Shown here: positions 1 to 64,000 of the stretch, in pieces | How positions within the stretch are numbered: position 1 is the first letter of the stretch | Layout: each line of letters opens with the position of its first letter | Assembly (NCBI GenBank): GCA_025350105.1 | Contig: JANXYJ010000022.1 | Location: 1 to 64,000 of the forward strand | Source of the DNA: Terriglobia bacterium | GTDB lineage: Bacteria; Acidobacteriota; Terriglobia; Bryobacterales; Bryobacteraceae | Reading direction: 5' to 3' | DNA: 64,000 nucleotides | The notes under the pieces: generated by a model | What the model was told of the DNA's origin: nothing | Database searches by the model: none | What the model saw: only the letters and a program-made list of their open reading frames with translations | Translations under genes and position numbers: made by a program

Positions 1-737
1 TACAGCGTCTTCTCGTCGGGGCTCAGGATGATGCCGTTGGCGAACGGAACATCCTTTCCATAATTCGAGACCACGCCTTTCGGGTCGGTGTAGAAGACTC
101 CGCTGCCGGTGGCGCCGGTGACCGAGAAATAGACGCCGCCGCGCGCGTCGGCGATCAAATCGTTGACGATACCACCCGCGCATTCTAGCGGCTCACCATG
201 AAACGAGTTGGCCAGCAGTTTCCGCTGAGGCTCCAGTTGTTCGATAGCTGAACCGAGTCCGCGTTCAGCGACGAACAGCGCGCCGTTCTTGCTGCGGGAG
301 ACTGCGCCGGCGGTATTGATGTTGCTATAGAGGACCTTGGCCATGCCCGTTGCGGGGTCCATCTGCATGACATTGCCCGCGTCATTGTTGGCGAACATTA
401 CGGTTCCGTTGTCGCTGGCGATGGGGCCATCGACGTTATTGCCTTGCCAGGACCAGACAACTTTCCACGCTTGCCCCGCAGCCAGCACACCGGGAATCGC
501 GGAAGTGGCGGGAAGGGCCGGATCCGGCGGCGCGGCGCTCGCATTTGCATTCGCGGCAATGGGAATTTGGAATGGCTTCGGCGGATTTTTGCATTTGGCG
601 AGCACGTCCTTGATTCCTGGATTCTGCCAGCTCTGCAGGCCGCTTCCGCGAGGAAAAGAAGAGGATGGTTGCAAACTTTGCGCGGAGACAACCGCCGCGC
701 ACCCGGCGATCATCAAAAGAGCAATTGGCCTCTTCAT
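1..737 (-). CDS. SMP-30/gluconolactonase-like secreted protein (3' end cut by window)
   Basis: The reading frame starts with an ATG at 737 and stays open to the window edge, so at least 245 residues are visible and the C-terminus is missing. It begins with a Sec-type signal peptide (MKRPIALLMIAGCAAVVSA). A Pro/Ala-rich linker follows, then beta-propeller sequence typical of the SMP-30/gluconolactonase/LRE family: a GNNVDGPIASDNG stretch, an NDLIADARGGVYFS stretch and a FANGIILSPDEKTLY stretch. Family members are six-bladed propellers that often hydrolyse lactones with a bound divalent metal. The substrate here cannot be read from the sequence. The gene lies 16 bp downstream of a secreted alpha/beta hydrolase on the same strand, so the two are probably cotranscribed. 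Confidence 0.8.
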   Translation of the reverse strand, partial: MKRPIALLMIAGCAAVVSAQSLQPSSSFPRGSGLQSWQNPGIKDVLAKCKNPPKPFQIPIAANANASAAPPDPALPATSAIPGVLAAGQAWKVVWSWQGNNVDGPIASDNGTVMFANNDAGNVMQMDPATGMAKVLYSNINTAGAVSRSKNGALFVAERGLGSAIEQLEPQRKLLANSFHGEPLECAGGIVNDLIADARGGVYFSVTGATGSGVFYTDPKGVVSNYGKDVPFANGIILSPDEKTL

Positions 738-753
738 TACTTAATCCCTTTCA

Positions 754-1665
754 TCATTTAATCCCTTTCGATTTCACGTCCCAATTCGAATTTGTGCACA
801 GGCCGCAGTTCTTGCCCACGAACATCGCCCCAGCTTTTTTGTCCCCTTTGAGAGTCCACTCCAGCCACTGCGTAGCGACGTTGGCGAATTCGCCGCCGCC
901 GGGATGAAACACCGTCGCGGTGTGGCCCGCGTTGTGCCGGGCACCGTAGAACGCGGGCAGGTGGTCGAGCAGGTCGAACGTCGCCGCCGATTGCCCCATC
1001 ATGAAGTCAGGTTCGTGGCCGTTGATCAGCAGCACGGGGCCGTGCAATCGGGGGAGCGCGTCAGATGTGGGACCGAGCCCCGGCGGAGCTCCCACTGCCG
1101 GTTTTTGCACGCCCGAATTAAACACGCCGATCGTCTTGACGCGTGGATCGGCGCCGAGCGTAATCGAAAGAAATCCGCCGCACGATTGCCCCATCACTGC
1201 GACCTTGTCTAAAGCAATCTTGCCCGCAAGCGGCGAGCCGGTTCGCGCATTTTCTTTCCCGGCCCAATCAATGGCAGCGCGGAGATCGTCGGCGGTGGCT
1301 TGCCGGCGTGCCGCCCCTTCTAAAGGCACCGTACCCAACACCAGAAAGCCATGCGAGGCGATGGTCGTCAGAAAGCCGGAGTAGCGCTTGCTGTCAATCG
1401 CGCAACCACCGTTGCCCCACACCATCACGGGCAAGGTGTCCTTCTTGGGAAACGCATCCAGCGCGGCCGGGTGAAACACCAGGAATCCGGGTGAGCCGAA
1501 GGCCCCTTCCGAAGTGACCTGATACGGTCCAGGCTCCGCCAGCGGCGCGCCTTCCAGCGGCAACGCACGCTCGATCATTTCACGAGTGATACCGGGCGGT
1601 TGCGCACGGCACACACCTGCGCCAATCAGCAGCATTGCGGCTGCGGTAAAGATGATCTTTTGCAT
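754..1665 (-). CDS. Secreted alpha/beta hydrolase (dienelactone hydrolase-like)
   Basis: About 303 residues with an N-terminal signal peptide (MQKIIFTAAAMLLIGAGVCRAQ), so probably periplasmic or secreted. The nucleophile elbow GQSCGG (Ser near residue 161) fits the GxSxG motif. An oxyanion-type loop VMVWGNGGC lies upstream, and a late HNAGHTATVFHPGG stretch can supply the catalytic His. The ATG at 1665 is preferred over an in-frame TTG at 1671 because a GGAAA-type ribosome site sits upstream. The substrate is unknown; esters or lactones would suit the SMP-30-like neighbour 16 bp downstream. It is divergent from the gene at 1785. Confidence 0.75.
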   Translation of the reverse strand: MQKIIFTAAAMLLIGAGVCRAQPPGITREMIERALPLEGAPLAEPGPYQVTSEGAFGSPGFLVFHPAALDAFPKKDTLPVMVWGNGGCAIDSKRYSGFLTTIASHGFLVLGTVPLEGAARRQATADDLRAAIDWAGKENARTGSPLAGKIALDKVAVMGQSCGGFLSITLGADPRVKTIGVFNSGVQKPAVGAPPGLGPTSDALPRLHGPVLLINGHEPDFMMGQSAATFDLLDHLPAFYGARHNAGHTATVFHPGGGEFANVATQWLEWTLKGDKKAGAMFVGKNCGLCTNSNWDVKSKGIK

Positions 1666-1784
1666 AGGCAAATTTTCCGGAACACATTCCTATTCTCAAA
1701 AGCATATCCCGAATCAAGATCATAGCGCACAGGCAAGAATTTGCGAAAAAGAAGAAGCCAAGCAGAAAACGGAGACCTTGCTGG

Positions 1785-2768
1785 TTGGCCGGTTCCAGTA
1801 GAATGCTACTTATGCGACGTTACTTCCTTCTTGTCTTTTTGGCTGCAGTTTCGATACCGGCGGCGGTCGCTGCCGATTGCGACCGGACTTGCCTCAAGGG
1901 CGTGCTCGACCAGTATTTGAATGCGGTTATGCAGCACAGCCCGTCGGCGGTTCCGTTGACACCGGGCTATCGGCAGACCGAAAACGCCGTGGTCCGGCTG
2001 CCGGGACAGGGAATCTGGCAGACGGCCAAGGCGCTTGGCAAATTGCAACGGCGCTATTTTGACCCGGTCACGCAGAACGCTGCTTTTTTCGGCACGCTGG
2101 AAGAAACCTCGGGCAACGCAGCCGTGGTTACGCTACGGCTGAGGGTGACCGACCGCAAAGTGGCCGAGGCCGAATGGTATCTGGCGCGAAAAGGCGACCC
2201 GGGCATTGGCGTGGGAGCCGGCGCCCAGTCCGACAGTGCTTTTTGGGATCCTGAGTATCTGACGGCGCATCCGCCGGTGGAGCGTGTGGTACCGAAGGCC
2301 GAGCGTGTTTCGCGCGAGGACCTGATCTCCATCACCAACAGCTATTTCGATTCGCTTTCGGCTCGCGACGGGCACATCATGATGGCGCATCCCGGCTGCG
2401 TGCGCCTGGAGAACGGTGTGCTCACCACGCAACGCGACGCGCCAGCGAATTCGCCGGTCAGCACCGCCGGTATTTTCAAAGGCCAGACCGATTGCATGAA
2501 CGAAGGAGCCATGCGGAACATCTACGCGGTGGTGGCCCGGCGCTTTCCGGTGGTGGATGAAGAAGCCGGCTCCGTGCTGGGACTGGGCGTGTTCCTGCGC
2601 AAGCCCGGCGTGGCCATGCGCCGCAATCAGTTCAGCGAGTGGTTCTTCATTGATAAAAGCAAGCTGCGCGACATCTATTCCTCGATGTTCTATCCGGACC
2701 AGGACGCGTTGGTGCCCAACTGGCCGCCGTACGATGGCAATTGGCCCGTCCCGCTGGCGCCGAAGTAG
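1785..2768 (+). CDS. Secreted protein of unknown function
   Basis: 327 residues with a clear signal peptide (hydrophobic stretch RRYFLLVFLAAVSIPAAVAA followed by a DCDRTC motif), so exported. Two similar halves can be seen, each opening with a short helix-like segment (LDQYLNAVMQHSPSA and ITNSYFDSLSARDG), which suggests two NTF2/SnoaL-like alpha+beta domains. This is a guess from pattern, not a family match. The C-terminus is Trp/Pro-rich (NWPPYDGNWPVPL). A TTG start at 1785 has a GGAGA site about 9 bp upstream; ATG codons at 1803 and 1812 are alternatives that keep the signal peptide. No catalytic motif was recognised. Confidence 0.6.
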   Translation: MAGSSRMLLMRRYFLLVFLAAVSIPAAVAADCDRTCLKGVLDQYLNAVMQHSPSAVPLTPGYRQTENAVVRLPGQGIWQTAKALGKLQRRYFDPVTQNAAFFGTLEETSGNAAVVTLRLRVTDRKVAEAEWYLARKGDPGIGVGAGAQSDSAFWDPEYLTAHPPVERVVPKAERVSREDLISITNSYFDSLSARDGHIMMAHPGCVRLENGVLTTQRDAPANSPVSTAGIFKGQTDCMNEGAMRNIYAVVARRFPVVDEEAGSVLGLGVFLRKPGVAMRRNQFSEWFFIDKSKLRDIYSSMFYPDQDALVPNWPPYDGNWPVPLAPK

Positions 2769-2769
2769 A

Positions 2770-2982
2770 TCATTCCCTTAGCGGCGAGACCAGGTTCCCA
2801 CGATCGCCTCGTGTTTTGCTGGGATTCGAAGTATCGAAGGGTTCGAAGCCCAAGCCAGGCGTGTAGAGATCCGAAATGCAGTGCGCCCAAGTGTAGTTGG
2901 TGGTGGAGTTGAAGTTGCGCGCTAACCGGTGCGTCAAGCTGAGAATCATACTGTTGTACCCGCCCCGGATATTCGCCGTCAA
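2770..2982 (-). pseudogene. Fragment of an Oar-like TonB-dependent receptor
   Basis: About 67 codons on the minus strand resemble an internal beta-barrel segment of acidobacterial TonB-dependent receptors: a YNSMILSLTHRLARN strand, then STTNYTWAHCISD, then a NPSKTRGDRGN turn. The same pattern appears in the intact barrel of the receptor at 4347-7500 (YHAATVSLAKRFSKG, GSYTFARNLSSG). There is no start codon, signal or plug domain, and the frame stops at once after DRGNLVSPLRE. It lies just downstream of the ridA-like gene. I read it as a leftover of a deleted receptor gene. Confidence 0.65.
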
Positions 2983-2990
2983 GCAAACCG

Positions 2991-3497
2991 CTAGGGCTTC
3001 GATCTTACTGCAATCACTTCGATCTCCACCAGTGCGCCGGGGGCGGCCAACGCAGCTACTTGCATGGCACTGCGCGCAGGTTTGTTGGGCTGCTCCGCCG
3101 TACCAAAGTATTGGGTGTAGGCGGCCATCATTCCAGCGAAATCCAATTTGCCCCCGTTGGCGGGATCGCCGGCGAGAAAGACATGCATCATCACCACGTC
3201 TCCCATGCTCAAGCCCTGCTCTTTCAGCAGCGTCTCGATCTTGGTCAACGCACTCATCGATTGGGCTTTGGTATCTCCATAAACGGCGGTAGTGCCTTTT
3301 GCCGGGTCCGCCGGAGTTATGGGGCTTGCCAGTTGGCCGCATACGTACAGAGTGTCGCCGGCCCAAACGGCAGAGGCGATCGCGGCCTTTGCGGTTTGAA
3401 CATGCTTCACCATCGTTTGTGCTTGGGCTTGCTTCTGCGCCACGTTGCCAGCAATAAGGAACACCAGCGCTAACGATAATTTGGTCAGCTTCGTCAT
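2991..3497 (-). CDS. Exported RidA/YjgF-family protein
   Basis: 168 residues: a signal peptide (SLALVFLIAGNVAQKQAQAQ) followed by a complete Rid domain. The family signature PARSAMQVAAL, with the conserved Arg, and the terminal VEIEVIAV strand are both present. Rid proteins are trimers that hydrolyse reactive enamines/imines; export to the periplasm is unusual compared with cytosolic RidA. It lies 15 bp downstream of the remains of a Tat-type flavin amine oxidase and close to an amine dehydrogenase cluster. That makes a role in clearing imine products of periplasmic amine oxidation plausible, though this is inference. Confidence 0.8.
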   Translation of the reverse strand: MTKLTKLSLALVFLIAGNVAQKQAQAQTMVKHVQTAKAAIASAVWAGDTLYVCGQLASPITPADPAKGTTAVYGDTKAQSMSALTKIETLLKEQGLSMGDVVMMHVFLAGDPANGGKLDFAGMMAAYTQYFGTAEQPNKPARSAMQVAALAAPGALVEIEVIAVRSKP

Positions 3498-3512
3498 TTT
3501 TGATTTCCTCGC

Positions 3513-3725
3513 TTAAGCAGCAGTCAGTTTCTTTTTTGGTTGTATCAGCTTCTCGCTTTGCATGCGCTCGGCGATCATTTGAATGGCCCGATGAGCCGCC
3601 AGCGCGGCATGCAAACCCATCGCCTGCATGGCGGCGAACGCAGCACCACTCCCGCCAGCCTGTCCAACGCGCATTAGGAAGTCACGTCTAGACCCAAACA
3701 TTCCCTGCATAGTAATCTCCTTCAA
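3513..3725 (-). pseudogene. Internally deleted Tat-exported flavin amine oxidase (N- and C-terminus fused)
   Basis: A 70-codon open frame begins with a twin-arginine signal (GSRRDFLMRVGQAGGSGAAF) of the kind found on acidobacterial FAD-dependent amine oxidases. It then jumps directly to HRAIQMIAERMQSEK, which resembles the extreme C-terminal helix of the same enzymes. The whole FAD-binding and substrate domain (about 400-450 residues, including any GxGxxG motif) is absent, so no enzyme activity is possible. The frame stays open across the junction. The start may be 3725 or an internal ATG at 3710. It precedes the exported RidA gene by 15 bp. It may persist only as a signal-peptide-bearing leader. 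Confidence 0.6.
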
Positions 3726-4346
3726 AAATGAAACAGCATTTAAAGGCCTGACAGGGGCGGGAAAAGTGTTCAGGGTCTCAGCTCAAACTTGGTCGCGGGT
3801 TATTTGTGTCAGCCCCAAAAGCGGGGCGGCTGATCACACACAACGCGCAAGACACGGCGGGCCACTGAGACGTGCGGAACAGAGCCTGACAAAATAGTAA
3901 GACAGATGGATCACTTTTGCCAACGAAAATTCAAGACATTTTCCGGCACTTCCGGCGGTTACCGTAACCGGCTGCCAGGGAAATGCTTTCATCGTCACAG
4001 AGTTAGGAGAGAGTTAGGCAGCGGAAATGAATCCTGCATCTGGTTTTGCAACTTTGTTCTTGACTGAGGGTCGCTTTTGCCCGACAATCTTTAACACAAA
4101 CCGGTTTCCCTTGTGGCCTTCACTCCATTGGGCTTCCGGGAATTGACCCGCTTTCCAAGTTGCAAAGCCACGTTGGAATTTGACCCCAGTCGACCGAAGA
4201 GTCTCTGCGGGCCTCGCTCCCCGCCATTTTCCTGGCAGTGTTGCCACTCTAAGCGCACGTCCAAATTCAATCTGATTCGCCGCTGCCGGGCGTTATTGTG
4301 CCCATTGGCGCGTGCGAACAGAGAATTTCTATTCAGGAGCAGCCAC
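3726..4346. other. Intergenic region upstream of the TonB receptor
   Basis: 620 bp without a convincing gene. A GC-rich inverted repeat lies at 3810-3832 (CAGCCCC ... GGGGCGGCTG, no T-run), in the 5' region of the reverse amine-oxidase remnant. A candidate sigma70 promoter lies at 4060-4088. An open frame from 4113 joins the receptor frame, but it has no ribosome site and no signal-like sequence, so the coding start is placed at 4347. Confidence 0.5.
4060..4088 (+). promoter_or_regulatory. Candidate sigma70 promoter for the TonB receptor operon
   Basis: TTGACT (4060-4065) and GACAAT (4083-4088) are separated by 17 bp, matching the -35 box in 5 of 6 and the -10 box in 4 of 6 positions. It sits about 260 bp before the receptor start. 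It is a consensus match only. Confidence 0.3.
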
Positions 4347-7300
4347 ATGACTAGCAGGGGATTTCGTAACGCAATTCGCTCGATCGCTAACGGGGACAAC
4401 CTTACGAGGATGTATGCTTTGTCTTCACCCTTTTTCACATATCCTTCGCAAGTGGCGGATACACGCTTGCCGGATTGTCAGCCCTGCAGTCCTGCAGCAC
4501 TCTACGGCCGTACGCCCCCGCTGGTCATCACCGCGATGACAATCCTGGCCCTGATCGCCACCTTGTTTCTCTTTGGTGGATTGGCCTTTGGCCAATCCAC
4601 CTTCGCGTCGCTGGTGGGAACCGTGCACGATACTTCGGGCGCCATCTTGGCCAGTTGTGCGGTGAGTGTTGAAAACCAAGGAACGCGCGCACGCCGCAGC
4701 GTCATCAGCGACTCTACTGGATCGTACTCGATTCCCAACCTGGAACCGGGTGCTTACAAAGTAACCATGGAGGCGCCTGGGTTTCAGGTGGTGAATTTCA
4801 CCATCGAATTGACGGCCCGGCAAACCGCCCGTCTGGATGGACAGATGAGCGTTGCCTCGCAAACCGAGTCGGTGAACGTGACGGCGGAGGCCGCGCCGGT
4901 GATCAACACGGAAGTGTCGAATATCGCTGAGACCAAGACAGGGCGCGAACTCGTCGACCTGCCGATCGCAATTGGGTCGCGGGGCACGGGTTCCACCAGC
5001 CCGATGTCAACGCTGACCACGCAGCCGGGCGTACAAACCGACGCCGGCGGCGGCATCTCGGTAGCGGGCGCGAAACCGAGCATGCTTTCGATGAGCATCG
5101 ACGGCATCAGCAGCATGGGCCCACGGGCGGCGGGGCCCCTGACAGAACTCTTCCCGTCGTTCAACTCCATTGCCGAAATCAGGGTAAGCGAAGTAAACAA
5201 CAGTGCGGAGTTCGGCGGCATCAGCGATATCACGACAATTTCCAAGAGCGGCACCAACAGCTTTGACGGCGGCGCCTTTGAAAATCTGCAAGATACAGCG
5301 CTGAATGCCCGCAATCCGTTTAACGCCGTAAAGCCAGTACTCAAAATGAACAATTACGGAGCTTACGTCGGTGGCTGTGTCTGTCACCGCGCCGTCGCCC
5401 GGGGGATCTCCCACTCCTACAGGTACCGCTTTGATTGGCGGTATTCAACAGCCCGAAATCGACTTCGGGCTGACCGTGGCGCACAACTACATTTTTACGC
5501 CGCGGCTGGTGAATGAAGTTCGCACGGGCTTCAACGGCGTGCACCAGGCCACAACCTTCGGGATCTCACCCGCGCAAATCGCCAGCCAAGTGGGATTGGT
5601 GAACCTGCCGCCGTACCCGGATGGTAACGCGGTACCGAATTTCAACATCGCAGGATTTCAGCAGACCGGTGGAACCGGCTCGTCGATCGCGCGCAACAAC
5701 ACGTTTCAACTTCTGGACAATCTGACCTGGACCAAGGGCGCACATTCGGTGAAATTTGGCGGTGACTTCCGCTACCTGACGGGCTATTATTCCAACGTGT
5801 TTTCCAGTTCACGTTTGGGACAGTACACCTATAACGGGTCGTTCACCAGCTCCGTCATCAACGGAAATCCTTACATTGGTAATCCCTTTGCGGCGTTCTT
5901 ACTGGGGGTGCCTGACAAGACCCAGCTGGCAAGCGTGATCCAGCCCAATGCCGAAGCCTACGCGAGGCATTACGCCACCTATGTACAGGACGATTGGAAG
6001 GTAACCTTGCACCTTACCATTAACTATGGGTTGCGTTGGGAATACCATCCCATGTTTCAGGATCACCTGCTGAACGTGACCAATTTTCTACCTGATTTCA
6101 CGTCAACAGTGAACGGCCAGGTGGTGAAAGGAGTCGCGGTCATTCCCAATCAGGATTCCTTCAAAATTCTGAATCCTTTGTTTGCGGCTTCCATTGCGCC
6201 AACGCCGATCTTAACCGCGGCACAGGCGGGCATTCCGGAGAGCTTGCGCAATTCGGTGAAAAACGACTTTGCTCCGCGCATCGGAATCGCTTGGCGCGTG
6301 AACAACAAGACGGTGATTCGTGGTGGTTACAGGCGGTTTATCGAGGCGCCTTTGGGTTCGCTGATCAGCGCTGCTTGGGGCGTCCACACCAGCTACCTGG
6401 CCATCTTTAATAATGGTTTATCGGGCGGGAAGCCTGCTCTCAACTTCCCCTATCCGTTCCCCTCGAATTTGGCCCAACCCGGCGTGCAGGACTTCGAACA
6501 GGCCGGCGACGTCAATTATAAAGACCCTTGGGTTCATCAATGGAATTTCACCTTTGAGCGTGACCTAGGGTTTGGTACGGCGTTGCGCGTTTCCTACGAT
6601 GGCAACCACGGCAGCCAACTTGGCGTGCAGGAAAATCTGGATCAGGTCCAACCCAACACGGTAGGCTACAACGTGGCCAAGTTGAGCGCTCCGTTCCCCT
6701 TGTGGGCCAAGGTTGGCTCCGAAAATAACGGTGGATGGAGCAATTACCATGCGGCCACCGTTTCGCTGGCGAAGCGCTTCTCCAAGGGCATGCAGTACCA
6801 AGGCAGTTATACTTTTGCGCGGAATCTGTCCAGTGGTCAAAGCTGGAATCCGACCAGTTTCGCCACGGAAGCGGGCGGGTTGGTGACGAACCGTTTCGAC
6901 ATTGGGCTGGACTACGGCAACGTCGCATTCACCCGGCGCCAACGCTTCCTTTCCACCTTCCTCTATCAGCTCCCCTTTGGACGGACCGTATTGAAGGGGA
7001 ACAAGATGCTGAACCAAGCCATCGGCGGCTGGGATTTGGCTGGAGTTGTGCTGTTCCAAACCGGCCCATTCTTAACGGCTACGGTTCCAGGTGCGGATCC
7101 GTCCGGTACTGGATTCCCCACTCTGATTGGGAATGGACGGCCGGATACGGTTGCCGGCGTATCGCTGGTGCCTGCCACCCAGACCATCGCCAATTGGGTG
7201 AACAAAGCCGCCTTTGCCGTACCGGCAAACAATATCGGCCGGTTCGGTTACGCACCTGTGGGCAACATGATTGGGCCGGGAACACAAGCGATTTCGTTGT

Positions 7301-7500
7301 CCCTAATGAAGTCGATTTCCTTCACGGAAAACATGAAGGTTCAGTTCGGCGCGCAGGCAGCGAATCTGTTCAATCATGCCAACTACGCCACGCCGAATAC
7401 CACTTTCAACACAGCCAGTTTCGGCACGATCTCCAACGTACAATCGGCGGAAGGAGCGGGCCCACGACAGATACAACTTACCGCGCGTTTCACGTTCTAA
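4347..7500 (+). pseudogene. TonB-dependent receptor (Oar-like) split by frameshift and probable internal deletion
   Basis: The start is set by an AGGAGC ribosome site 6 bp before the ATG at 4347. The first frame has a long N-terminal leader with a hydrophobic export segment (ITAMTILALIATLFLFGG), a carboxypeptidase-regulatory domain (SLVGTVHDTSGAILASCAV; SYSIPNLEPGAYKV) and the start of the plug (KSGTNSFDGGAF ... MNNYGAYVGG). At about 5371-5385 this frame becomes nonsense and ends at 5516. The barrel continues in another frame (IGGIQQPEIDFGLTVAHNYIF to the terminal LTARFTF at 7500). The plug segment normally following YVGG seems to be missing, so I infer a deletion of roughly 100-150 codons plus a frame change. 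An assembly error is the alternative. It heads the acetamidase-qhpA block. Confidence 0.8.
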
Positions 7501-7515
7501 AGTGGATGGGTAAAA

Positions 7516-7543
7516 GAGAGAGACAATCAGCACTGTCTCTCTC
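7516..7543 (+). terminator. Strong hairpin between receptor and acetamidase genes
   Basis: GAGAGAGACA (7516-7525) and TGTCTCTCTC (7534-7543) form a perfect 10-bp stem with an 8-nt loop. Flanking AGTGG and CCACTT can extend it. No T-run follows and the next start is 21 bp away, so it may act as a partial terminator or mRNA-stability element setting receptor versus enzyme levels rather than as a full stop. Confidence 0.45.
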
Positions 7544-7564
7544 CCACTTCTATCAGGAGCAGGA

Positions 7565-8581
7565 ATGACCATCACGCATTGGCTGGTCTGTGGTTTCGCA
7601 GCAACCTCGCTGCTTGGCGCAGACTATAAACTCAAGGCTACCCCCGAGACACTCGCGTGGGGATATTATTGGGCGGGCGCCAAGCCTGCCCTTACGGTTA
7701 GATCCGGCGACGTCGTGGAGATTCAAACCGTCTCCGGCAACCCGGCGAACTTGGAAACCGCAGGTGTCGCAGCGGATCAAATCCAGCCCGAACTGCGCAA
7801 GATTCACACCGATGTTCCCCGCGAAACCCGCGGTCCCGGTGGCCACCTGCTGACCGGGCCAGTGGCGATTGAAGGAGCGCGGCCAGGCGATGTGCTGGAA
7901 GTGCGCATCCGTGAAATTCGCCTGGATGTGCCGTACGCTTACAATACGGCAGGCAGAGCCGGTTTTCTGGCTGACCTGTTTCCTCCCAACAAGACTAAGA
8001 TCATTTCGCTGGACCGCGAGAAGAACATCGGCCACTTTGCGCCAGGTATCGATCTTCCGCTGAAGCCCTTCTTCGGCAGCATGGGCGTGGCGCCTCCCGT
8101 AGCGATGGGCAAAATCAACAGTGGCCCTCCGGGAATCTTCGCGGGCAATCTGGACAATAGAGAACTGGTGGCGGGCACAACGCTGTTCATCCCTGTGCAC
8201 GCCATGGGTGCTCTATTTGAGGTCGGCGACGGACACGCCGGACAAGGCAATGGCGAAGTGAACATCACCGCGATGGAAACTTCCTTGACCGGTGTATTCC
8301 AGTTCATCGTGCATCACGATATGCATTTGGATTGGCCCCGCGCGGAGACGCCGACACACTACATCACCATGGGTCTGGACCCGGACCTGACCCAAGCGAC
8401 GCGCATTTGCATTCTGCAGACCATCGATTTTCTATCCAGCACAATGAACCTCAGCCGCGAAGACGCTTATGCGCTAATCAGCGTGGCCATCGACTTGAGC
8501 ATCACCCAGTTGGTGGATGGCACCAAAGGTGTGCACGCGATGATCCCGAAGACTTTGTTAACCGGTGTGAAAGCGCCATGA
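7565..8581 (+). CDS. Exported acetamidase/formamidase family protein
   Basis: 338 residues with a short signal-like N-terminus (HWLVCGFAATSLLGADY). It then matches the FmdA/AmdA family along its full length: an early WGYYWAGAKPALTVRSGDVVEI segment, the GAFEVGDGHA-like segment seen here as GALFEVGDGHAGQG, and the acidic/His-rich metal region. Cytosolic family members hydrolyse formamide or acetamide to ammonia and the acid; an exported version is common in acidobacteria but its substrate is not established. The ATG at 7565 has an AGGAG site 5-6 bp upstream. Its stop overlaps the qhpA start by 4 bp (ATGA), implying translational coupling with amine dehydrogenase. Confidence 0.85.
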   Translation: MTITHWLVCGFAATSLLGADYKLKATPETLAWGYYWAGAKPALTVRSGDVVEIQTVSGNPANLETAGVAADQIQPELRKIHTDVPRETRGPGGHLLTGPVAIEGARPGDVLEVRIREIRLDVPYAYNTAGRAGFLADLFPPNKTKIISLDREKNIGHFAPGIDLPLKPFFGSMGVAPPVAMGKINSGPPGIFAGNLDNRELVAGTTLFIPVHAMGALFEVGDGHAGQGNGEVNITAMETSLTGVFQFIVHHDMHLDWPRAETPTHYITMGLDPDLTQATRICILQTIDFLSSTMNLSREDAYALISVAIDLSITQLVDGTKGVHAMIPKTLLTGVKAP

Positions 8582-10251
8582 GGATGAAGGCGTCTGCTAT
8601 TTTTGCCTGTGTGACTTTCGCCGCCGCATTGGGTTACGGCCAGGGTGCTGAGGAAGGCATTCCCGTAACCGACCCATTGGTGATCACCAAGTGCGCGAAG
8701 TGCCACGCGAGCGACGATCACGGCAACATGCAGCGGGTCTCCTGGCTGCGATACTCACCCGAGGGCTGGCAGGACGTGATCAAGCAGGCGATTGTGATCA
8801 ACGGGGCCACGCTGAACGCGGGAGAGGCACGCAGTGTGTTGAAGTATCTGGCCAGCTCTCATGGGTTGGCGCCGGAAGAGGCCCAGCCGTTTCTGTACTA
8901 CCCGGAACACCGGGTTCGCGATGAGAGCGATCTAGCGAACGAAACTCTGCGCAAGGCCTGTGCCCGGTGCCACGGAATGGCGCGCTCTTTTACATCGCGG
9001 CGATCCCTTGATGAATGGACGCGGCTTGAGGAAGTACACGTCAATCGCCATCAGGCCGATCGCAATGCAGAGGCGATTGCCGATCTTGCAAAAGCCGCAC
9101 CCCTGCATACGGCGGAATGGACCCGATGGAGCGCGCACCTGCCCCCGGCGAACCTGACAGGCCGCTGGTTGGTGACGGCGTCGGTAGCGGGCCGCGGCAA
9201 CTACTACGGTGAGATGGAAGTGCAAACCGCGGGAGCTGCAGGCGAATTCAGAACACGGGTAACGTTGCGTTCGGCGAAAGACGGTTCCCTGATCGTGCGT
9301 TCCGGTTTGGCGGTGGTTTACGCCGGATATGCCTGGCGCGGGCGATCGCAGGCGGTGGCTGGAAGTGCAACTGCAAATCTCGAACCCGACAGCTTGGAAA
9401 GTGTCGCCCGCGAAGTGCTGTCGTTCTCGCCGGATCAAACGCAAGCCGAAGGACGCTGGTTCTGGGGACAATATCAGGAGTTCGGCTTCGACGTGAAGTT
9501 GCAGCGAGCTTCCTTAGAAACCACGCTGATGGGCATCGAGGGAGCGGCACTTAAAACCGGTTCACAAGGCAACCGCGTTCGCGTTATGGGCGATCACTTC
9601 CTGACGCAAGTGGCCCCGGCTCAGTTGAAGCTGGGCGGTGGAGTCGTCGTTCGCAGCATCGTTTCTCAGACCGAAACAGAACTTGTCGCCGAGGTCGCCG
9701 TCGAAGCCGATGCCAGCCCCGGGAAAAGGGATCTGACACTGGGTGAGTCCGCCTTACGCGGCGCGATTACGGTCTATGATCGGGTAGATTACATCAAGGT
9801 AATTCCCGACACCACGCTTGCGTCTTTTGGTGATGACACAGGCGCACGAGCACAGCCCGGGGGCTATCAGCAGTTCGTGGCAGTTGGCTATCAGCGGGGC
9901 CCGGATGGGAAGCGGCACACCGATGACGATTTGGAACTTGGTCCGGTGGACGTGAACTGGACGCTAAGAATTTTCTATTCGGTAGAAGGGAGTCGTGCGG
10001 ATTTCGTCGGCAGCATCAATGCAACCGGCCTTTTTACGCCAGCATCGACCAGCCCCAAAACCAATTTCGACGTGTGGGCCATCGCCACGGCAAAGACGGA
10101 GAAAGACCAACAGAATAAGCCGCTGGTGGGCAAAGGGTATTTGGTGGTGACGGTTCCGTTTTACACCTTCAACGGCCGCCGTTACGTGCGCGACCAGGAA
10201 CACTGGGTGGACGATGGACCGGCGCAAATTACCGCAGACCAACCGAAGTAG
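8578..10251 (+). CDS. qhpA: Quinohemoprotein amine dehydrogenase alpha subunit (diheme)
   Basis: 557 residues. A signal peptide is followed by a diheme cytochrome c domain with CAKCH (Cys39/Cys42/His43) and CARCH (Cys128/Cys131/His132), then three beta-rich domains as in known QHNDH alpha subunits. A terminal segment FTPASTSPKTNFDVWAIATA ends in the late strand YLVVTVPFY. The alpha subunit takes electrons from the cysteine tryptophylquinone of the gamma subunit and passes them to a periplasmic acceptor. It is separated from qhpB/C/D, which lie on the other strand 1.7-6 kb downstream. A C-terminal relic of a second alpha gene remains next to qhpD, so this copy is the only intact one here. The start overlaps the acetamidase stop; an ATG at 8584 is possible. 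Confidence 0.9.
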   Translation: MRMKASAIFACVTFAAALGYGQGAEEGIPVTDPLVITKCAKCHASDDHGNMQRVSWLRYSPEGWQDVIKQAIVINGATLNAGEARSVLKYLASSHGLAPEEAQPFLYYPEHRVRDESDLANETLRKACARCHGMARSFTSRRSLDEWTRLEEVHVNRHQADRNAEAIADLAKAAPLHTAEWTRWSAHLPPANLTGRWLVTASVAGRGNYYGEMEVQTAGAAGEFRTRVTLRSAKDGSLIVRSGLAVVYAGYAWRGRSQAVAGSATANLEPDSLESVAREVLSFSPDQTQAEGRWFWGQYQEFGFDVKLQRASLETTLMGIEGAALKTGSQGNRVRVMGDHFLTQVAPAQLKLGGGVVVRSIVSQTETELVAEVAVEADASPGKRDLTLGESALRGAITVYDRVDYIKVIPDTTLASFGDDTGARAQPGGYQQFVAVGYQRGPDGKRHTDDDLELGPVDVNWTLRIFYSVEGSRADFVGSINATGLFTPASTSPKTNFDVWAIATAKTEKDQQNKPLVGKGYLVVTVPFYTFNGRRYVRDQEHWVDDGPAQITADQPK

Positions 10252-10263
10252 GGGGAATTTCGC

Positions 10264-10644
10264 ATGCGAACTATCTTTTTTAGCGGGCTGGCGTTTGCGG
10301 CCCTGCTGGTCATGCCCGGCCTGGCGCATCATGGGTGGGCTGCGTTCGAGGGTGAGAAAACAATCACCCTGAAAGGCACTGTAACCGACTTCCATTTCGT
10401 CAATCCCCATTCGGTCATCGAGTTCGACGTGACGGATGAAAAGGGCAATATCCAGGCGTGGGAAGGGGAGTTGACCAGCCCGATGCACCTGATCCCCAAG
10501 GGATGGAGCAAAGTCTCGCTGGACGCCGGTGACGTGGTAGCCATCACCGGCTATCCCGCCAAAAACGGATCGCATGTCTTGCGGATCAGGAAAGTGCTTT
10601 TGGCCAACGGCAAGGAACTTCCCATGGGCACGGTTAACCACTAA
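10264..10644 (+). CDS. DUF6152-family exported protein
   Basis: 126 residues with a signal peptide (FFSGLAFAALLVMPGLA). The conserved AHHGWAAF segment follows, as does the pattern of this small beta-barrel-like family (KGTVTDFHFVNPHSVIEF; WEGELTSPMHLIPKGW). The function of the family is not known. It follows qhpA by 12 bp after a GGGGGA ribosome site, so it belongs to the forward amine block. The stop at 10642-10644 overlaps the end of the convergent reverse gene. Confidence 0.8.
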   Translation: MRTIFFSGLAFAALLVMPGLAHHGWAAFEGEKTITLKGTVTDFHFVNPHSVIEFDVTDEKGNIQAWEGELTSPMHLIPKGWSKVSLDAGDVVAITGYPAKNGSHVLRIRKVLLANGKELPMGTVNH

Positions 10645-11860
10645 AGTGAGCGCGGAATTTCCAGGTAAACTTTCAGGATGAACTCGCTGGATCTGGTAGG
10701 AACCGTTCCCGAATTGTAGGGCTGTGCCGTCTTGTTATAGGGAAAATGGTAGGGAAATGCGCGAATACCACCGTAGATGTAACCCACCAGCGTTCGCGTT
10801 CCGTTCAAGACGTTCAGATCAAGGATGTCGGTGCCGGGTAGCGCCCGCGCTAGTTCAGGCAGAGGGACAAATACGGCACCTGAACCAACCCAGTGGCTGA
10901 CGCTCGATCGTAGAGCAACAGCGCCGGGCAACTGTAGGAATTCATTTTCTGCTCGAAATTGGTGTCGATGGTCGGATGCGATCCTGGAAATAAGTAAATT
11001 GGCCGGCTAAAATTGAGCTGCGTCTCCGGCGTAAAGACGCCACCGTAGGCGGCCAAGCCGAGCCCCTTGGGCGAAAGCGTCTGAGTGGCAGTGAAATCGC
11101 GGCGATGAAACTCCGTCGGGTCCTCGTCTTTCTCCACCAGCGAAACATTCAGTTGGCCCGGTGAATCATCCGTGATCTTCAGCTTGCGAATTTCCTGCAA
11201 ATAGTTTTGCGCCGCAACGGGTGCGTTGCGTTCGCGTTGGCCTTCGAACGCCGAATAGCTTCCTTCAAAAGCATGCCCCATAATCAGGTAAAAGTATCCG
11301 TCGTGGAGTTTGATCAGCGCCCCGCCGGAGGCTTTTGCAAGCGGCGTTTCGGTGTAAGCGATGCCTTTCGCCGGAAGCCGGCCGCGCATCACCGCGTCAA
11401 TCAAACTCGGAAGATCTACCCGTGACAGCAAAGGAAAAGTAGTCCAGTTGCCCGCGTGATTTTGCCCATAGCCGCCGCTTATGTAAAGCTTTGGGCCATC
11501 CTGGACATAGAGCTGGGCCGTTGCGCTCCATTGATCTTTCACGGCGCTGAATGATGCGGGCAAGGTATCGAGTGGAACGTGGTAGGTCCGCGCGGGATGG
11601 ACGGTAGTATCCATTACCCAGACGTCGCGATTGGCGTCGAGACGGGAGAAGTCGGCGGAGCTCCCGCCTACACCGTGATAACCCGCGATGCGTCCGCCGA
11701 TGAACACCCAGCGACCTTTCCATTGGGCAAACGAAAAGGATTGAATTCTGGGCGCACCAGGATATTCCCCGCTGACGTCTTCCGTGGCAGTCACACGAAA
11801 AGGCAGATTCCCGGGCGGCAGGGTGGCGCCAAGGAAGAAAGCTACTAACGGCAGGATCAT
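10641..11860 (-). pseudogene. Secreted kelch-like beta-propeller protein disrupted by frameshift/deletion
   Basis: From the ATG at 11860 the frame encodes a signal peptide (MILPLVAFFLGATLPPG) and kelch-like propeller blades (WKGRWVFIGGRIAGYHG; KLYISGGYGQNHAGN; GYFYLIMGHAFEGSYSAFEG), ending at 10850. The C-terminal part is in another frame from about 10915 to 10641 (VGSGAVFVPLPELARALPGTDILDL ... GTRTLVGYIYGGIRAFPYHF ... SSEFILKVYLEIP, in pieces). The conserved segment expected between LLYDRAS and VGSGAVF, including a further GGIS-type blade, appears to be missing. So a deletion with frameshift near 10900-10920 is likely. It lies 103 bp downstream of qhpB on the same strand. Function unknown. 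Confidence 0.65.
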
Positions 11861-11963
11861 GGGCAATTTTGCGGGTGAAACCAGCGTGGCGGGCAAGCGA
11901 CGGTCAGCAATTCACGCGAAGGAAGTGCGCCACAACTCACACTTCCCGCGCGCAGAACGCACC

Positions 11964-13100
11964 CTATTTTGCGGCCAGGGTAACCAAGTTGGTGGTGGTG
12001 TCTTTGTTCAGATAGATCACTTTCTTCGATTGGAGTGTCGCTGCGTCGAAGATTTCCAGGGTCGATCCCGCGCCGTACATGTACAGCCGCTTGCCGTCCC
12101 CGCCCACGCTGAAGCGGAAGGTGGGGCGTGTATCGAACTCCTTCTTGTTGATCACCTTGTGGTTTTCAACATCCCATACCCACCATTCGGTAAGACGGTT
12201 CGCACCGATGCCGATTTTGGGCATCACCGAGTAACCGCGCTTGTGGTCCGGCGAGAGTTGGAAATTAGTCATGGGAAGCAGCGGCCCGATGGGAAAATAT
12301 TCCATCTTGCGGGTATTCAGATCGATGGTGGCCATGCCCAACGTGCCCTTGTGCACGATGGGGTCGACGGTTGTGAAAACGGAAGTGACCGTGTCTGGGC
12401 TATCCATCGAATCGTCGTTAGCAGCTAAGCGATAGGGCGTGGCGCCCGGGTAGGGCGGTTGCGCTAGATCAATTTTGTCCACCTGCGTGAACGTCGCCAG
12501 GTCGAAGATCAGGATGTCGTCCTGAAAAACATACAGCAACTTGCCGTCGGGCGACACTTTGTAGGTGGCGTTGAAGCCAAAGCCCTGGTCCATTTCTTTG
12601 GGGAAATTCCAGGTCTTAGCGATCTTCTTGTCTTTCACATCGATGGCGATGAACTTCGGCGGCTCGATGCGGTATTGATCGATGTCCTTCACCGCCACTT
12701 TCATCGTGGTATAGATGTAGCGTCCCAGAGGATCTACGGCAAGCCCCGAGTAGCGGGCATTACCGCCCTGCAGCATGCGGTCAGGCGCTATAGCCTGGAT
12801 GCGCGGACGGCTGTTCTGATCGGAAAGATCGAAACTACTCGTCACCTTACGGGTTTCTAAATCCACACTTTCCAGCAGCATTCTGGTGGTGAATACAAAC
12901 AGTGTCTTGCGGTCCGCCGAAAGGGCGGTGGTGCGAGGAATGCCGTCCAGCGGAATCTCTCCCACCACTTCCTCTTTGTTCTCATCAAGGATCAGCAACT
13001 TCTTGTCGAGCGTCCCGATGTACATAAACTGCCCGGTTGGGGCTTGGCCAAAGGCCGCACAGTTGGCTAGCGCGAGTATGATAACGGCGAGTGTCTTCAT
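11964..13100 (-). CDS. qhpB: Quinohemoprotein amine dehydrogenase beta subunit
   Basis: 378 residues with a signal peptide (MKTLAVIILALANCAAFGQA), then a seven-bladed YVTN-like beta-propeller with repeating segments such as RTTALSADRKTLFVFT, YSGLAVDPLGRYIYT, YKVSPDGKLLYVFQDD and FRFSVGGDGKRLYMYGAG. In QHNDH the beta propeller holds the gamma subunit and forms part of the active-site wall. The start has an AAAGGAG site 6 bp upstream. It follows qhpC by 11 bp, matching the D-C-B order of described qhp operons. Confidence 0.88.
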   Translation of the reverse strand: MKTLAVIILALANCAAFGQAPTGQFMYIGTLDKKLLILDENKEEVVGEIPLDGIPRTTALSADRKTLFVFTTRMLLESVDLETRKVTSSFDLSDQNSRPRIQAIAPDRMLQGGNARYSGLAVDPLGRYIYTTMKVAVKDIDQYRIEPPKFIAIDVKDKKIAKTWNFPKEMDQGFGFNATYKVSPDGKLLYVFQDDILIFDLATFTQVDKIDLAQPPYPGATPYRLAANDDSMDSPDTVTSVFTTVDPIVHKGTLGMATIDLNTRKMEYFPIGPLLPMTNFQLSPDHKRGYSVMPKIGIGANRLTEWWVWDVENHKVINKKEFDTRPTFRFSVGGDGKRLYMYGAGSTLEIFDAATLQSKKVIYLNKDTTTNLVTLAAK

Positions 13101-13111
13101 GAAAATCTCCT

Positions 13112-13450
13112 TTACGGAAATACAATGTCGACTTTGCGCCAGTCATTGGCCGCGGAGGCGCACTTGTCGGTCCAATCCACCGCGTTGTTCAGGTGATCGG
13201 GAACCTGCGCTGGCCAGCCACAACCCAAATGGCAATCAAACAGATCTCGTTCCACGGGCTGACAAAGCCCGGCGGTCCCGCCGGACACATCCACTTCCCA
13301 GCCCGGAGTGAAGTTCAAAGTGCATCCCATCGGATAGTAGATCTTTCCCTCGCCGCCTCTGGCCTGGAGGGCTTGCACGTCACCAGTGGCGGCAATTACG
13401 CTCGCTTCCACACGGCGGGCTTTCCGGTTGATCGATTTCAAGGAATTCAT
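13112..13450 (-). CDS. qhpC: Quinohemoprotein amine dehydrogenase gamma subunit, CTQ precursor
   Basis: 112 residues. All cross-linking positions of the known gamma subunit (Pseudomonas putida numbering Cys7-Glu16, Cys27-Asp33, Cys41-Asp49 thioethers and Cys37-Trp43 quinone) are present with exact spacing: Cys43-Glu52, Cys63-Asp69, Cys77-Asp85 and Cys73-Trp79. So this peptide can carry cysteine tryptophylquinone, the amine-oxidising cofactor. The first ~36 residues (Arg/Lys-rich, no Sec signal) form a leader of the kind recognised by QhpD and removed after export. An AGGAG site precedes the ATG at 13450. It belongs to the radical-SAM-modified peptide class. Confidence 0.92.
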   Translation of the reverse strand: MNSLKSINRKARRVEASVIAATGDVQALQARGGEGKIYYPMGCTLNFTPGWEVDVSGGTAGLCQPVERDLFDCHLGCGWPAQVPDHLNNAVDWTDKCASAANDWRKVDIVFP

Positions 13451-13490
13451 CGCAATGGTCTCCTAGTCCTTTCTGTTTCTTCTTCGGTTA

Positions 13491-14942
13491 TCAAGCTCCA
13501 TCAAAGCGTTGCAAATACGCCGGATTCTTCACGGCAATATCGCCGTAAATCCGCAAACACAAATCGTTCCAGCCGCGAATCCAATCGCAATAGTGCAAAG
13601 TGGCGGCTGAAGTATCGCCGTAGTGAACAAAAGCTTCGTGGTAGCATCCGCCAGCGCAAACCGGCCGTGCCCAGCAGGTATGGCAGTCATAGCGAGCACC
13701 TAAATGATGCGTTTCCAGGAATTCATGCCGCGCCTCATGATCCACGCCGCCCTCCATCACGTGGCCCATCTTTCCAACCGGCGAATCCACAAAGCGATGA
13801 CAAAGACTAACGTCGCCCGCCGTGCCTACACCCAACAAACCAAGCCCCGCGCCGCAGGGATAAGCTTTGCTCATCCCGGAATGCAACTCCTTCAGCGTGT
13901 CATTTGCGTTGGTGAAACCATGCTGGCGGCCAGTCACGGCATAGTCGCGATATTCCCATGCCAGATCCTCGAAGCCGCCCAGCACCGCGCTCATCTTTTG
14001 CGGACCGATGCTGTAGAGCCGCTCCGGATTGGCGGTAGCCGGAGAAAATCCGACCGCGTAGAATCCAACTTCCTGCGTCAGGTGTTCGTAGATTCGGCGG
14101 ACATGCGAAACCCCGGAACTAAGTGTGACGCGCGCGCCAATGGAATTGGTCTTGTGCCGTTCCAGCAGCATTTTGATCTTGGGGACGATCACTTCATAGC
14201 TGCCGCGCCCGTCGTGAAAAATGCGCATCTTGTCGTTCAGTTCTTTGTCGCCATCGATGCTGACGGTCACCCCCACCTGGTGCTCGGCAAGAAAATCAAC
14301 AATCGGTTCGCTTAAAAGCGTTGCGTTGGTGGTGAGACTGAACTCCACTTGCTTGCCCGCCAGGGCGCATCTTTCTTTCGCGTAATGCACCGTGGAGCGC
14401 AGCAGCGGAAAATTCAGCAGCGTCTCTCCTCCGAAAAATGTGACGTGAATCGACGGCCGGTCCGCCGATTCTTTGATGAGCAGATCAATGGAAGCCTCCG
14501 CAATAGCGTGATCCATGTATTTCGGCTTGCCGGCGGTCTGGCTGATTTTGTCGTCGCTATATTCGTAACAATAGCCGCACGCCAGGTTGCATTGATTGGT
14601 TACGTTCAAGACGATCCGTTGAAGCGGAAACGTTTTTTCCGGAACCGTGGGCATTTTCTGCTTTGCTGTGCCACGCATAATGACTTCGGATTGCTCCAGT
14701 TCAGCCAGCGCAACTTCGATCTCACGCGCAGAATGGCCGCGCGCCAGCAACATCTGCACTAATTCTTCTTTGTGCAAATCCCGGTCGGCCAGCCCATGCA
14801 GCACTTCCTTGCCGATTTTGTCTAAGGAGAAAATCGCTCCACTGGGTACCAGGTAAAGGAATTTTTCTCCCGATGCTTCAAAGGAATGCGCTTCACGAAG
14901 CCGATACGGTAATTCGACCGGCGTCATTACGGCAGTGCTCAT
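13491..14942 (-). CDS. qhpD: Radical SAM maturase forming thioether cross-links in QhpC
   Basis: 483 residues. The N-terminal ~90 residues form a peptide-binding (RRE-like) region. The radical SAM cluster motif is Cys118-Cys122-Cys125 (CNLACGYCYEY). A TFFGGETLLNF segment (SAM-binding GGE) follows, and a C-terminal SPASM-type Cys-rich region (CHTCWARPVCAGGC ... YCDW) binds auxiliary 4Fe-4S clusters. Described QhpD joins Cys sulfur to the side chains of Asp/Glu in QhpC. The gene precedes qhpC by 40 bp and its ATG overlaps the stop of the qhpA relic (ATGA), preserving the ancestral A-D-C-B order. Confidence 0.93.
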   Translation of the reverse strand: MSTAVMTPVELPYRLREAHSFEASGEKFLYLVPSGAIFSLDKIGKEVLHGLADRDLHKEELVQMLLARGHSAREIEVALAELEQSEVIMRGTAKQKMPTVPEKTFPLQRIVLNVTNQCNLACGYCYEYSDDKISQTAGKPKYMDHAIAEASIDLLIKESADRPSIHVTFFGGETLLNFPLLRSTVHYAKERCALAGKQVEFSLTTNATLLSEPIVDFLAEHQVGVTVSIDGDKELNDKMRIFHDGRGSYEVIVPKIKMLLERHKTNSIGARVTLSSGVSHVRRIYEHLTQEVGFYAVGFSPATANPERLYSIGPQKMSAVLGGFEDLAWEYRDYAVTGRQHGFTNANDTLKELHSGMSKAYPCGAGLGLLGVGTAGDVSLCHRFVDSPVGKMGHVMEGGVDHEARHEFLETHHLGARYDCHTCWARPVCAGGCYHEAFVHYGDTSAATLHYCDWIRGWNDLCLRIYGDIAVKNPAYLQRFDGA

Positions 14943-15145
14943 TGGTCCACCTCCGGTTGGTCGTAGCGCACGTAAACAGGAATCGTTACCACCAAATAGC
15001 TGCGCGCCCTGAGTGGCCGTCCTCCTGGAGAATTGAAGGTCGCCGCCACCCAGATGTCGCCCCAGTTGTTGGTGGGATAGTTGTTAGCCTGCTTTTGACG
15101 CGCAGGATTGGGGCCCTCCTCACTGGGAGTGAAGAGCCCTGAATA
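14939..15145 (-). pseudogene. qhpA: C-terminal relic of a second qhpA
   Basis: About 68 codons ending at 14939 resemble the extreme C-terminus of QHNDH alpha: SGLFTPSEEGPNP, then NNWGDIWVAATFNSPGG, RARSYLVVTIPVYVRY and DQPEV. The intact QhpA has the same order (TGLFTPASTSPKT ... FDVWAIATA ... KGYLVVTVPFY). Upstream of about 15145 the frame no longer looks like QhpA and is occupied by the opposite-strand qhpF start at 15155. The stop overlaps the qhpD ATG by 4 bp, so this was the original first gene of the A-D-C-B operon. The promoter now driving qhpD is not obvious and must lie within or beyond the qhpF 5' region. Confidence 0.75.
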
Positions 15146-15154
15146 TCTGATCTC

Positions 15155-16915
15155 ATGCAACCCGATCACCACAACCCGGGCTCCATCGCCAACTGGAACG
15201 ATTATCGGCGGCTGTGGGTATTCGTGCGTCCGTACACGGCCAAACTCACGGTAGTGGTTGGGGTAAGTTTGGCCGCCACCATCTTGGGATTGATTCAACC
15301 CTACATATCCAAAATTCTGATTGATCGTGCTTTATTGCGCGGCGACATGAGCGTATTGCTGTGGATGGCGGGCATGATGTTCGCGGCCACGGTCTTAGGC
15401 TTCGTGTTCAACATCGTTTCCAGTTACCGTTACGTGCGCGTTTCCGCCGCCATGCTTTTCGATATGCGCCTGGCATTGTTTGAGCATTTGCAGAAACTGT
15501 CGCCGCGTTTTTACGCCCGGTTCCGGCTAGGCGATTTGATGTCGCGCCTGAATACCGACATGGGCGAGGTGCAGCGCATCTCCGCCGATACGCTGCTCTC
15601 CATCGTCAGCAATACCATCTTCTTTTTCGGCAGCGTAGGCGTGATGATTTGGTTGAACTGGCGTTTGTTTATCGTAAGCATTGTGTTCGTGCCCTTCTGC
15701 TTCTGGATCTTTTGGCACTATCAGCAGCGGCTTACCGCCTTGACCAAAGTTCTGCGCGAGCGGGGCGCCGACCTGGGAAGCCTATTCGTAGAAAGCATTC
15801 TGGGCATGCGCGTGGTGATCTCCCTGCGCGCGCATCAGTTTGAAGCAGAACGCTTTCGCGAACGCAACGATGCGTTTGTGGCAACCATGCTGAAGGCGCA
15901 GGTGGCATCGTTCTTAACGGGTGCGTTGCCGGGAACGCTGCTCACCGCAGCCACCAGCGCAGTGTTCCTTTACGGCGGCTGGCTGATCTTTCAACACCAA
16001 ATGACCATTGGAACATTGGTGGCGTTTATGGCTTATCACGCACGCTTGTTATCTCCCCTGCAGAATCTGATGACCCTGAGTTCCGGGTTGGCCTCGGCCC
16101 GGGTATCGTTGGGCCGCATCTTTGAACTGTTTGACACCACACCAGATGTGGTGGAGGCGGAGAACCCTGTGCCGTTGCCTCCGGTTGGGCAAAGCATCCG
16201 GCTGGAAAACGTCTTCTTCAGTCACGACCGCTCGACCATATTGAATGACGTCACGCTGGAGATTCCGGCGGGCAGTCTGTGTGTGGTGCTGGGACCGAGC
16301 GAAGTGGGCAAGTCGACGTTAGCCGATTTACTCGTACGTTATCAGGATCCCGATCCGGGGCGGGTTTTGATGGACGGGCTGGATTTGCGCGACGTGTCGC
16401 TGCATGACCTGCGCTCGCAGGTGATGTTAGTAGATCAGGCGCCGTATTTGTTCAACGTCACCATTGCGGAAAATATCGCGTACGCAGATCCGAGCGCCAC
16501 CGCCATCGACATTGAGGGCGCGGGAACTCTTGCAGGTTTAGACGAACTGATTATGCGTTTGCCGGAAGGATATGCCACAAAAACAGGCGAACGGGGGCTG
16601 GCGCTTTCCGCCGGTGAGCGGCAGAGAATCGCATTGGCTCGCGCGTTCCTTCGCAAGCCTAGCGTGCTGATTTTGGACGAGCCAACGTCCGCGCTGGATG
16701 TATTGACGGAACGGTTGGTGACGGCGAATTTGCGCGAGCTCCTGATCGCGCGAGAATCGTCGCGGGAAACAAGAAAGATGACCATCATCGCCATTACACA
16801 TCGTCCTGCACTGGCCGATGCCGCGGACCTAGTGGTCACCCTCGAGGGAGGTCAAGTAAGAGTCACTGCAGGCGTATTGAAGATCGAAGCCGGGAGCGTG
16901 AGCCCGCGAACGTGA
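15155..16915 (+). CDS. qhpF: ABC exporter of the amine dehydrogenase gamma subunit
   Basis: 586 residues: a six-helix exporter membrane domain (residues ~20-310) fused to an ATPase domain. Walker A is GPSEVGKST, the Q-loop VDQAPYLFN, the signature LSAGERQRIALARA, Walker B VLILDEPTSALD and the H-loop AITHRP. Such transporters in qhp clusters (QhpF) are thought to carry cross-linked QhpC through the inner membrane. It is divergent from the qhpD block and followed after 6 bp by qhpE. General ABC exporters are similar, so the assignment rests on context. Confidence 0.85.
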   Translation: MQPDHHNPGSIANWNDYRRLWVFVRPYTAKLTVVVGVSLAATILGLIQPYISKILIDRALLRGDMSVLLWMAGMMFAATVLGFVFNIVSSYRYVRVSAAMLFDMRLALFEHLQKLSPRFYARFRLGDLMSRLNTDMGEVQRISADTLLSIVSNTIFFFGSVGVMIWLNWRLFIVSIVFVPFCFWIFWHYQQRLTALTKVLRERGADLGSLFVESILGMRVVISLRAHQFEAERFRERNDAFVATMLKAQVASFLTGALPGTLLTAATSAVFLYGGWLIFQHQMTIGTLVAFMAYHARLLSPLQNLMTLSSGLASARVSLGRIFELFDTTPDVVEAENPVPLPPVGQSIRLENVFFSHDRSTILNDVTLEIPAGSLCVVLGPSEVGKSTLADLLVRYQDPDPGRVLMDGLDLRDVSLHDLRSQVMLVDQAPYLFNVTIAENIAYADPSATAIDIEGAGTLAGLDELIMRLPEGYATKTGERGLALSAGERQRIALARAFLRKPSVLILDEPTSALDVLTERLVTANLRELLIARESSRETRKMTIIAITHRPALADAADLVVTLEGGQVRVTAGVLKIEAGSVSPRT

Positions 16916-16921
16916 GCACCA

Positions 16922-17752
16922 ATGGACGAGAAAGCCAGCAGCAATATGCGATCCAAGACCAGTGGCACGCCTGAAGCAGCGGTGGAAATTGTTCAGCGGT
17001 TCGCCAAGCGAACCGGCAAGGGTATACGCATCGCCGTGATCGATAGCGGCGTGAATATGAATCACCCGCATATCATCGTCAAGCCCGTGGCGGGAGCGTC
17101 GGTCGGTGCTGGCGGTGAGTTCAATGCAGCGGACTTTACTGACCATCTGGGTCACGGCACCGCGGTGATGGCCGCGATTCAGGAAAAAGCACCGGAGGCC
17201 GAGTACATCGCTATCAAACTATTTGACGCTTCGCTGAGAACCCGCACAGAATATTTGCTCTCCGCGATCGACTGGGCGTTACAGAAGGGCGTTCACCTGA
17301 TCAATCTCAGTCTGGGGACGGTGCGCCTGGACTTCGCCGATGCCTTCAACACAATTGTTCGAGACGCCGCGGCGAAAGGAACCATTCTGCTGGCTGCCCG
17401 GGAAGCCCTTGGCCGCGAAGGCAATGCCACCCCATGCTTGCCTGGGTGCCTTCCAGGCGTGCTGGGCGTAGGACTGGATTGGGATTGTCCGCGCCATCGC
17501 TATCGCGTAAAACAATCGGGAAGCAGTGTGTTCTTTTGCGCGTCCGGCTACCCGCGTCCCCTGCCGGGCCGCCCGGCGGAAAAGAACCTGAACGGAATCA
17601 GTTTCGCGGTGGCCAACATTACCGGATTTGCCGCGCGCGCCTGTGAGGCTGCGGCCGCCGAACAGAACCCAATTGCAGGGTTGACGGACTTACAAGCGCT
17701 TCTCCTGCAATCGCGGGAGCACGAAGTGTTTTCAGAAATAGAGCAGCAATGA
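16922..17752 (+). CDS. qhpE: Subtilisin-like protease, leader peptidase for QhpC
   Basis: 276 residues without a signal peptide. The S8 triad is readable: Asp41 (IAVIDSGVN), His78 (DHLGHGTAV) and Ser227 (NLNGISFAVAN). The region CASGYPRPLPG before the Ser motif also fits QhpE. The described QhpE is a cytoplasmic protease that removes the QhpC leader after QhpD modification. It has no propeptide region like that of secreted subtilisins. Its position directly behind the exporter supports the role. Confidence 0.88.
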   Translation: MDEKASSNMRSKTSGTPEAAVEIVQRFAKRTGKGIRIAVIDSGVNMNHPHIIVKPVAGASVGAGGEFNAADFTDHLGHGTAVMAAIQEKAPEAEYIAIKLFDASLRTRTEYLLSAIDWALQKGVHLINLSLGTVRLDFADAFNTIVRDAAAKGTILLAAREALGREGNATPCLPGCLPGVLGVGLDWDCPRHRYRVKQSGSSVFFCASGYPRPLPGRPAEKNLNGISFAVANITGFAARACEAAAAEQNPIAGLTDLQALLLQSREHEVFSEIEQQ

Positions 17753-18100
17753 TGGACTTACTCAAAGATAATGCTTGGGCGGCAGCCAAGGGGCTGGGGA
17801 TGGCCGCCCTTGCCAATTGGGCTATTTCAAGATGCCACGCTGGGGCAAACCTCCAAAGCCTCGGATAAGGTCACGGAGTGAAGTCCCGCAAAATGCCGCG
17901 GCCTATTCGGATCAACGGTCCGATTGGTGGTTGATTTGGCCTTAAGCGGCGCGAATCAGGAAATTTTTTGCGTCTCCTGTCACACTCCGCTAAGCAACGC
18001 AAGTTCGGCAACGCCAAAAAACGGCTTACTCGAAGGTTCTGGTTGAACGACGCCGGTAGAAGCAGTCTGGAGAAAACACAATTTGCAAAAAGAGGGCCAC
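17753..18100. other. Spacer after qhpE; possible short relic, no clear gene
   Basis: An ATG at 17749 overlaps the qhpE stop and opens about 39 codons (MMDLLKDNAWAAAKGLGMAA ...) ending near 17869. It matches no family I know and is too short to call. It may be the start of a lost next gene of the cluster. The rest of the 348 bp shows no ribosome site with a sensible frame and no clear terminator. Confidence 0.35.
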
Positions 18101-19795
18101 TCAAACGCGTCCCGCGTACTCAATCACCAACAAAGTAATATCATCACGTGCCGCCCCGTCATCAGTATCTTCCATGCGCCCGCCTTCGCCAGAGCCCGCG
18201 GGCTGCATGAAGCGTTCCACCGCCCCCGAAATCCCCGCGTGCAATTCCGTCGCATTGCGCGTGGCGTTTTCGCGAATGATCTCTCTCAGCCGCGGCCCGC
18301 CGAAAAATTCGCCAGCCGCGCTCTCCGCTTCCGTTACCCCGTCGGTGTACAGCACCACTTTATCGCCCGGCGACAGTTGTTCCTGAATCATCTGGAACGT
18401 CGCGCCTTCGATCATGCCCACCGGCATCGATGTCGGCTCCCAAGTCGCCATCCTGCCGTCGGCTTTCACCAGCACCGGCGAGCATTGTCCGGCATTGGTA
18501 TAACTCAGAAGTCCCGACGAATCGAGCACACCGTAAAATACCGTGACATATTTTTCGCCCTTGGTGCGTTCTAGTAGAAATTCATTCAACTGCGACATCC
18601 TGGGCGCAATGCGCGATGCATCGCCGCTGGCCATCAAAAACGCCCCCTGCAACAAGCTCGCCAACAACGCCGAACTCACGCCTTTGCCCGAAACATCCGC
18701 CATGACGATGGTCCAAACATCCGGCGTGTTGCCACTGATTCCGGGAATGGAATGCACGTCGTAATAATCGCCGCCCACCTCATGCGACGGCTTGCTCGAC
18801 CCCATCGCCCGAAACCATCCCGACGCAGGAAAGGAAACCGGTTGCAATCCGCGCTGAATCTCGCGAGCAATTCTCAGCTCATCTTCCATCCGGATTTTTG
18901 AGCGCTGCTCTTCCAGTAAATGCGCATTCTCCAAAATCGTCGACGCTTCAATCGCCAGCGTCTCCAGCAATTCGCGGCCCCCCGATGATAGATCCGCGGC
19001 TTCATCGGAGTCCAAATAGATTACGCCCACGGTCTCTTCTTGTGTCGTCGTCGCCCGCGTTTCCTCCGCGCTCTCGCTGCGCAAACGCACCAAGGGCAGG
19101 CACAATACGTACCCCTGCTGCGCACGCCCAGCGGAGTTTTCAAACGGCATCGACAACAATTCGCGCCGCGTGGCCAGCAGATTCCACAATCTTGCCACCG
19201 GCACTTGCAACGCATCTTGCGGCAAATTGCGGCCTGCGCGGTCGCGAGCCACCGCAATTTCCAACTCGCCGATGTTGGCTCCGCGCAGCAATAAAAACCC
19301 GCGCTCGCAACCAGTCACGGTTAATGCCGCGTCCACCACCGCCGCCAAAACTTCTTCGGTGGATAGGGAATTTTCCAGCGCTCGCGCCACTTCCACCAGC
19401 GAACGTAGCTTGGCCAGATCACCGGTCCTCGCATCGGGTCGCAAGAAAGATGACACGTGAGACAGCACCTTGCGGAAACGATCTTTTTCGCGCGTGAAGA
19501 TCAGCGAGTAGGAATCGTTTAACCCCAAATCGATGCGGTCCGCCTCGCGCAGCACTTGCCGGTGCACGCGCTGCCCGTTAATCCACACTCCGTGGCGGCT
19601 GTCCAAATCCTCCACAACGTAGGCACCGCCTTCAAACAGGATCCGCGCATGTTTGCGTGATGCACGGTTGTCGCGCAACACCAAATCACTATCGGATTGC
19701 CGTCCGATGATGAAGGGAATGGGCCGGATCACGGCTCGCGTTTTTTGGCCCGATGGCGCCAGCACGGTCAGCGACGCTTGCGGGAACGAAGCCAT
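18101..19795 (-). CDS. FHA-GAF-PP2C (SpoIIE-type) serine phosphatase
   Basis: 564 residues. An FHA domain (residues ~5-100; FIIGRQSDSDLVL, SRKHARILFEG, DLDSRHGVWINGQ) binds phosphothreonine. A GAF-like sensor follows (~130-310; LTVTGCERGFLLLRG). A PP2C/SpoIIE catalytic domain ends the protein (~330-560), with metal-binding GGDYYDV, MADVSGKGVSSALLAS and DDITLLVIEY. Such proteins typically dephosphorylate anti-sigma-factor antagonists or act in signalling that ends in a sigma factor; no partner is next to it. The ATG at 19793-19795 overlaps the stop of the Fur-type gene by one base (TAATG), so translation is probably coupled. Confidence 0.88.
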   Translation of the reverse strand: MASFPQASLTVLAPSGQKTRAVIRPIPFIIGRQSDSDLVLRDNRASRKHARILFEGGAYVVEDLDSRHGVWINGQRVHRQVLREADRIDLGLNDSYSLIFTREKDRFRKVLSHVSSFLRPDARTGDLAKLRSLVEVARALENSLSTEEVLAAVVDAALTVTGCERGFLLLRGANIGELEIAVARDRAGRNLPQDALQVPVARLWNLLATRRELLSMPFENSAGRAQQGYVLCLPLVRLRSESAEETRATTTQEETVGVIYLDSDEAADLSSGGRELLETLAIEASTILENAHLLEEQRSKIRMEDELRIAREIQRGLQPVSFPASGWFRAMGSSKPSHEVGGDYYDVHSIPGISGNTPDVWTIVMADVSGKGVSSALLASLLQGAFLMASGDASRIAPRMSQLNEFLLERTKGEKYVTVFYGVLDSSGLLSYTNAGQCSPVLVKADGRMATWEPTSMPVGMIEGATFQMIQEQLSPGDKVVLYTDGVTEAESAAGEFFGGPRLREIIRENATRNATELHAGISGAVERFMQPAGSGEGGRMEDTDDGAARDDITLLVIEYAGRV

Positions 19796-20274
19796 TATTG
19801 GCCTACTTCTTCGGGTAGCACTTCCGGATTGGCTTCTTGCGCGCGCACGGACTGGCAATCGGGACAGTAGCCGCCCATCTCGGTTCGCGCCGAAACAATT
19901 TGAAAACCCAAGTTGCTTTCGATTTGTTTACGCATTTTTTGCAGCGGCTCGCCGAAAAATTCTTCCACTTTGCCGCAGCGCAGGCAAACCAAATGTGCGT
20001 GTTCTTGTTTTAAACGCGTTTCGTAATAATGTTGATCGCCGCCCACATGCATCAGGTCCAACTCATCAATCAGGCCGCTCATCTTCAGCAGCTTCAAAGT
20101 GCGATAGACCGTAACCCGGTTCAGCTTGGGGTCCTTTTTCTGGGCCATCTGGCAGAGCGTGTCCGCGTCCAGATGGCGCCCGGATTTGTCGATCAGATCG
20201 AGCAAAATCCGCCGCTGGCGGGTCAACCTTATGCCGCGCTCTTTCAGCGAATTCTGCATCACGACGGTGGGCAT
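19795..20274 (-). CDS. Fur/PerR-family transcriptional regulator
   Basis: About 159 residues: an N-terminal winged helix (RGIRLTRQRRILLDLI; VTVYRTLKLLKMSGLI) and a C-terminal metal/dimer domain with two Cys pairs for structural zinc (CLRCGKVEEF and CPDCQ) and a His-rich segment (QHYYETRLKQEHAHLVC). Whether it senses iron, peroxide or zinc cannot be decided. The start is the ATG at 20274, with GTG at 20277 and ATG at 20259 as alternatives. It forms a two-gene unit with the FHA-GAF-PP2C phosphatase, an unusual pairing. Confidence 0.88.
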   Translation of the reverse strand: MPTVVMQNSLKERGIRLTRQRRILLDLIDKSGRHLDADTLCQMAQKKDPKLNRVTVYRTLKLLKMSGLIDELDLMHVGGDQHYYETRLKQEHAHLVCLRCGKVEEFFGEPLQKMRKQIESNLGFQIVSARTEMGGYCPDCQSVRAQEANPEVLPEEVGQ

Positions 20275-20281
20275 CACTACG

Positions 20282-20295
20282 AGATTAGCAAATCT
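20282..20295. promoter_or_regulatory. Inverted repeat upstream of the Fur-type gene
   Basis: AGATT and AATCT flank a 4-bp spacer 8-21 bp before the regulator's start. It is placed where an autoregulatory operator would lie, but it does not match a classical Fur or PerR box. Confidence 0.2.
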
Positions 20296-20380
20296 ATCTA
20301 TTGCATCCGGAAGAGCTTAGCGGATTGCACACACGGGAAGTATTGCAGCGCGGCAGTAGAATCAAATCGGGAAATCGCAA

Positions 20381-21325
20381 ATGTCAAAACAATTCAAACT
20401 TTATTGGATGCGCGAAACTGGCTGCCATGCAGGAACGCTGCTACCCGCAACCGAGCTAGCCACCACCGGAGTGGACCCAGGCAGCTGCAATCGCCTGCTT
20501 ACGCTCGCCAACGACTCCGCAACCGATATCGTCCGCCTGCACCTGCCCTTCATGGACCAACGCGAATGGCGGCGCCGTGCAGAGGTGCTGGGCAAAACCA
20601 AATTCGTTCGCGAAGGTGACTTGATCCGCAATGTGCCGGCAAGTCCCGGCGCGGCTATGCGTGACCGCGCAGCCCACTTGTTAACCGCGGACCCTTCGTG
20701 GCAAATGGCTCCGCGCGAGCGCGACCTGCAATTCTTTCCCGTTTGGCAACGTGTGTCGGTTGCCTTGCAGCGCGCTTTTCGAGAGTGGGTCTCCGAAATC
20801 TATTTCCGCGATATCACGCGTTTCGAGGATCGTACCCACGCCTACCCCATCATCGTGTATCAAGCCAGCCGCCCCTGCTTTGGCCGTCCGCGAACCGAGT
20901 TCACCTACGACGCGGCGGATCCGGATTCGCTGAAAGCAGCTTGGCGGCTGACCGGCCGCGTGTTGAAAGATAATTTGGCGCTGATCGAGCAACGTTTGCA
21001 TGCTGCTGGTAAATCCGCGTTAGCACGGCGCTATGCGCCGATTTGGGCCGAAGACATCATGCGCTCGGTGAACCTTTGTCCGCGCCCGTTCATCGAATTG
21101 GTGGCGCAGGAATCGGCCGTGATTAACGCGTTGATCGAAATGGGAGCGTCGCAAAGCCTGCAGGCGGTAAAACCTTTTTCGAAAACCGCCAGCACCTCTC
21201 TGCGGCGCATGGCCGGTATGGATCTTCGCGCGCTGGGATTAAAAGCACTCGCGGAGACCACGCGCACCTTGGCCGACATCGCCGAAGGCCGGTCGCAAGA
21301 ATGCAGTTGGCGCAAAGCCAGTTGA
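20381..21325 (+). CDS. Conserved-looking protein of unknown function
   Basis: 314 residues, no signal peptide or membrane segment, rich in Arg and Ala, mainly helical in appearance. Notable segments are YWMRETGCHAGTLLPATELA, YFRDITRFEDRTHAYPIIVY and LCPRPFIELVAQESAVINAL. No family was recognised and no catalytic motif is evident. Codon use resembles its neighbours. It is convergent with asnS (one base between the stops) and divergent from the Fur-type gene, with about 100 bp between. Confidence 0.6.
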   Translation: MSKQFKLYWMRETGCHAGTLLPATELATTGVDPGSCNRLLTLANDSATDIVRLHLPFMDQREWRRRAEVLGKTKFVREGDLIRNVPASPGAAMRDRAAHLLTADPSWQMAPRERDLQFFPVWQRVSVALQRAFREWVSEIYFRDITRFEDRTHAYPIIVYQASRPCFGRPRTEFTYDAADPDSLKAAWRLTGRVLKDNLALIEQRLHAAGKSALARRYAPIWAEDIMRSVNLCPRPFIELVAQESAVINALIEMGASQSLQAVKPFSKTASTSLRRMAGMDLRALGLKALAETTRTLADIAEGRSQECSWRKAS

Positions 21326-21326
21326 G

Positions 21327-22667
21327 TTATGGCCGCGTGCGATACAACATGCGCGGAAAAGCGATGGTTTCGCGAATGTGTTCCAGGCCGCACATCCAGG
21401 CCACGAAACGTTCCACTCCCATGCCGAAACCCGCATGGGGAACCGAACCATAGCGCCGCAAATCCAAATACCAATCGAAGGCTTCGGGCGGCAAATTGTG
21501 TTCCTGCAAACGCCGCAGCAACAAGTCCAGGTCATGGATACGCTGGCCGCCGCCAATCACTTCGCCATAGCCTTCAGGTGCGATGAAGTCCACGCCCATG
21601 GCGACATCACCCATTCCAGACGGGCGGTCTGTGGCCGGCTGAAAGTAAAACGCCTTCACGCTGGCCGGGTAGCGATCCACCATCACCGGGCGATCCAGGT
21701 CGTCCGTCAAAAGCGTTTCGTCGGTGTTGCCAAAATCGGTCCCCCACTTGATTTCGCTGCCCTTGGCTTGCAGCTTGACCACGGCATCGTCGTAGCTCAT
21801 GCGATGGAACGGAGCCTTGATGGCTTCCAGTTTGGTGACGTCGCGCTCCAGCGTTTTCAGCTCTTCCTTTCGATTTTCCAAAACGCGCGCAACCACGAAG
21901 CAGATCAGTTCTTCGCCCACGCGCTTCACATCTTCCAGGTCCGCGTACGCCATTTCGGGTTCCACCATCCAAAATTCCGTCAGGTGGCGGCGGGTTTTGG
22001 ACTTCTCGGCGCGAAAAACAGGACCGAAGTTATATGTCTTACCGAACGCCATCGCAGTGGCTTCGCCGTAGAGCTGGCCCGATTGCGTCAGGAACAATTT
22101 TTCGTCCTCGAAATAGTCCACTTCAAACAGCGTGGAGGTTCCTTCGCAGGCCGCGGGCGTGAAGATGGGCGTATCCACCAACACAAATCCGTGGGAGTCG
22201 AAATAATCGCGAATGCCTTTGATGATTTCATGACGAACCCCAATCGCGGCGTGCTGGCGGCGGCTGCGCAGCCACAAGTGGCGATGGTCCATCAGGAAAT
22301 CCACTCCGTGCTCTTTCGGCGTGATGGGATATGGCTTATCTTCCGGGACGCGTTGAACGATCGTCGCGCTTTCCACGTCCATCTCATAGCCGCCATGCGC
22401 GCGGGCTTCGGCGCGAATTTTTCCGCGCACGATAAATGACGATTCCTGCGTCAATTCCTTCAGCGCTTCAAAAGTTGCTTCGTCCAGCGCGCTTTTTACG
22501 GCCACGCACTGCATGATGCCGCTGCCATCGCGCATTTGCGGGAAACAAATCTTGCCACTCCGCCGCAAATTGTACAGCCAGCCGGCGATCTCAACCGATT
22601 CGCCTACATGCTTGCCGGCATTTGCAATCGATATGCGGGCGATGGAAATGCGCGGAGTCTCACTCAT
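21327..22667 (-). CDS. asnS: Asparaginyl-tRNA synthetase
   Basis: 446 residues. An N-terminal OB-fold anticodon-binding domain ([18 protein letters not shown]) precedes a class II core with motif 2 [16 protein letters not shown] and motif 3 [13 protein letters not shown]. The length is close to the usual 430-470. Asn rather than Asp specificity is inferred from overall AsnRS likeness ([19 protein letters not shown]). It charges tRNA-Asn in the cytoplasm. The start ATG overlaps the end of the upstream sugar isomerase gene by 8 bp. Confidence 0.92.
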
Positions 22668-23511
22668 CTTCTTCTCTCAATTCTTCCAGTTTGTCAAAAA
22701 CTTTGCGAACTTCATCCAACTTAAAAGGCACACCGGCGTTTTCCAATTCCGGGATGTGCATCAGTTCTAACAATAAAGGATACTGCTCTGGCTGCGAACG
22801 CAAACACGTCATCGCGGCGGCCCAATCGATGGTTCCGGTAAACGGAAACCAATGCAAGTCTTCTTCACCATCATTGTCATTCACGTGAGTGGATCGAATG
22901 CGGGGCTGCAGAAAGTTGTAAGCGTTGGTCACGCCTTCGTTCAAATGCGCATGACCCAGGTCCAGACAAAAGTTAAAATCCAGGTGCGTAAGTCCATTGA
23001 AACGCAACAGACCTTCGGCGCTAGACAGTTCGTTGGGAATATTTTCCAGCAGAATCTCCACGCCCCGGTGGCGCGCGAAGATCATCAGTTCTTCGAGCGA
23101 TGTAAACGCAGCGTCCACCGCGCGCATGCCAAAAGACTCTCCGGCCACACCCAGGTGTTGGATCAAATAATGATACGGGATGGTCTCGGCGATTTCCAGG
23201 GTGCGCTTGATCTCGTCGATCATGGGAATACGCTTGGCTTTCAGTGGCTCGGTAATGCTAATCGCCGTGTCATAACCCGACTTGCCCCAATACTCGTCCG
23301 TGAACAGGGGTGCATGCATGGAGTGAACCCGCATCTGCGAATTGCGGAACCATAATGCCAATTCGGCAATCTGTTTGCGATTGCGATAATCCAGATGCTG
23401 GCGGGCGCAAAAGATCTCGATGGCCGGAAATTCAGCAGCCTGCATTTGATCCAGCAGCGCGGTGGTCAGTTTCTGATTGGCGAACAGATGAGTGGAGAGA
23501 GCCCGAATCAC
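22660..23511 (-). CDS. Sugar phosphate isomerase/epimerase-like TIM-barrel protein
   Basis: 283 residues from a GTG at 23511, which lies 2 bp after the gamma-glutamyltransferase stop. A longer open frame continues upstream but is the shadow of that gene. The AP-endonuclease-2 (xylose isomerase-like) barrel is seen in [37 protein letters not shown] (metal Glu), [13 protein letters not shown] (Asp/His) and [16 protein letters not shown] (His). The substrate is unknown. It is translationally linked with asnS by an 8-bp overlap. Confidence 0.8.
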
Positions 23512-23513
23512 GC

Positions 23514-25250
23514 TCAGTAACCTACTGCCTTCCCTACCCAACGCGAATCGGCGGCGCCAAACAACTGGCCGCCGTTCACCAAGATTGCTTCCACGCGCGC
23601 AATCACCAACCCCGGCGACGAATCCAGTTTGTGTCCCATGGCCTGCAACCGTTCGTACGTTTCGGGCGCAAAATCTTTTTCCATGGTTAACTGATCGGGC
23701 TTCCATTGATGATGAAAACGCGGCGCATCAACGGCGTCCTGGATGTTCAGGTGGAAGTCGATCACGTTCAGGATCACTTGCAAAACCGAAGTGATGATGC
23801 GCGGACCACCCGGCGCGCCGAGCACCAGAAATGGCTTTCCATCACGAACCACAATCGTCGGCGACATCGCCGAAAGCGGACGTTTCCCGGGACCAATCGC
23901 GTTGGTTTCGCCTTGCACCAATCCAAACATATTCGGTGAGCCGGGCTTTGATGCAAAATCGTCCATTTCATCATTCAATAAGAAACCAAGGCCCGGAACC
24001 GTAATGCCGCTGCCGTAGCTGTTGTTCAAGGTATAGGTGACCGCCACGGCGTTGCCCTCCGCATCCACAATTGAGTAATGCGTGGTCTCCGTGCTTTCGT
24101 TGGTGGCGGGCAAGCCGGGTTGAATCTCGTCGCTTGATGAAGCGCGGTCCAGCTGAATATTTTCGCGGCGGGAACGAATGTAGGCCGGGTCCAGCAAGCG
24201 GGCCATCGGGTTATTGATGAAATCCGGATCGCCCAGATACTGGCTGCGATCAGCAAAAAAGCGGCGCATCACTTCGGCAACGTAATGTACCGATGCCGCC
24301 GAGCCTGGGCCCGATGTTTCGTAGCCGCTGCCCTCCAGCATGCCCAGCATTTGCAACAAGCCAATCCCGCCGGAACTGGGCGGCGGCGCGGTGATAACGT
24401 CGTAATCTTGATAGCGGCCGTCTCGATAGTGCCCAGTCAGCGGAACCCGCTCCACGGCCTGATAGTTCTTCAAATCGTCCAGAGTAATCAGTCCGTGGTG
24501 CTTGGCCATTTCCGCCGCCAAACGTTTGGCGGTGAAGCCTTCGTAGAAGTCGCGCGCGCCGTCCGTCGAAATGCGTTTCAAGGTCGCCGCTAATTCCGGT
24601 TGTCGCAGTCGCGCTTCGCCCGCATAGTATCGGCCGCGATTTTGAAAGATGCGCCGCGATTCCGGATCTCGTTTCATATTGGAGGCGCTCTTCATCGTAC
24701 GGGCCGCGCGCGGCGAAATGCGAAATCCACTCTGCGCCAAATTGACAGACGGCGTCAGCACCTCCAGCCACGTCTTGCGGCCATACTTTTTCTGCGCCAG
24801 CTCAAATCCGCGAACCGAGCCGGGCACGCCCACTGAACGCCAGCCATCAATGGAATCGCGCGTCGCGTTGCCCTCGGCGTCCAGGTACATGTCGCGCGAT
24901 GCGGCGGCGGGAGCTCTTTCACGAAAATCGATAAACGTGGTCCGGCCATCGGCAAAGCGCACCAACATAAAGCCGCCGCCGCCGATGTTGCCCGCGTAAG
25001 GATGCGTCACCGCCAAGGCGAAGCCCACCGCCACAGCCGCGTCCACTGCGTTGCCGCCGGATTTCAGAACGTCCAATCCCACGTCGGCCGCGGCGGCTTC
25101 CTCCGCCACCACCATGCCATGAGCGGCTTGCACCGGCTCGGCTGCGCTCAAACTGCCGGAGAGCAGCGCGCCGATGTACGAAAGTACTAGAACATGGACC
25201 ATTCCTGATTGTACTAGTGGCCTACAGGCAATCACCAATCGGGAGAGCAT
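23514..25250 (-). CDS. ggt: Gamma-glutamyltransferase
   Basis: About 578 residues from the ATG at 25250; an ATG at 25202 (MVHVLVLSYIGALLSGSLSA) also gives a clean signal peptide. The enzyme self-cleaves before the catalytic Thr of TTHYSIVDAEGNAVAVTYTL to give two subunits. Other family marks are GNAVDAAVAVGFALAVTHP, NIGGGGFMLVRF, the LNDEMDDFASKPG loop and APGGPRIITSVLQVI. It works in the periplasm, transferring or hydrolysing gamma-glutamyl groups of glutathione and related peptides. It is the first gene of a unit with the isomerase and asnS. Confidence 0.9.
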   Translation of the reverse strand: MLSRLVIACRPLVQSGMVHVLVLSYIGALLSGSLSAAEPVQAAHGMVVAEEAAAADVGLDVLKSGGNAVDAAVAVGFALAVTHPYAGNIGGGGFMLVRFADGRTTFIDFRERAPAAASRDMYLDAEGNATRDSIDGWRSVGVPGSVRGFELAQKKYGRKTWLEVLTPSVNLAQSGFRISPRAARTMKSASNMKRDPESRRIFQNRGRYYAGEARLRQPELAATLKRISTDGARDFYEGFTAKRLAAEMAKHHGLITLDDLKNYQAVERVPLTGHYRDGRYQDYDVITAPPPSSGGIGLLQMLGMLEGSGYETSGPGSAASVHYVAEVMRRFFADRSQYLGDPDFINNPMARLLDPAYIRSRRENIQLDRASSSDEIQPGLPATNESTETTHYSIVDAEGNAVAVTYTLNNSYGSGITVPGLGFLLNDEMDDFASKPGSPNMFGLVQGETNAIGPGKRPLSAMSPTIVVRDGKPFLVLGAPGGPRIITSVLQVILNVIDFHLNIQDAVDAPRFHHQWKPDQLTMEKDFAPETYERLQAMGHKLDSSPGLVIARVEAILVNGGQLFGAADSRWVGKAVGY

Positions 25251-25277
25251 AGTACAAGGAGGGAGAAGCAGCAGAGG

Positions 25278-25640
25278 ATGTCGACTGCGAATCATCGCAC
25301 CAATGTTCGGGAAAAGTTAGCGGGACCACTACGGCTGTCATGGGCCGACCCGTCACTAGGGACAATGTTCGCGCGCGGCAAATGCATCGATGCATCCGAA
25401 CGCGGGATGAAGGTTCTGGTGACCGATCCCGTGCCGCGCCTGAGTACGGTTTCCATTGCCATTGAACGCATGGGGTTTTCGGGCAGCGCCACCGTCCGCC
25501 ACGTGGCCCGCGCGGGCCGTGGCTATCTGGTGGGATTGCAATTAAACCAGCCCATCCCCCAGTCCCTATTGGCAAAACACGTGACGCTTGCCAGCACGGC
25601 GACCGGCACGGGGCTGGAACTGAACACCACTGGCGCATAG
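25278..25640 (+). CDS. PilZ-domain protein, probable c-di-GMP receptor
   Basis: 120 residues made almost entirely of a PilZ barrel. Both ligand motifs are present: RxxxR (RTNVR near residue 7) and DxSxxG (DASERG). So c-di-GMP binding is likely. There is no partner domain. It starts 27 bp from the divergent ggt start, so the two share a control region. A GGDEF cyclase lies 8 kb away. Confidence 0.75.
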   Translation: MSTANHRTNVREKLAGPLRLSWADPSLGTMFARGKCIDASERGMKVLVTDPVPRLSTVSIAIERMGFSGSATVRHVARAGRGYLVGLQLNQPIPQSLLAKHVTLASTATGTGLELNTTGA

Positions 25641-25652
25641 CGCGCGGCGGGT

Positions 25653-25700
25653 CCATCGAAACAATCCATCGAAACAATCCATCAGAAACATCCATCGACC
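25653..25700. repeat. Short tandem repeat, 13-bp unit
   Basis: CCATCGAAACAAT occurs twice perfectly (25653-25665, 25666-25678). A third changed copy (25679-25691) and part of a fourth follow. It lies 12 bp after the PilZ gene stop. Confidence 0.85.
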
Positions 25701-25783
25701 ATCCACAATGAGCTAGCGTTTTGTAGCCAGCATCGCTACACTAGCCAAAGTAACTTCACCACCAGGGAGCGTGATTTCACCGC

Positions 25784-27160
25784 ATGACTAAGTTATCGCT
25801 GATATTCTTATCGTTATTGACTTGGGGCTGTTCTATACTCGCGGCACAACCCGCCCCAGACCTGGAAAAGCGTCTGGCGGAGGCCGAAAAGGCCGTAAAA
25901 GCGGCGCAGTCTGCCGGAGACAATGCCTGGATGCTGGTGAGCGCCGCTTTGGTGCTGATGATGACCGGTCCCGGATTGGCCCTGTTTTACGGCGGCTTAG
26001 TGCGCCGTAAAAACGTCCTCAGCACCATGATGCACAGCTTCATTTTGATGGCGGTGGTGACGGTGCTTTGGGCACTGGTGGGGTATAGTTTGGCCTTCGG
26101 CGAAGGCAATTCGTTCATCGGCAGCCTTCAATATGCATTCATGAACGGCGTAGGCGATGCGCCCAACCCCGATTACGCCGGGACCATTCCGCAAGGAACG
26201 TTCATGGTGTATCAGTTGATGTTCGCCATCATCACGCCAGCTTTGATTTCTGGCGCCTTCGCGGAGCGCATCAAATTCACCGGCATGCTGCTGTTTACGA
26301 TTTTGTGGACGCTGTTGGTCTACTTCCCCATGGCGCACATGGTTTGGGGCAAAGGCGGGTTGCTCAACGCGTCGCTCGGCGGAAGAATTCCGGCGCTCGA
26401 TTTTGCCGGCGGCACGGTGGTCCATATTACATCCGGTGTTTCGGCGCTGGTGTGCGCGCTGTATTTGGGGAAACGTAAAGGCTATGGGAGCGATCCCATG
26501 CGGCCGCACAGTTTGGTTTTCAGCACCGTGGGCGCGTGCTTGTTGTGGGTGGGTTGGTTCGGCTTTAACGCCGGCAGCGCATTGGCTGCGTCGTCACTGG
26601 CGACAAGTGCGTTCATCGCCACTCACTTTGCCGCCGCCGCCGCCGCCCTCAGTTGGCTGGGCGCGGAATGGATTCGCACCGGAAAGCCCAGCATGTTGGG
26701 CGGCATTTCCGGCGCCGTCGCGGGCTTGGTGGCCATCACGCCGGCGTCTGGTTTCGTGAAGCCCATGCCCGCGTTGCTAATTGGCCTGCTGGCTGGCGTG
26801 GTGTGTTACATGATGGTGAGCGTGGTGAAAAACCTGTTTGGTTATGACGACGCGCTGGACGCTTTCGGCGTACACGGAATCGGCGGAACGCTCGGTGCGA
26901 TCCTGACTGGTGTGTTCGCCACCAAAGAGATCAACGACCTGTTTAAAGGCAAGGCGATGGGCCTGCTGGAAGGCAACGGCGGGCAGGTGATGAATCAGAT
27001 CATCGCGTCGGCTATTGCATGGGGCCTGGCGATTGTGGGAACTTGGATCATCCTGAAGGTTTGCGACATGACCGTGGGCATCCGCGCCGAAGAGGGCGAA
27101 GAAGTGGAAGGATTGGACCTGAGCATGCACGGCGAGGAAGGTTACAACTTCGAGGCATAG
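25784..27160 (+). CDS. amt: Ammonium transporter
   Basis: 458 residues. A signal-like hydrophobic start and a charged, coiled-coil-like extension (LEKRLAEAEKAVKAAQSAGD) precede eleven membrane helices of the Amt/MEP/Rh family. Characteristic segments are MMTGPGLALFYGGLVRRKNVLS, TIPQGTFMVYQLMFAIITPA, VVHITSGVSALVCALYLGKR (first pore His), FNAGSALAASS and DALDAFGVHGIGGTLGAILTGVFA (second pore His). It moves ammonium across the inner membrane and is followed after 38 bp by a PII protein, the classic amtB-glnK pair. Ammonia released by nearby amine/amide enzymes would be a fitting substrate, but that link is inference. Confidence 0.95.
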   Translation: MTKLSLIFLSLLTWGCSILAAQPAPDLEKRLAEAEKAVKAAQSAGDNAWMLVSAALVLMMTGPGLALFYGGLVRRKNVLSTMMHSFILMAVVTVLWALVGYSLAFGEGNSFIGSLQYAFMNGVGDAPNPDYAGTIPQGTFMVYQLMFAIITPALISGAFAERIKFTGMLLFTILWTLLVYFPMAHMVWGKGGLLNASLGGRIPALDFAGGTVVHITSGVSALVCALYLGKRKGYGSDPMRPHSLVFSTVGACLLWVGWFGFNAGSALAASSLATSAFIATHFAAAAAALSWLGAEWIRTGKPSMLGGISGAVAGLVAITPASGFVKPMPALLIGLLAGVVCYMMVSVVKNLFGYDDALDAFGVHGIGGTLGAILTGVFATKEINDLFKGKAMGLLEGNGGQVMNQIIASAIAWGLAIVGTWIILKVCDMTVGIRAEEGEEVEGLDLSMHGEEGYNFEA

Positions 27161-27198
27161 GCTGTTAACAGAGCGAGCCTGACGAAGGAAATACACAC

Positions 27199-27537
27199 AT
27201 GAAAAAGATTGAAGCGGTCATTCAACCTCACAAGCTGGAAGAAGTGAAAGAAGCGCTGAAGCGCATCGGAATTGATGGCATGACCATCACGGAGGTGCGC
27301 GGGCATGGCCGGCAAAAAGGCCACAAGGAAGTCTATCGTGGTATGGAATATCAAGTGGACTTGCTGCCCAAAGTGAAACTGGAGATGGTGGTTCCCTCCT
27401 CTCGTTCCGAGGAAGTGATCAAGACGCTGGGCGATGCTGCGCGCACTGGCAAAATCGGCGACGGCAAAATCTTCGTCTTCGACGTGGCGGAGGCCATCCG
27501 CATCCGCAACGAGGACCGCGGCGAGACCGCACTTTAG
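27199..27537 (+). CDS. glnK: Nitrogen regulatory protein PII (GlnK type)
   Basis: 112 residues, the usual PII length. The T-loop has Tyr51 for uridylylation (RGMEYQVDLLPK) and the C-terminal segment TGKIGDGKIFVFDVAEAIRI binds ATP/2-oxoglutarate. Pairing with amt makes it a GlnK that blocks the channel when nitrogen is plentiful. Confidence 0.95.
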   Translation: MKKIEAVIQPHKLEEVKEALKRIGIDGMTITEVRGHGRQKGHKEVYRGMEYQVDLLPKVKLEMVVPSSRSEEVIKTLGDAARTGKIGDGKIFVFDVAEAIRIRNEDRGETAL

Positions 27538-27548
27538 TTTTTCTTCTC

Positions 27549-27785
27549 ATGAACGGCAACACGTGGTGGCTTTTCGTCATCATGGGGCTGGTGCTGGACC
27601 TTACTCCCGGGCCAGCTGTTCTGTATGTGCTGTCGAGCGCGCTGCGCCAGGGCGGGTGGCGTAGCGTTTCCTCAATCCTGGGAATTCTCACCGCCAACGC
27701 CTTTTACTTCGCGCTTTCGTCGCTGGGTGTGGGCGCGCTGCTGATTGCAGCCGGCCTGGGGATGGCGATGTTGCGACGGGGTTAG
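27549..27785 (+). pseudogene. LysE/RhtB-type exporter with missing centre
   Basis: 78 codons. The first 60 match the start of LysE-family exporters (MGLVLDLTPGPAVLYVLSSAL, then ILTANAFYFALSSLGVGALL). The last dozen (IAAGLGMAMLRRG) resemble the family's C-terminal end, so about 120-130 middle residues seem to be deleted in frame. A full protein has about 205 residues and six helices; this could only make two or three and should not export amino acids. It follows glnK by 11 bp and abuts purF. Confidence 0.6.
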
Positions 27786-27788
27786 GCG

Positions 27789-29276
27789 CTACGCACGACG
27801 GTCTTTGGCCGCCATCAATTCCTTGATGTTGACCAGATCCGTGGGATAGTTGCCGGTGTAGCAGGCGTAGCAGTAATCGTGATTGTGATCGGCCACTGCT
27901 TCGCGCAAGCCGGAGAGCGGAAGATAAGCCAGCGAATCGGCTTCCACGAAGCGGCGGATTTCTTCCGTCGTGTTGTTGGCGGCGATGAGTTCGGCCACGC
28001 TGGGCGTGTCCACTCCATAGAAGCAGGGCGAAACGGTGGGCGGACAGGAAATGCGCAGATGAACTTCGCGCGCCCCGGCGTTACGAACCATGCGGACAAT
28101 TTTGCGGCTGGTGGTGCCGCGCACCAGCGAGTCGTCCACCAGAATTACGCGCTTGCCTTCGAGCAGCGCACGCACCGGATTCAACTTCAGCTTCACACCG
28201 AAATCCCGAATGGCCTGCGACGGTTCAATAAACGTGCGGCCCACATAATGATTCCGGATCAGCCCAAGATTGTAGGGGATGCCGGATTCGAGCGCATACC
28301 CCAGCGCCGCCGCCACGCCGGAATCGGGCACCGGCACTACGATATCGGCATCGACGGGATGCAATTGCGCCAGCAATCGGCCCAGCATTTCACGCGATTC
28401 CTGAACACTTCTGCCAAACACCATGGAATCGGGCCGCGAAAAATAGACGTGCTCGAAAGCGCAGTGGGCGTGCGCGCGCACGGGCGCGTAACGTTCGCGC
28501 GTCATGCCTTCCTTGCTGACGATGACCATTTCGCCGGGTTCGACATCGCCCAGGTGCACGGCGTCAATCAAATCGAACGCGCAGGTTTCCGAAGCGAAAA
28601 CGTAGCACACGGCGCCATCGGGCATTTCCATTTGCCCCAGGGCGAGCGGGCGGAAACCGTGCGGGTCACGCGCGATGATAATGCGATCTTCGGCCAGAAA
28701 CACCAGCGAAAACGCGCCTTCAAGTTGTAACAAGGCTTCGCGCAGCGCCCCCGCCAGGGTTTTTTCGCGCGAGCGGGCCACCAGGTGCAAAATCACTTCG
28801 GTATCGCTACTGGCCTGGAAGATCGATCCTTCCTGTTCCAATTCGCGGCGCAATTCACCGGCGTTGGTGATGTTGCCGTTGTGCGCGACCGCGATTTTGC
28901 CCTTGTTGCAAGCCACCGAAAACGGCTGGGCGTTCAGCAAAACCGTGTCGCCGGCGGTGGAGTAACGGGTGTGGCCAATGGCCATATCGCCCGGCAAACG
29001 GCCCAGAACCTCGGGGCTGAAAATGTCGGCCACGTGGCCCATGCTTTTGTGGTTGTAGAGATCGCGGCCGGGTTTGCCCGTGGAGGCCATACTTGCGATG
29101 CCCGCGCTTTCCTGGCCGCGGTGCTGCAGCGCGTACAAACCCAAATAGGTAAGATTGGCGGCTTCGGGGTGGCCGTAGATGGCGAAAACGCCGCACTCTT
29201 CGCGGAGCTTGTCGAAGGGGACATTCTCGTCTAAATCTGCTTCAAACATACTCGGTTCGAGCTGATTTTTATGCAT
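27789..29276 (-). CDS. purF: Amidophosphoribosyltransferase
   Basis: 495 residues. A short propeptide precedes the catalytic Cys28 ([11 protein letters not shown]), so the enzyme is of the processed Bacillus-like type. The glutaminase marks [14 protein letters not shown] and GHTRYSTAG follow. The PRPP loop [14 protein letters not shown] and Cys residues near [13 protein letters not shown] that fit a 4Fe-4S cluster are also present. It makes 5-phosphoribosylamine, the first step of purine synthesis. The start at 29276 overlaps the end of purL by 8 bp. Confidence 0.95.
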
Positions 29277-31461
29277 GTACGGGCGCTAGCCTTTCTGGCA
29301 ATGCGTTTTCCCAAACCTCGGCCAACTTGACGATGGATTGATCGATCCAAGCGTCACTTCTATTGTCAATCCGTAACCTGCTCTTCATTGTAACGCCGAT
29401 GTTCAGGCATTCTACGTTGTGACGCCGGGCGATTTCGATAACGGCGTCCGGGTTCGCCGTCGACAAGACAACCCGCGACGGGCCTTCGTGAAATAACGCC
29501 AGTTCGGGCTGCAAGTCGGAAGCCAGCGAAATTTTCGCGCCCATTCCGCCCGAACAACTTTCCGCCAACGCCACAGCCAAGCCGCCGTCACCCACATCGT
29601 GAGCCGACTCTGCGTGACCGGAATTTACGATTTCGCGAATGGCGGATTGGACTCGCTTTTCGTAGTCCATGTCGAGCGCGGGCGGCAGTCCCCACATATT
29701 GTTTAAAACAACTTTGGCATATTGCGTGCCGCCGAAACGGGTCGCGTCGCAATTTCCCAAACCGCCCAGCAACAGAATTGGACGCCCTTCGTTCTTGAAC
29801 GGCATGGTGATGGGCCGGGCTGTTTTGAGAGTACCTACGATCCCCATGACGGGCGTGGGCCAGATGGCATCACCCAAAGTCTCGTTGTACAAGCTGACAT
29901 TGCCGCCGGTAATGGGCGTGTCGAAGAATTTGCAGGCTTCGCTGATTCCCTCGATGGCTTCGACCAATTGCGCCATGATCTCGGGGCGTTCCGGATTGCC
30001 AAAATTCAAATTGTTCGTCGCCGCCACCGGCAGCGCGCCCACGGTAGAAAGATTGCGGCAGCATTCGGCAACCAGCAACTTCGCGCCCTCCCTTGGGGAC
30101 AGCGAACAGTAGCGCCCGTTGCCGTCCACGGACATGGCGATGCTGGTATCGGTATCTTTGATGCGCACAATCGCCGCATCGCCGCCCGGACCTGCCAGCG
30201 TGTTGGTGCGAACGGTGTAATCGTACTGCTGCCAGATCCAGCGTTTGGAGCAGAGATCACCGGAGGCGACCAGGGCAAGCATGTCGCTGTTCAGATCTTT
30301 CGAGGCGAAGGCCGGCGCTTCCATCGGCGCTGCGCGATACGGCGCTACATTATGTGGACGATCATATAGAGGCGCTTCGTCGGCCAGTTCTCGGTTGGGA
30401 ATTTCCGCAACCACCACGCCGTGATCCTTCACCCGCAGAATGCCGTCGCCGGTGACAGTGCCGATGGTAACCGCGTCCAGGCCCCACTTTTTGAAGACGG
30501 CAAAAACTTCGTCTTCGCGGCCCTTTTCGGCGACGAGCAGCATGCGCTCCTGCGATTCGCTGAGCATGATCTCAAATGGCTGCATGCCGGTTTCCCGCTG
30601 CGGCACCAGCGACAGATCGAAATCGATCCCCGTCTCCGCGCGGCTGCCCATTTCACAAGTAGAGCAAGTGAGTCCCGCCGCGCCCATGTCCTGAATGCCA
30701 ACGACAGCGCCGGTGTGCATAGCCTCGATGCAAGCCTCCAGCAGCAGCTTCTCCATGAAGGGATCACCGACTTGCACGTTGGGGCGCTTGGCCATGGAGT
30801 CTTCGCTGAATTCCGATGACGCCATTGACGCGCCGTGAATGCCGTCGCGGCCGGTTTTGGCACCAACATAAATCACCGGATTGCCAATGCCGGTGGCGCG
30901 GCCGAAGAAGATTTCGTCATGCTTAAAAACGCCCAACGCGAAAACGTTCACCAGCGGATTGCCGTTGTAGCAGCTTTCAAAAGCCGTTTCGCCGCCAATG
31001 GTGGGCACGCCGAAACAATTGCCATAATGCGAAATACCGCCGACCACGCCTTCCAGAATGCGCCGGTTGCGCGCGCCGTGTTCAGGATCGTCAAGCGGTC
31101 CAAAACGGATGGCGTCCATCACCGCAATGGGGCGCGCGCCCATCGTGAAAATGTCGCGCAGAATGCCGCCCACGCCCGTGGCTGCGCCTTGGAAGGGCTC
31201 AATAAAACTGGGGTGATTGTGGGATTCGATCTTGAAGGCAATCGCGTAATTGTCGCCGATATCTATGATGCCTGCGTTTTCGCCCGGACCCACCAACACG
31301 CGGTCGCTTTTGGTCGGCAGCTTCCGCAGGTGGATCCGCGAGCTTTTATAGGAGCAATGTTCGCTCCACATCACGGTGAAAATGCCCACTTCGGTTTCGT
31401 TGGGTTCGCGCTTCAAAATGGCGCGGACTTTGTCGAGTTCGGAAGCTGTAAGTTCGCTCAT
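29269..31461 (-). CDS. purL: Phosphoribosylformylglycinamidine synthase large subunit
   Basis: 730 residues: the small-type PurL that works with separate PurQ and PurS. The start [11 protein letters not shown] at 31461 overlaps the purQ stop (ATGA). Core motifs are [47 protein letters not shown] and [16 protein letters not shown]. It converts FGAR to FGAM with ammonia from PurQ. No purS is visible beside purQ, so that subunit must be encoded elsewhere. Confidence 0.95.
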
Positions 31462-32171
31462 CTGGATAGTGGGGGCGCACCGGCAACGGACTGGACCCCG
31501 AAGGTCTGGACTCCGAAGGTCTGGACCATGGACTCTAAGATCACCAGCCCGTCGGTGCAGCCCAGCAACATGTCGGCGGCGCGTTCGGGATGCGGCATCA
31601 TGCCCATCACGTTGCGCCCCTCGTTGCAAATGCCCGCAATGCCGTCGAGAGAGCCGTTGGGGTTGTCCACATAACGCAAAACTACGCGGTCGTCATTTTT
31701 GAGCGACGCGAGCGTCTCTGAATCAGCGAAATAGCAACCGTCGCCGTGCGCCACGGGCAGAGTGAGAATCTGACCTGCCCTTGCCGACCCGGTAAAAGGC
31801 GTGTGAATCGATTCGACGCGAACCCCTACTGGACGGCAGACGAATTTGAGATCGCGGTTGCGCAACAGTGCGCCAGGCAGCATTCCGCTTTCTACCAAGA
31901 CCTGAAAACCGTTGCAAATGCCCAGCACCAAACCGCCGCCTGCAGCGAACAGCTTCACGGCTTTCATCACGGGAGAAAATTTCGCAATGGCGCCGCAGCG
32001 GAGGTAGTCGCCATACGAGAAACCGCCGGGCAAGATGACGGCATCGACAGCCGGAAGCGCCCCGGAATCATGCCAGATGAATTCGGCGGAATGGCCCAGG
32101 TTATGCGTAAGCGCATACCAAGCGTCGTGATCGCAATTGCTTCCCGGAAACACGACGACACCAAAGCGCAT
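31458..32171 (-). CDS. purQ: Phosphoribosylformylglycinamidine synthase glutaminase subunit
   Basis: 237 residues from the ATG at 32171 ([16 protein letters not shown]). The class I glutaminase nucleophile is Cys86 ([10 protein letters not shown]) and the His/Glu pair lies in [10 protein letters not shown]. The C-terminus beyond the usual end is odd: it carries an in-frame 15-bp duplication (QTFGV repeated), then [11 protein letters not shown]. It delivers ammonia to PurL, with which it is coupled. Confidence 0.94.
31491..31520. repeat. 15-bp tandem duplication in the 3' end of purQ
   Basis: CTGGACCCCGAAGGT and CTGGACTCCGAAGGT lie head to tail, and a third partial copy begins CTGGACCATGG. 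The unit is a multiple of three, so the purQ frame survives. Confidence 0.85.
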
Positions 32172-32248
32172 GGGAGGAACCCTCAGTGTAGCAAAGACCT
32201 CCTCCGTATGCCACAAATTCTATGAGGGTTATTTTGTGGCGTTAAAAC

Positions 32249-33496
32249 TTACAGCGCCGGGTCCGCCCAATCGTCCTCGCGGCGGCCGTGCGGTAGAAAG
32301 GTGGGCAAGTCCAGGTCCGCGAATTCCGCCCGCTGGCTTCTGGCCGAAGGCACGGGAGCCACCTGCAACGAATCCTGCGGCAGCCGATGCTCCGCACTCG
32401 CCTTCGCTAACTGAGACAAAGTGCTCTCGATGGGAGCGTGGGTCGCTTGCGGGGCGGCAAAGTTTGGCATTTCTGTCTGTGAGATTTCTGGATTCGGCAG
32501 TTCTGGGTTTAAGATTTCCGGGTTGCCAGTTTCTGGGTCGGGCAAGTCCAGAACCGCCGTTGCGGCGCTGGCCGATTCCAGGCTTGCCTGCCCGGCCGCG
32601 CGCTCCACGTCGTCCGCCGCCGGGTTTTGCACCAGGTTGGCCGAACGGTGCGTGCTATTTTCTTCTTGTTGACGAATGGCTCCCTGGGTGTTCATGGCGG
32701 ATTCCGCAATACCCATTGGCACCTGATAACCACGGGCCTGCGAGGGGACAAAGTCCATCGCCTTCAACGCAACCGATTTCAGCGGCGCCGCAGACGGTAC
32801 TCGGATCGCCGAAGTGGCCGACGGCGAACCTGAGAAACCAGATCCGGAGACCGGCGACGAAGCTAACGCGGAAGCAAGCGATGCGGGCAACCCGGCAGTG
32901 GCTAACGAGGACCCGGCAGAGGTTCCCTGAAAGGAACGGCCGGCCTTGGCACGGGCAGCCTCAAAGCGGTTCGGGTTCGCTCCGGCGGTTTCATCGCCAG
33001 CCTCGCCATGGTCCAGATGATTACCAGCATCAACCCCAGCCGGGGCTGGAGCAGAGCCATGGCCAGTAAGGGCAACTGGCTCACCAGAATGGGTAAGTGG
33101 AGCGCCCGTTTCGACGGCCCGATCTAGTTGAGCCAAACTGCTATGAGCGTTGGCCGATGCGTCGTCCAGTTCTACGGGCCCTGTCTGCGGAGAGCCCTGA
33201 CCCGGCGCAGCAGCAAACGGACCAGCAGCTGGATTGGAAAACGACGAGCTCTGTGACGAACTCTGGACTTGGCGCAACAGGTTATCGGCGTAGGCGTCGA
33301 CGTCGTGTCCCAGTTGCGTGCTGGTATCGGACAGCGGCAACGAAGACGACTGTCCGGGGCGCTGGCCAGCCTTCATCAACTCTTTGATTTCGCCCAGCTC
33401 CGTGACAATTCTATAGAGCAGGTAGATCCCGGACAACAGGATCGCGTAGCTTAACCAAGTGATCACGGTGCTCATGTAAGTTGTTGGTAAATCCAC
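32249..33496 (-). CDS. Membrane-anchored protein with long disordered tail, function unknown
   Basis: 415 residues. One N-terminal membrane helix (VITWLSYAILLSGIYLLYRI) and a charged segment are followed by about 380 residues rich in Ser, Ala, Pro, Gly and Gln, likely disordered. A block of five degenerate pentapeptides (PETGN, PEILN, PELPN, PEISQ, TEMPN) lies in the last third. The end is acidic (HGRREDDWADPAL). The start is a GTG at 33496 with a GAGG site 8 bp upstream; ATG at 33475 is possible. No family was recognised. Codon use looks normal, and it may bind a cytoplasmic partner by its tail. Confidence 0.55.
   Translation of the reverse strand: MDLPTTYMSTVITWLSYAILLSGIYLLYRIVTELGEIKELMKAGQRPGQSSSLPLSDTSTQLGHDVDAYADNLLRQVQSSSQSSSFSNPAAGPFAAAPGQGSPQTGPVELDDASANAHSSLAQLDRAVETGAPLTHSGEPVALTGHGSAPAPAGVDAGNHLDHGEAGDETAGANPNRFEAARAKAGRSFQGTSAGSSLATAGLPASLASALASSPVSGSGFSGSPSATSAIRVPSAAPLKSVALKAMDFVPSQARGYQVPMGIAESAMNTQGAIRQQEENSTHRSANLVQNPAADDVERAAGQASLESASAATAVLDLPDPETGNPEILNPELPNPEISQTEMPNFAAPQATHAPIESTLSQLAKASAEHRLPQDSLQVAPVPSARSQRAEFADLDLPTFLPHGRREDDWADPAL
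32463..32537. repeat. Five degenerate 15-bp units encoding a Pro-Glu pentapeptide repeat
   Basis: On the minus strand the units read CCAGAAACTGGCAAC, CCGGAAATCTTAAAC, CCAGAACTGCCGAAT, CCAGAAATCTCACAG and ACAGAAATGCCAAAC, all in frame. Confidence 0.8.
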
Positions 33497-33678
33497 AAGG
33501 ACATCCTCGGGAGGTTGATCGGCTCCGCAACTTCAGGACTTTACAGCAACTTCAGACTTTTCCGGAACTGGGCTAGGGCTTTTCGCCGTTCCCGCTGCCC
33601 TCCGTAGATGGTTTGGATCGCGGCCAGTGGCGTCGCAACCTATTGAATCAAAAGAGACAATAGTTGGAGAAATGGGTC

Positions 33679-34854
33679 CTAGGGGTGTATCGGCTCGGGA
33701 ATAAGTGCACCCGCTTTGCGCTCGGCTTTCTGCAGAGATTTGTCGCGATACATGGCTTCGTCGGCACGTTGAATCAGTTCCGCCAAGGGCATCCCTTGCC
33801 GCCAGATGGCCAGACCGATACCCGCACTCACCGGTATTTTGATGCTCGGACCACCCTCATTCACTTTAAGGGCATATTCACCGAAAACCCACTGCCGGAT
33901 GCGATCGACGGTAGCGCGGGCGGCTTTCCCTTCGCAATCTAGCACGATGAGAAACTCGTCTCCGCCCCAACGGCCCACCAGATCCGAAGCTCGCACGACG
34001 TGGACCAATTCCGTGGCGAAATGTTTTAGCAACTGATCGCCCGCCAAGTGGCCAATGCGGTCATTGGTTTCTTTCAGGCCGTTCAGATCGGCCATTGCAA
34101 CGCAAAAGGTCTTGTTGAGTTTCATGCGCAGGTCCAGATCGCTCTCGAGCTTGCGGCGATTGGCAACGCCGGTGAGAGCGTCGGCGGAGGCAGCCTGTTC
34201 GGTTTCCTCCAGTTTGGCGCGGTAGGTGGACAATTCCTTTTGCAAAGCTTCAACTGCCTGTTGGCTGTCCTGGCTCATTTGCTCCACGGTTTTATGAAGC
34301 TCACCTACGCTTTCGGCGAGACTACTCCGCAGCTTGGTGACGTCCTCCAGTTCGGAAATGGCCTGCAGACGTTCAGTGAGCCCGCGGAAATTCTTTCCGT
34401 AGCGCTGATCGCGGGCGCCGAGCGATTCGGCGGTGCGGGCCACCACCATCAGCAACTCGCGGACATCGGTGGTTTTCCGTTTATAATAATCGAAAGTGCG
34501 ATCGCGCCAGCTGTTCAGCTGATGCTGGACGGCGATCTCGGTGGCGGTAATCTGTTCCGAGCTGACATCGGAGGAAACCGCCGCCTGCAGCTTTTGCAGG
34601 CTTTCGGAGAAATCCCCGGCCGCAGGAGGACAAACCTGAGACCCGCATTCGCCGGTGGCGGTCAGCAAAGTCTTATAAGAAGCAATGAGCGTCGCCAGGA
34701 GGGAGTGGGAACCTGGATCCAGATAACGTTTGAGAGAAACCACGGAAGGCATATCGCCAGCCTTACCGTTTTTTCTAGCCCCTTCGTAACTGAAAAGATG
34801 GGTTACCTGTAAAATGAAATTTGCCCACACCTCCTCGCCTGAATCCGAAAACAT
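33679..34854 (-). CDS. Diguanylate cyclase (GGDEF)
   Basis: 391 residues from the ATG at 34854. An N-terminal helical region without membrane segments (~1-225) includes a coiled coil (QQAVEALQKELSTYRAKLEE). The GGDEF domain follows (DALTGVANRRKLESDL; GRWGGDEFLIVLD). The active site is intact, and an RxxD inhibitory site (RASD) lies five residues ahead of it, so product inhibition is expected. It makes c-di-GMP; the signal sensed is unknown. Its 5' end overlaps the divergent pdxH if that gene uses its TTG start. Confidence 0.88.
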   Translation of the reverse strand: MFSDSGEEVWANFILQVTHLFSYEGARKNGKAGDMPSVVSLKRYLDPGSHSLLATLIASYKTLLTATGECGSQVCPPAAGDFSESLQKLQAAVSSDVSSEQITATEIAVQHQLNSWRDRTFDYYKRKTTDVRELLMVVARTAESLGARDQRYGKNFRGLTERLQAISELEDVTKLRSSLAESVGELHKTVEQMSQDSQQAVEALQKELSTYRAKLEETEQAASADALTGVANRRKLESDLDLRMKLNKTFCVAMADLNGLKETNDRIGHLAGDQLLKHFATELVHVVRASDLVGRWGGDEFLIVLDCEGKAARATVDRIRQWVFGEYALKVNEGGPSIKIPVSAGIGLAIWRQGMPLAELIQRADEAMYRDKSLQKAERKAGALIPEPIHP

Positions 34855-35432
34855 TTCACGCCGATCCCATGCGGCAATTTGACCGTTGGTTCCGTGCGGC
34901 CAAGCGGGCCGGTATTCAAGAACCCAACGCCATGACGCTGGCAACAGCAGATGCGAAGGGTTGCGTGTCGGCACGGATGGTCCTACTAAAGGGAGCCGAC
35001 GCTAGGGGCTTTCAGTTTTTCACCAACTACGAAAGCCGCAAGGGCCGCGAACTGGCGGAGAATTCCCGCGTGGCGCTGGTGTTTTATTGGAAGGAACTGA
35101 ATCGCCAGGTGCGGGTGACCGGGCGCGTCAGCAAGCTTTCGGCGGAAGAATCGGATGCGTATTTTAATAGCCGGCCGCTGGCCAGCCGGTTCGCGGCCAT
35201 GGCTTCGCCGCAGAGCCGAGCCATCCCATCGCCAATGGTGCTGGAGGAAAGAGTGGAGCGGTTCGCAAAGATGAATCCGGACGGCAACCCACCGCGTCCC
35301 CTACACTGGGGAGGGTACTGTGTCCAACCCGATGAGATCGAATTCTGGCAGCAAGGGCAGCATCGCCTGCATGACCGTTTGGTGTATCGAAAGAGTAAGA
35401 AGACTTGGCGTATGGAGCGGCTGGCGCCGTAA
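34821..35432 (+). CDS. pdxH: Pyridoxamine 5'-phosphate oxidase
   Basis: 203 residues, standard length. FMN and substrate motifs are readable: EPNAMTLATADAKGCVSARMVLLK, GFQFFTNYESRKGRELAEN, QSRAIPS and the C-terminal IEFWQQGQHRLHDRLVY ... MERLAP. It oxidises PNP/PMP to pyridoxal phosphate in the cytoplasm. The start is a TTG at 34821; an ATG at 34869 would remove 16 residues (LNPKTFHADP) that align with the family, so TTG is preferred despite a weak ribosome site. Confidence 0.92.
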   Translation: MPTPPRLNPKTFHADPMRQFDRWFRAAKRAGIQEPNAMTLATADAKGCVSARMVLLKGADARGFQFFTNYESRKGRELAENSRVALVFYWKELNRQVRVTGRVSKLSAEESDAYFNSRPLASRFAAMASPQSRAIPSPMVLEERVERFAKMNPDGNPPRPLHWGGYCVQPDEIEFWQQGQHRLHDRLVYRKSKKTWRMERLAP

Positions 35433-35512
35433 AACGCCCCAAAGACCAGCAGCAACTGGCAGTTGCTCCGAATATTACCGGCCCAGGATTTTCCCTGGGG
35501 AGTAACTTAGGT

Positions 35513-36865
35513 TCATGCGGCGGGCAGGCAGACTTCCAGGCAAGCGCCACCCTCGGGCCGGTTGCTGGCCGAAATGGTTCCTCCGTGCTGCGTAATAATG
35601 CCCTGCGCCACGGTCAGGCCTAGCCCCGTCCCTTTGGCATCCAGCCGCGAGCTTACAAAGGCGTCGAACAACTCCGGCAGGACGTCCGCAGGGATTCCTG
35701 GGCCATTATCCTCAACCGTAGCGACGATGACGATGCGTCCGTCACGGAGCTCGCGTCTGGCATTGACGAAGATTGCGGCGGAGGGGTTTGGCCGGGCATG
35801 TTCCTCCAGCGCGTTCAAGGCATTGCGCAATAGGTTCACAAACACTTGCAGCAGGCGATCGGAATTACCAAACACCTGGTGTTCGGCGCGGATGTTGTTG
35901 GTAAACTGCACTCCATTGGCTTTCTCGTCAAGGGCGAGCGAAATCGCTACCAGCGACCAGGCTTCTTCGATCAGCGGGCGTAGAGGGGTGGGTTCCATCT
36001 GCGTTTTGCGTAGCCGCGAAAAATCCACCAGGCTCTCGCTAATGCGTTGCAGGCGCTGACCCACGCGCTGCATGCGGGCCAAACGGTCCAGTGTTGGCGC
36101 GTCTTTGGTCGTTTGTGCGGTAGTCTCCAAAAGCTTTTCAATAGAACCGTTCAGCACGGCCAACGGCGTGTTCAGTTCGTGTGCCACGCTGGCCGATAAC
36201 AACCCAAGGCTGACCAGCCGGTCCTGCTCCTCCAGACGGCGAAGTGCTGCGGCGAGTTCATCTTCCTGACGCCGAAGCGCGGCTACAGTTTCGTTGCGCG
36301 AGCGCATAATCTGGCCGATTTCGTCGCCAAGGATGTCGTCTTGGGGGATCAGTTCCCGTTGACGGTCGCCGGCTCGGGTCGCCGCATCGGCCGCCAGCAT
36401 GCGCCGGATGGGGGAATAGACATACAGAGGCATAATGGTGGATTCCAGCAGCAGAACGGCGAGCCCGTAGATAACCCCTAGGAGCAGGAACAGCCTGATT
36501 TTTGCTTGTGTGAGGGAGTTCTCGTAGGATTGTTGGGACTGCTCGTTTCGTGCAGTAGACTCAAGAGAGTTCCCCGCAGGGGAATTCCCATTTCGTTCCA
36601 AAATGGCGGCTTCCCGGCTCCGGGCATCTTTTACCATTCCTTCATAAAGCGGAATGAGAGAGAAATATGCAGCCCCAGTCAGCACTAAGAAAAAGAGGTT
36701 GTGCAGTACCATGAGCTTGGGCCGGACCTTCAGGTTGCCGAACAGGCGCCCAGCGGCTCCAAAGGGTCTTGGAGAGGGCAGGTTCTCAAGAATTTCCGCA
36801 GTCAGAGCGATTTTCGGCGTGGTACCCGGTTTGACGCTAGATGCAGTATTTTTCCAGTTAAACAA
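35513..36865 (-). CDS. Membrane sensor histidine kinase
   Basis: 450 residues. Two membrane helices (LMVLHNLFFLVLTGAAYFSL and IRLFLLLGVIYGLAVLLLE) enclose a periplasmic loop of about 60 residues. A HAMP-like linker, a HisKA box (SASVAHELNTPLA) and the ATPase motifs LLRNALNAL, VEDNGPGIP and GTGLGL follow. All catalytic parts are present. No response regulator is adjacent, so its partner is elsewhere. It is divergent from the respiratory operon that begins at actA, with about 125 bp between. Confidence 0.88.
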   Translation of the reverse strand: MFNWKNTASSVKPGTTPKIALTAEILENLPSPRPFGAAGRLFGNLKVRPKLMVLHNLFFLVLTGAAYFSLIPLYEGMVKDARSREAAILERNGNSPAGNSLESTARNEQSQQSYENSLTQAKIRLFLLLGVIYGLAVLLLESTIMPLYVYSPIRRMLAADAATRAGDRQRELIPQDDILGDEIGQIMRSRNETVAALRRQEDELAAALRRLEEQDRLVSLGLLSASVAHELNTPLAVLNGSIEKLLETTAQTTKDAPTLDRLARMQRVGQRLQRISESLVDFSRLRKTQMEPTPLRPLIEEAWSLVAISLALDEKANGVQFTNNIRAEHQVFGNSDRLLQVFVNLLRNALNALEEHARPNPSAAIFVNARRELRDGRIVIVATVEDNGPGIPADVLPELFDAFVSSRLDAKGTGLGLTVAQGIITQHGGTISASNRPEGGACLEVCLPAA

Positions 36866-36990
36866 GAATTTTTGCTCCAGTTGCGTAACCGCTGCCGTTA
36901 TGATAGAAAAAGAAGGAGCCCAAAAGATCAGATCGCGTGAGGCGCCCAGTACTTGAAGGGCGCATCAAGGGCTGGGGACCAACACTCGAA

Positions 36991-37638
36991 ATGGCTGTCA
37001 TTTTTCCCAAGTCGTCAGACATCATCTTAAAGGTGTTGGGTGCCGTGGTGGGGTTAGGCGCGCTGGCGGGAGCCGCGGCCTTCACCTATTACACGTACCC
37101 GACGGTAATCGACACCGGCTACCAACCGGTGCAACCCGTGCCGTACAGTCACAAGCTGCACGCCGGGCAATTGGGCCTGGATTGCTACTATTGCCACTCT
37201 ACCGTGTATAAGGCTGCTTTTGCTGCGGTGCCGGCCACCAGCACATGCATGAACTGCCACACGCAGGTAAAGAAAGACAGTCCCCGTTTGGAACTGGTAC
37301 GGAAAAGCTATGCAACCGGGCAGCCGGTGCCGTGGGTGCAGATTCATCGCATGCCGGACTATGTTTATTTTAATCACCAGGCTCATTTGGCGGCCGGTGT
37401 GAGTTGCGTGAGTTGCCATGGCCGCATCGACCAGATGATCGAAGTCCGCCAGGAAAAGCCGCTGAATATGGGTATGTGCCTGGATTGCCATCGTGACCCT
37501 GCTCCCAATGTACGGCCCGCGGAGTTGGTAACCAAGCTTGACTGGGTGCCGGACCGGGATCCCAGGGTGATCGGGCAGGAAATTATCGCAGCCAAACATT
37601 TAGATCCACCCACAAACTGCTCGGGGTGCCACCGATGA
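36991..37638 (+). CDS. actA: Alternative complex III pentaheme cytochrome c subunit
   Basis: 215 residues from the ATG at 36991; a GTG at 36937 would add 18 residues. One N-terminal membrane anchor (ILKVLGAVVGLGALAGAAAF) and five c-heme sites follow: CYYCH, CMNCH, CVSCH, CLDCH and CSGCH. ActA is the periplasmic electron outlet of alternative complex III, the quinol:electron-acceptor oxidoreductase that replaces cytochrome bc1. It is the first gene of the act-cox operon and its stop overlaps actB (ATGA). Confidence 0.94.
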   Translation: MAVIFPKSSDIILKVLGAVVGLGALAGAAAFTYYTYPTVIDTGYQPVQPVPYSHKLHAGQLGLDCYYCHSTVYKAAFAAVPATSTCMNCHTQVKKDSPRLELVRKSYATGQPVPWVQIHRMPDYVYFNHQAHLAAGVSCVSCHGRIDQMIEVRQEKPLNMGMCLDCHRDPAPNVRPAELVTKLDWVPDRDPRVIGQEIIAAKHLDPPTNCSGCHR

Positions 37639-40600
37639 GTGCAACTACAACATTAATTAACATCGAACAACCCCAACTCCCCAGCGCGCCGGCGCTTCAG
37701 ATCGAGGGCAATGTCACGGGCAAGAAGTACTGGCGCAGTTTGAATCATCTGGCGGAGACGCCGGAATTCAAGGATTGGGTCAAACGAATCTTCCCGGCCA
37801 ATATCAATTCGATGATGGACGGCAATTCCCGCCGTACCGTGTTAAAGCTGATGGCCGCCTCGTTTGGATTGGCTGGCTTGACTGCTTGCCGACGCCCAGT
37901 TGAGCACATCATGCCCAACTCCAAGGGTTCGGTAGCGGATGAGTACGCTCCTGGTGAAGCCCATCATTATGCGACGGTAATGTCGATTGGCGGTCACGTG
38001 ACCGGCCTTTTGGTGGAAACCCACGATGGGCGTCCCACTAAAATCGAAGGGAATCCGGACCACATTCATAGCTTGGGCGCCGCGACTGCGATTCAGCAGG
38101 CCAGCATCCTGAGTATGTACGACCCGGATCGTTCAGCGAAAGTGCTTGCGTCCGGAAAAGATTCGAGCTGGAACGCCTACGAAGCGGCCCTGCAGACCAT
38201 TTCGCTTGGCGACGGCAGTGGATTGCGCTTCCTCAGTGGAATGGTTACCTCGCCTTCGCTGGTAGGCTTGCGTAATGAAGCGCTTAAGAAATTCCCCAAA
38301 GCGAAGTGGGTGGAGTACGAAACCGCGGCGCGAGAGAACGAACTGGCAGGCACGGCGATGGCCTACGGGCAAGCACTGTATGTGCACCCCAAGTTCGACA
38401 AAGCAAAAGTCATTTTATCACTGGACGATGATTTCCTAGCCTTGGATTCACCCGCTCCGTTCATGACCACGCTGTTTTCGCGGGGTCGTCGAGTAGAGAC
38501 TGAAGAAGATCTGGAAAAGATGAATCGGCTCTACGTGGTAGAGAGCCAGTTTTCGGTAACCGGCGCCAATGCGGATCATCGTTTGCGGATGAAGGGCAGC
38601 GACGTGCGCCAGTTTGCCATTGACATAGCCACTACGCTGGGGGCTCCGCTCGGTCTTAACGTGGTCGGCAACGATAAGAATGACAAGCGTGCCAAATTCC
38701 TTGCCGCCGTTGTCAAAGATCTGAAGGCGGCCGGTGCCGAAGCGTTGGTGGTGGCGGGGCCGCGGCAGCCAGCCAGCGTGCAGGCGCTCGCGTCGCTGAT
38801 CAATCAGCAGTTGGGGAGCGCGGCGGTCAGCTATTCCAAGCCGGTGATGCAAGGGTCAGATACGGGCGTAAATGCGCTAAAGGCGTTGGCCGGCGAAATG
38901 AACTCCGGGCAGGTTTCGACCCTGGTCATTTTGGGAATCAATCCGGCGTATTCGGCTCCTGCCGATCTGCAGTTTTCCGTGGCTTTGTCGAAGGTTGCCA
39001 ATTCGATCCATTTGGGCCTGGAAGAAGACGAAACGGCGACTGCGGCGAAATGGCATCTGCCGGAAGCTCATTACCTGGAGTCATGGGGAGATCAGGCGAC
39101 GTCCGAAGGTTTAGCGTCCATTCAGCAGCCGGCGATTGAACCACTCTACGGAGGCAAAACGGCGGCTGAGGTTGTGGCCCGACTGGTTGGAAATCGCGAT
39201 TTGAAGGCGCACGACATCGTCAAAAATTATTGGCTGGGGCGTTTTGGCGCTTTGAAGGGCGCCGACGGCGAGCAGTTGTGGCGCAAGGCATTGCACGACG
39301 GCGTGATAGCCGGATCGCAAACGGGTGAGACGGTAAAAGTAAGTGTCGATGCAAAAAAACTGGCGGTGACGCTCGTTGGGGAACCCAAAGCTGTGGCGGG
39401 TGACTCGAAGTCTGTTGAAGTTGGTTTTTATCCCAGCTCCTCGGTCTGGGATGGACGCTTTGCCAACAACGGCTGGCTGCAGGAAGCGCCGGATCCGATG
39501 ACCAAGCTGACCTGGGGCAATGCTGCGATGGTCAGTCCGGCAATGGCACGCAGCCGGGGTTTGGTTGATGGCGATATGGTTGCGATTATGCGCGGCAACC
39601 TGAAACTGGAAGCGGCAGTGATGATTCAGCCCGGCCATGCCGATGACTGTATCTCCATTTCGCTGGGCTACGGCCGCAAGAGTTGCGGGCGTGCGGGTAA
39701 AGACGTCGGGTTTAATGCCAATCTGATTCGTTCGAGCGACGGGTTCTGGTTTGCTCCGGGCTTCACGGTGACTAAGACAGGGGAAACTCATCGGCACGCG
39801 ACAACGCAGGAGCACGGAACTCTTGAGGATGAGGGGAATAACGCCGAACGCCAGCATGACCGGGCGTTGGTGCGGGAAACTACCACGGTCGAGTATCGAA
39901 AAAATCCCAAACTGATCGAAGACATGGTGGAAGTACCGGAGCTCAAGAGTATTTATGCGGAGGTCAAGTACGATCAGGGGTATCAATGGGGGATGGCCAT
40001 CGATTTGACCTCTTGCACTGGCTGCAATGCTTGCGTGGTAGCCTGTCAGGCGGAAAACAACATACCGGTGGTTGGCAAGGAGCAGGTTCTGCGCGGCCGC
40101 GAAATGCACTGGATCCGGTTGGACCGGTATTATTCGGGAGACGAAAACGATCCGACGGTGGTGGAGCAGCCGTTGCCGTGCATGCAGTGCGAGAATGCGC
40201 CATGCGAAAACGTCTGCCCGGTACAGGCAACCAGCCACAGCCCAGAAGGCTTGAACGATATGGCGTATAACCGTTGTGTGGGAACCCGGTACTGCGCCAA
40301 TAACTGTCCGTTCAAGGTACGGCACTTCAACTTCCTGAACTTCCACCGCGAAGAAAAGGAAATCGTAGGTTTGGTTTACAATCCTGACGTCAGCGTGCGC
40401 ATGCGCGGTGTGATGGAAAAGTGCACCTATTGCGTGCAGCGGATTGAAGAGGTAAAGATCTCCGCCAAAGTGGATGGCCGCAAGGAAATCAAGGATGGCG
40501 ATATCAAGACTGCCTGCCAGCAGACCTGCCCGGCCGAGGCGATTACCTTTGGTAATATTAACGACCCCAATAGCCGGGTCGCGAAACTGAAGAAGCAGGA

Positions 40601-40700
40601 ACGCAACTATGCCATGCTGGCCGAACTCGACATTCGACCGCGCACGACGTACCTGGCGAAGTTGCGCAATCCGAATCCCGAACTGGGAGGCAAGGCATAG
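37635..40700 (+). CDS. actB: Alternative complex III iron-sulfur subunit (molybdopterin oxidoreductase-like)
   Basis: 1021 residues. A Tat-like and lipobox-like start ([21 protein letters not shown]) is followed by a large molybdopterin-oxidoreductase-type region that lacks an obvious cofactor site. The C-terminal ferredoxin region holds four cluster sites ([45 protein letters not shown] ... CQQTCP). This is the usual fused ActB1-B2 form with three 4Fe-4S and one 3Fe-4S cluster in the known enzymes. It passes electrons between the quinol site and the hemes. Confidence 0.94.
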
Positions 40701-40702
40701 AC

Positions 40703-42109
40703 ATGAGTGCGGTCACACAAAATCCAGCATTGATGGAAGTCAATCCGCCTCTGGTGCAGAGCGATACGTACCACGATCTTACCGAGCAGGTTAGCGCCAT
40801 CACAGAAGCCGGTGTTCTCGAAACACCGATGAAGTATTGGATCACGCTATCCATTACCGCGGGGATCACTCTGTTGTTAGGCGCAATGCTGACCTACCTG
40901 GTTTCGCGCGGTATTGGCGTCTGGGGCAACAACCGCCCAATTGGATGGGCTTGGGATATCACCAACTTCGTGTTCTGGATCGGTATCGGGCACGCAGGAA
41001 CGTTGATCTCGGCCATTTTGTTTTTGTTCCGCCAAAAATGGCGGACATCGATCAATCGTTCGGCGGAAGCGATGACACTGTTCGCGGTGATGTGCGCGGG
41101 TATTTTTCCGCTATTTCATACTGGCCGTCCATGGCGGGCCTATTGGTTGATGCCCATCCCCAACTTGGATTTGAACCTATATCAAAATTTCCGCAGCCCC
41201 TTGATTTGGGATGTATTTGCGGTTTCAACATATTTGACGGTCTCGGCGTTGTTCTGGTTTACGGGGCTGGTTCCGGACTTGGCGACGCTGCGGGACCGCG
41301 CGACGGGACGGATAAAACAAGTGGTTTTCGGCATCTTGAGTCTGGGCTGGCGAGGGTCTGCCCGTCACTGGAGCAACTACGAAAAAGCGTATTTGATTCT
41401 AGCGGCCATCTCGACTCCGCTGGTGCTCAGTGTTCATAGCATCGTGAGTTTCGACTTTGCGACGTCGGTGATTCCTGGCTGGCACACCACGATTTTCCCC
41501 CCGTATTTCGTCGCGGGCGCTGTGTTCTCCGGTTTTGCGATGGTGATGACGCTGTTGATCATTGCTCGCTGGCTGTTGAATCTCGAAAACCTGATTACCA
41601 TGAAGCACCTGGAGAACATGAATAAAATCATCCTGGTGACCGGATCAATCGTCGGCTACGCTTACGCAACCGAGTTCTTTATCGCCTGGTATAGCGGAAA
41701 TCCCTACGAACGTTATGCGTTTATCAATCGTGCCTTCGGTCCTTACGCCTGGGCCTACTGGACCATGATTACCTGCAACGTGATCTCGCCGCAATTTTTC
41801 TGGTTTAAGAGTCTGCGCCGCAGCATACCGGTTATGTTCATTCTCAGCATCACGACCAACATCGGCATGTGGTTTGAACGTTTTGTGATTATCGTCACCA
41901 GCTTGCACCGCGATTTTCTTCCTGGTTCGTGGGGCTACTACAAACCGACGTGGGTGGACATTTGTACATTTATTGGAACCTTTGGGCTGTTCCTGACTCT
42001 GTTCCTGCTTTTTGCCCGTTTCCTGCCGATGATCGCGCTGTCGGAAGTGAAGGGCGTGAGGGCGCAAGAGAAACAGATGTTTAAGGGGCAGGAGTTGGTG
42101 GCGAAATGA
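40703..42109 (+). CDS. actC: Alternative complex III quinol-binding membrane subunit (NrfD-like)
   Basis: 468 residues with about ten membrane helices of the NrfD/PsrC family. Marks include [45 protein letters not shown] and a C-terminal helix before [13 protein letters not shown]. ActC binds quinol on the periplasmic side in structures of the complex. It starts 2 bp after actB and overlaps actD by 4 bp. Confidence 0.93.
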
Positions 42110-42699
42110 CACCCGAACATTTTTCAGAACAGCTGCCAGAGCAATTGCGGGAGCAGTTGGGCCTGGGGCCGGACAAAGTATACGCGGTGATCGGGGAGTT
42201 CTCCGAACCCGAGGATTTGGTAGCCGCCGGACGGCGAATCCGACAGATGGGCTATACCAAGTTGGATGCAATGTCGCCGTTCCCCGTGCACGGCATCGAC
42301 GACGCCATTGGTGTACCCTCGTCGCGCCTGGGCTGGATTGTGATTTTCTTTTCCGTGCTGGGGGCATTGACGGCCCTGGGCCTAATCTATTGGGTGGGCG
42401 TCGTGAGCTATCCCTTGGTCATTGGCGGCAAGCCGCTGTTTGACTTTAGCTATTCCATTCCGGTGACGTTTGAATTGACGATTCTATTTACAGCCTTCGC
42501 GACCTTCCTGGGAATGTGGGGCATCAATGGATTGCCGCGGCTGTACCACCCGTCATTTAACTATTCGCAATTTCATCGCGCCTCCGACGACAGGTTCCTG
42601 TTGGTAATTGAGGCTGCTGATCCGAAATTTGATCCTAAAGCCAGCGCGGAGCATCTACGTGGAGTGGGTGCATCGAGCGTTGAGGTGGTGGAGGGATGA
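42106..42699 (+). CDS. actD: Alternative complex III subunit D (DUF3341)
   Basis: 197 residues. A cytoplasmic DUF3341 domain ([38 protein letters not shown]) is followed by two helices ([20 protein letters not shown] and a second near [18 protein letters not shown]) and a soluble end. It is a structural subunit. Both ends overlap neighbours by ATGA. Confidence 0.92.
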
Positions 42700-43304
42700 C
42701 AAAGAAATTTGCAAGCAGCCTGCTGGTAGTTGCTTTGGCCGGGCTCGCTGGTTGTTCGAGCATTCAGCGCGACCCGCCCATCCAAATGCTGGATGACATG
42801 AAGCACCAACCAAAGTTCAAGGCGCAGGCCTCGATCGACGGAATTTTCGCCGATGGCCGTTCCAATCGGCTGGCTCCGGAGGACACCGTCGCACGGGCGG
42901 GCTACCGCGAGGAAACGCCCATGAATACAGGCCTGTCGAGTGGAATGTACATCGGGCAAAACCCAGTACCGGTGACGATGGCCCTGCTCAAGCAGGGGCA
43001 GACTAAATTCAACATATATTGTGCGCCTTGTCACGACCAGACAGGAATGGGGCACGGTGTTGTGCCGACCCGGGTTCCCAGTTGGCAACCATCGAACTTA
43101 ACCGAGGACCGGGTCGTGCAATTCGCCGATGGCGACATATTCAGTGTCATCAGCAACGGCCGCAGAACCATGCCGGCGTACCAGTATCAGGTTGCGATCG
43201 CTGATCGTTGGGCCATCGTGGCTTATGTAAGGGTTCTACAGCGGGCTGCGCATGGCATGCCCTACGACGTGCCGGCAGGGACGACCATCGCTGCCGTGAG
43301 ATAA
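42696..43304 (+). CDS. actE: Alternative complex III monoheme cytochrome c lipoprotein
   Basis: 202 residues. The lipobox LAGLAGC places it on the outer face of the inner membrane. A single heme site CAPCH follows, and the axial Met is probably in GRRTMPAYQYQV. The opening SSIQRDPPIQMLDDM is typical of ActE. It can carry electrons from ActA toward the oxidase. Confidence 0.92.
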   Translation: MTKKFASSLLVVALAGLAGCSSIQRDPPIQMLDDMKHQPKFKAQASIDGIFADGRSNRLAPEDTVARAGYREETPMNTGLSSGMYIGQNPVPVTMALLKQGQTKFNIYCAPCHDQTGMGHGVVPTRVPSWQPSNLTEDRVVQFADGDIFSVISNGRRTMPAYQYQVAIADRWAIVAYVRVLQRAAHGMPYDVPAGTTIAAVR

Positions 43305-43323
43305 CCGGGTAGATTTAGACACC

Positions 43324-44568
43324 ATGAGCGATCATCAACATACAACGCAGGGAACAACCCACGGGGCAGCGCATGGCGCCGCTGTAGATTCCTACCAATT
43401 GGAACTGAGCCGGTGGAATGCTGGCCGTAACGCTTTGGCGCTGGCGGCGCTGATCGGAATTATTGGCTGCCTAGTGGGCTACGCGAGTAATCCCGAACAC
43501 TTTTTTTTGTCCTACACCGTGGCTTTCGCCTACACGACTTTTATCGGGTTGGGCGCGTTTTTCTTTGTGATGGTGCAGTATTTAACCGGTTCGGCCTGGA
43601 GCGTCACGATGCGCCGGATTATGGAAAATTTGATGATGACGCTGCCCATCGGGCTGCTTTTGTTCGTACCGATCATCATCGGGATGAAGTACATCTATCC
43701 GTGGATGAACCCGCAGGTGGTGGCGGCTAGCGAAGCTTTGCGTGCGAAGAGCGGGTTTCTTTCGCAAAACTTCTTTATTTTGCGCGGTGTCGTGTATTTC
43801 GCACTCTGGTCTTTGTGGGTCGGTTCGATCTACCGGCAATCGACGAAACAGGATGCGGAACGTTCTATCCGGCAAATGCACATCGCCTCCAAGTGGAGCG
43901 CGCCTGGTCTGTTTTTGGCTGTGGTGGTTGGTTCGTTAGCTGCGTTTGATTGGCTGATGTCGCTGGAGCCCACTTGGTACTCCACCATCTTCGGACTGGT
44001 GACTTTGGCGGGTGGGTCGCTTTCCTTCTTTTCAGTTTTAACCCTGGTGTGTTTGGGTTTCCGAAAAGTTGGGGTTCTAAAGAATACGATAACGCAAGAA
44101 CACTATCACGATCTAGGCAAGTGGATGTTCACGCTCACTGCTTTCTACACCTATGTGGCCTTCTCGCAATACATGTTGATCTGGTATGCCAACCTGCCAG
44201 AGGAGACGATCTGGTACCGCCATCGGATGATGGGTGATTGGCTGCCGGTCAGTTTGGCTATGCCGTTTCTTCGCTTTCTGATTCCGTTCTTTGTGCTGTT
44301 GTGCCGGGGAGCCAAGCGCAGCCTGGGTGTGATTACCTTCATCGCCATTTGGAGTCTGGTCGTGGAATACATCGACCTTTATTGGGTGGTGATGCCGGTT
44401 CGCTATAAAGCGGGACCGGAATTTCACTTATTCTGGCTCGATTTGTCGGCACTGCTCACGACGGTCAGTATTTGTGGGTTAATGTTCTGGAGCCGATTCC
44501 GGGCACACAAGATGATACCGGTCGGGGACTTGCGCCTGGAGCAGAGCCTGCATTTTGAAAACGCCTAA
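43324..44568 (+). CDS. actF: Alternative complex III membrane subunit F (NrfD-like)
   Basis: 414 residues with about ten helices, the second NrfD-type subunit. Marks are SAWSVTMRRIMENLMMTLP, DWLMSLEPTWYSTIFGL and YMLIWYANLPEETIWYRHRM. It starts with a His-rich tail and pairs with ActC in the complex. Confidence 0.92.
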   Translation: MSDHQHTTQGTTHGAAHGAAVDSYQLELSRWNAGRNALALAALIGIIGCLVGYASNPEHFFLSYTVAFAYTTFIGLGAFFFVMVQYLTGSAWSVTMRRIMENLMMTLPIGLLLFVPIIIGMKYIYPWMNPQVVAASEALRAKSGFLSQNFFILRGVVYFALWSLWVGSIYRQSTKQDAERSIRQMHIASKWSAPGLFLAVVVGSLAAFDWLMSLEPTWYSTIFGLVTLAGGSLSFFSVLTLVCLGFRKVGVLKNTITQEHYHDLGKWMFTLTAFYTYVAFSQYMLIWYANLPEETIWYRHRMMGDWLPVSLAMPFLRFLIPFFVLLCRGAKRSLGVITFIAIWSLVVEYIDLYWVVMPVRYKAGPEFHLFWLDLSALLTTVSICGLMFWSRFRAHKMIPVGDLRLEQSLHFENA

Positions 44569-44577
44569 GGGGAAAAT

Positions 44578-45003
44578 ATGAGTAACGAAACAAACGAGCA
44601 CCCCATCGCCAAGCACGATCCAAAGGAAGGATTTGATCGGAGTGAGCCCCACACACCGGCGATTTGGGCGTTTACAATTGGCAGCGTTGCCGTGTTGGTT
44701 CTGACGATCGTGGCGGTGGCGGGTTACTTTGATTCGGTCTATCAAGAGGCGGTGTACCGGAAGGTTCTTTCGGCGCCAAGCAGTCAATTGATTGAATTGC
44801 GCAACCGTGACGCCTGGAACTTGAATCATTACATGTACGGGGATTTGGATCAGAAGAGTGGCCGCGTGCGCATTCCCGTGGAGCGGGCGATGAACGCTTT
44901 TGCGCAGGAAGCACAGGCAGGCAAACTGTTTTATCCGGCGAAAGCAACGCCGGTAAAGAAGGACGAACCGGCGGCTGTGTCGGTCGCTACCTCCGCAAAA
45001 TAG
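44578..45003 (+). CDS. Small single-helix protein of the act-cox operon
   Basis: 141 residues with one membrane helix (IWAFTIGSVAVLVLTIVAVAG), an acidic cytoplasmic start and a periplasmic domain (RNRDAWNLNHYMYGDLDQ). No cofactor motif. It starts 9 bp after actF behind an AGGGG site. Small genes of this sort occur at this place in other act clusters; a structural or assembly role at the complex III-oxidase interface is inferred. Confidence 0.75.
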   Translation: MSNETNEHPIAKHDPKEGFDRSEPHTPAIWAFTIGSVAVLVLTIVAVAGYFDSVYQEAVYRKVLSAPSSQLIELRNRDAWNLNHYMYGDLDQKSGRVRIPVERAMNAFAQEAQAGKLFYPAKATPVKKDEPAAVSVATSAK

Positions 45004-45008
45004 AGCAT

Positions 45009-45929
45009 ATGAAACGTAGCCTCCCCATATTCGCTTTGGGTTTGATACTGGCGGTGAGTCTTTCCGCCCAGTATCGTATGCCCAAACTGGGTAACCAGGG
45101 CTCGCTGCCCGCCAATGTACGTCCGGCACAATTGGTGGGTGTTGGAGTGGAAGAACATTTGGGAGCGCAGGTGGATCCGAATCTTCTCTTTACCGGGGAA
45201 GACGGCTACCCGGTTGCCCTCAGCCAGTTCCTGAACAAAGGGCGGCCGGTGATCCTGAATCTGGTCTATTACAATTGCCCCATGCTGTGCACGCTTCTGC
45301 TGAACGGACAGACCGAGGCCATGCGAAGCATACCTTGGACGCCGGGTAAAGAATACGACGTGGTGACCATCAGCATTGACCCGCGCGAGAGTTTTGCGGA
45401 TGCCCGGAAGAAGAAGGGGGTCTATCTGGCGAGCTACGATCGTTCCGCTCCTGGGTGGCATTTTTTGTCGGACCATTTATCAGATCGTCTCTTGTCAGAA
45501 CAGTCGGCCGGAACCAAGGACTTGACCGATAGCGAAGCAAAAAGCAACGCCAAGCGCTTGGCCTCTCAAGTGGGCTTTAACTATCGCTACGACCCCTCGA
45601 TTGAGCAGTACGCGCACCCGGCAGCGATCATGATTCTGACTCCGGAAGGGAAATTAGCGCGGTATCTGTATGGGCTGCGTTTTTCCCCGCGTGATTTGCG
45701 CTTTGCCTTGGCCGAGGCGTCGGAGGGGCGCTCAACGATGGCGCTCGAAAAAGTTTTATTGTTCTGCTACCACTACGACCCGAAGGCCAAGGGCTATGTG
45801 CTGTTCGCGCAGAATCTAATGCGCGCGGGCGGGATGGTAACGTTGGTGGTTTTGTTGACATTTTTGCGCTTCATGTTCCGAGCGGAGCGGCTCCGGACGG
45901 CGCGCATCGCAAAGGAAGGTTACGCATAA
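45009..45929 (+). CDS. Sco1/SenC-type copper chaperone
   Basis: 306 residues: a signal peptide, a thioredoxin-like Sco domain with the copper site CPMLC (LVYYNCPMLCTLLLNGQ) and partner His in EQYAHPAAIMIL, and a C-terminal membrane helix (LVVLLTFLRFMF). It delivers copper to the CuA site of CoxB, encoded directly downstream (the coxB ATG follows its stop without a gap). Confidence 0.9.
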   Translation: MKRSLPIFALGLILAVSLSAQYRMPKLGNQGSLPANVRPAQLVGVGVEEHLGAQVDPNLLFTGEDGYPVALSQFLNKGRPVILNLVYYNCPMLCTLLLNGQTEAMRSIPWTPGKEYDVVTISIDPRESFADARKKKGVYLASYDRSAPGWHFLSDHLSDRLLSEQSAGTKDLTDSEAKSNAKRLASQVGFNYRYDPSIEQYAHPAAIMILTPEGKLARYLYGLRFSPRDLRFALAEASEGRSTMALEKVLLFCYHYDPKAKGYVLFAQNLMRAGGMVTLVVLLTFLRFMFRAERLRTARIAKEGYA

Positions 45930-46868
45930 ATGGAGTGGCTTCGATCGGCACTATTGCCGCCCCAGGGCTCGGCCTTCGCGGGCGAAATCGATTTTGTTTA
46001 CATGTTCATCTTATGGTTGAGCATTGTTCTGTTCGTTGGGATTGTCGGGGCTGAACTTTATTTTGTCTGGCGCTATCGGTACGTACCCGGCCGCCCGACT
46101 CCGCACCAAACCCATAACACCAAGCTCGAAATCATTTGGAGCGTCTTGCCGCTTTTGTTGTGTGTCGGTCTGTTTTTCTGGGGGATTGACGGTTACATGA
46201 AGTTCGCGGTGGCTCCCGGGGATGCGATGGAAGTGCAAGTGACCGCGAAGAAATGGCTTTGGCAGTTTGAATATCCCGATGGCACGCGAACCGTGAATGA
46301 AGTACATTTGCCGGCAGACAAGCCGGTCCATTTCGTCATGACCAGCGAAGATGTCTTGCATGACTTCTACGTTCCCGATATGCGGGTGAAGCGGGATGTC
46401 ATTCCTAATCGCTATAGCGAAATCTGGTTCACGCCCACGGCATTAGGAGAGCATGTTTCCACCTGCGCTGAGTACTGTGGCAAGGGGCATTCAGACATGC
46501 ATGCGAAAGTCTTTGTGGAAACAAAAGAGAAGTATGAAGAATGGATGGCCACGGGCGGCGATGAATGGATGAAGCATACGCCCGAGGAATGGGGCAAGAT
46601 TCAGTACGAACAGAAGGGCTGCGCCACCTGCCACAGTTTGGATGGGGCCAAGAGCAAAGGCCCCAGTTGGAAGGGAATTTGGGGCAAAATGGAGAAGCTG
46701 CAGGGTGGCAAGACGGTGCTGGTGGACGAGGCGTACGTCCGCGAGTCCATGCTGCAGCCGCAGGCGAAGGTCGTCGAAGGATTTGAGCCGGTGATGCCCA
46801 CTTTCCAAGGCCTGCTGCGAGAAAATGAAATCCGCGGTCTGGTGGCGTTTATCAAGTCGCTAAAGTAA
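45930..46868 (+). CDS. coxB: Cytochrome c oxidase subunit II with fused cytochrome c (caa3 type)
   Basis: 312 residues. Two helices lead to the CuA domain with His144, Cys179, Cys183, His187 and Met190 (STCAEYCGKGHSDM). A C-terminal cytochrome c domain follows, with Cys231/Cys234/His235 (CATCH). The fused heme makes a soluble cytochrome c unnecessary, as expected when the oxidase docks with alternative complex III. Confidence 0.95.
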   Translation: MEWLRSALLPPQGSAFAGEIDFVYMFILWLSIVLFVGIVGAELYFVWRYRYVPGRPTPHQTHNTKLEIIWSVLPLLLCVGLFFWGIDGYMKFAVAPGDAMEVQVTAKKWLWQFEYPDGTRTVNEVHLPADKPVHFVMTSEDVLHDFYVPDMRVKRDVIPNRYSEIWFTPTALGEHVSTCAEYCGKGHSDMHAKVFVETKEKYEEWMATGGDEWMKHTPEEWGKIQYEQKGCATCHSLDGAKSKGPSWKGIWGKMEKLQGGKTVLVDEAYVRESMLQPQAKVVEGFEPVMPTFQGLLRENEIRGLVAFIKSLK

Positions 46869-46898
46869 GCAAGTCACGGAAGCAGATGGTTAACTGAC

Positions 46899-48554
46899 AT
46901 GGAACATACACTCACACCCGGCGCAGTCCTAGGCGACCGGCCGCGGCCCGAGAAGAATTATCTAAACGAGACCACGGGCATCTGGAGTTGGATGACCACG
47001 ATCGATCACAAGCGCATCGGGATCATGTACCTGTGCGGCGTGTCGACGGCCTTTCTGATCGGCGGCGTCTTCGCGCTGCTGGTGCGGTTGGCGCTGCTGA
47101 ACCCGCAGCACACACTCTTTGGTAGGGTTTGGGTTACGGCCGAAACCTACAACCGGTTTTTCACTTTGCACGGCGTCGTCATGGTCTTTCTGTTCATCAT
47201 CCCGTCCATACCGGCGTCGCTGGCCAATTTCGTTTTGCCGATGATGCTGGGGGCCAAGGACGTAGCCTTCCCCCGCTTGAATCTGGCAAGTTTCTACCTT
47301 TGGGTAGGTGGGGCGATATTTGGCATCACGGCGATGGTTTTAGGTGGAGTGGACACGGGTTGGACTTTCTACACGCCCTATTCCACCACTACCGACGGCA
47401 GCGTCGGCCTGATGGTGATGGCCGCTTTCATCTTGGGCTTCTCCTCGATCTTTACTGGACTTAACTTCATCGCCACGGTCCACAAGTTGAGGGCACCGGG
47501 CATGGGCTGGTTCGATATGCCGTTATTTGTCTGGGGCATCTATGCGACCGCGCTGATTCAGATTTTGGCCACGCCGGTTCTGGCTATCACCCTGGTCTTG
47601 CTGCTGTTGGAACGGACCTACAAGATTGGAATTTTCGATCCGGCGTACGGTGGAGATCCCGTGCTGTTCCAGCACTTCTTCTGGTTCTATTCGCATCCGG
47701 CGGTCTATATTATGATTGTTCCCGGCATGGCAATCATCAGCGAATTGATCCCAACTTTTTCACGCAAGACGATCTTTGGCTATCGCGCGATTGCTTATTC
47801 CAGCGTATCGCTCGCTTTGCTCAGCTTCATCGTTTGGGGCCATCATATGTTCGTCGCGGGCGAAAGCGACTTGGCCAACGTGGTGTTCTCTGCGTTGACG
47901 TTTTTGGTGGCGATTCCTTCGGGTGTAAAAGTCTTCAACTGGCTCTCTACTATGTATAAGGGGAACATCAGCTTTGAGACTCCCATGCTCTACGCTCTGT
48001 CATTCCTGTTTCTCTTTGCGATCGGCGGTTTGACGGGTATCTTTTTCTCGACGTTGGCGGTAGATATTCACCTTACCGATACGTACTTTGTGGTGGCCCA
48101 TTTCCATTACGTCATGATGGGCAGCACTGTTATCGCCTTCTTTGGCGGGATTCACTACTGGTGGCCCAAGATGACGGGCAGAATGTATTCGGAAAAGTGG
48201 GGCGCCATTGCCTGTGCGCTGATTTTTGTCGGCTTCAATATGACTTTCGGGTCGCAGTTCATCATGGGTGGACAAGGTATGCCGCGACGCTATTTTAACT
48301 ATTTGGATAAGTTCCAACCCATCCACGCATTTTCCACCTATGGCAGTTGGGTGCTGGCGGTTGGCCTTTTCATGATGGCGATCAACCTACTGGTCTCCCT
48401 GAAGACGGGAAAACGGGCGCCGGATAACCCATGGGGCGGTACCACCATGGAGTGGGAATCTTCTTCACCGCCGGTTTTCCACAATTTTGAACATCAGCCG
48501 GTTTTGGAGCATGAACCCTACGATTACCGGCACAGAACGGTGACACACGTATGA
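46899..48554 (+). CDS. coxA: Cytochrome c oxidase subunit I
   Basis: 551 residues, twelve helices. Heme a and CuB ligands lie in [33 protein letters not shown] and [10 protein letters not shown]. The helix VI motif is YSHPAV, not the GHPEV of A1 oxidases, so the D-channel Glu is absent and the enzyme belongs to the A2 heme-copper group. It reduces O2 and pumps protons. Confidence 0.96.
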
Positions 48555-49291
48555 GTTCTTCAACCGTAGATTTGCACGGCACGCATCCTCATGATGGTGG
48601 TGACCATGGCGGAGGGCATGCCCATGACCCTCATCACCAGCACCATTTCACAACCATGGAGCAGCAGGCCGATACCACCAAGATCGGCATGTGGTTGTTT
48701 CTGGTAACGGAAGTACTTACCTTCGGCGGCTTGTTTGCTGGTTTTGGCTTGATGCAGAGCCGCTATCCGCAGGAGTTCATTGAGGCGCACGAACATTTGC
48801 AGCGTCCGCTGGGCGCCTTGAACACGGTAGTCTTGCTGGTTTCCAGCTTTACGATGGTCATGGCGGTACTGGCGGCGCGGACCAACCAGAGTAAGAAGAC
48901 GGTCCGGTATTTGATAATGACCATCGCTTGCGCCTTTATCTTTCTGGGCGTGAAGTATTTTGAGTATTCGCACAAATTCGAAGAAGGCTTGTTGCCCGGC
49001 AGCTTCTATCACACGCAAGCGACGGATACAGTGAAAATCATTAACGCCGCTGGCCAAGTTGTCCCTAGCCACGGCTACGCGACGTTCTTCAGCTTCTACT
49101 TCATGATGACCGGGCTGCACGGGATTCACATTCTCGCCGGCATCGGTCTGCTCACCTGGATTGCCATTCGGGCCAATCGGGGAGAATTTTCCAGTGCCTA
49201 TTACACACCGGTGGATCTGGTGGGGCTGTTTTGGCACCTTGTCGATTTGATCTGGATCTATTTGTTCCCGTTGTACTACTTAATCTCATGA
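48551..49291 (+). CDS. coxC: Cytochrome c oxidase subunit III
   Basis: 246 residues with a His-rich N-terminus ([20 protein letters not shown]) that might bind metal. Five helices follow, including [20 protein letters not shown] and [18 protein letters not shown], with a C-terminal [17 protein letters not shown]. It overlaps coxA and the subunit IV gene by 4 bp each. Confidence 0.95.
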
Positions 49292-49746
49292 GCGACGCAA
49301 ATATTCACGGAAATTCTCACTCTGGCACCCATTCTCAACTTGACGCCGCCCCGAGTGGCCATCACGAACACGCGCACGATCCCAAAGCGGAAGCCAGGGT
49401 CTACATCGCCACGTTGAGCGGTTTGTTGATTTTGACGGCCATCACGGTGGGTGCGTCGTACATCCAGTTTGGATCGAGCGCGGCCAATATTGTGATCGCG
49501 CTCACCATCGCCACGATCAAGGCCGTACTGGTATCACTCTTCTTTATGCACTTGTTGCACGAAAAGCCTGTCAACGCCATCATCGCGATCGCAGGATTTT
49601 TGTTCCTGGGTATTTTTTTGATGTTCGACTTCCTGGACGTTGGCTCGCGCGCCAATGTGCAGCCCACCAACCTGCATGTGCCCGTGGCTGCAGCCCCCGT
49701 TGCCCCCGGAGTGGCTACCCCGGCCGCCGATGTGCGCAAAGAATAA
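49288..49746 (+). CDS. Cytochrome c oxidase subunit IV-like protein
   Basis: 152 residues from the ATG at 49288. A His-rich start and three helices (VYIATLSGLLILTAITVGA; IVIALTIATIKAVLVSLFF; NAIIAIAGFLFLGIFLMF), with MHLLHE between the last two, match bacterial subunit IV. The Ala/Pro-rich tail is unusual. It is the last gene of the act-cox operon; a weak inverted repeat AGAGGTTGAACCTCT (49795-49809) lies 49 bp after the stop. Confidence 0.88.
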   Translation: MSDANIHGNSHSGTHSQLDAAPSGHHEHAHDPKAEARVYIATLSGLLILTAITVGASYIQFGSSAANIVIALTIATIKAVLVSLFFMHLLHEKPVNAIIAIAGFLFLGIFLMFDFLDVGSRANVQPTNLHVPVAAAPVAPGVATPAADVRKE

Positions 49747-49830
49747 CTCAAATTCCACTTCGCAGCGTCAGAATACAGCGGTTTAAGCGATAGTAGAGGT
49801 TGAACCTCTTGCAGCCTCTCAACGATTTTC

Positions 49831-51360
49831 ATGCCTAGGTATGCGGCCGTAGACATCGGCAGTAACTCAACGCGGATGTTGGCGGCGGAAGTGACTCCGG
49901 GCGAAGCTCCGCGAACTCTTGCGAGCGAACGCGAAGTCACGCGTTTGGGTGAGAGTGTTTTCCGCAGTGGGCGCATATCACCCGACGCAATGGAAGGTGT
50001 ACTACGTGTCCTTGGACGGATGGCGGAAAATTATCGAAGGTTAGGCGTGGTGAGCGTGCGGGCTGTGGCCACCAGCGCGGTTCGCGACGCGGCGAATCAA
50101 GCGGAATTTATTGCGCGGGCCAGCGCCACGCTTGGCGTTGCCGTGGAAATCATTACGGGCCGCGAAGAAGCGCGGCTGATCCATCAGGGTGTGATTGGCC
50201 GTTGGCCCCAGCCTGGCAAGAGCATCTTGATTGTGGATATCGGCGGCGGCAGCGCTGAAATCATCGGCAGCCGAGACGGACAATTGATCGATGCTGTTTC
50301 CAAACCGCTGGGAGCCGTGCGTTTGCAGGAAAATTTTCTGACCGTCGATCCTCCTCCCCCCCGTGCACTGCATCAATTGGCGGAATTTGTCGACGAAAAG
50401 CTGGATGAAACGGTAGCCAGCATGGGCACCAAATGGGACCGAGTGATTGCGACGTCTTCTACGGCCGCGGCGGTGGTTTGCGCGGTAAATGAAGTACCGC
50501 GTTCCAAGCGCGAGGATGCGGATCGCTTGCGAGTGACCACGGTGCAGGTTCGGCAGTTGCACCGCCGTTTGGCTTCGCTCAACTTAGAAGGGCGGCGAAA
50601 AGTGCCGGGGATCGGCCCGCGGCGGGCGGAAATTATCGTGGCTGGTAGCGGAGCCTTACTGCGAATTCTGGAACGCTTTGACGCCCAGGCGATGTATTAT
50701 TCCGCTGCCGGCGTTCGCGATGGTATTTTGGCGGATTTGTCGGCCCAAGGCGCCATTGGAGAACTCTCCAGCATGAATGGCGATCAGTTACGTGAGGTGG
50801 AGCGCGTAGCTTCCCGCTTTGGAGTTGCCTTGCCGGATGCACGGACCGTGGCCGGTTTTGCGAAGGAGCTGTTTCACGCCACCCATTCGCTGCATCAACT
50901 GCCGCTGGCGCAAGGTCGCTTGCTGCAAGCCGCGTGTTACTTTTGCGACACCGGGCACTACATTAACGATGCGGCACATCACAAACACGCCTACTATGTG
51001 GTGGCGAATTCTGACTTCTCTGGCTTCACCGATCGGGAACGCCAGCTTACCGCCTCGCTTTGCCGGTATCATCGTAAGGCCATGCCGCAGGAATCCCATG
51101 CCGAGTTCGCGGCACTTTCGTTGGAAGACAAGAGAGCCTTAATGTGGCTGATTCCGCTGTTGCGATTGGCTGACAACCTGGACCCCAGCCGATCGCAGGA
51201 AGTGCAATGGGTGGGTTGTGAAGTGACAGAATCGCGGGTTGCTGTCCGATTGCGATCGCCGCATGAACTGGATCTCACCCTCTGGGCCGCTGCCCGGGTT
51301 TCGGAGGTTTTCCGGCAGGTTTACGGACGCTCGGTTGTGGTGAGCAGGGAAGCGGTGTGA
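49831..51360 (+). CDS. Exopolyphosphatase / guanosine pentaphosphatase family protein
   Basis: 509 residues. The Ppx/GppA ATPase-like core shows the phosphate loops AVDIGSNSTRMLAAE and ILIVDIGGGSAEIIG and the conserved AVATSAVRDAAN. A C-terminal HD-type helical domain follows (CDTGHYINDAAHHKHAYYVV). It hydrolyses polyphosphate and/or pppGpp; sequence alone does not separate the two. Confidence 0.88.
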   Translation: MPRYAAVDIGSNSTRMLAAEVTPGEAPRTLASEREVTRLGESVFRSGRISPDAMEGVLRVLGRMAENYRRLGVVSVRAVATSAVRDAANQAEFIARASATLGVAVEIITGREEARLIHQGVIGRWPQPGKSILIVDIGGGSAEIIGSRDGQLIDAVSKPLGAVRLQENFLTVDPPPPRALHQLAEFVDEKLDETVASMGTKWDRVIATSSTAAAVVCAVNEVPRSKREDADRLRVTTVQVRQLHRRLASLNLEGRRKVPGIGPRRAEIIVAGSGALLRILERFDAQAMYYSAAGVRDGILADLSAQGAIGELSSMNGDQLREVERVASRFGVALPDARTVAGFAKELFHATHSLHQLPLAQGRLLQAACYFCDTGHYINDAAHHKHAYYVVANSDFSGFTDRERQLTASLCRYHRKAMPQESHAEFAALSLEDKRALMWLIPLLRLADNLDPSRSQEVQWVGCEVTESRVAVRLRSPHELDLTLWAAARVSEVFRQVYGRSVVVSREAV

Positions 51361-51493
51361 TTTCGGCGCCCTTGTATGGGTTCTTCGTGAATTTGGCGGA
51401 TCCACTTGCCCAGCAGGAGACGAGTTACTTGCCACGCGCAAGGTCCGCAGTCTCACGGATCTTGGCAACGTTGCAAAACTCCCGGTTCGAGAA

Positions 51494-52147
51494 CTATTTG
51501 CTCGTCGGCCATCTGGTGTCGATCGGCTTTGATGGATCCGCGCTGATCGCAAGAGCCGCGCAGTGATGGTACGAATACCCACCGGGAACGTTGTATCCGT
51601 GATCCGCCATGAACTGGACGACCTGCAATGTGCATTTCGGACAATTGATGTTAGGGAGTTCCAGGTCTGCCTCCCAAATCATCGGCGACTTTGGGTCGAT
51701 ACGCTTCGACGACGCTTCGCCGAGTTTCGGATAGTGTGGGAACAGGCCATCAGCAAGCACCGGGATCTGCGGCGGGCTTTGAATTTGCGCCCAGGTTGAG
51801 GAAGGACCTTTCTCCGTCCACTTCTCCGTTGTGACCGGATCCGGCGGGAGGTCGTTTTGTGAATTCACTGCCAGTGCAACGCGGTAATGACCGGAGTGGT
51901 AGACCGTCTCCTGAATCTTCAAATGAAACCTCGACCCGCCGGTTACCTTGGTCGAAGCGCTCGTCAGAAGCTTCGCGTTATCCCCGTCTGTATTCGGCAG
52001 GCCGCACGGGCCGGCTTTCTGCGGATCGCCTAAGTCGCTCGTCTTGACCCATTCCGTGGGTTCCAGCAACTTGAAATGGGCGAAAACTGCGAGCGGCAGC
52101 GTCGTGAGCCCCACCACCAGAACGATTGGACGCAGCGCGATGTTCAT
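51494..52147 (-). CDS. Secreted LPMO-like protein (SCE4755 family)
   Basis: 217 residues. Cleavage of the signal peptide after VFA would leave His24 as the mature N-terminus (HFKLLEPTEWVK), the first copper ligand in lytic polysaccharide monooxygenases. A second His is available in VYHSGHYRV (His84/His87). Disulfide-type Cys residues (GPCGLPN; INCPKCTLQ; YHHCAAL) match small LPMO-like folds. Activity of this family has not, to my knowledge, been shown. It is convergent with the ppx-type gene. Confidence 0.72.
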   Translation of the reverse strand: MNIALRPIVLVVGLTTLPLAVFAHFKLLEPTEWVKTSDLGDPQKAGPCGLPNTDGDNAKLLTSASTKVTGGSRFHLKIQETVYHSGHYRVALAVNSQNDLPPDPVTTEKWTEKGPSSTWAQIQSPPQIPVLADGLFPHYPKLGEASSKRIDPKSPMIWEADLELPNINCPKCTLQVVQFMADHGYNVPGGYSYHHCAALAISADPSKPIDTRWPTSK

Positions 52148-52590
52148 TCTATATCTCCTCTACAATAGCGGTACGTCAATAACCGCTGTACGTCAAAGAT
52201 GCGACCACAGCTTTTATCACCGAAACCATCAGCCTAGTATACTCTTTATCCTGCATTTCCTTGGCCCACCGCACTGATCGGCATGGGTTTGATACTCAGC
52301 CAGCCGGTCGGGATCAGGCTGCATCACCATGAGGCGGAGCTGATTCATCGACGCGGACCTGTTTTACAACAACATAATAGTGGTGGAGGCCGTGGCGCAT
52401 TGCACGCACCATACCGGGCATTTGAGCTTGCCAGGACAGTTCGGGTTAGCTTTCGATGAGAGAGAACAACGCTTTTCATGCCGCCGGTGAATGCAAAGCA
52501 TGATGCGATCTTAGCATAGAGGCAGGTACGTATCAGGTACGCGATCTATGAATTTCACTTAAAGTACTGATAATAAACCATTTAATTTAG
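52148..52590. other. Intergenic region between LPMO-like gene and tmRNA 3' end
   Basis: 443 bp without a gene I can support. A short direct repeat GTACGTCAA occurs near 52170 and 52186, and GTACCTG-like and GTACGT motifs recur near 52526-52545. The tmRNA 3' end is a common integration site, but no integrase frame or duplicated tmRNA end was seen here. Confidence 0.4.
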
Positions 52591-52943
52591 TGGAGGCGGC
52601 GGGAGTTGAACCCGCGTCCGAGAAAGTCAATCGCAAAAAGACTACGTGCGTTTCCGATTCGGTATTTTTCGACCACCCCATGCGGAACCGGCAAGAGGGG
52701 AGTGGCTTAGCCTGATTGATCTCGGGCTTGGGCTCCAGACGGAAGCTCTCGCCCTATCCTGCAAAATGACGCTCCTTGGAACCCGCGCAGGCTCAAGCCC
52801 CGGAGCGGCCGCTTAATTAATTAAGCAGCGTATGCGAACTGCTGATTGTTGGCAGTTGTTGTTTTCCGATCGTTTTACGGGAGCTCGGAACCCGGCACGA
52901 CTCTTCACGACGGATACAATCCCGTCGAAACCGTTGCGCCCCC
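52591..52943 (-). ncRNA. ssrA: tmRNA
   Basis: 353 nt. The 5' end GGGGGCGCAACGG and 3' end CGCCTCCA pair as a 7-bp tRNA-like acceptor stem; CCA is encoded (52593-52591). The T-arm GGGTTCAACTCCC is present. The tag frame (52853-52821) reads ANNQQFAYAA then TAA TTAATTAA. It rescues stalled ribosomes and marks proteins for Clp proteases. The next gene upstream, divergent, encodes a ClpS-like adaptor. Confidence 0.95.
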
Positions 52944-53064
52944 TTTCTATTTCATTCTACCATTTGATGATAGGGCCAGCGCTAACGATTCACCCCGGCA
53001 TCGCCAAGAAAACGGGGCGGCAACTGTCGCTAGCTAAATTATCGCCGTCCAAACTATCTGATTC

Positions 53065-53397
53065 ATGCCAGTTCCCACACTCACTCCCGATGCCGGCTTC
53101 AAACCGGGCGGGGAACTTGAACGCCTCTATCATGTCGTCCTTCTGAACGACGAGGATCACACCTATGAATACGTGGTTGAGATGCTGGGCGCGCTGTTTT
53201 TCATGCCGCCCGGCGTCGCCTTTGATCACGCAGTGGAAGTGGACACCACCGGCCGGACCATCGTCATTACCTGTGAGCGCGAACACGCCGAATTTGCCCG
53301 CGATCAGATTCACGCCTACGGTGCGGACCCGCGAATGCCGCGGTCCAAGGGTCCAATGAGTGCCATTGTTGAACAGGTGCCCACGGGCTCCCATTAG
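53065..53397 (+). CDS. ClpS-like protease adaptor
   Basis: 110 residues. The ClpS fold marks YHVVLLNDEDHTYEYVVEML (Asn-Asp contact region) and TCEREHAEFARDQIHAYGAD are present, with an additional C-terminus RMPRSKGPMSAIVEQ seen in divergent ClpS-like proteins. ClpS hands N-degron proteins to ClpAP. No clpA is adjacent. It lies 121 bp from the tmRNA gene, facing away. Confidence 0.82.
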   Translation: MPVPTLTPDAGFKPGGELERLYHVVLLNDEDHTYEYVVEMLGALFFMPPGVAFDHAVEVDTTGRTIVITCEREHAEFARDQIHAYGADPRMPRSKGPMSAIVEQVPTGSH

Positions 53398-53409
53398 CCC
53401 CGCATCATT

Positions 53410-53454
53410 TCCAATGAATCTCCAATGAAATCTCCAATCAATCTCCAATGAATC
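53410..53454. repeat. Four tandem 11-12 bp units
   Basis: TCCAATGAATC, TCCAATGAAATC, TCCAATCAATC and TCCAATGAATC follow one another, starting 13 bp after the ClpS-like gene stop and ending 14 bp before the convergent sulfotransferase stop. Confidence 0.85.
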
Positions 53455-53467
53455 CAGGAAATTCGCT

Positions 53468-54328
53468 TCAGGCAGCGCGTTCCAGTGCCCGGCATCGCTG
53501 CTGAAACGCGGCTGTTCGCTTCGCTAGATTGGGCACAAGCCTCAATCGCCTCCGGATTTCTGCCATCGCCGCTTCATGCAGGGACAGATCCAGTTGATTC
53601 AGTTTCGTCAATTGATAGGAGAAGTCCGCTCCCCACAGGTGATCCCAATATTCCGCGTCATTGGCCGCATCGTTGGTCGGGCCCAAAGTAGACCGGCGGC
53701 GACTCTGATTCATCCGCACGTAGTGCAAATTCAGCGACGGGAATGCTGGCTGCAGGAAATACTCGGCTGCAATCAAGCCTTCGTCGAAGCACTCCACTAC
53801 TCCGGGAACTGCCATTTCGGTAAGCACAGCTCGGGCTGCTTCCAGATCCGCACTGCCGGGCGGCCGCGTAAAGCATCCGCCTTGCCCTAATAGGTTTACT
53901 TGAGTATTACTGGCGATGTTCGGATGATATTCGATCAATTCCCGCACAAAGCCGCGTCCGCTGTTGTTGCGCGCCACCGCGCCTAGCGGATCGTTGGTTA
54001 CAATGCCCCGGTAATAGGTATACAGGGACGCGATCCTATTCAGAGGATGACGCAGAAAGCACCAGTCGAAGACTACTACGCCGGGCACCTGTAGTTTGGG
54101 ATAGCGCAAATGATGGCTAGTCAATGCCGCCACTTGGCGATTTTCCTCGAAGAATTCACTCACCTGATCATTCCTCAAAATGGAGCAGGCGCAAGGACCG
54201 TGTAAGCTCACAAACTGGCTCTTGAATTCCCGCTCCAACAGCGCCGAAATCGTACTGCCCCCATTCTTGAAAATGTGGTAATGGACGATCGCAAATCGAA
54301 CCGCAGCTGAAGGTAAAATCACTTCCAT
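53468..54328 (-). CDS. Sulfotransferase family protein
   Basis: 286 residues without a signal peptide or helix. The PAPS 5'-phosphosulfate loop is VHYHIFKNGGSTISALLE and the 3'-phosphate motif is FLRHPLNRIASLYTYY, as in the Sulfotransfer_2 group acting on carbohydrates. The acceptor is unknown; cell-surface glycan is likely. It stands alone on its strand, with 243 featureless bases before the next gene. Codon use is not obviously foreign. Confidence 0.8.
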   Translation of the reverse strand: MEVILPSAAVRFAIVHYHIFKNGGSTISALLEREFKSQFVSLHGPCACSILRNDQVSEFFEENRQVAALTSHHLRYPKLQVPGVVVFDWCFLRHPLNRIASLYTYYRGIVTNDPLGAVARNNSGRGFVRELIEYHPNIASNTQVNLLGQGGCFTRPPGSADLEAARAVLTEMAVPGVVECFDEGLIAAEYFLQPAFPSLNLHYVRMNQSRRRSTLGPTNDAANDAEYWDHLWGADFSYQLTKLNQLDLSLHEAAMAEIRRRLRLVPNLAKRTAAFQQRCRALERAA

Positions 54329-54571
54329 AAGGTATGAGTTAGGGGTGATTACCCATATCCTGTGAACCCAAATATTTAAATTGTATTACGTGACTGGGTA
54401 GGCGCCCGGCCAGATGATTTGGTTACCGATCTCTACCCGCAGATCAGAATAAGATCGCATCAGATCTGTCCGATACCTGTTAAGCCAAGGAGTAAGGCCT
54501 GCCACTAATCTGACACAGCTAGCGCGCAGGTAGAAGATGTAACCTGCCCAATCGTCGGGCGACGCCGCAGC

Positions 54572-55552
54572 TCAGGACACCATCGCGGAACCGCTCGCTG
54601 AACTTACCATGACCGGATCTTCCTTGTGGTCCAATTCTCTCTTGTGCATCTCACCACGAAGGTATTCGGCGCGCGGCCGCTCTGCGTGCTTTGCCACCTG
54701 GTCCGAGCTCACCACCTCATACAGCGTTGGGTCCGACATAATGCTCTTCACCAACGCGAAATGCATGGCGTGGCCGGCTTTCTCGGCCACTACGTTGCCC
54801 AGCAGCGGTCGCCCCAGCAGCGCCAGATCGCCAATCAGGTCCAGTGCCTTGTGCCGGCAACACTCGTCTGCGAAACGAAGCCCACCGGGATTTAGGATGG
54901 ACGTCCGGTCAAAACACACCGCGTTTTCCAGAGTGGCGCCACGAATCAGACCCATATTGCGCATCTGGTGCAGTTCGTACTCAAAGCCAAAGGTCCGGGC
55001 CGGCGCAATTTCACTGGCATAATGCTCCGGGGTAACCTCCATCTCCAAGCGCTGCTGTCCCACCAACGGATGCGGAAAGAACACGTCGCAGGTGAGTTGA
55101 AAACGGTCGGAGGGCAGAATCTCAATCCGCTTCCCTTGGCCTTCTACTGAAACGGGCCGCAGAATTCGCAAGAAACGCTTGCGCCGGCGGGAGACGCGAA
55201 TGCCAGCCGTCTGGATCATCTCCACAAAACACTTGCCACTGCCGTCCAGGATCGGAACTTCCAGATTGTCGATCTCGACAAACGCATTGTCGATCCCCAT
55301 GCTGTAGAACACGCTCAGCAGGTGTTCGGTGGTCGATATCAGCACGCCCTGCCGCATCAGGCTAGTGGCGTAGCTGAGCTTCTGCACATACTGCCAGCTT
55401 GCCGGAATGCGAAAGCCATCCAGATCGGTTCGGATGAAAACGATTCCGGTGGCCGGCGGTGCCGGCAGAATCCGAAGGTTTACGGGAACGCCGGAGTGTA
55501 GTCCTACTCCCGACGTCTCCACCAATCGATTTACCGTGGTTTCAAATTGCAA
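54572..55552 (-). CDS. lpxC: UDP-3-O-acyl-N-acetylglucosamine deacetylase
   Basis: 326 residues. Zinc ligands are His77 (STTEHLLS), His234 and Asp238 (CCRHKALDLIGD), with the general acid/base His261 (KAGHAMH). The opening VETSGVGLHSGVPVNL is standard. The C-terminal ~40 residues (AKHAERPRAEYLRGEMHKRE ...) extend beyond E. coli LpxC. It commits precursors to lipid A, so an outer membrane with LPS is expected. Confidence 0.95.
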   Translation of the reverse strand: MQFETTVNRLVETSGVGLHSGVPVNLRILPAPPATGIVFIRTDLDGFRIPASWQYVQKLSYATSLMRQGVLISTTEHLLSVFYSMGIDNAFVEIDNLEVPILDGSGKCFVEMIQTAGIRVSRRRKRFLRILRPVSVEGQGKRIEILPSDRFQLTCDVFFPHPLVGQQRLEMEVTPEHYASEIAPARTFGFEYELHQMRNMGLIRGATLENAVCFDRTSILNPGGLRFADECCRHKALDLIGDLALLGRPLLGNVVAEKAGHAMHFALVKSIMSDPTLYEVVSSDQVAKHAERPRAEYLRGEMHKRELDHKEDPVMVSSASGSAMVS

Positions 55553-55870
55553 AGCTGTATTTCCTCAATGCCGCTCGGTACACTATCACTGCGAAACGCC
55601 AACTCGACCATGAAATTCAAATCTTATAATAACAAACGTTCGCGGAGGGCCCTATAGGTACACCTATGAAAAAAAAGAACTTGACTCCCGTTTGTGTGGC
55701 ATAATAGACACGCCGTCGAGGTTTGCGTGTGGTAAACGTACCATTGATCTGTTGGGACGAATAGTACCTTGATTCACCACTGCCGACGGGGCTATCTATG
55801 GGTGTCCGTCCTACACTCGCAGACCATTGCATTGCGCCTGTGCATTACCGTTGTGCATTAAGATGGAGGT
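55553..55870. other. Divergent control region between lpxC and polA
   Basis: 318 bp. It holds two small palindromes (AGGGCCCT and AGGTACACCT near 55647-55662) and a 12-codon open frame (MKKKNLTPVCVA) behind a GGAGG-like site, whose reality I cannot judge. TTGACT within that frame is not followed by a -10 box at normal spacing. No other gene is seen. Confidence 0.35.
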
Positions 55871-58408
55871 GTGGCGCGCCTCTTTCTGATTGACTCTTTC
55901 GGTTTCATTTTCCGTGCCTACCATGCCCGCGCCCGCAGCGGTGCCCCACCCATGCGCACCGCTGCAGGGCTGCCAACCGAGGCGGTCTACATCTTCCATA
56001 ACATGGTTCGCCGCCTGTGCTCCGTCTATAAACCGGAGTATCTGGCGGCCGTTTTTGAGAGCGAAGGGCCTACTTTTCGCGACGAGGCGTTTGACCAGTA
56101 CAAAGCCAATCGAAGCGAAACTCCGCCCGACCTATTGGAACAAATTCCCTGGATTCGCAAGACATTGGAAGCCATGCGCATTCCGGTGCTGGAATTCGAT
56201 CGTTTTGAGGCCGACGATGTCATCGGCACGCTCAGTTGCAGGGCCACGGAGCAAACTGGGGATGAAATTACCGAAGTGGTGATCGTTTCCAGTGACAAAG
56301 ACATGCTGCAGTTGGTAAACCCGCGCGTGCGCATGTTGAATCCCATGAAAGACGACATGTGGTTCGACGAACAAGTCACGGAAACCTTCATGGGGGTGAA
56401 GCCTTCACAGGTAGCGGATCTGTTAGCCCTGAAGGGCGACGCGGTCGATAACATCCCCGGCGCCCCGGGCATCGGCGACAAAGGAGCGAAGGATCTGATC
56501 GTCCGCTTCGGCTCCGTCGAATCTGCCATGGCGCGCGCCGCCGAAGTGGAGCGCAAAAGCTATCGCGAAAGCCTGCAAAACAACCGCGATCAGATCCTGC
56601 TCAGTAAGCAATTGGCTACCATCCACACTGACGTGCCAATTCCGTTTGAGTTGGCCAAGCTCGCCATCCTGGAACCCGACCCAGTCCAGCTCCGCGTTTT
56701 GTACCAAACCATGGAATTCCGCACACTCTTGCGTGAGTTGGGTGAGGAGCCCACAACCGCGCAGGTAACTGACGTTCAATCATTTGATTCCAGTGAACAA
56801 TTAAACCAATGGTTGAATATGCTCCCTGCCGGTTCCGAGCTCGCCGTGGCAGTTGGCGAAGTGATGGAACAACCGGTAATGGGGTTTTCCGCTACATCAG
56901 GCGAGGCACGAACCTTGCCGTTGGATCATATACCCCAGAAGGTTACTATCGCCCATGATATCAAGGCGTTAACTCGCAAATTTGGCCCGGCCGCTCATCT
57001 TCATCACGACGTCATGCTCTATGGCTTTCTAATCTCCCCCGATCCCGCCGCATGCGATCTCAAGAAGTTGTCCGAAAAGCACCTCGGCCGGCAGTTGGAT
57101 GGCGATCCCGGCGCCCAGGCCGCTCTTACGTTTGATCTGTTCGAACGCTTGTATTCACAAGTCCAATCGGAGGGACTGAGCGAGGTCTATACCCGCCTCG
57201 ATTTTCCGCTGATTCGCATCTTGGCCGCCATGGAGGAGACCGGCATACGCATCGATCCCATTCAGTTGGGTCACATGAGCCAGCGCATGGAACAGGAGAT
57301 TGACCGGCTCACGATGGAGATCCATTCTCTGGCGAGTAAACCTTTTAATATCAATTCGCCACAGCAATTAAGTAAAGTATTGTTTGATGATCTGAAGGTG
57401 GGCGGCGCCGGCATGGCCAACAAAGCCAAAGCTGCTTCCACTGCCGCCGACGTCCTGGAGGAATTGGCGGCCGAACACCCCATCGCCGCCCGCGTGCTGG
57501 AGTATCGTCAGCTTACCAAGTTGAAGGGAACCTACGTCGACGCGCTGCCGGCGTTGATTGATCCGTTCACCGGTCGCGTCCACACCACTTTCAACCAAAC
57601 CGGCGCCGCGACCGGCCGTCTGTCATCATCTAATCCCAACCTGCAAAACATTCCCATACGAACCGAGATGGGCCGCGAAATTCGCGCGGCCTTTGTGCCG
57701 GGTCCGAATACGCTAGCGGGCTGGAAGTTGATCGTCGCGGACTATTCGCAGATTGAGCTGCGCCTGCTGGCGCATCTTTCCCGCGATCCGGTTTTAACCA
57801 ACGCGTTCCGCAACGGCGAAGACATTCACACCCGCACTGCCGCCGAAGTCTTTGGCGTGCCGCCTTTGATGATCACGCCAGAGCAGCGGCGCGACGCCAA
57901 GGCCGTGAATTTCGGGATTGTTTATGGACAGACGGCGTTCGGTTTGGCCGCGGCCTTGGGTATTGACCGCAAGGAAGCTGACCGCTACATCAAAGCCTAT
58001 TTCGACCGTTACGCCGGCGTGCGCCGTTACATTGATGCGACGATTGCGGAGGTTCGGCGCAAGGGTTACGCGATCAACATGTATGGCCGCAAGCGGCCCA
58101 TCCCGGATATGAAGAGCGGCAATCCCAACGCTCGCGGTTTCGCGGAACGCACCGCGGTGAATACGCCGCTGCAGGGGAGCGCGGCGGATCTGATCAAGCT
58201 GGCCATGATCCGCATTCAGGAAAAACTAAAAGGCATGCAGGCCCGCATGCTGCTGCAAGTGCACGATGAACTGGTGCTGGAAGCGCCACCAGAAGAAGTG
58301 GACGCAGTGCGCAGTATCGTGAAATCGGAAATGGAAAATGTAGAGCGGCTTGACGTCCCGCTGTTAGTGGACGTGGGAGTGGGAGACAATTGGCGCGATG
58401 CGAAGTAA
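55871..58408 (+). CDS. polA: DNA polymerase I
   Basis: 845 residues from a GTG whose GGAGG site is only 1 bp away, an unusually tight spacing. The 5' nuclease domain is intact (DSFGFIFRAYHA; FEADDVIGTLS; VIVSSDKDMLQLV; GDAVDNIPGAPGIGDKGA). The middle domain lacks the proofreading DxE motif (SELAVAVGEVMEQPVMGF stands where DTET would be), so 3'-5' exonuclease activity is probably lost, as in Taq. Polymerase motifs A (DYSQIELRLLAHLS), B (RRDAKAVNFGIVYGQ) and C (QVHDELVLEAP) are complete. Confidence 0.95.
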   Translation: MARLFLIDSFGFIFRAYHARARSGAPPMRTAAGLPTEAVYIFHNMVRRLCSVYKPEYLAAVFESEGPTFRDEAFDQYKANRSETPPDLLEQIPWIRKTLEAMRIPVLEFDRFEADDVIGTLSCRATEQTGDEITEVVIVSSDKDMLQLVNPRVRMLNPMKDDMWFDEQVTETFMGVKPSQVADLLALKGDAVDNIPGAPGIGDKGAKDLIVRFGSVESAMARAAEVERKSYRESLQNNRDQILLSKQLATIHTDVPIPFELAKLAILEPDPVQLRVLYQTMEFRTLLRELGEEPTTAQVTDVQSFDSSEQLNQWLNMLPAGSELAVAVGEVMEQPVMGFSATSGEARTLPLDHIPQKVTIAHDIKALTRKFGPAAHLHHDVMLYGFLISPDPAACDLKKLSEKHLGRQLDGDPGAQAALTFDLFERLYSQVQSEGLSEVYTRLDFPLIRILAAMEETGIRIDPIQLGHMSQRMEQEIDRLTMEIHSLASKPFNINSPQQLSKVLFDDLKVGGAGMANKAKAASTAADVLEELAAEHPIAARVLEYRQLTKLKGTYVDALPALIDPFTGRVHTTFNQTGAATGRLSSSNPNLQNIPIRTEMGREIRAAFVPGPNTLAGWKLIVADYSQIELRLLAHLSRDPVLTNAFRNGEDIHTRTAAEVFGVPPLMITPEQRRDAKAVNFGIVYGQTAFGLAAALGIDRKEADRYIKAYFDRYAGVRRYIDATIAEVRRKGYAINMYGRKRPIPDMKSGNPNARGFAERTAVNTPLQGSAADLIKLAMIRIQEKLKGMQARMLLQVHDELVLEAPPEEVDAVRSIVKSEMENVERLDVPLLVDVGVGDNWRDAK

Positions 58409-59558
58409 TATCATGCGAACGAGCTTAATAGTTGCAGCACTGGTAACTGCATTACTGCAGATGCCCTTATCCGCACAGAAAAAGCGAATCTCCGACGCCG
58501 AAGTGAGGCGCGTGCATCAATCTGCTCTGCTGATCGATACCCACAACGATTTCCCAACGGAACAAGCCGGGCATGACCGCCCCACGGGAAAAATCGACAT
58601 CGGGCCCCGCCAAACGACCACTCATACCGACCTTGTTCGTCTGCGCCAGGGCGGCGTTGGCGCCGTCTTTTTCGCGGCTTACGTGGCCGCCAATTATGGT
58701 CTTGGCAATCGCGCCTACACCCGCGCTCAGCAAGTCATCGATACTATTCGTTACGATATCGTCGAACGCTATCCCAACGATTTCGTGCTGGCCACCACCG
58801 CCGCACAGATTGAGGACGCGCACAAACAAGGCAAAATCGCCGCACTGATCGGTATTGAAGGCGGCCACGCCATTCAGGATTCTTTAGACAAACTACGCGA
58901 GTTCTACGGCCGTGGCGTCCGCTACATGACTTTGACCCACACCAACACCAGCAATTGGGCGGACTCCTCCGGCGACATCAACGACGCGGCCATCACGCAT
59001 CACAACGGCCTGACTGATTTCGGTAAAGACGTGATTCGGGAGATGAACCGTCTGGGCATGATGGTAGACATTTCGCATATTTCCGATAAGACCTTTGCCG
59101 ATGCGCTGGCAGTAAGCAGTGCGCCGTTGATCGCGTCACACTCGTCCTGCCGGTCGCTATCCAACGCTCCGCGCAACATGACCGATCAGATGATCGTCGA
59201 ATTGGCCAAGAAGGGCGGGGTAGTGCAAGTGAATTTCTACTGTAATTTTTTGACCAATGACAAACCTCCGCGCGCGAGCCTGAGCGACGTCGTCGCGCAC
59301 ATCGATCACATTCGCCAGATTGCCGGTATCGATGCCATCGGAATTGGCAGTGACTTCGACGGCATCGACTGCGTGCCAGTGGGTTTGGAAGATGTCTCTA
59401 AGTTTCCCAACCTAACCCGCGCGTTGCTGGAGAAAGGCTACTCGGCGGGTGACATTCGCAAGATTTACGGCGGCAATTTTCTGCGTGTAATGCGGTCGGT
59501 GGAAAAGGTGGCCGAGAAGCATGCCGCAAAGACCGACACAAAGGCCCCCGGAAAATGA
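58398..59558 (+). CDS. Membrane dipeptidase (peptidase M19)
   Basis: 386 residues with a signal peptide (TSLIVAALVTALLQMPLSAQ). Binuclear zinc ligands are seen in LLIDTHNDFP (His-x-Asp), LIGIEGGHAI (Glu), MMVDISHISD and IASHSSCRSL (His). It cleaves dipeptides in the periplasm. The start at 58398 overlaps the polA stop and has a GGGAGA site 11 bp upstream; ATG at 58413 is an alternative. Confidence 0.9.
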   Translation: MRSNIMRTSLIVAALVTALLQMPLSAQKKRISDAEVRRVHQSALLIDTHNDFPTEQAGHDRPTGKIDIGPRQTTTHTDLVRLRQGGVGAVFFAAYVAANYGLGNRAYTRAQQVIDTIRYDIVERYPNDFVLATTAAQIEDAHKQGKIAALIGIEGGHAIQDSLDKLREFYGRGVRYMTLTHTNTSNWADSSGDINDAAITHHNGLTDFGKDVIREMNRLGMMVDISHISDKTFADALAVSSAPLIASHSSCRSLSNAPRNMTDQMIVELAKKGGVVQVNFYCNFLTNDKPPRASLSDVVAHIDHIRQIAGIDAIGIGSDFDGIDCVPVGLEDVSKFPNLTRALLEKGYSAGDIRKIYGGNFLRVMRSVEKVAEKHAAKTDTKAPGK

Positions 59559-60514
59559 GGTGCCGCCGGCGGTGGTCGTTCCCTTACGGTCGCGGCTTGG
59601 TGCTTTCTCTGCTTCCGATAGTTACTCCTAGCCGCGAGCGTAAGCGAGCGCCGTTTTTGTTGTTGCTAACGTTCGCCATCGTGGCGGTTTCCTCCTGCAC
59701 GCTGACGCCGAAGGACGAAGGTCCGTTTCTCGATCCCCAATTCGGTAACCTGATTCCCGCCGACACCACGTTCCTGCTGGGCGTGAGCGTCGAACGTTTA
59801 GTCAAGACCGCCGTGTATCAAAAATATCTCACCGGACTGCCCATTCCCGCTATAGAGCAATTTGGCGCGCGAACCGGCATCGATCCAGAGAAAAAGCTGT
59901 GGCAAATACTCTATGTCTCCAACGGCAAGACTGGCTACTGGCTGGGCCGCGGTAAATTTGCTGAGGATTTTATGGCGCCGGATTACCGGCAGCCGGGCAT
60001 TCAACGCTTCACTTATAACGGCTATACACTTTTCGGCAACGAACAAAAAGCCATGGTCGTGTTTAATGCAAGCACCGCAGCCATCGGCGAAACCGCAGTG
60101 ATGCGCCATTTGGTAGACCAAAGTCTGGTCACGACGGCCCCGCCGGCCAAAATCACCGCGCTTCGCAAACAACTCCCCTACGAAGTGCAAGCGTGGGCAG
60201 TTTGGTTAGGAGGCAAGGTCGATCTGGCTTTGCCCGGCAACCTGAGCAACGCCACCCGCGTGCTGCAATCGATGGACACCGCCACCATGGATCTGGACTT
60301 GACCACCAACGTAAAAGGAACAATTTCAGGAACCGCCGTCAGTGATGCAGCCGCCCAAGACGTGCAAGGTGCGTTTGCCAGTCTGCTGGCGCTCTCGCAA
60401 TCGGTCCCGAAAACCCAATCGCTGCTGAGGGGAATTGTTGTGAACCGCGAGGGAACGAAAGTGAGCATCCATCTGGACGCACCGCCGGAATTGCTGGGCC
60501 TGTTGTTACGGTGA
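59555..60514 (+). CDS. Putative lipoprotein of unknown function
   Basis: 319 residues as an open frame. The first ~35 residues (RCRRRWSFPYGRG ... PSRERKRAP) are encoded by a palindromic repeat element and look unnatural. The likely functional start is a TTG near 59657-59665, giving a lipoprotein signal ending in VAVSSC. The mature part (LIPADTTFLLGVSVERLVKT; YNGYTLFGNEQKAMVVFN; QLPYEVQAWAVWLGG) has no family I recognise. Its opening resembles proteins that report substrate-dependent quantities (DUF3352-like), but weakly. The ATG at 59555 overlaps the dipeptidase stop. Confidence 0.6.
   Translation: MRCRRRWSFPYGRGLVLSLLPIVTPSRERKRAPFLLLLTFAIVAVSSCTLTPKDEGPFLDPQFGNLIPADTTFLLGVSVERLVKTAVYQKYLTGLPIPAIEQFGARTGIDPEKKLWQILYVSNGKTGYWLGRGKFAEDFMAPDYRQPGIQRFTYNGYTLFGNEQKAMVVFNASTAAIGETAVMRHLVDQSLVTTAPPAKITALRKQLPYEVQAWAVWLGGKVDLALPGNLSNATRVLQSMDTATMDLDLTTNVKGTISGTAVSDAAAQDVQGAFASLLALSQSVPKTQSLLRGIVVNREGTKVSIHLDAPPELLGLLLR
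59583..59644. repeat. REP-like palindromic element
   Basis: CTTACGGTCGCGGCT (59583-59597) and AGCCGCGAGCGTAAG (59630-59644) are inverted copies with one mismatch around a 32-bp loop; GCGAGCG is then repeated just beyond (59644-59650). Similar sequences encoding SRERKRA are, from memory, dispersed in acidobacterial and planctomycete genomes. Confidence 0.65.
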
Positions 60515-60640
60515 TGAGACACGGTGATGAGACACGGTGATGAGCTACGGTGATGAGCTACGGTGATGAGCTACGGTGATGAGCTACGGTGATGCGCTAC
60601 GGTGATGAGCTACGGTGATGAGCTACGGTGATGCGCTGCT
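60511..60640. repeat. Ten tandem 13-bp units
   Basis: Consensus GTGATGAGCTACG. Units 1-2 carry GAGACACG endings, units 3-6, 8 and 9 are identical, unit 7 has GCGCTACG and unit 10 is partly changed. The first unit contains the stop codon of the upstream lipoprotein gene (TGA at 60512-60514). Because 13 is not a multiple of three, TGA recurs in every frame. Confidence 0.95.
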
Positions 60641-60659
60641 TGATGCGCTTGCGTTGGGA

Positions 60660-61193
60660 CTAACTCACCGGCACCGGCGCAGCTCCCCCTTCATCGGGAT
60701 CCCCTGGCGGTTTGGGTTTGTGCTCCAGATTCTTTGCCGGAGGAATCGCATCGCCCAAATTCATCGACCCGCCGCCTTCGCTGACATAATTGCGATTCCA
60801 CGAGGGAATATCGACAATTACGTCGCCCTTCACCACTGCCTGGCAACCCAAGCGCGAATGCAGCGTAAGGTCCGCCGCCGTATCCAGACGGTCCAGTTCA
60901 TCGTCTGTGGCCGGCGATAGATTGGTGTCGCCCTGTTTCACATGTACGTGACAAGTGGTGCAGGCGCAGCTTCCGCCGCACGCGTGTTCCAACTGAATGC
61001 CGAAGTTGATCGCGATATCCAGCAACGATTCGGGTAAGCCATGCTCGGCATACGGCAGCTTGCCGGATTCAAATTCCACCGTACGATCAATATTTAAGAA
61101 CGTTACCTTGGGCACACCTTTATTGTAATGGTCGGCTCCGGCGGAATTGTAGCGATCTGCGCATAACTGGCATACTGGTTCTTCATGTTTCAT
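60660..61193 (-). CDS. 2Fe-2S ferredoxin with N-terminal CxxC extension
   Basis: 177 residues. The ferredoxin core (residues ~27-140) is adrenodoxin/Isc-Fdx-like: ACGGSCACTTCHV supplies three cluster Cys and LGCQAV the fourth. A 26-residue N-terminal extension has CQLC, and a Pro-rich tail follows the core. The core alone could start at a GTG at 61115. With the ATG at 61193 the gene overlaps the divergent argS start by 9 bp. It may serve iron-sulfur assembly or a mono-oxygenase; no partner is adjacent. Confidence 0.82.
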   Translation of the reverse strand: MKHEEPVCQLCADRYNSAGADHYNKGVPKVTFLNIDRTVEFESGKLPYAEHGLPESLLDIAINFGIQLEHACGGSCACTTCHVHVKQGDTNLSPATDDELDRLDTAADLTLHSRLGCQAVVKGDVIVDIPSWNRNYVSEGGGSMNLGDAIPPAKNLEHKPKPPGDPDEGGAAPVPVS

Positions 61194-63155
61194 CTTTTGG
61201 AAAAACGAATCGCGCAGGCGGTAGCCTCACGCATTGAAGCCTTGTATGGAGTAGGCGAAGGCAAGCCGGCGCAAACCGAACAACCCAAGCAAACGACTTT
61301 CGGTGAAATCGCCATGCCCGCGGCGTTTCAATTGGCCCGGCAATTGAAGAAGGCCCCGAAACAAATTGCGGAACAATTGTCATCGGCGGTAGGCACGATC
61401 GAAGGCGTTTCCGCGATTGAAATCGCCGGCAACGGATACCTGAACCTGCGTCTGGATCGCGGCTATTACGCGGCTGGCTTGCTCGCGGGTGTAAAAGAAG
61501 AAGAAGTTCGCTCGAACGAAAAGATTATCGTCGAGCACACCAATATCAATCCCAACAAAGCCGCGCACATCGGGCATCTGCGCAACGCGATTTTGGGCGA
61601 TACGTTCGTTCGTATGTTGCGCTCCACCGGCCGCACAGTAGAAGTACAGAATTACATCGACAATACAGGGGTTCAAGTAGCCGACGTCGTCGTCGGCTTC
61701 CGTCACCTGGAACACAAGACGGCCACAGAAGTCCGCGAACTCACCAAGACCACTCGCTTCGACTATTTGTGCTGGGACCTCTACGCCCGCATTTCGTCCT
61801 ATTACGCTGATCATCCGGAAGCCAAACAATGGCGGTTGGACATGCTGCACTCGATAGAGGAAGGCCATAGCGAAGACGCCGAATTGGCGCACGTGGTGGC
61901 CGACGCCATCGTGAAAACGCACCTGGCCACCATGTGGCGCTTGCATATTGTTTACGATGTGCTGCCCCGCGAAAGCGAAATTCTGCATCTGCAATTCTGG
62001 GCCACCGCTTTTGAACAATTGAAACAACGCAAGGCCATCTACTTCGAAAACCAAGGCAAGAATAAAGGCTGTTGGGTGATGCCCAGTTCGGCTTTTCGCG
62101 AAGGCGGAACCGACGAAGGGGGCGAGGGTGACGAAAGCAAAGTCATCGTTCGGTCCAACGGGACCGTCACTTACGTCGGCAAGGACATCGCCTATCAGCT
62201 TTGGAAATTCGGTCTGCTCGGCAAAGATTTCCACTATCGCAAGTGGCATATATATCCAAACGGACACCAGGTCTGGGCGTCTACAGACAGCGTTCAAGTA
62301 AGTAAAGACGAACACCACTTCGGCGGCGGCGCGCGCGTCTACAACGTGATCGATTCGCGGCAATCGTATCTGCAGGACGTTGTTGTCGCCGGTCTGCGTG
62401 CACTCGATTACACGAGGCAGGCCGAAAACAGCATTCACTTTTCGTATGAGATGGTGGCGCTTTCGCCGCGTACTTGCGTGGAGATGGGCATTGAGCTTTC
62501 TGACGAAGACAAAAAACGCCCCTACGTAGAGGTTTCCGGGCGCAAAGGCCTGGGCGTGAAGGCCGACGACCTGATCGACAAGCTGATTGAGAAAGCGCTG
62601 GAGGAAGTCACCTCTCGCCATCTGGACGAAGCGCCCGAAAAAAATCGCAGCGCCGCCGAACAAATCGCGATTGCCGCGCTGCGCTACTTCATGCTGAAGT
62701 ACACGCGCAATTCGGTGATCGCTTTCGATTTCGGTGAAGCGCTCAGTTTCGTTGGTGAAACCGGCCCCTACGTTCAATACGCCACCGTGCGCGCGCGAAA
62801 TATCTTGCGCAAACTGGCCGATCGTGGCGAGAGTTTGCCCGATTTCGCCGCTGTGCTGTCACGTGAAGCCATGTCCCGCCAGTTGGCCAACGAAGATTGC
62901 TGGCAGCTGTTGCTGCAAGCATCCAAAGCTGATTCGGCGATTGAGCGCGCAGTGGCCAGCGGCGAACCCGCGCATGTGGCTCGCTTTGCATTCGATCTCG
63001 CGCAGGCCTTCAGCAGTTTCTATCAAAAATTCCATGTGCTGGACGAGCCCGATCCTGAAAAGAAGGCTTTCCTTCTATGGATGACCGACTACTTCCGCGC
63101 ACAACTGGAGCGCACACTGGACGTGCTGGGAGTCGAAGCGCCTGAATATATGTAG
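61185..63155 (+). CDS. argS: Arginyl-tRNA synthetase
   Basis: 656 residues, class I. An Add-1 N-terminal domain (FHLLEKRIAQAVASRIEAL) precedes the HIGH motif in NPNKAAHIGHLRNAILGD; the KMSKS-like site is altered to SGRKGLGVKADD, as in many ArgRS. The C-terminal anticodon domain begins near FVGETGPYVQYATVRARN. It is somewhat longer than the E. coli enzyme (577) because of inserts in the catalytic domain. Confidence 0.93.
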   Translation: MFHLLEKRIAQAVASRIEALYGVGEGKPAQTEQPKQTTFGEIAMPAAFQLARQLKKAPKQIAEQLSSAVGTIEGVSAIEIAGNGYLNLRLDRGYYAAGLLAGVKEEEVRSNEKIIVEHTNINPNKAAHIGHLRNAILGDTFVRMLRSTGRTVEVQNYIDNTGVQVADVVVGFRHLEHKTATEVRELTKTTRFDYLCWDLYARISSYYADHPEAKQWRLDMLHSIEEGHSEDAELAHVVADAIVKTHLATMWRLHIVYDVLPRESEILHLQFWATAFEQLKQRKAIYFENQGKNKGCWVMPSSAFREGGTDEGGEGDESKVIVRSNGTVTYVGKDIAYQLWKFGLLGKDFHYRKWHIYPNGHQVWASTDSVQVSKDEHHFGGGARVYNVIDSRQSYLQDVVVAGLRALDYTRQAENSIHFSYEMVALSPRTCVEMGIELSDEDKKRPYVEVSGRKGLGVKADDLIDKLIEKALEEVTSRHLDEAPEKNRSAAEQIAIAALRYFMLKYTRNSVIAFDFGEALSFVGETGPYVQYATVRARNILRKLADRGESLPDFAAVLSREAMSRQLANEDCWQLLLQASKADSAIERAVASGEPAHVARFAFDLAQAFSSFYQKFHVLDEPDPEKKAFLLWMTDYFRAQLERTLDVLGVEAPEYM

Positions 63156-63194
63156 TAGATTGACTATTGGATTCACTACGAAAGGTTGATGCAT

Positions 63195-64000
63195 ATGAGA
63201 CTCCTTGCCGCTCTGCTGGCTATTCCCTTACTAGCCCAACAAAACGCCCCTAAAATCCCCGCCGACTTCGACGCTGAATTCCTCAAACTGAATTACCAAA
63301 TGAATTTGGGTGAAGTGCTGGGCGTGGCCGTCAATTCCAAAGGCACTCTGGTGGTGTTGAACCATCCGGGCTCGTCCACCACCGGGCCGCTGTTCGGCAA
63401 CGCCACCACCCAGCTTTTGGAGTTTGATTCCAACGGCAAGTTCACCCGCGAACTGGGTAAAGGCGTTTACGGCTTGGGTTACGCGCATTCGGTGCGTTTC
63501 GATAAGTACGACAACTTGTGGGTGGTCGACAAGGGCGCGAACACCGCCATCAAATTCAACCCTGCCGGGTTGGTCACGCTGAATTTAGGCCGCCGCACCG
63601 AAGGCGCGGACGAATTCGAACTCTACAACGCGCGCAAAGTCGCCCAGAATCCGCCCAAGCATGTCGACGGCTATTTGAACGGCTCAACCGACGTCACTTG
63701 GGATCCCCAGGACAACATCTATATCAGCGACGGCTACAGCAACTCGCGCATTGCGAAATTCGATAAGCACGGCAACTGGGTCACCAGTTGGGGTTCGCGC
63801 GGCAGCGGGCCGGGCCAGTTCAACACGCCGCACAACATTGTGGCGGATCGCGACGGCAACATTTATGTGGCAGATCGCGCCAATCGCCGCATTCAGGTGT
63901 TCGATGGCGACGGCAAATTTCTGCGCATGATTGTGCTGAACGTTCCCTATGATAAGAAGCGCCATCCCGTGCTGGGCAATACGCCGGAAAATCTTCCCGA
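63195..64000 (+). CDS. NHL-repeat beta-propeller protein (3' end cut by window)
   Basis: At least 268 residues are visible, with an ATG at 63195 behind an AAAGG site. A signal peptide (MRLLAALLAIPLLAQ) precedes NHL repeats: AHSVRFDKYDNLWVVDKG, STDVTWDPQDNIYISDGYSN and PHNIVADRDGNIYVADRANR. It resembles the lyase part of peptidylglycine amidating enzymes, common as secreted acidobacterial proteins. The function cannot be decided from a partial frame. Confidence 0.85.
   Translation, partial: MRLLAALLAIPLLAQQNAPKIPADFDAEFLKLNYQMNLGEVLGVAVNSKGTLVVLNHPGSSTTGPLFGNATTQLLEFDSNGKFTRELGKGVYGLGYAHSVRFDKYDNLWVVDKGANTAIKFNPAGLVTLNLGRRTEGADEFELYNARKVAQNPPKHVDGYLNGSTDVTWDPQDNIYISDGYSNSRIAKFDKHGNWVTSWGSRGSGPGQFNTPHNIVADRDGNIYVADRANRRIQVFDGDGKFLRMIVLNVPYDKKRHPVLGNTPENLP

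Follow-up and report, generated by a model that had tools for sequence, protein, structure and literature searches.

The two alpha-subunit sequences of quinohaemoprotein amine dehydrogenase (QHNDH) in the 64-kb stretch of DNA analysed here (the window) are best explained by two separate histories, to which we assign a probability of about 0.52: an older paralogue, called here the orphan alpha, and a recent and independent loss of the operonic alpha in this genome, where a stub of qhpA lies ahead of qhpD (Table 1).

Table 1. Features of the qhp locus and its surroundings, with the evidence for each
Feature	Coordinates	Strand	Evidence or remark
TonB-dependent receptor, broken	4536..7500	+	about 130 residues gone, frame changed near 5380
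amdA, acetamidase/formamidase family	7565..8581	+	PF03069 3e-30; overlaps orphan alpha start
Orphan alpha, full-length QhpA paralogue	8578..10251 (8578-10248 without stop)	+	TIGR03908 394.9 bits, cut-off 274.35
DUF6152 gene	10264..10644	+	PF19649 7.9e-24
Kelch-like protein gene	10850..11896	-	weak Kelch_3 match, E 0.057
qhpB, beta-propeller subunit	11964..13100	-	TIGR03907 63.8 bits; best family, yet below cut-off 223.2
qhpC, gamma subunit precursor	13112..13450	-	NF037958 119.2 bits, cut-off 50
qhpD, radical SAM/SPASM thioether maturase, type II lineage	13491..14942	-	TIGR03906 573.2 bits, cut-off 453
qhpA stub	14939..15142	-	last 67 codons and stop of operonic qhpA (67 residues = 14942-15142)
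Junction, alpha stub/qhpF start codon	15143..15154	.	sequence; stub and qhpF N-termini aligned with relatives
qhpF, ABC exporter	15155..16915	+	ABC_membrane and ABC_tran
qhpE, subtilisin-like leader protease	16922..17752	+	NF049966 158.8 bits; best family, yet below cut-off 165

The stub is genuine in the assembly and is not a chance similarity. PF09100, the profile of alpha domain IV, matches it at 2.1e-12 (profile positions 75-132 of 133), TIGR03908 matches it at 7e-11 (positions 452-510 of 510; 41.3 bits against a cut-off of 274.35), and it aligns with the C-terminus of the alpha of the relative G169 at 72% over 73 residues. Hence the similarity to QhpA on which the preliminary description built its relic reading is present, and its coordinates for a truncated qhpA heading D-C-B (14939-15145) were right to a few bases, as was the ATGA overlap with the qhpD start, which has a GGAGG stretch seven bases ahead of it. 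Alignment with relatives makes the homology to alpha clear from 15142, possibly from 15151, and the open frame upstream of this homology is the antisense of qhpF only; with qhpF starting at 15155, the proposal of a cut into the original alpha from the 5' end, reaching as far as the qhpF start, also stands. Having 67 homologous residues only, the stub fails as a full-length haem-bearing alpha. Searched with the G169 alpha, the 4.74-Mb assembly yielded the stub, the orphan alpha and a third match put down to chance (E 0.19), and no further piece of the lost alpha. A promoter scan of 14800-15500 gave none, with 0.7 expected by chance.

That relatives might always lack alpha at this place was rejected, and A-D-C-B was rightly taken as the original order, since alpha lies beside qhpD in all nine type II relatives of the order, those with qhpD at 63% or more (G139, G189, G169, G170, G012, G141, G058, G014 and G177). 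Seven of these alphas are full-length, that of G170 reaches the contig end near its start, and that of G141 is cut by the contig start; thus, in contrast to the present locus, all nine operons keep alpha at the head, two of them running into a contig end. A scan of GTDB contigs gave 30 loci, one of which (L126) was set aside as only a 24% relative. Among the other 29 qhpD loci, 22 have a full-length alpha match upstream, alpha runs to the contig end in L097 (the same contig as G170) and is clearly cut by a contig end in two (L098, L116), qhpD itself is cut by one in three (L118, L121, L122), and L120 is the one locus without an alpha match.

The D-C-B genes of this locus are orthologous to those of the type II operons, as is the stub to their alpha C-termini. 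QhpD is 63–76% identical to the nine relatives, and QhpC (66–87%) and QhpB (54–76%) were compared with eight. As members of a qhp operon, QhpD and QhpC score above their curated cut-offs and QhpB and QhpE below theirs. The kelch-like gene also accompanies type II clusters, in 7/9 loci, the remaining two being short contigs. For the stub, compared on its 67 homologous columns, identity to eight type II relatives is 63–79%, and those relatives share 61–85% among themselves (G177, whose qhpD is split between two sequence stretches, was omitted here and from the D-C-B branches). Because the stub is as conserved as the alpha genes of its relatives, the break in the operonic alpha appears to be either a recent event or an assembly error. 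The long branch of the stub in a first quick tree came from a row that held non-homologous residues. Moreover, the reading frames of D, C, B, F and E are uninterrupted, and the D-C-B end branch of this genome (0.18, compared with 0.11–0.27 in relatives) shows no acceleration. A functional system would look like this, and so would a very recent loss or an error of assembly.

The assembly error is a possible though less likely explanation. The organism would then have an unbroken alpha gene, and the contig would have dropped the stretch from the alpha tail to qhpF, together with part of the TonB receptor gene, by misassembly or collapsed strain variants. This is consistent with the undecayed stub, with the second break in the receptor 10 kb from the alpha junction, and with an assembly in 206 contigs; moreover, among 77 operonic-type alpha matches this stub alone is shortened away from a contig end, the five other short frames stopping at contig ends. 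Against an artefact, the junction lies inside a contig, neither break has an exact repeat of at least 12 bases within the window, neither GC nor GC3 shifts at the junction, the N-terminus of qhpF is complete relative to relatives, right to its start codon, and the missing part of alpha is nowhere else in the assembly. A QhpG-like protein is also absent from this genome, where the best match to that of G169 has an E-value of 0.03 and none reaches 1e-10. The best NF049967 match here scores 82.8 bits against a cut-off of 240, but this profile is a poor QhpG detector in these genomes, with matches at 1e-10 in 7/14 control genomes and only 68 for the QhpG-like gene of G191 itself. We dropped the absence of QhpG as proof of inactivity, since G189, whose operon is intact, also lacks a QhpG-like protein; together with the broken receptor nearby, it was counted toward a loss of alpha in this strain.

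On the tree, the orphan alpha belongs to a separate paralogue clade and is not the lost operonic alpha. It aligns almost end to end with the solved QhpA structures 1jmx_A and 1jju_A (residues 34-526 and 36-526 of its 557), carries two CxxCH haem motifs (CAKCH at 8692-8706, CARCH at 8959-8973) and has all four alpha domains (I–IV) over Pfam cut-offs. In the alpha tree, the 12 orphan rows and the eight type II operonic rows each form a clade with a support of 100/100, the orphans are nested among type I operonic alphas, and an AU test against grouping this orphan alpha with the type II operonic alphas gave p = 0.000123. The tree and the column comparisons used 63 of 66 rows, omitting the stub and the contig-cut rows L013 and L072, and cover 51 of 76 operonic-type matches, only those within the sequence stretches retrieved; for the other 25 the operonic-type label comes from the score only, and two of these, L013 and L072, were placed in the first quick tree. 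Each of the 11 other genomes with an orphan alpha also has an operonic-type alpha, that of G011 being truncated where its contig starts, and among the genomes of the order examined the orphan alpha occurs only alongside a qhp operon. Thus the tree and the AU test rejected the full-length alpha as a displaced original qhpA, and with it the earlier picture of a moved gene and a rebuilt operon.

Directly downstream of the orphan alpha is a DUF6152 gene, and not qhpD, qhpC or qhpB as in the usual QhpA setting; this holds in 11/11 testable loci, the present one included, and the pairing of orphan alpha with DUF6152 is the novel element here. DUF6152 itself, with 34 copies in this genome, gave no functional clue, and a literature search on it returned no papers. 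The acetamidase gene, whose coupling to alpha had been taken to suggest a substrate programme of its own, has no match in the 11 other orphan loci, nine of which extend more than 4 kb upstream. The linkage is seen here only, and no inherited substrate programme is apparent.

Compared with the solved QhpA, the orphan alpha of this genome lacks the GPNPxR loop, has an altered acidic motif and carries an additional G.RYVRD tail (within 10162-10194). The change is concentrated in domain IV across the clade: among columns at least 95% identical in the 51 operonic alphas, the orphans lost 10/29 in domain IV and 1/56 before it. Three of the ten lie in the C-terminal tail, and seven carry the main argument. 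The GPN loop of domain IV, which alignments also place in 1jmx and 1jju, is present in 49/51 operonic alphas and in none of the 12 orphans, and both haem motifs are kept across the orphans. The C-terminal QPEV was considered as a docking signal, and may in part be a consequence of the qhpD ribosome-binding site, which is encoded at the same place. These losses suggest that the orphan alpha would no longer dock beta and gamma through domain IV; of 103 columns that do not vary in type I alphas, however, seven are missing from type II alphas, at positions scattered along the protein, which indicates that a distinct clade can shed invariants yet keep its partners.

A takeover by the second alpha, as the preliminary description proposed, is quite improbable and found no positive evidence. 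The orphan alpha would in that case now serve QhpB and QhpC and make the relic dispensable, and it is indeed the sole full-length alpha found in this genome, lies 1.7 kb from qhpB, keeps the haem motifs and all four domains, and belongs to a clade confined to genomes with qhpD (12/12), while D-C-B is intact and not accelerated. But its coexistence with operonic alphas in the 11 other genomes makes another role probable, the clade has lost domain-IV invariants, among them the GPN loop, which this copy lacks as well, and the stub is too well kept for an old takeover. We consider it just as doubtful that orphan alpha and DUF6152 form a new qhp-dependent dihaem module (serving as a substitute alpha, or as a cytochrome that acts on gamma in CTQ formation) that here supplies the sole alpha, so that the enzyme is built with a subunit of another lineage.

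Under two separate histories, some Bryobacterales have a QHNDH alpha paralogue paired with DUF6152, the orphan alpha, which may be an exported dihaem cytochrome c, partner of the DUF6152 protein in a related periplasmic redox task. The type II operon of this genome (A-D-C-B, with kelch, F and E) would recently and independently have lost roughly seven eighths of alpha from its 5' end, over a stretch from the point 67 codons before the alpha end to the qhpF start; the qhpD start codon and a stretch resembling a ribosome-binding site are kept inside the stub. Since the part of alpha that bears the haems is missing, as is the region upstream of it, this genome probably no longer produces the usual alpha-beta-gamma enzyme; we infer this loss, the loss of the promoter and the direction of the event.

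The operon qhpABCDEFGR of Paracoccus and Pseudomonas has D, C, B, E and F in common with the present locus, where TIGR03906, NF037958 and TIGR03908 are recognized. In contrast to it, neither a full-length operonic alpha nor a QhpG-like gene was found here, the beta subunit stays below the NCBI cut-off, and there is an additional kelch-like gene. The qhp genes are described as variable in arrangement, order and strand (PMC7876137), and an order qhpRADCBFE is given elsewhere (PMC5023235). Because the orphan alpha scores above the curated cut-off for QhpA, automatic annotation would name it qhpA and could score the genome as amine-oxidising. Moreover, the comparison gives a concrete test of the role of alpha domain IV, and of whether a QHNDH alpha can function in the absence of the beta and gamma subunits.

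In the window, qhpB, qhpC and qhpD are intact on the minus strand, and the final codons of a truncated alpha gene overlap the start of qhpD (ATGA); this alpha stub is separated by 12 bases from the start of qhpF, which is followed on the plus strand by qhpE. A full-length, orphan alpha gene lies in a plus-strand block with an acetamidase-family gene and a DUF6152 gene. The assembly comprises 4.74 Mb in 206 contigs and is 96% complete, and the relatives of this genome belong to the acidobacterial order Bryobacterales. The preliminary description had read the short frame at the head of D-C-B as an alpha relic, and this reading held, as its 67 residues gave matches to the end of both TIGR03908 and Pfam alpha domain IV and to the alphas of relatives. 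Against the corresponding part of the alphas of eight relatives, identity is 63–79%, within the range of 61–85% among these relatives themselves, so the stub is not noticeably decayed. Moreover, for concatenated D-C-B proteins the end branch of the window is 0.18 compared with 0.11–0.27 in the eight relatives, which gives no sign of relaxed selection on these genes. A GGAGG stretch is kept in the stub seven bases before the qhpD start, and thus qhpD may still be translatable. No further piece of the operonic alpha was found in a search of the whole assembly.

Features discussed, with their positions
Feature	Locus	Position	Strand	Remark
TonB-dependent receptor	window	4536-7500	+	frame change near 5380
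Full-length (orphan) alpha	window	8578-10251	+	
Kelch-like protein	window	10850-11896	-	
Alpha stub	window	14942-15142		67 residues
qhpD, 357-aa gene, peptidase-U32 family gene, qhpF, qhpE	L120, Blastocatellia AA13	9944-16052		

When the qhpD of the window was used as query against 257 genomes of the order, nine relatives of the same lineage (type II) were found at 63–76% identity, and all nine carry an alpha directly upstream of qhpD, which answers the earlier question of whether relatives keep an intact operon; seven of these alphas are full-length, that of G170 reaches the end of its contig close to the alpha start, and that of G141 is cut by a contig start. A domain-IV search gave 89 matches in 62 of the 257 genomes, namely 76 of operonic type (at least 112 bits), 12 of the orphan clade with low scores (72–86 bits) and the stub. 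Open frames were short (111–280 residues) in five of the 76, all five at contig ends, and thus the stub is the only operonic alpha from this search that is shortened inside a contig. Among the 29 qhpD loci of a separate scan of GTDB contigs, one (L120) lacks alpha though the contig continues, and at the others alpha is present or the contig ends too early to tell. At L120 no alpha, beta or gamma gene was recognised and the 357-aa gene has no Pfam match; this locus may encode a QhpD system that acts on a different substrate. Gene order also varies, being A-C-B-D in G180 (L039), and in G040 (L073) qhpD is divergent from A-C-B. A kelch-like gene accompanies type II qhp clusters in seven of nine cases, the other two being short contigs, and adjoins the orphan alpha in G012 (L059).

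A second break lies ∼10 kb from the stub, in a TonB-dependent receptor which lacks ∼130 internal residues and matches PF25183 at positions 1–49 and then 195–838. With two breaks on the same contig, misassembly becomes more likely, and we would allow about one chance in three that the loss of alpha is an assembly artefact; the two breaks equally fit decay of a cluster for amine uptake and oxidation, because TonB receptors adjoin alpha in many relatives. At neither junction was an exact repeat of at least 12 bases found within the window, and composition stays even over the stub-qhpF junction.

For described systems, PMC7876137 states that QhpD crosslinks QhpC, that a QhpC tryptophan is hydroxylated by QhpG, that the leader is removed by QhpE and QhpC exported by QhpF, and suggests a role for the alpha haems in the final oxidation that yields CTQ; deletion of qhpA in Methyloversatilis left enzyme activity at background, according to PMC5023235. 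Because its alpha is a short remnant without a haem motif, the window operon should not by itself give rise to the usual enzyme. No QhpG-like protein was found in the genome of the window (G000), and seven of the nine type II relatives have one; G189 has an intact operon yet also lacks a QhpG-like protein, so this absence is a weak sign of an inactive system. At 1e-10, qhpD without a QhpG-like protein was seen in G000, G189, G078, G012, G051, G084 and G096, where NF049967 matches (cut-off 240 bits) reached only 80–104 bits; the G012 genome has a completeness of only 83%. At loci L069, L070, L104, L109 and L123 the genes stand in the order G-F-E, with qhpG immediately ahead of qhpF, and we conjecture that the present arrangement would result from one deletion running from within alpha across a qhpG up to the start of qhpF.

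The intact alpha had been described as a qhpA moved to a new place, which the phylogeny contradicts. Together with 11 other alphas it makes up a clade (support 100/100) that falls within the type I operonic alphas, and type II alphas form a separate clade (100/100); grouping it with the latter was rejected (p-AU 0.000123, with a log-likelihood lower by 155). The gene qhpD is present in all 12 genomes that carry an orphan alpha, the 11 other than that of the window also have an operonic-type alpha, and none of the 257 genomes of the order has an orphan without qhpD. The orphan lies within ∼10 kb of a qhp operon on the same contig in five of 12 (window, G170, G177, G180 and G014). Outside the order, among 396 genomes drawn across the phylum, matches to an orphan domain-IV model reached no further than position 130 of 147 and lacked the orphan tail, which makes the clade look confined to the order. 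Titles and abstract openings of the open-licence QHNDH-related papers listed describe no orphan alphas. DUF6152 is downstream of the orphan in 11/11 loci with a continuing contig, window included. The proposed acetamidase-alpha coupling is not a shared trait, as no acetamidase gene was matched at the other 11 orphan loci, nine of which have >4 kb upstream. DUF6152 has 34 copies in G000, with differing neighbours in the seven loci examined.

When the 12 orphans were aligned with 51 operonic alphas, 85 columns showed at least 95% identity among the latter, and orphans have lost 11 of these columns, 10/29 in domain IV (three of these in the C-terminal tail) compared with 1/56 before it (Fisher p 5e-5, with relatedness ignored). 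As controls, type II compared with type I lost 7/103 columns, scattered along the protein, the sister clade of the orphans 0/86, and a divergent type I clade 1/104. The GPN motif, which alignments also place in the solved enzymes 1jmx and 1jju, is present in 49/51 operonic alphas versus 0/12 orphans, and a G.RYVRD-like tail in 12/12 orphans and 0/51 operonic alphas. Both haem motifs are kept in 11 of the 12 orphans; the remaining one, from G011, is truncated at a contig end. We infer that domain IV of the orphan alphas may have ceased to serve a docking role.
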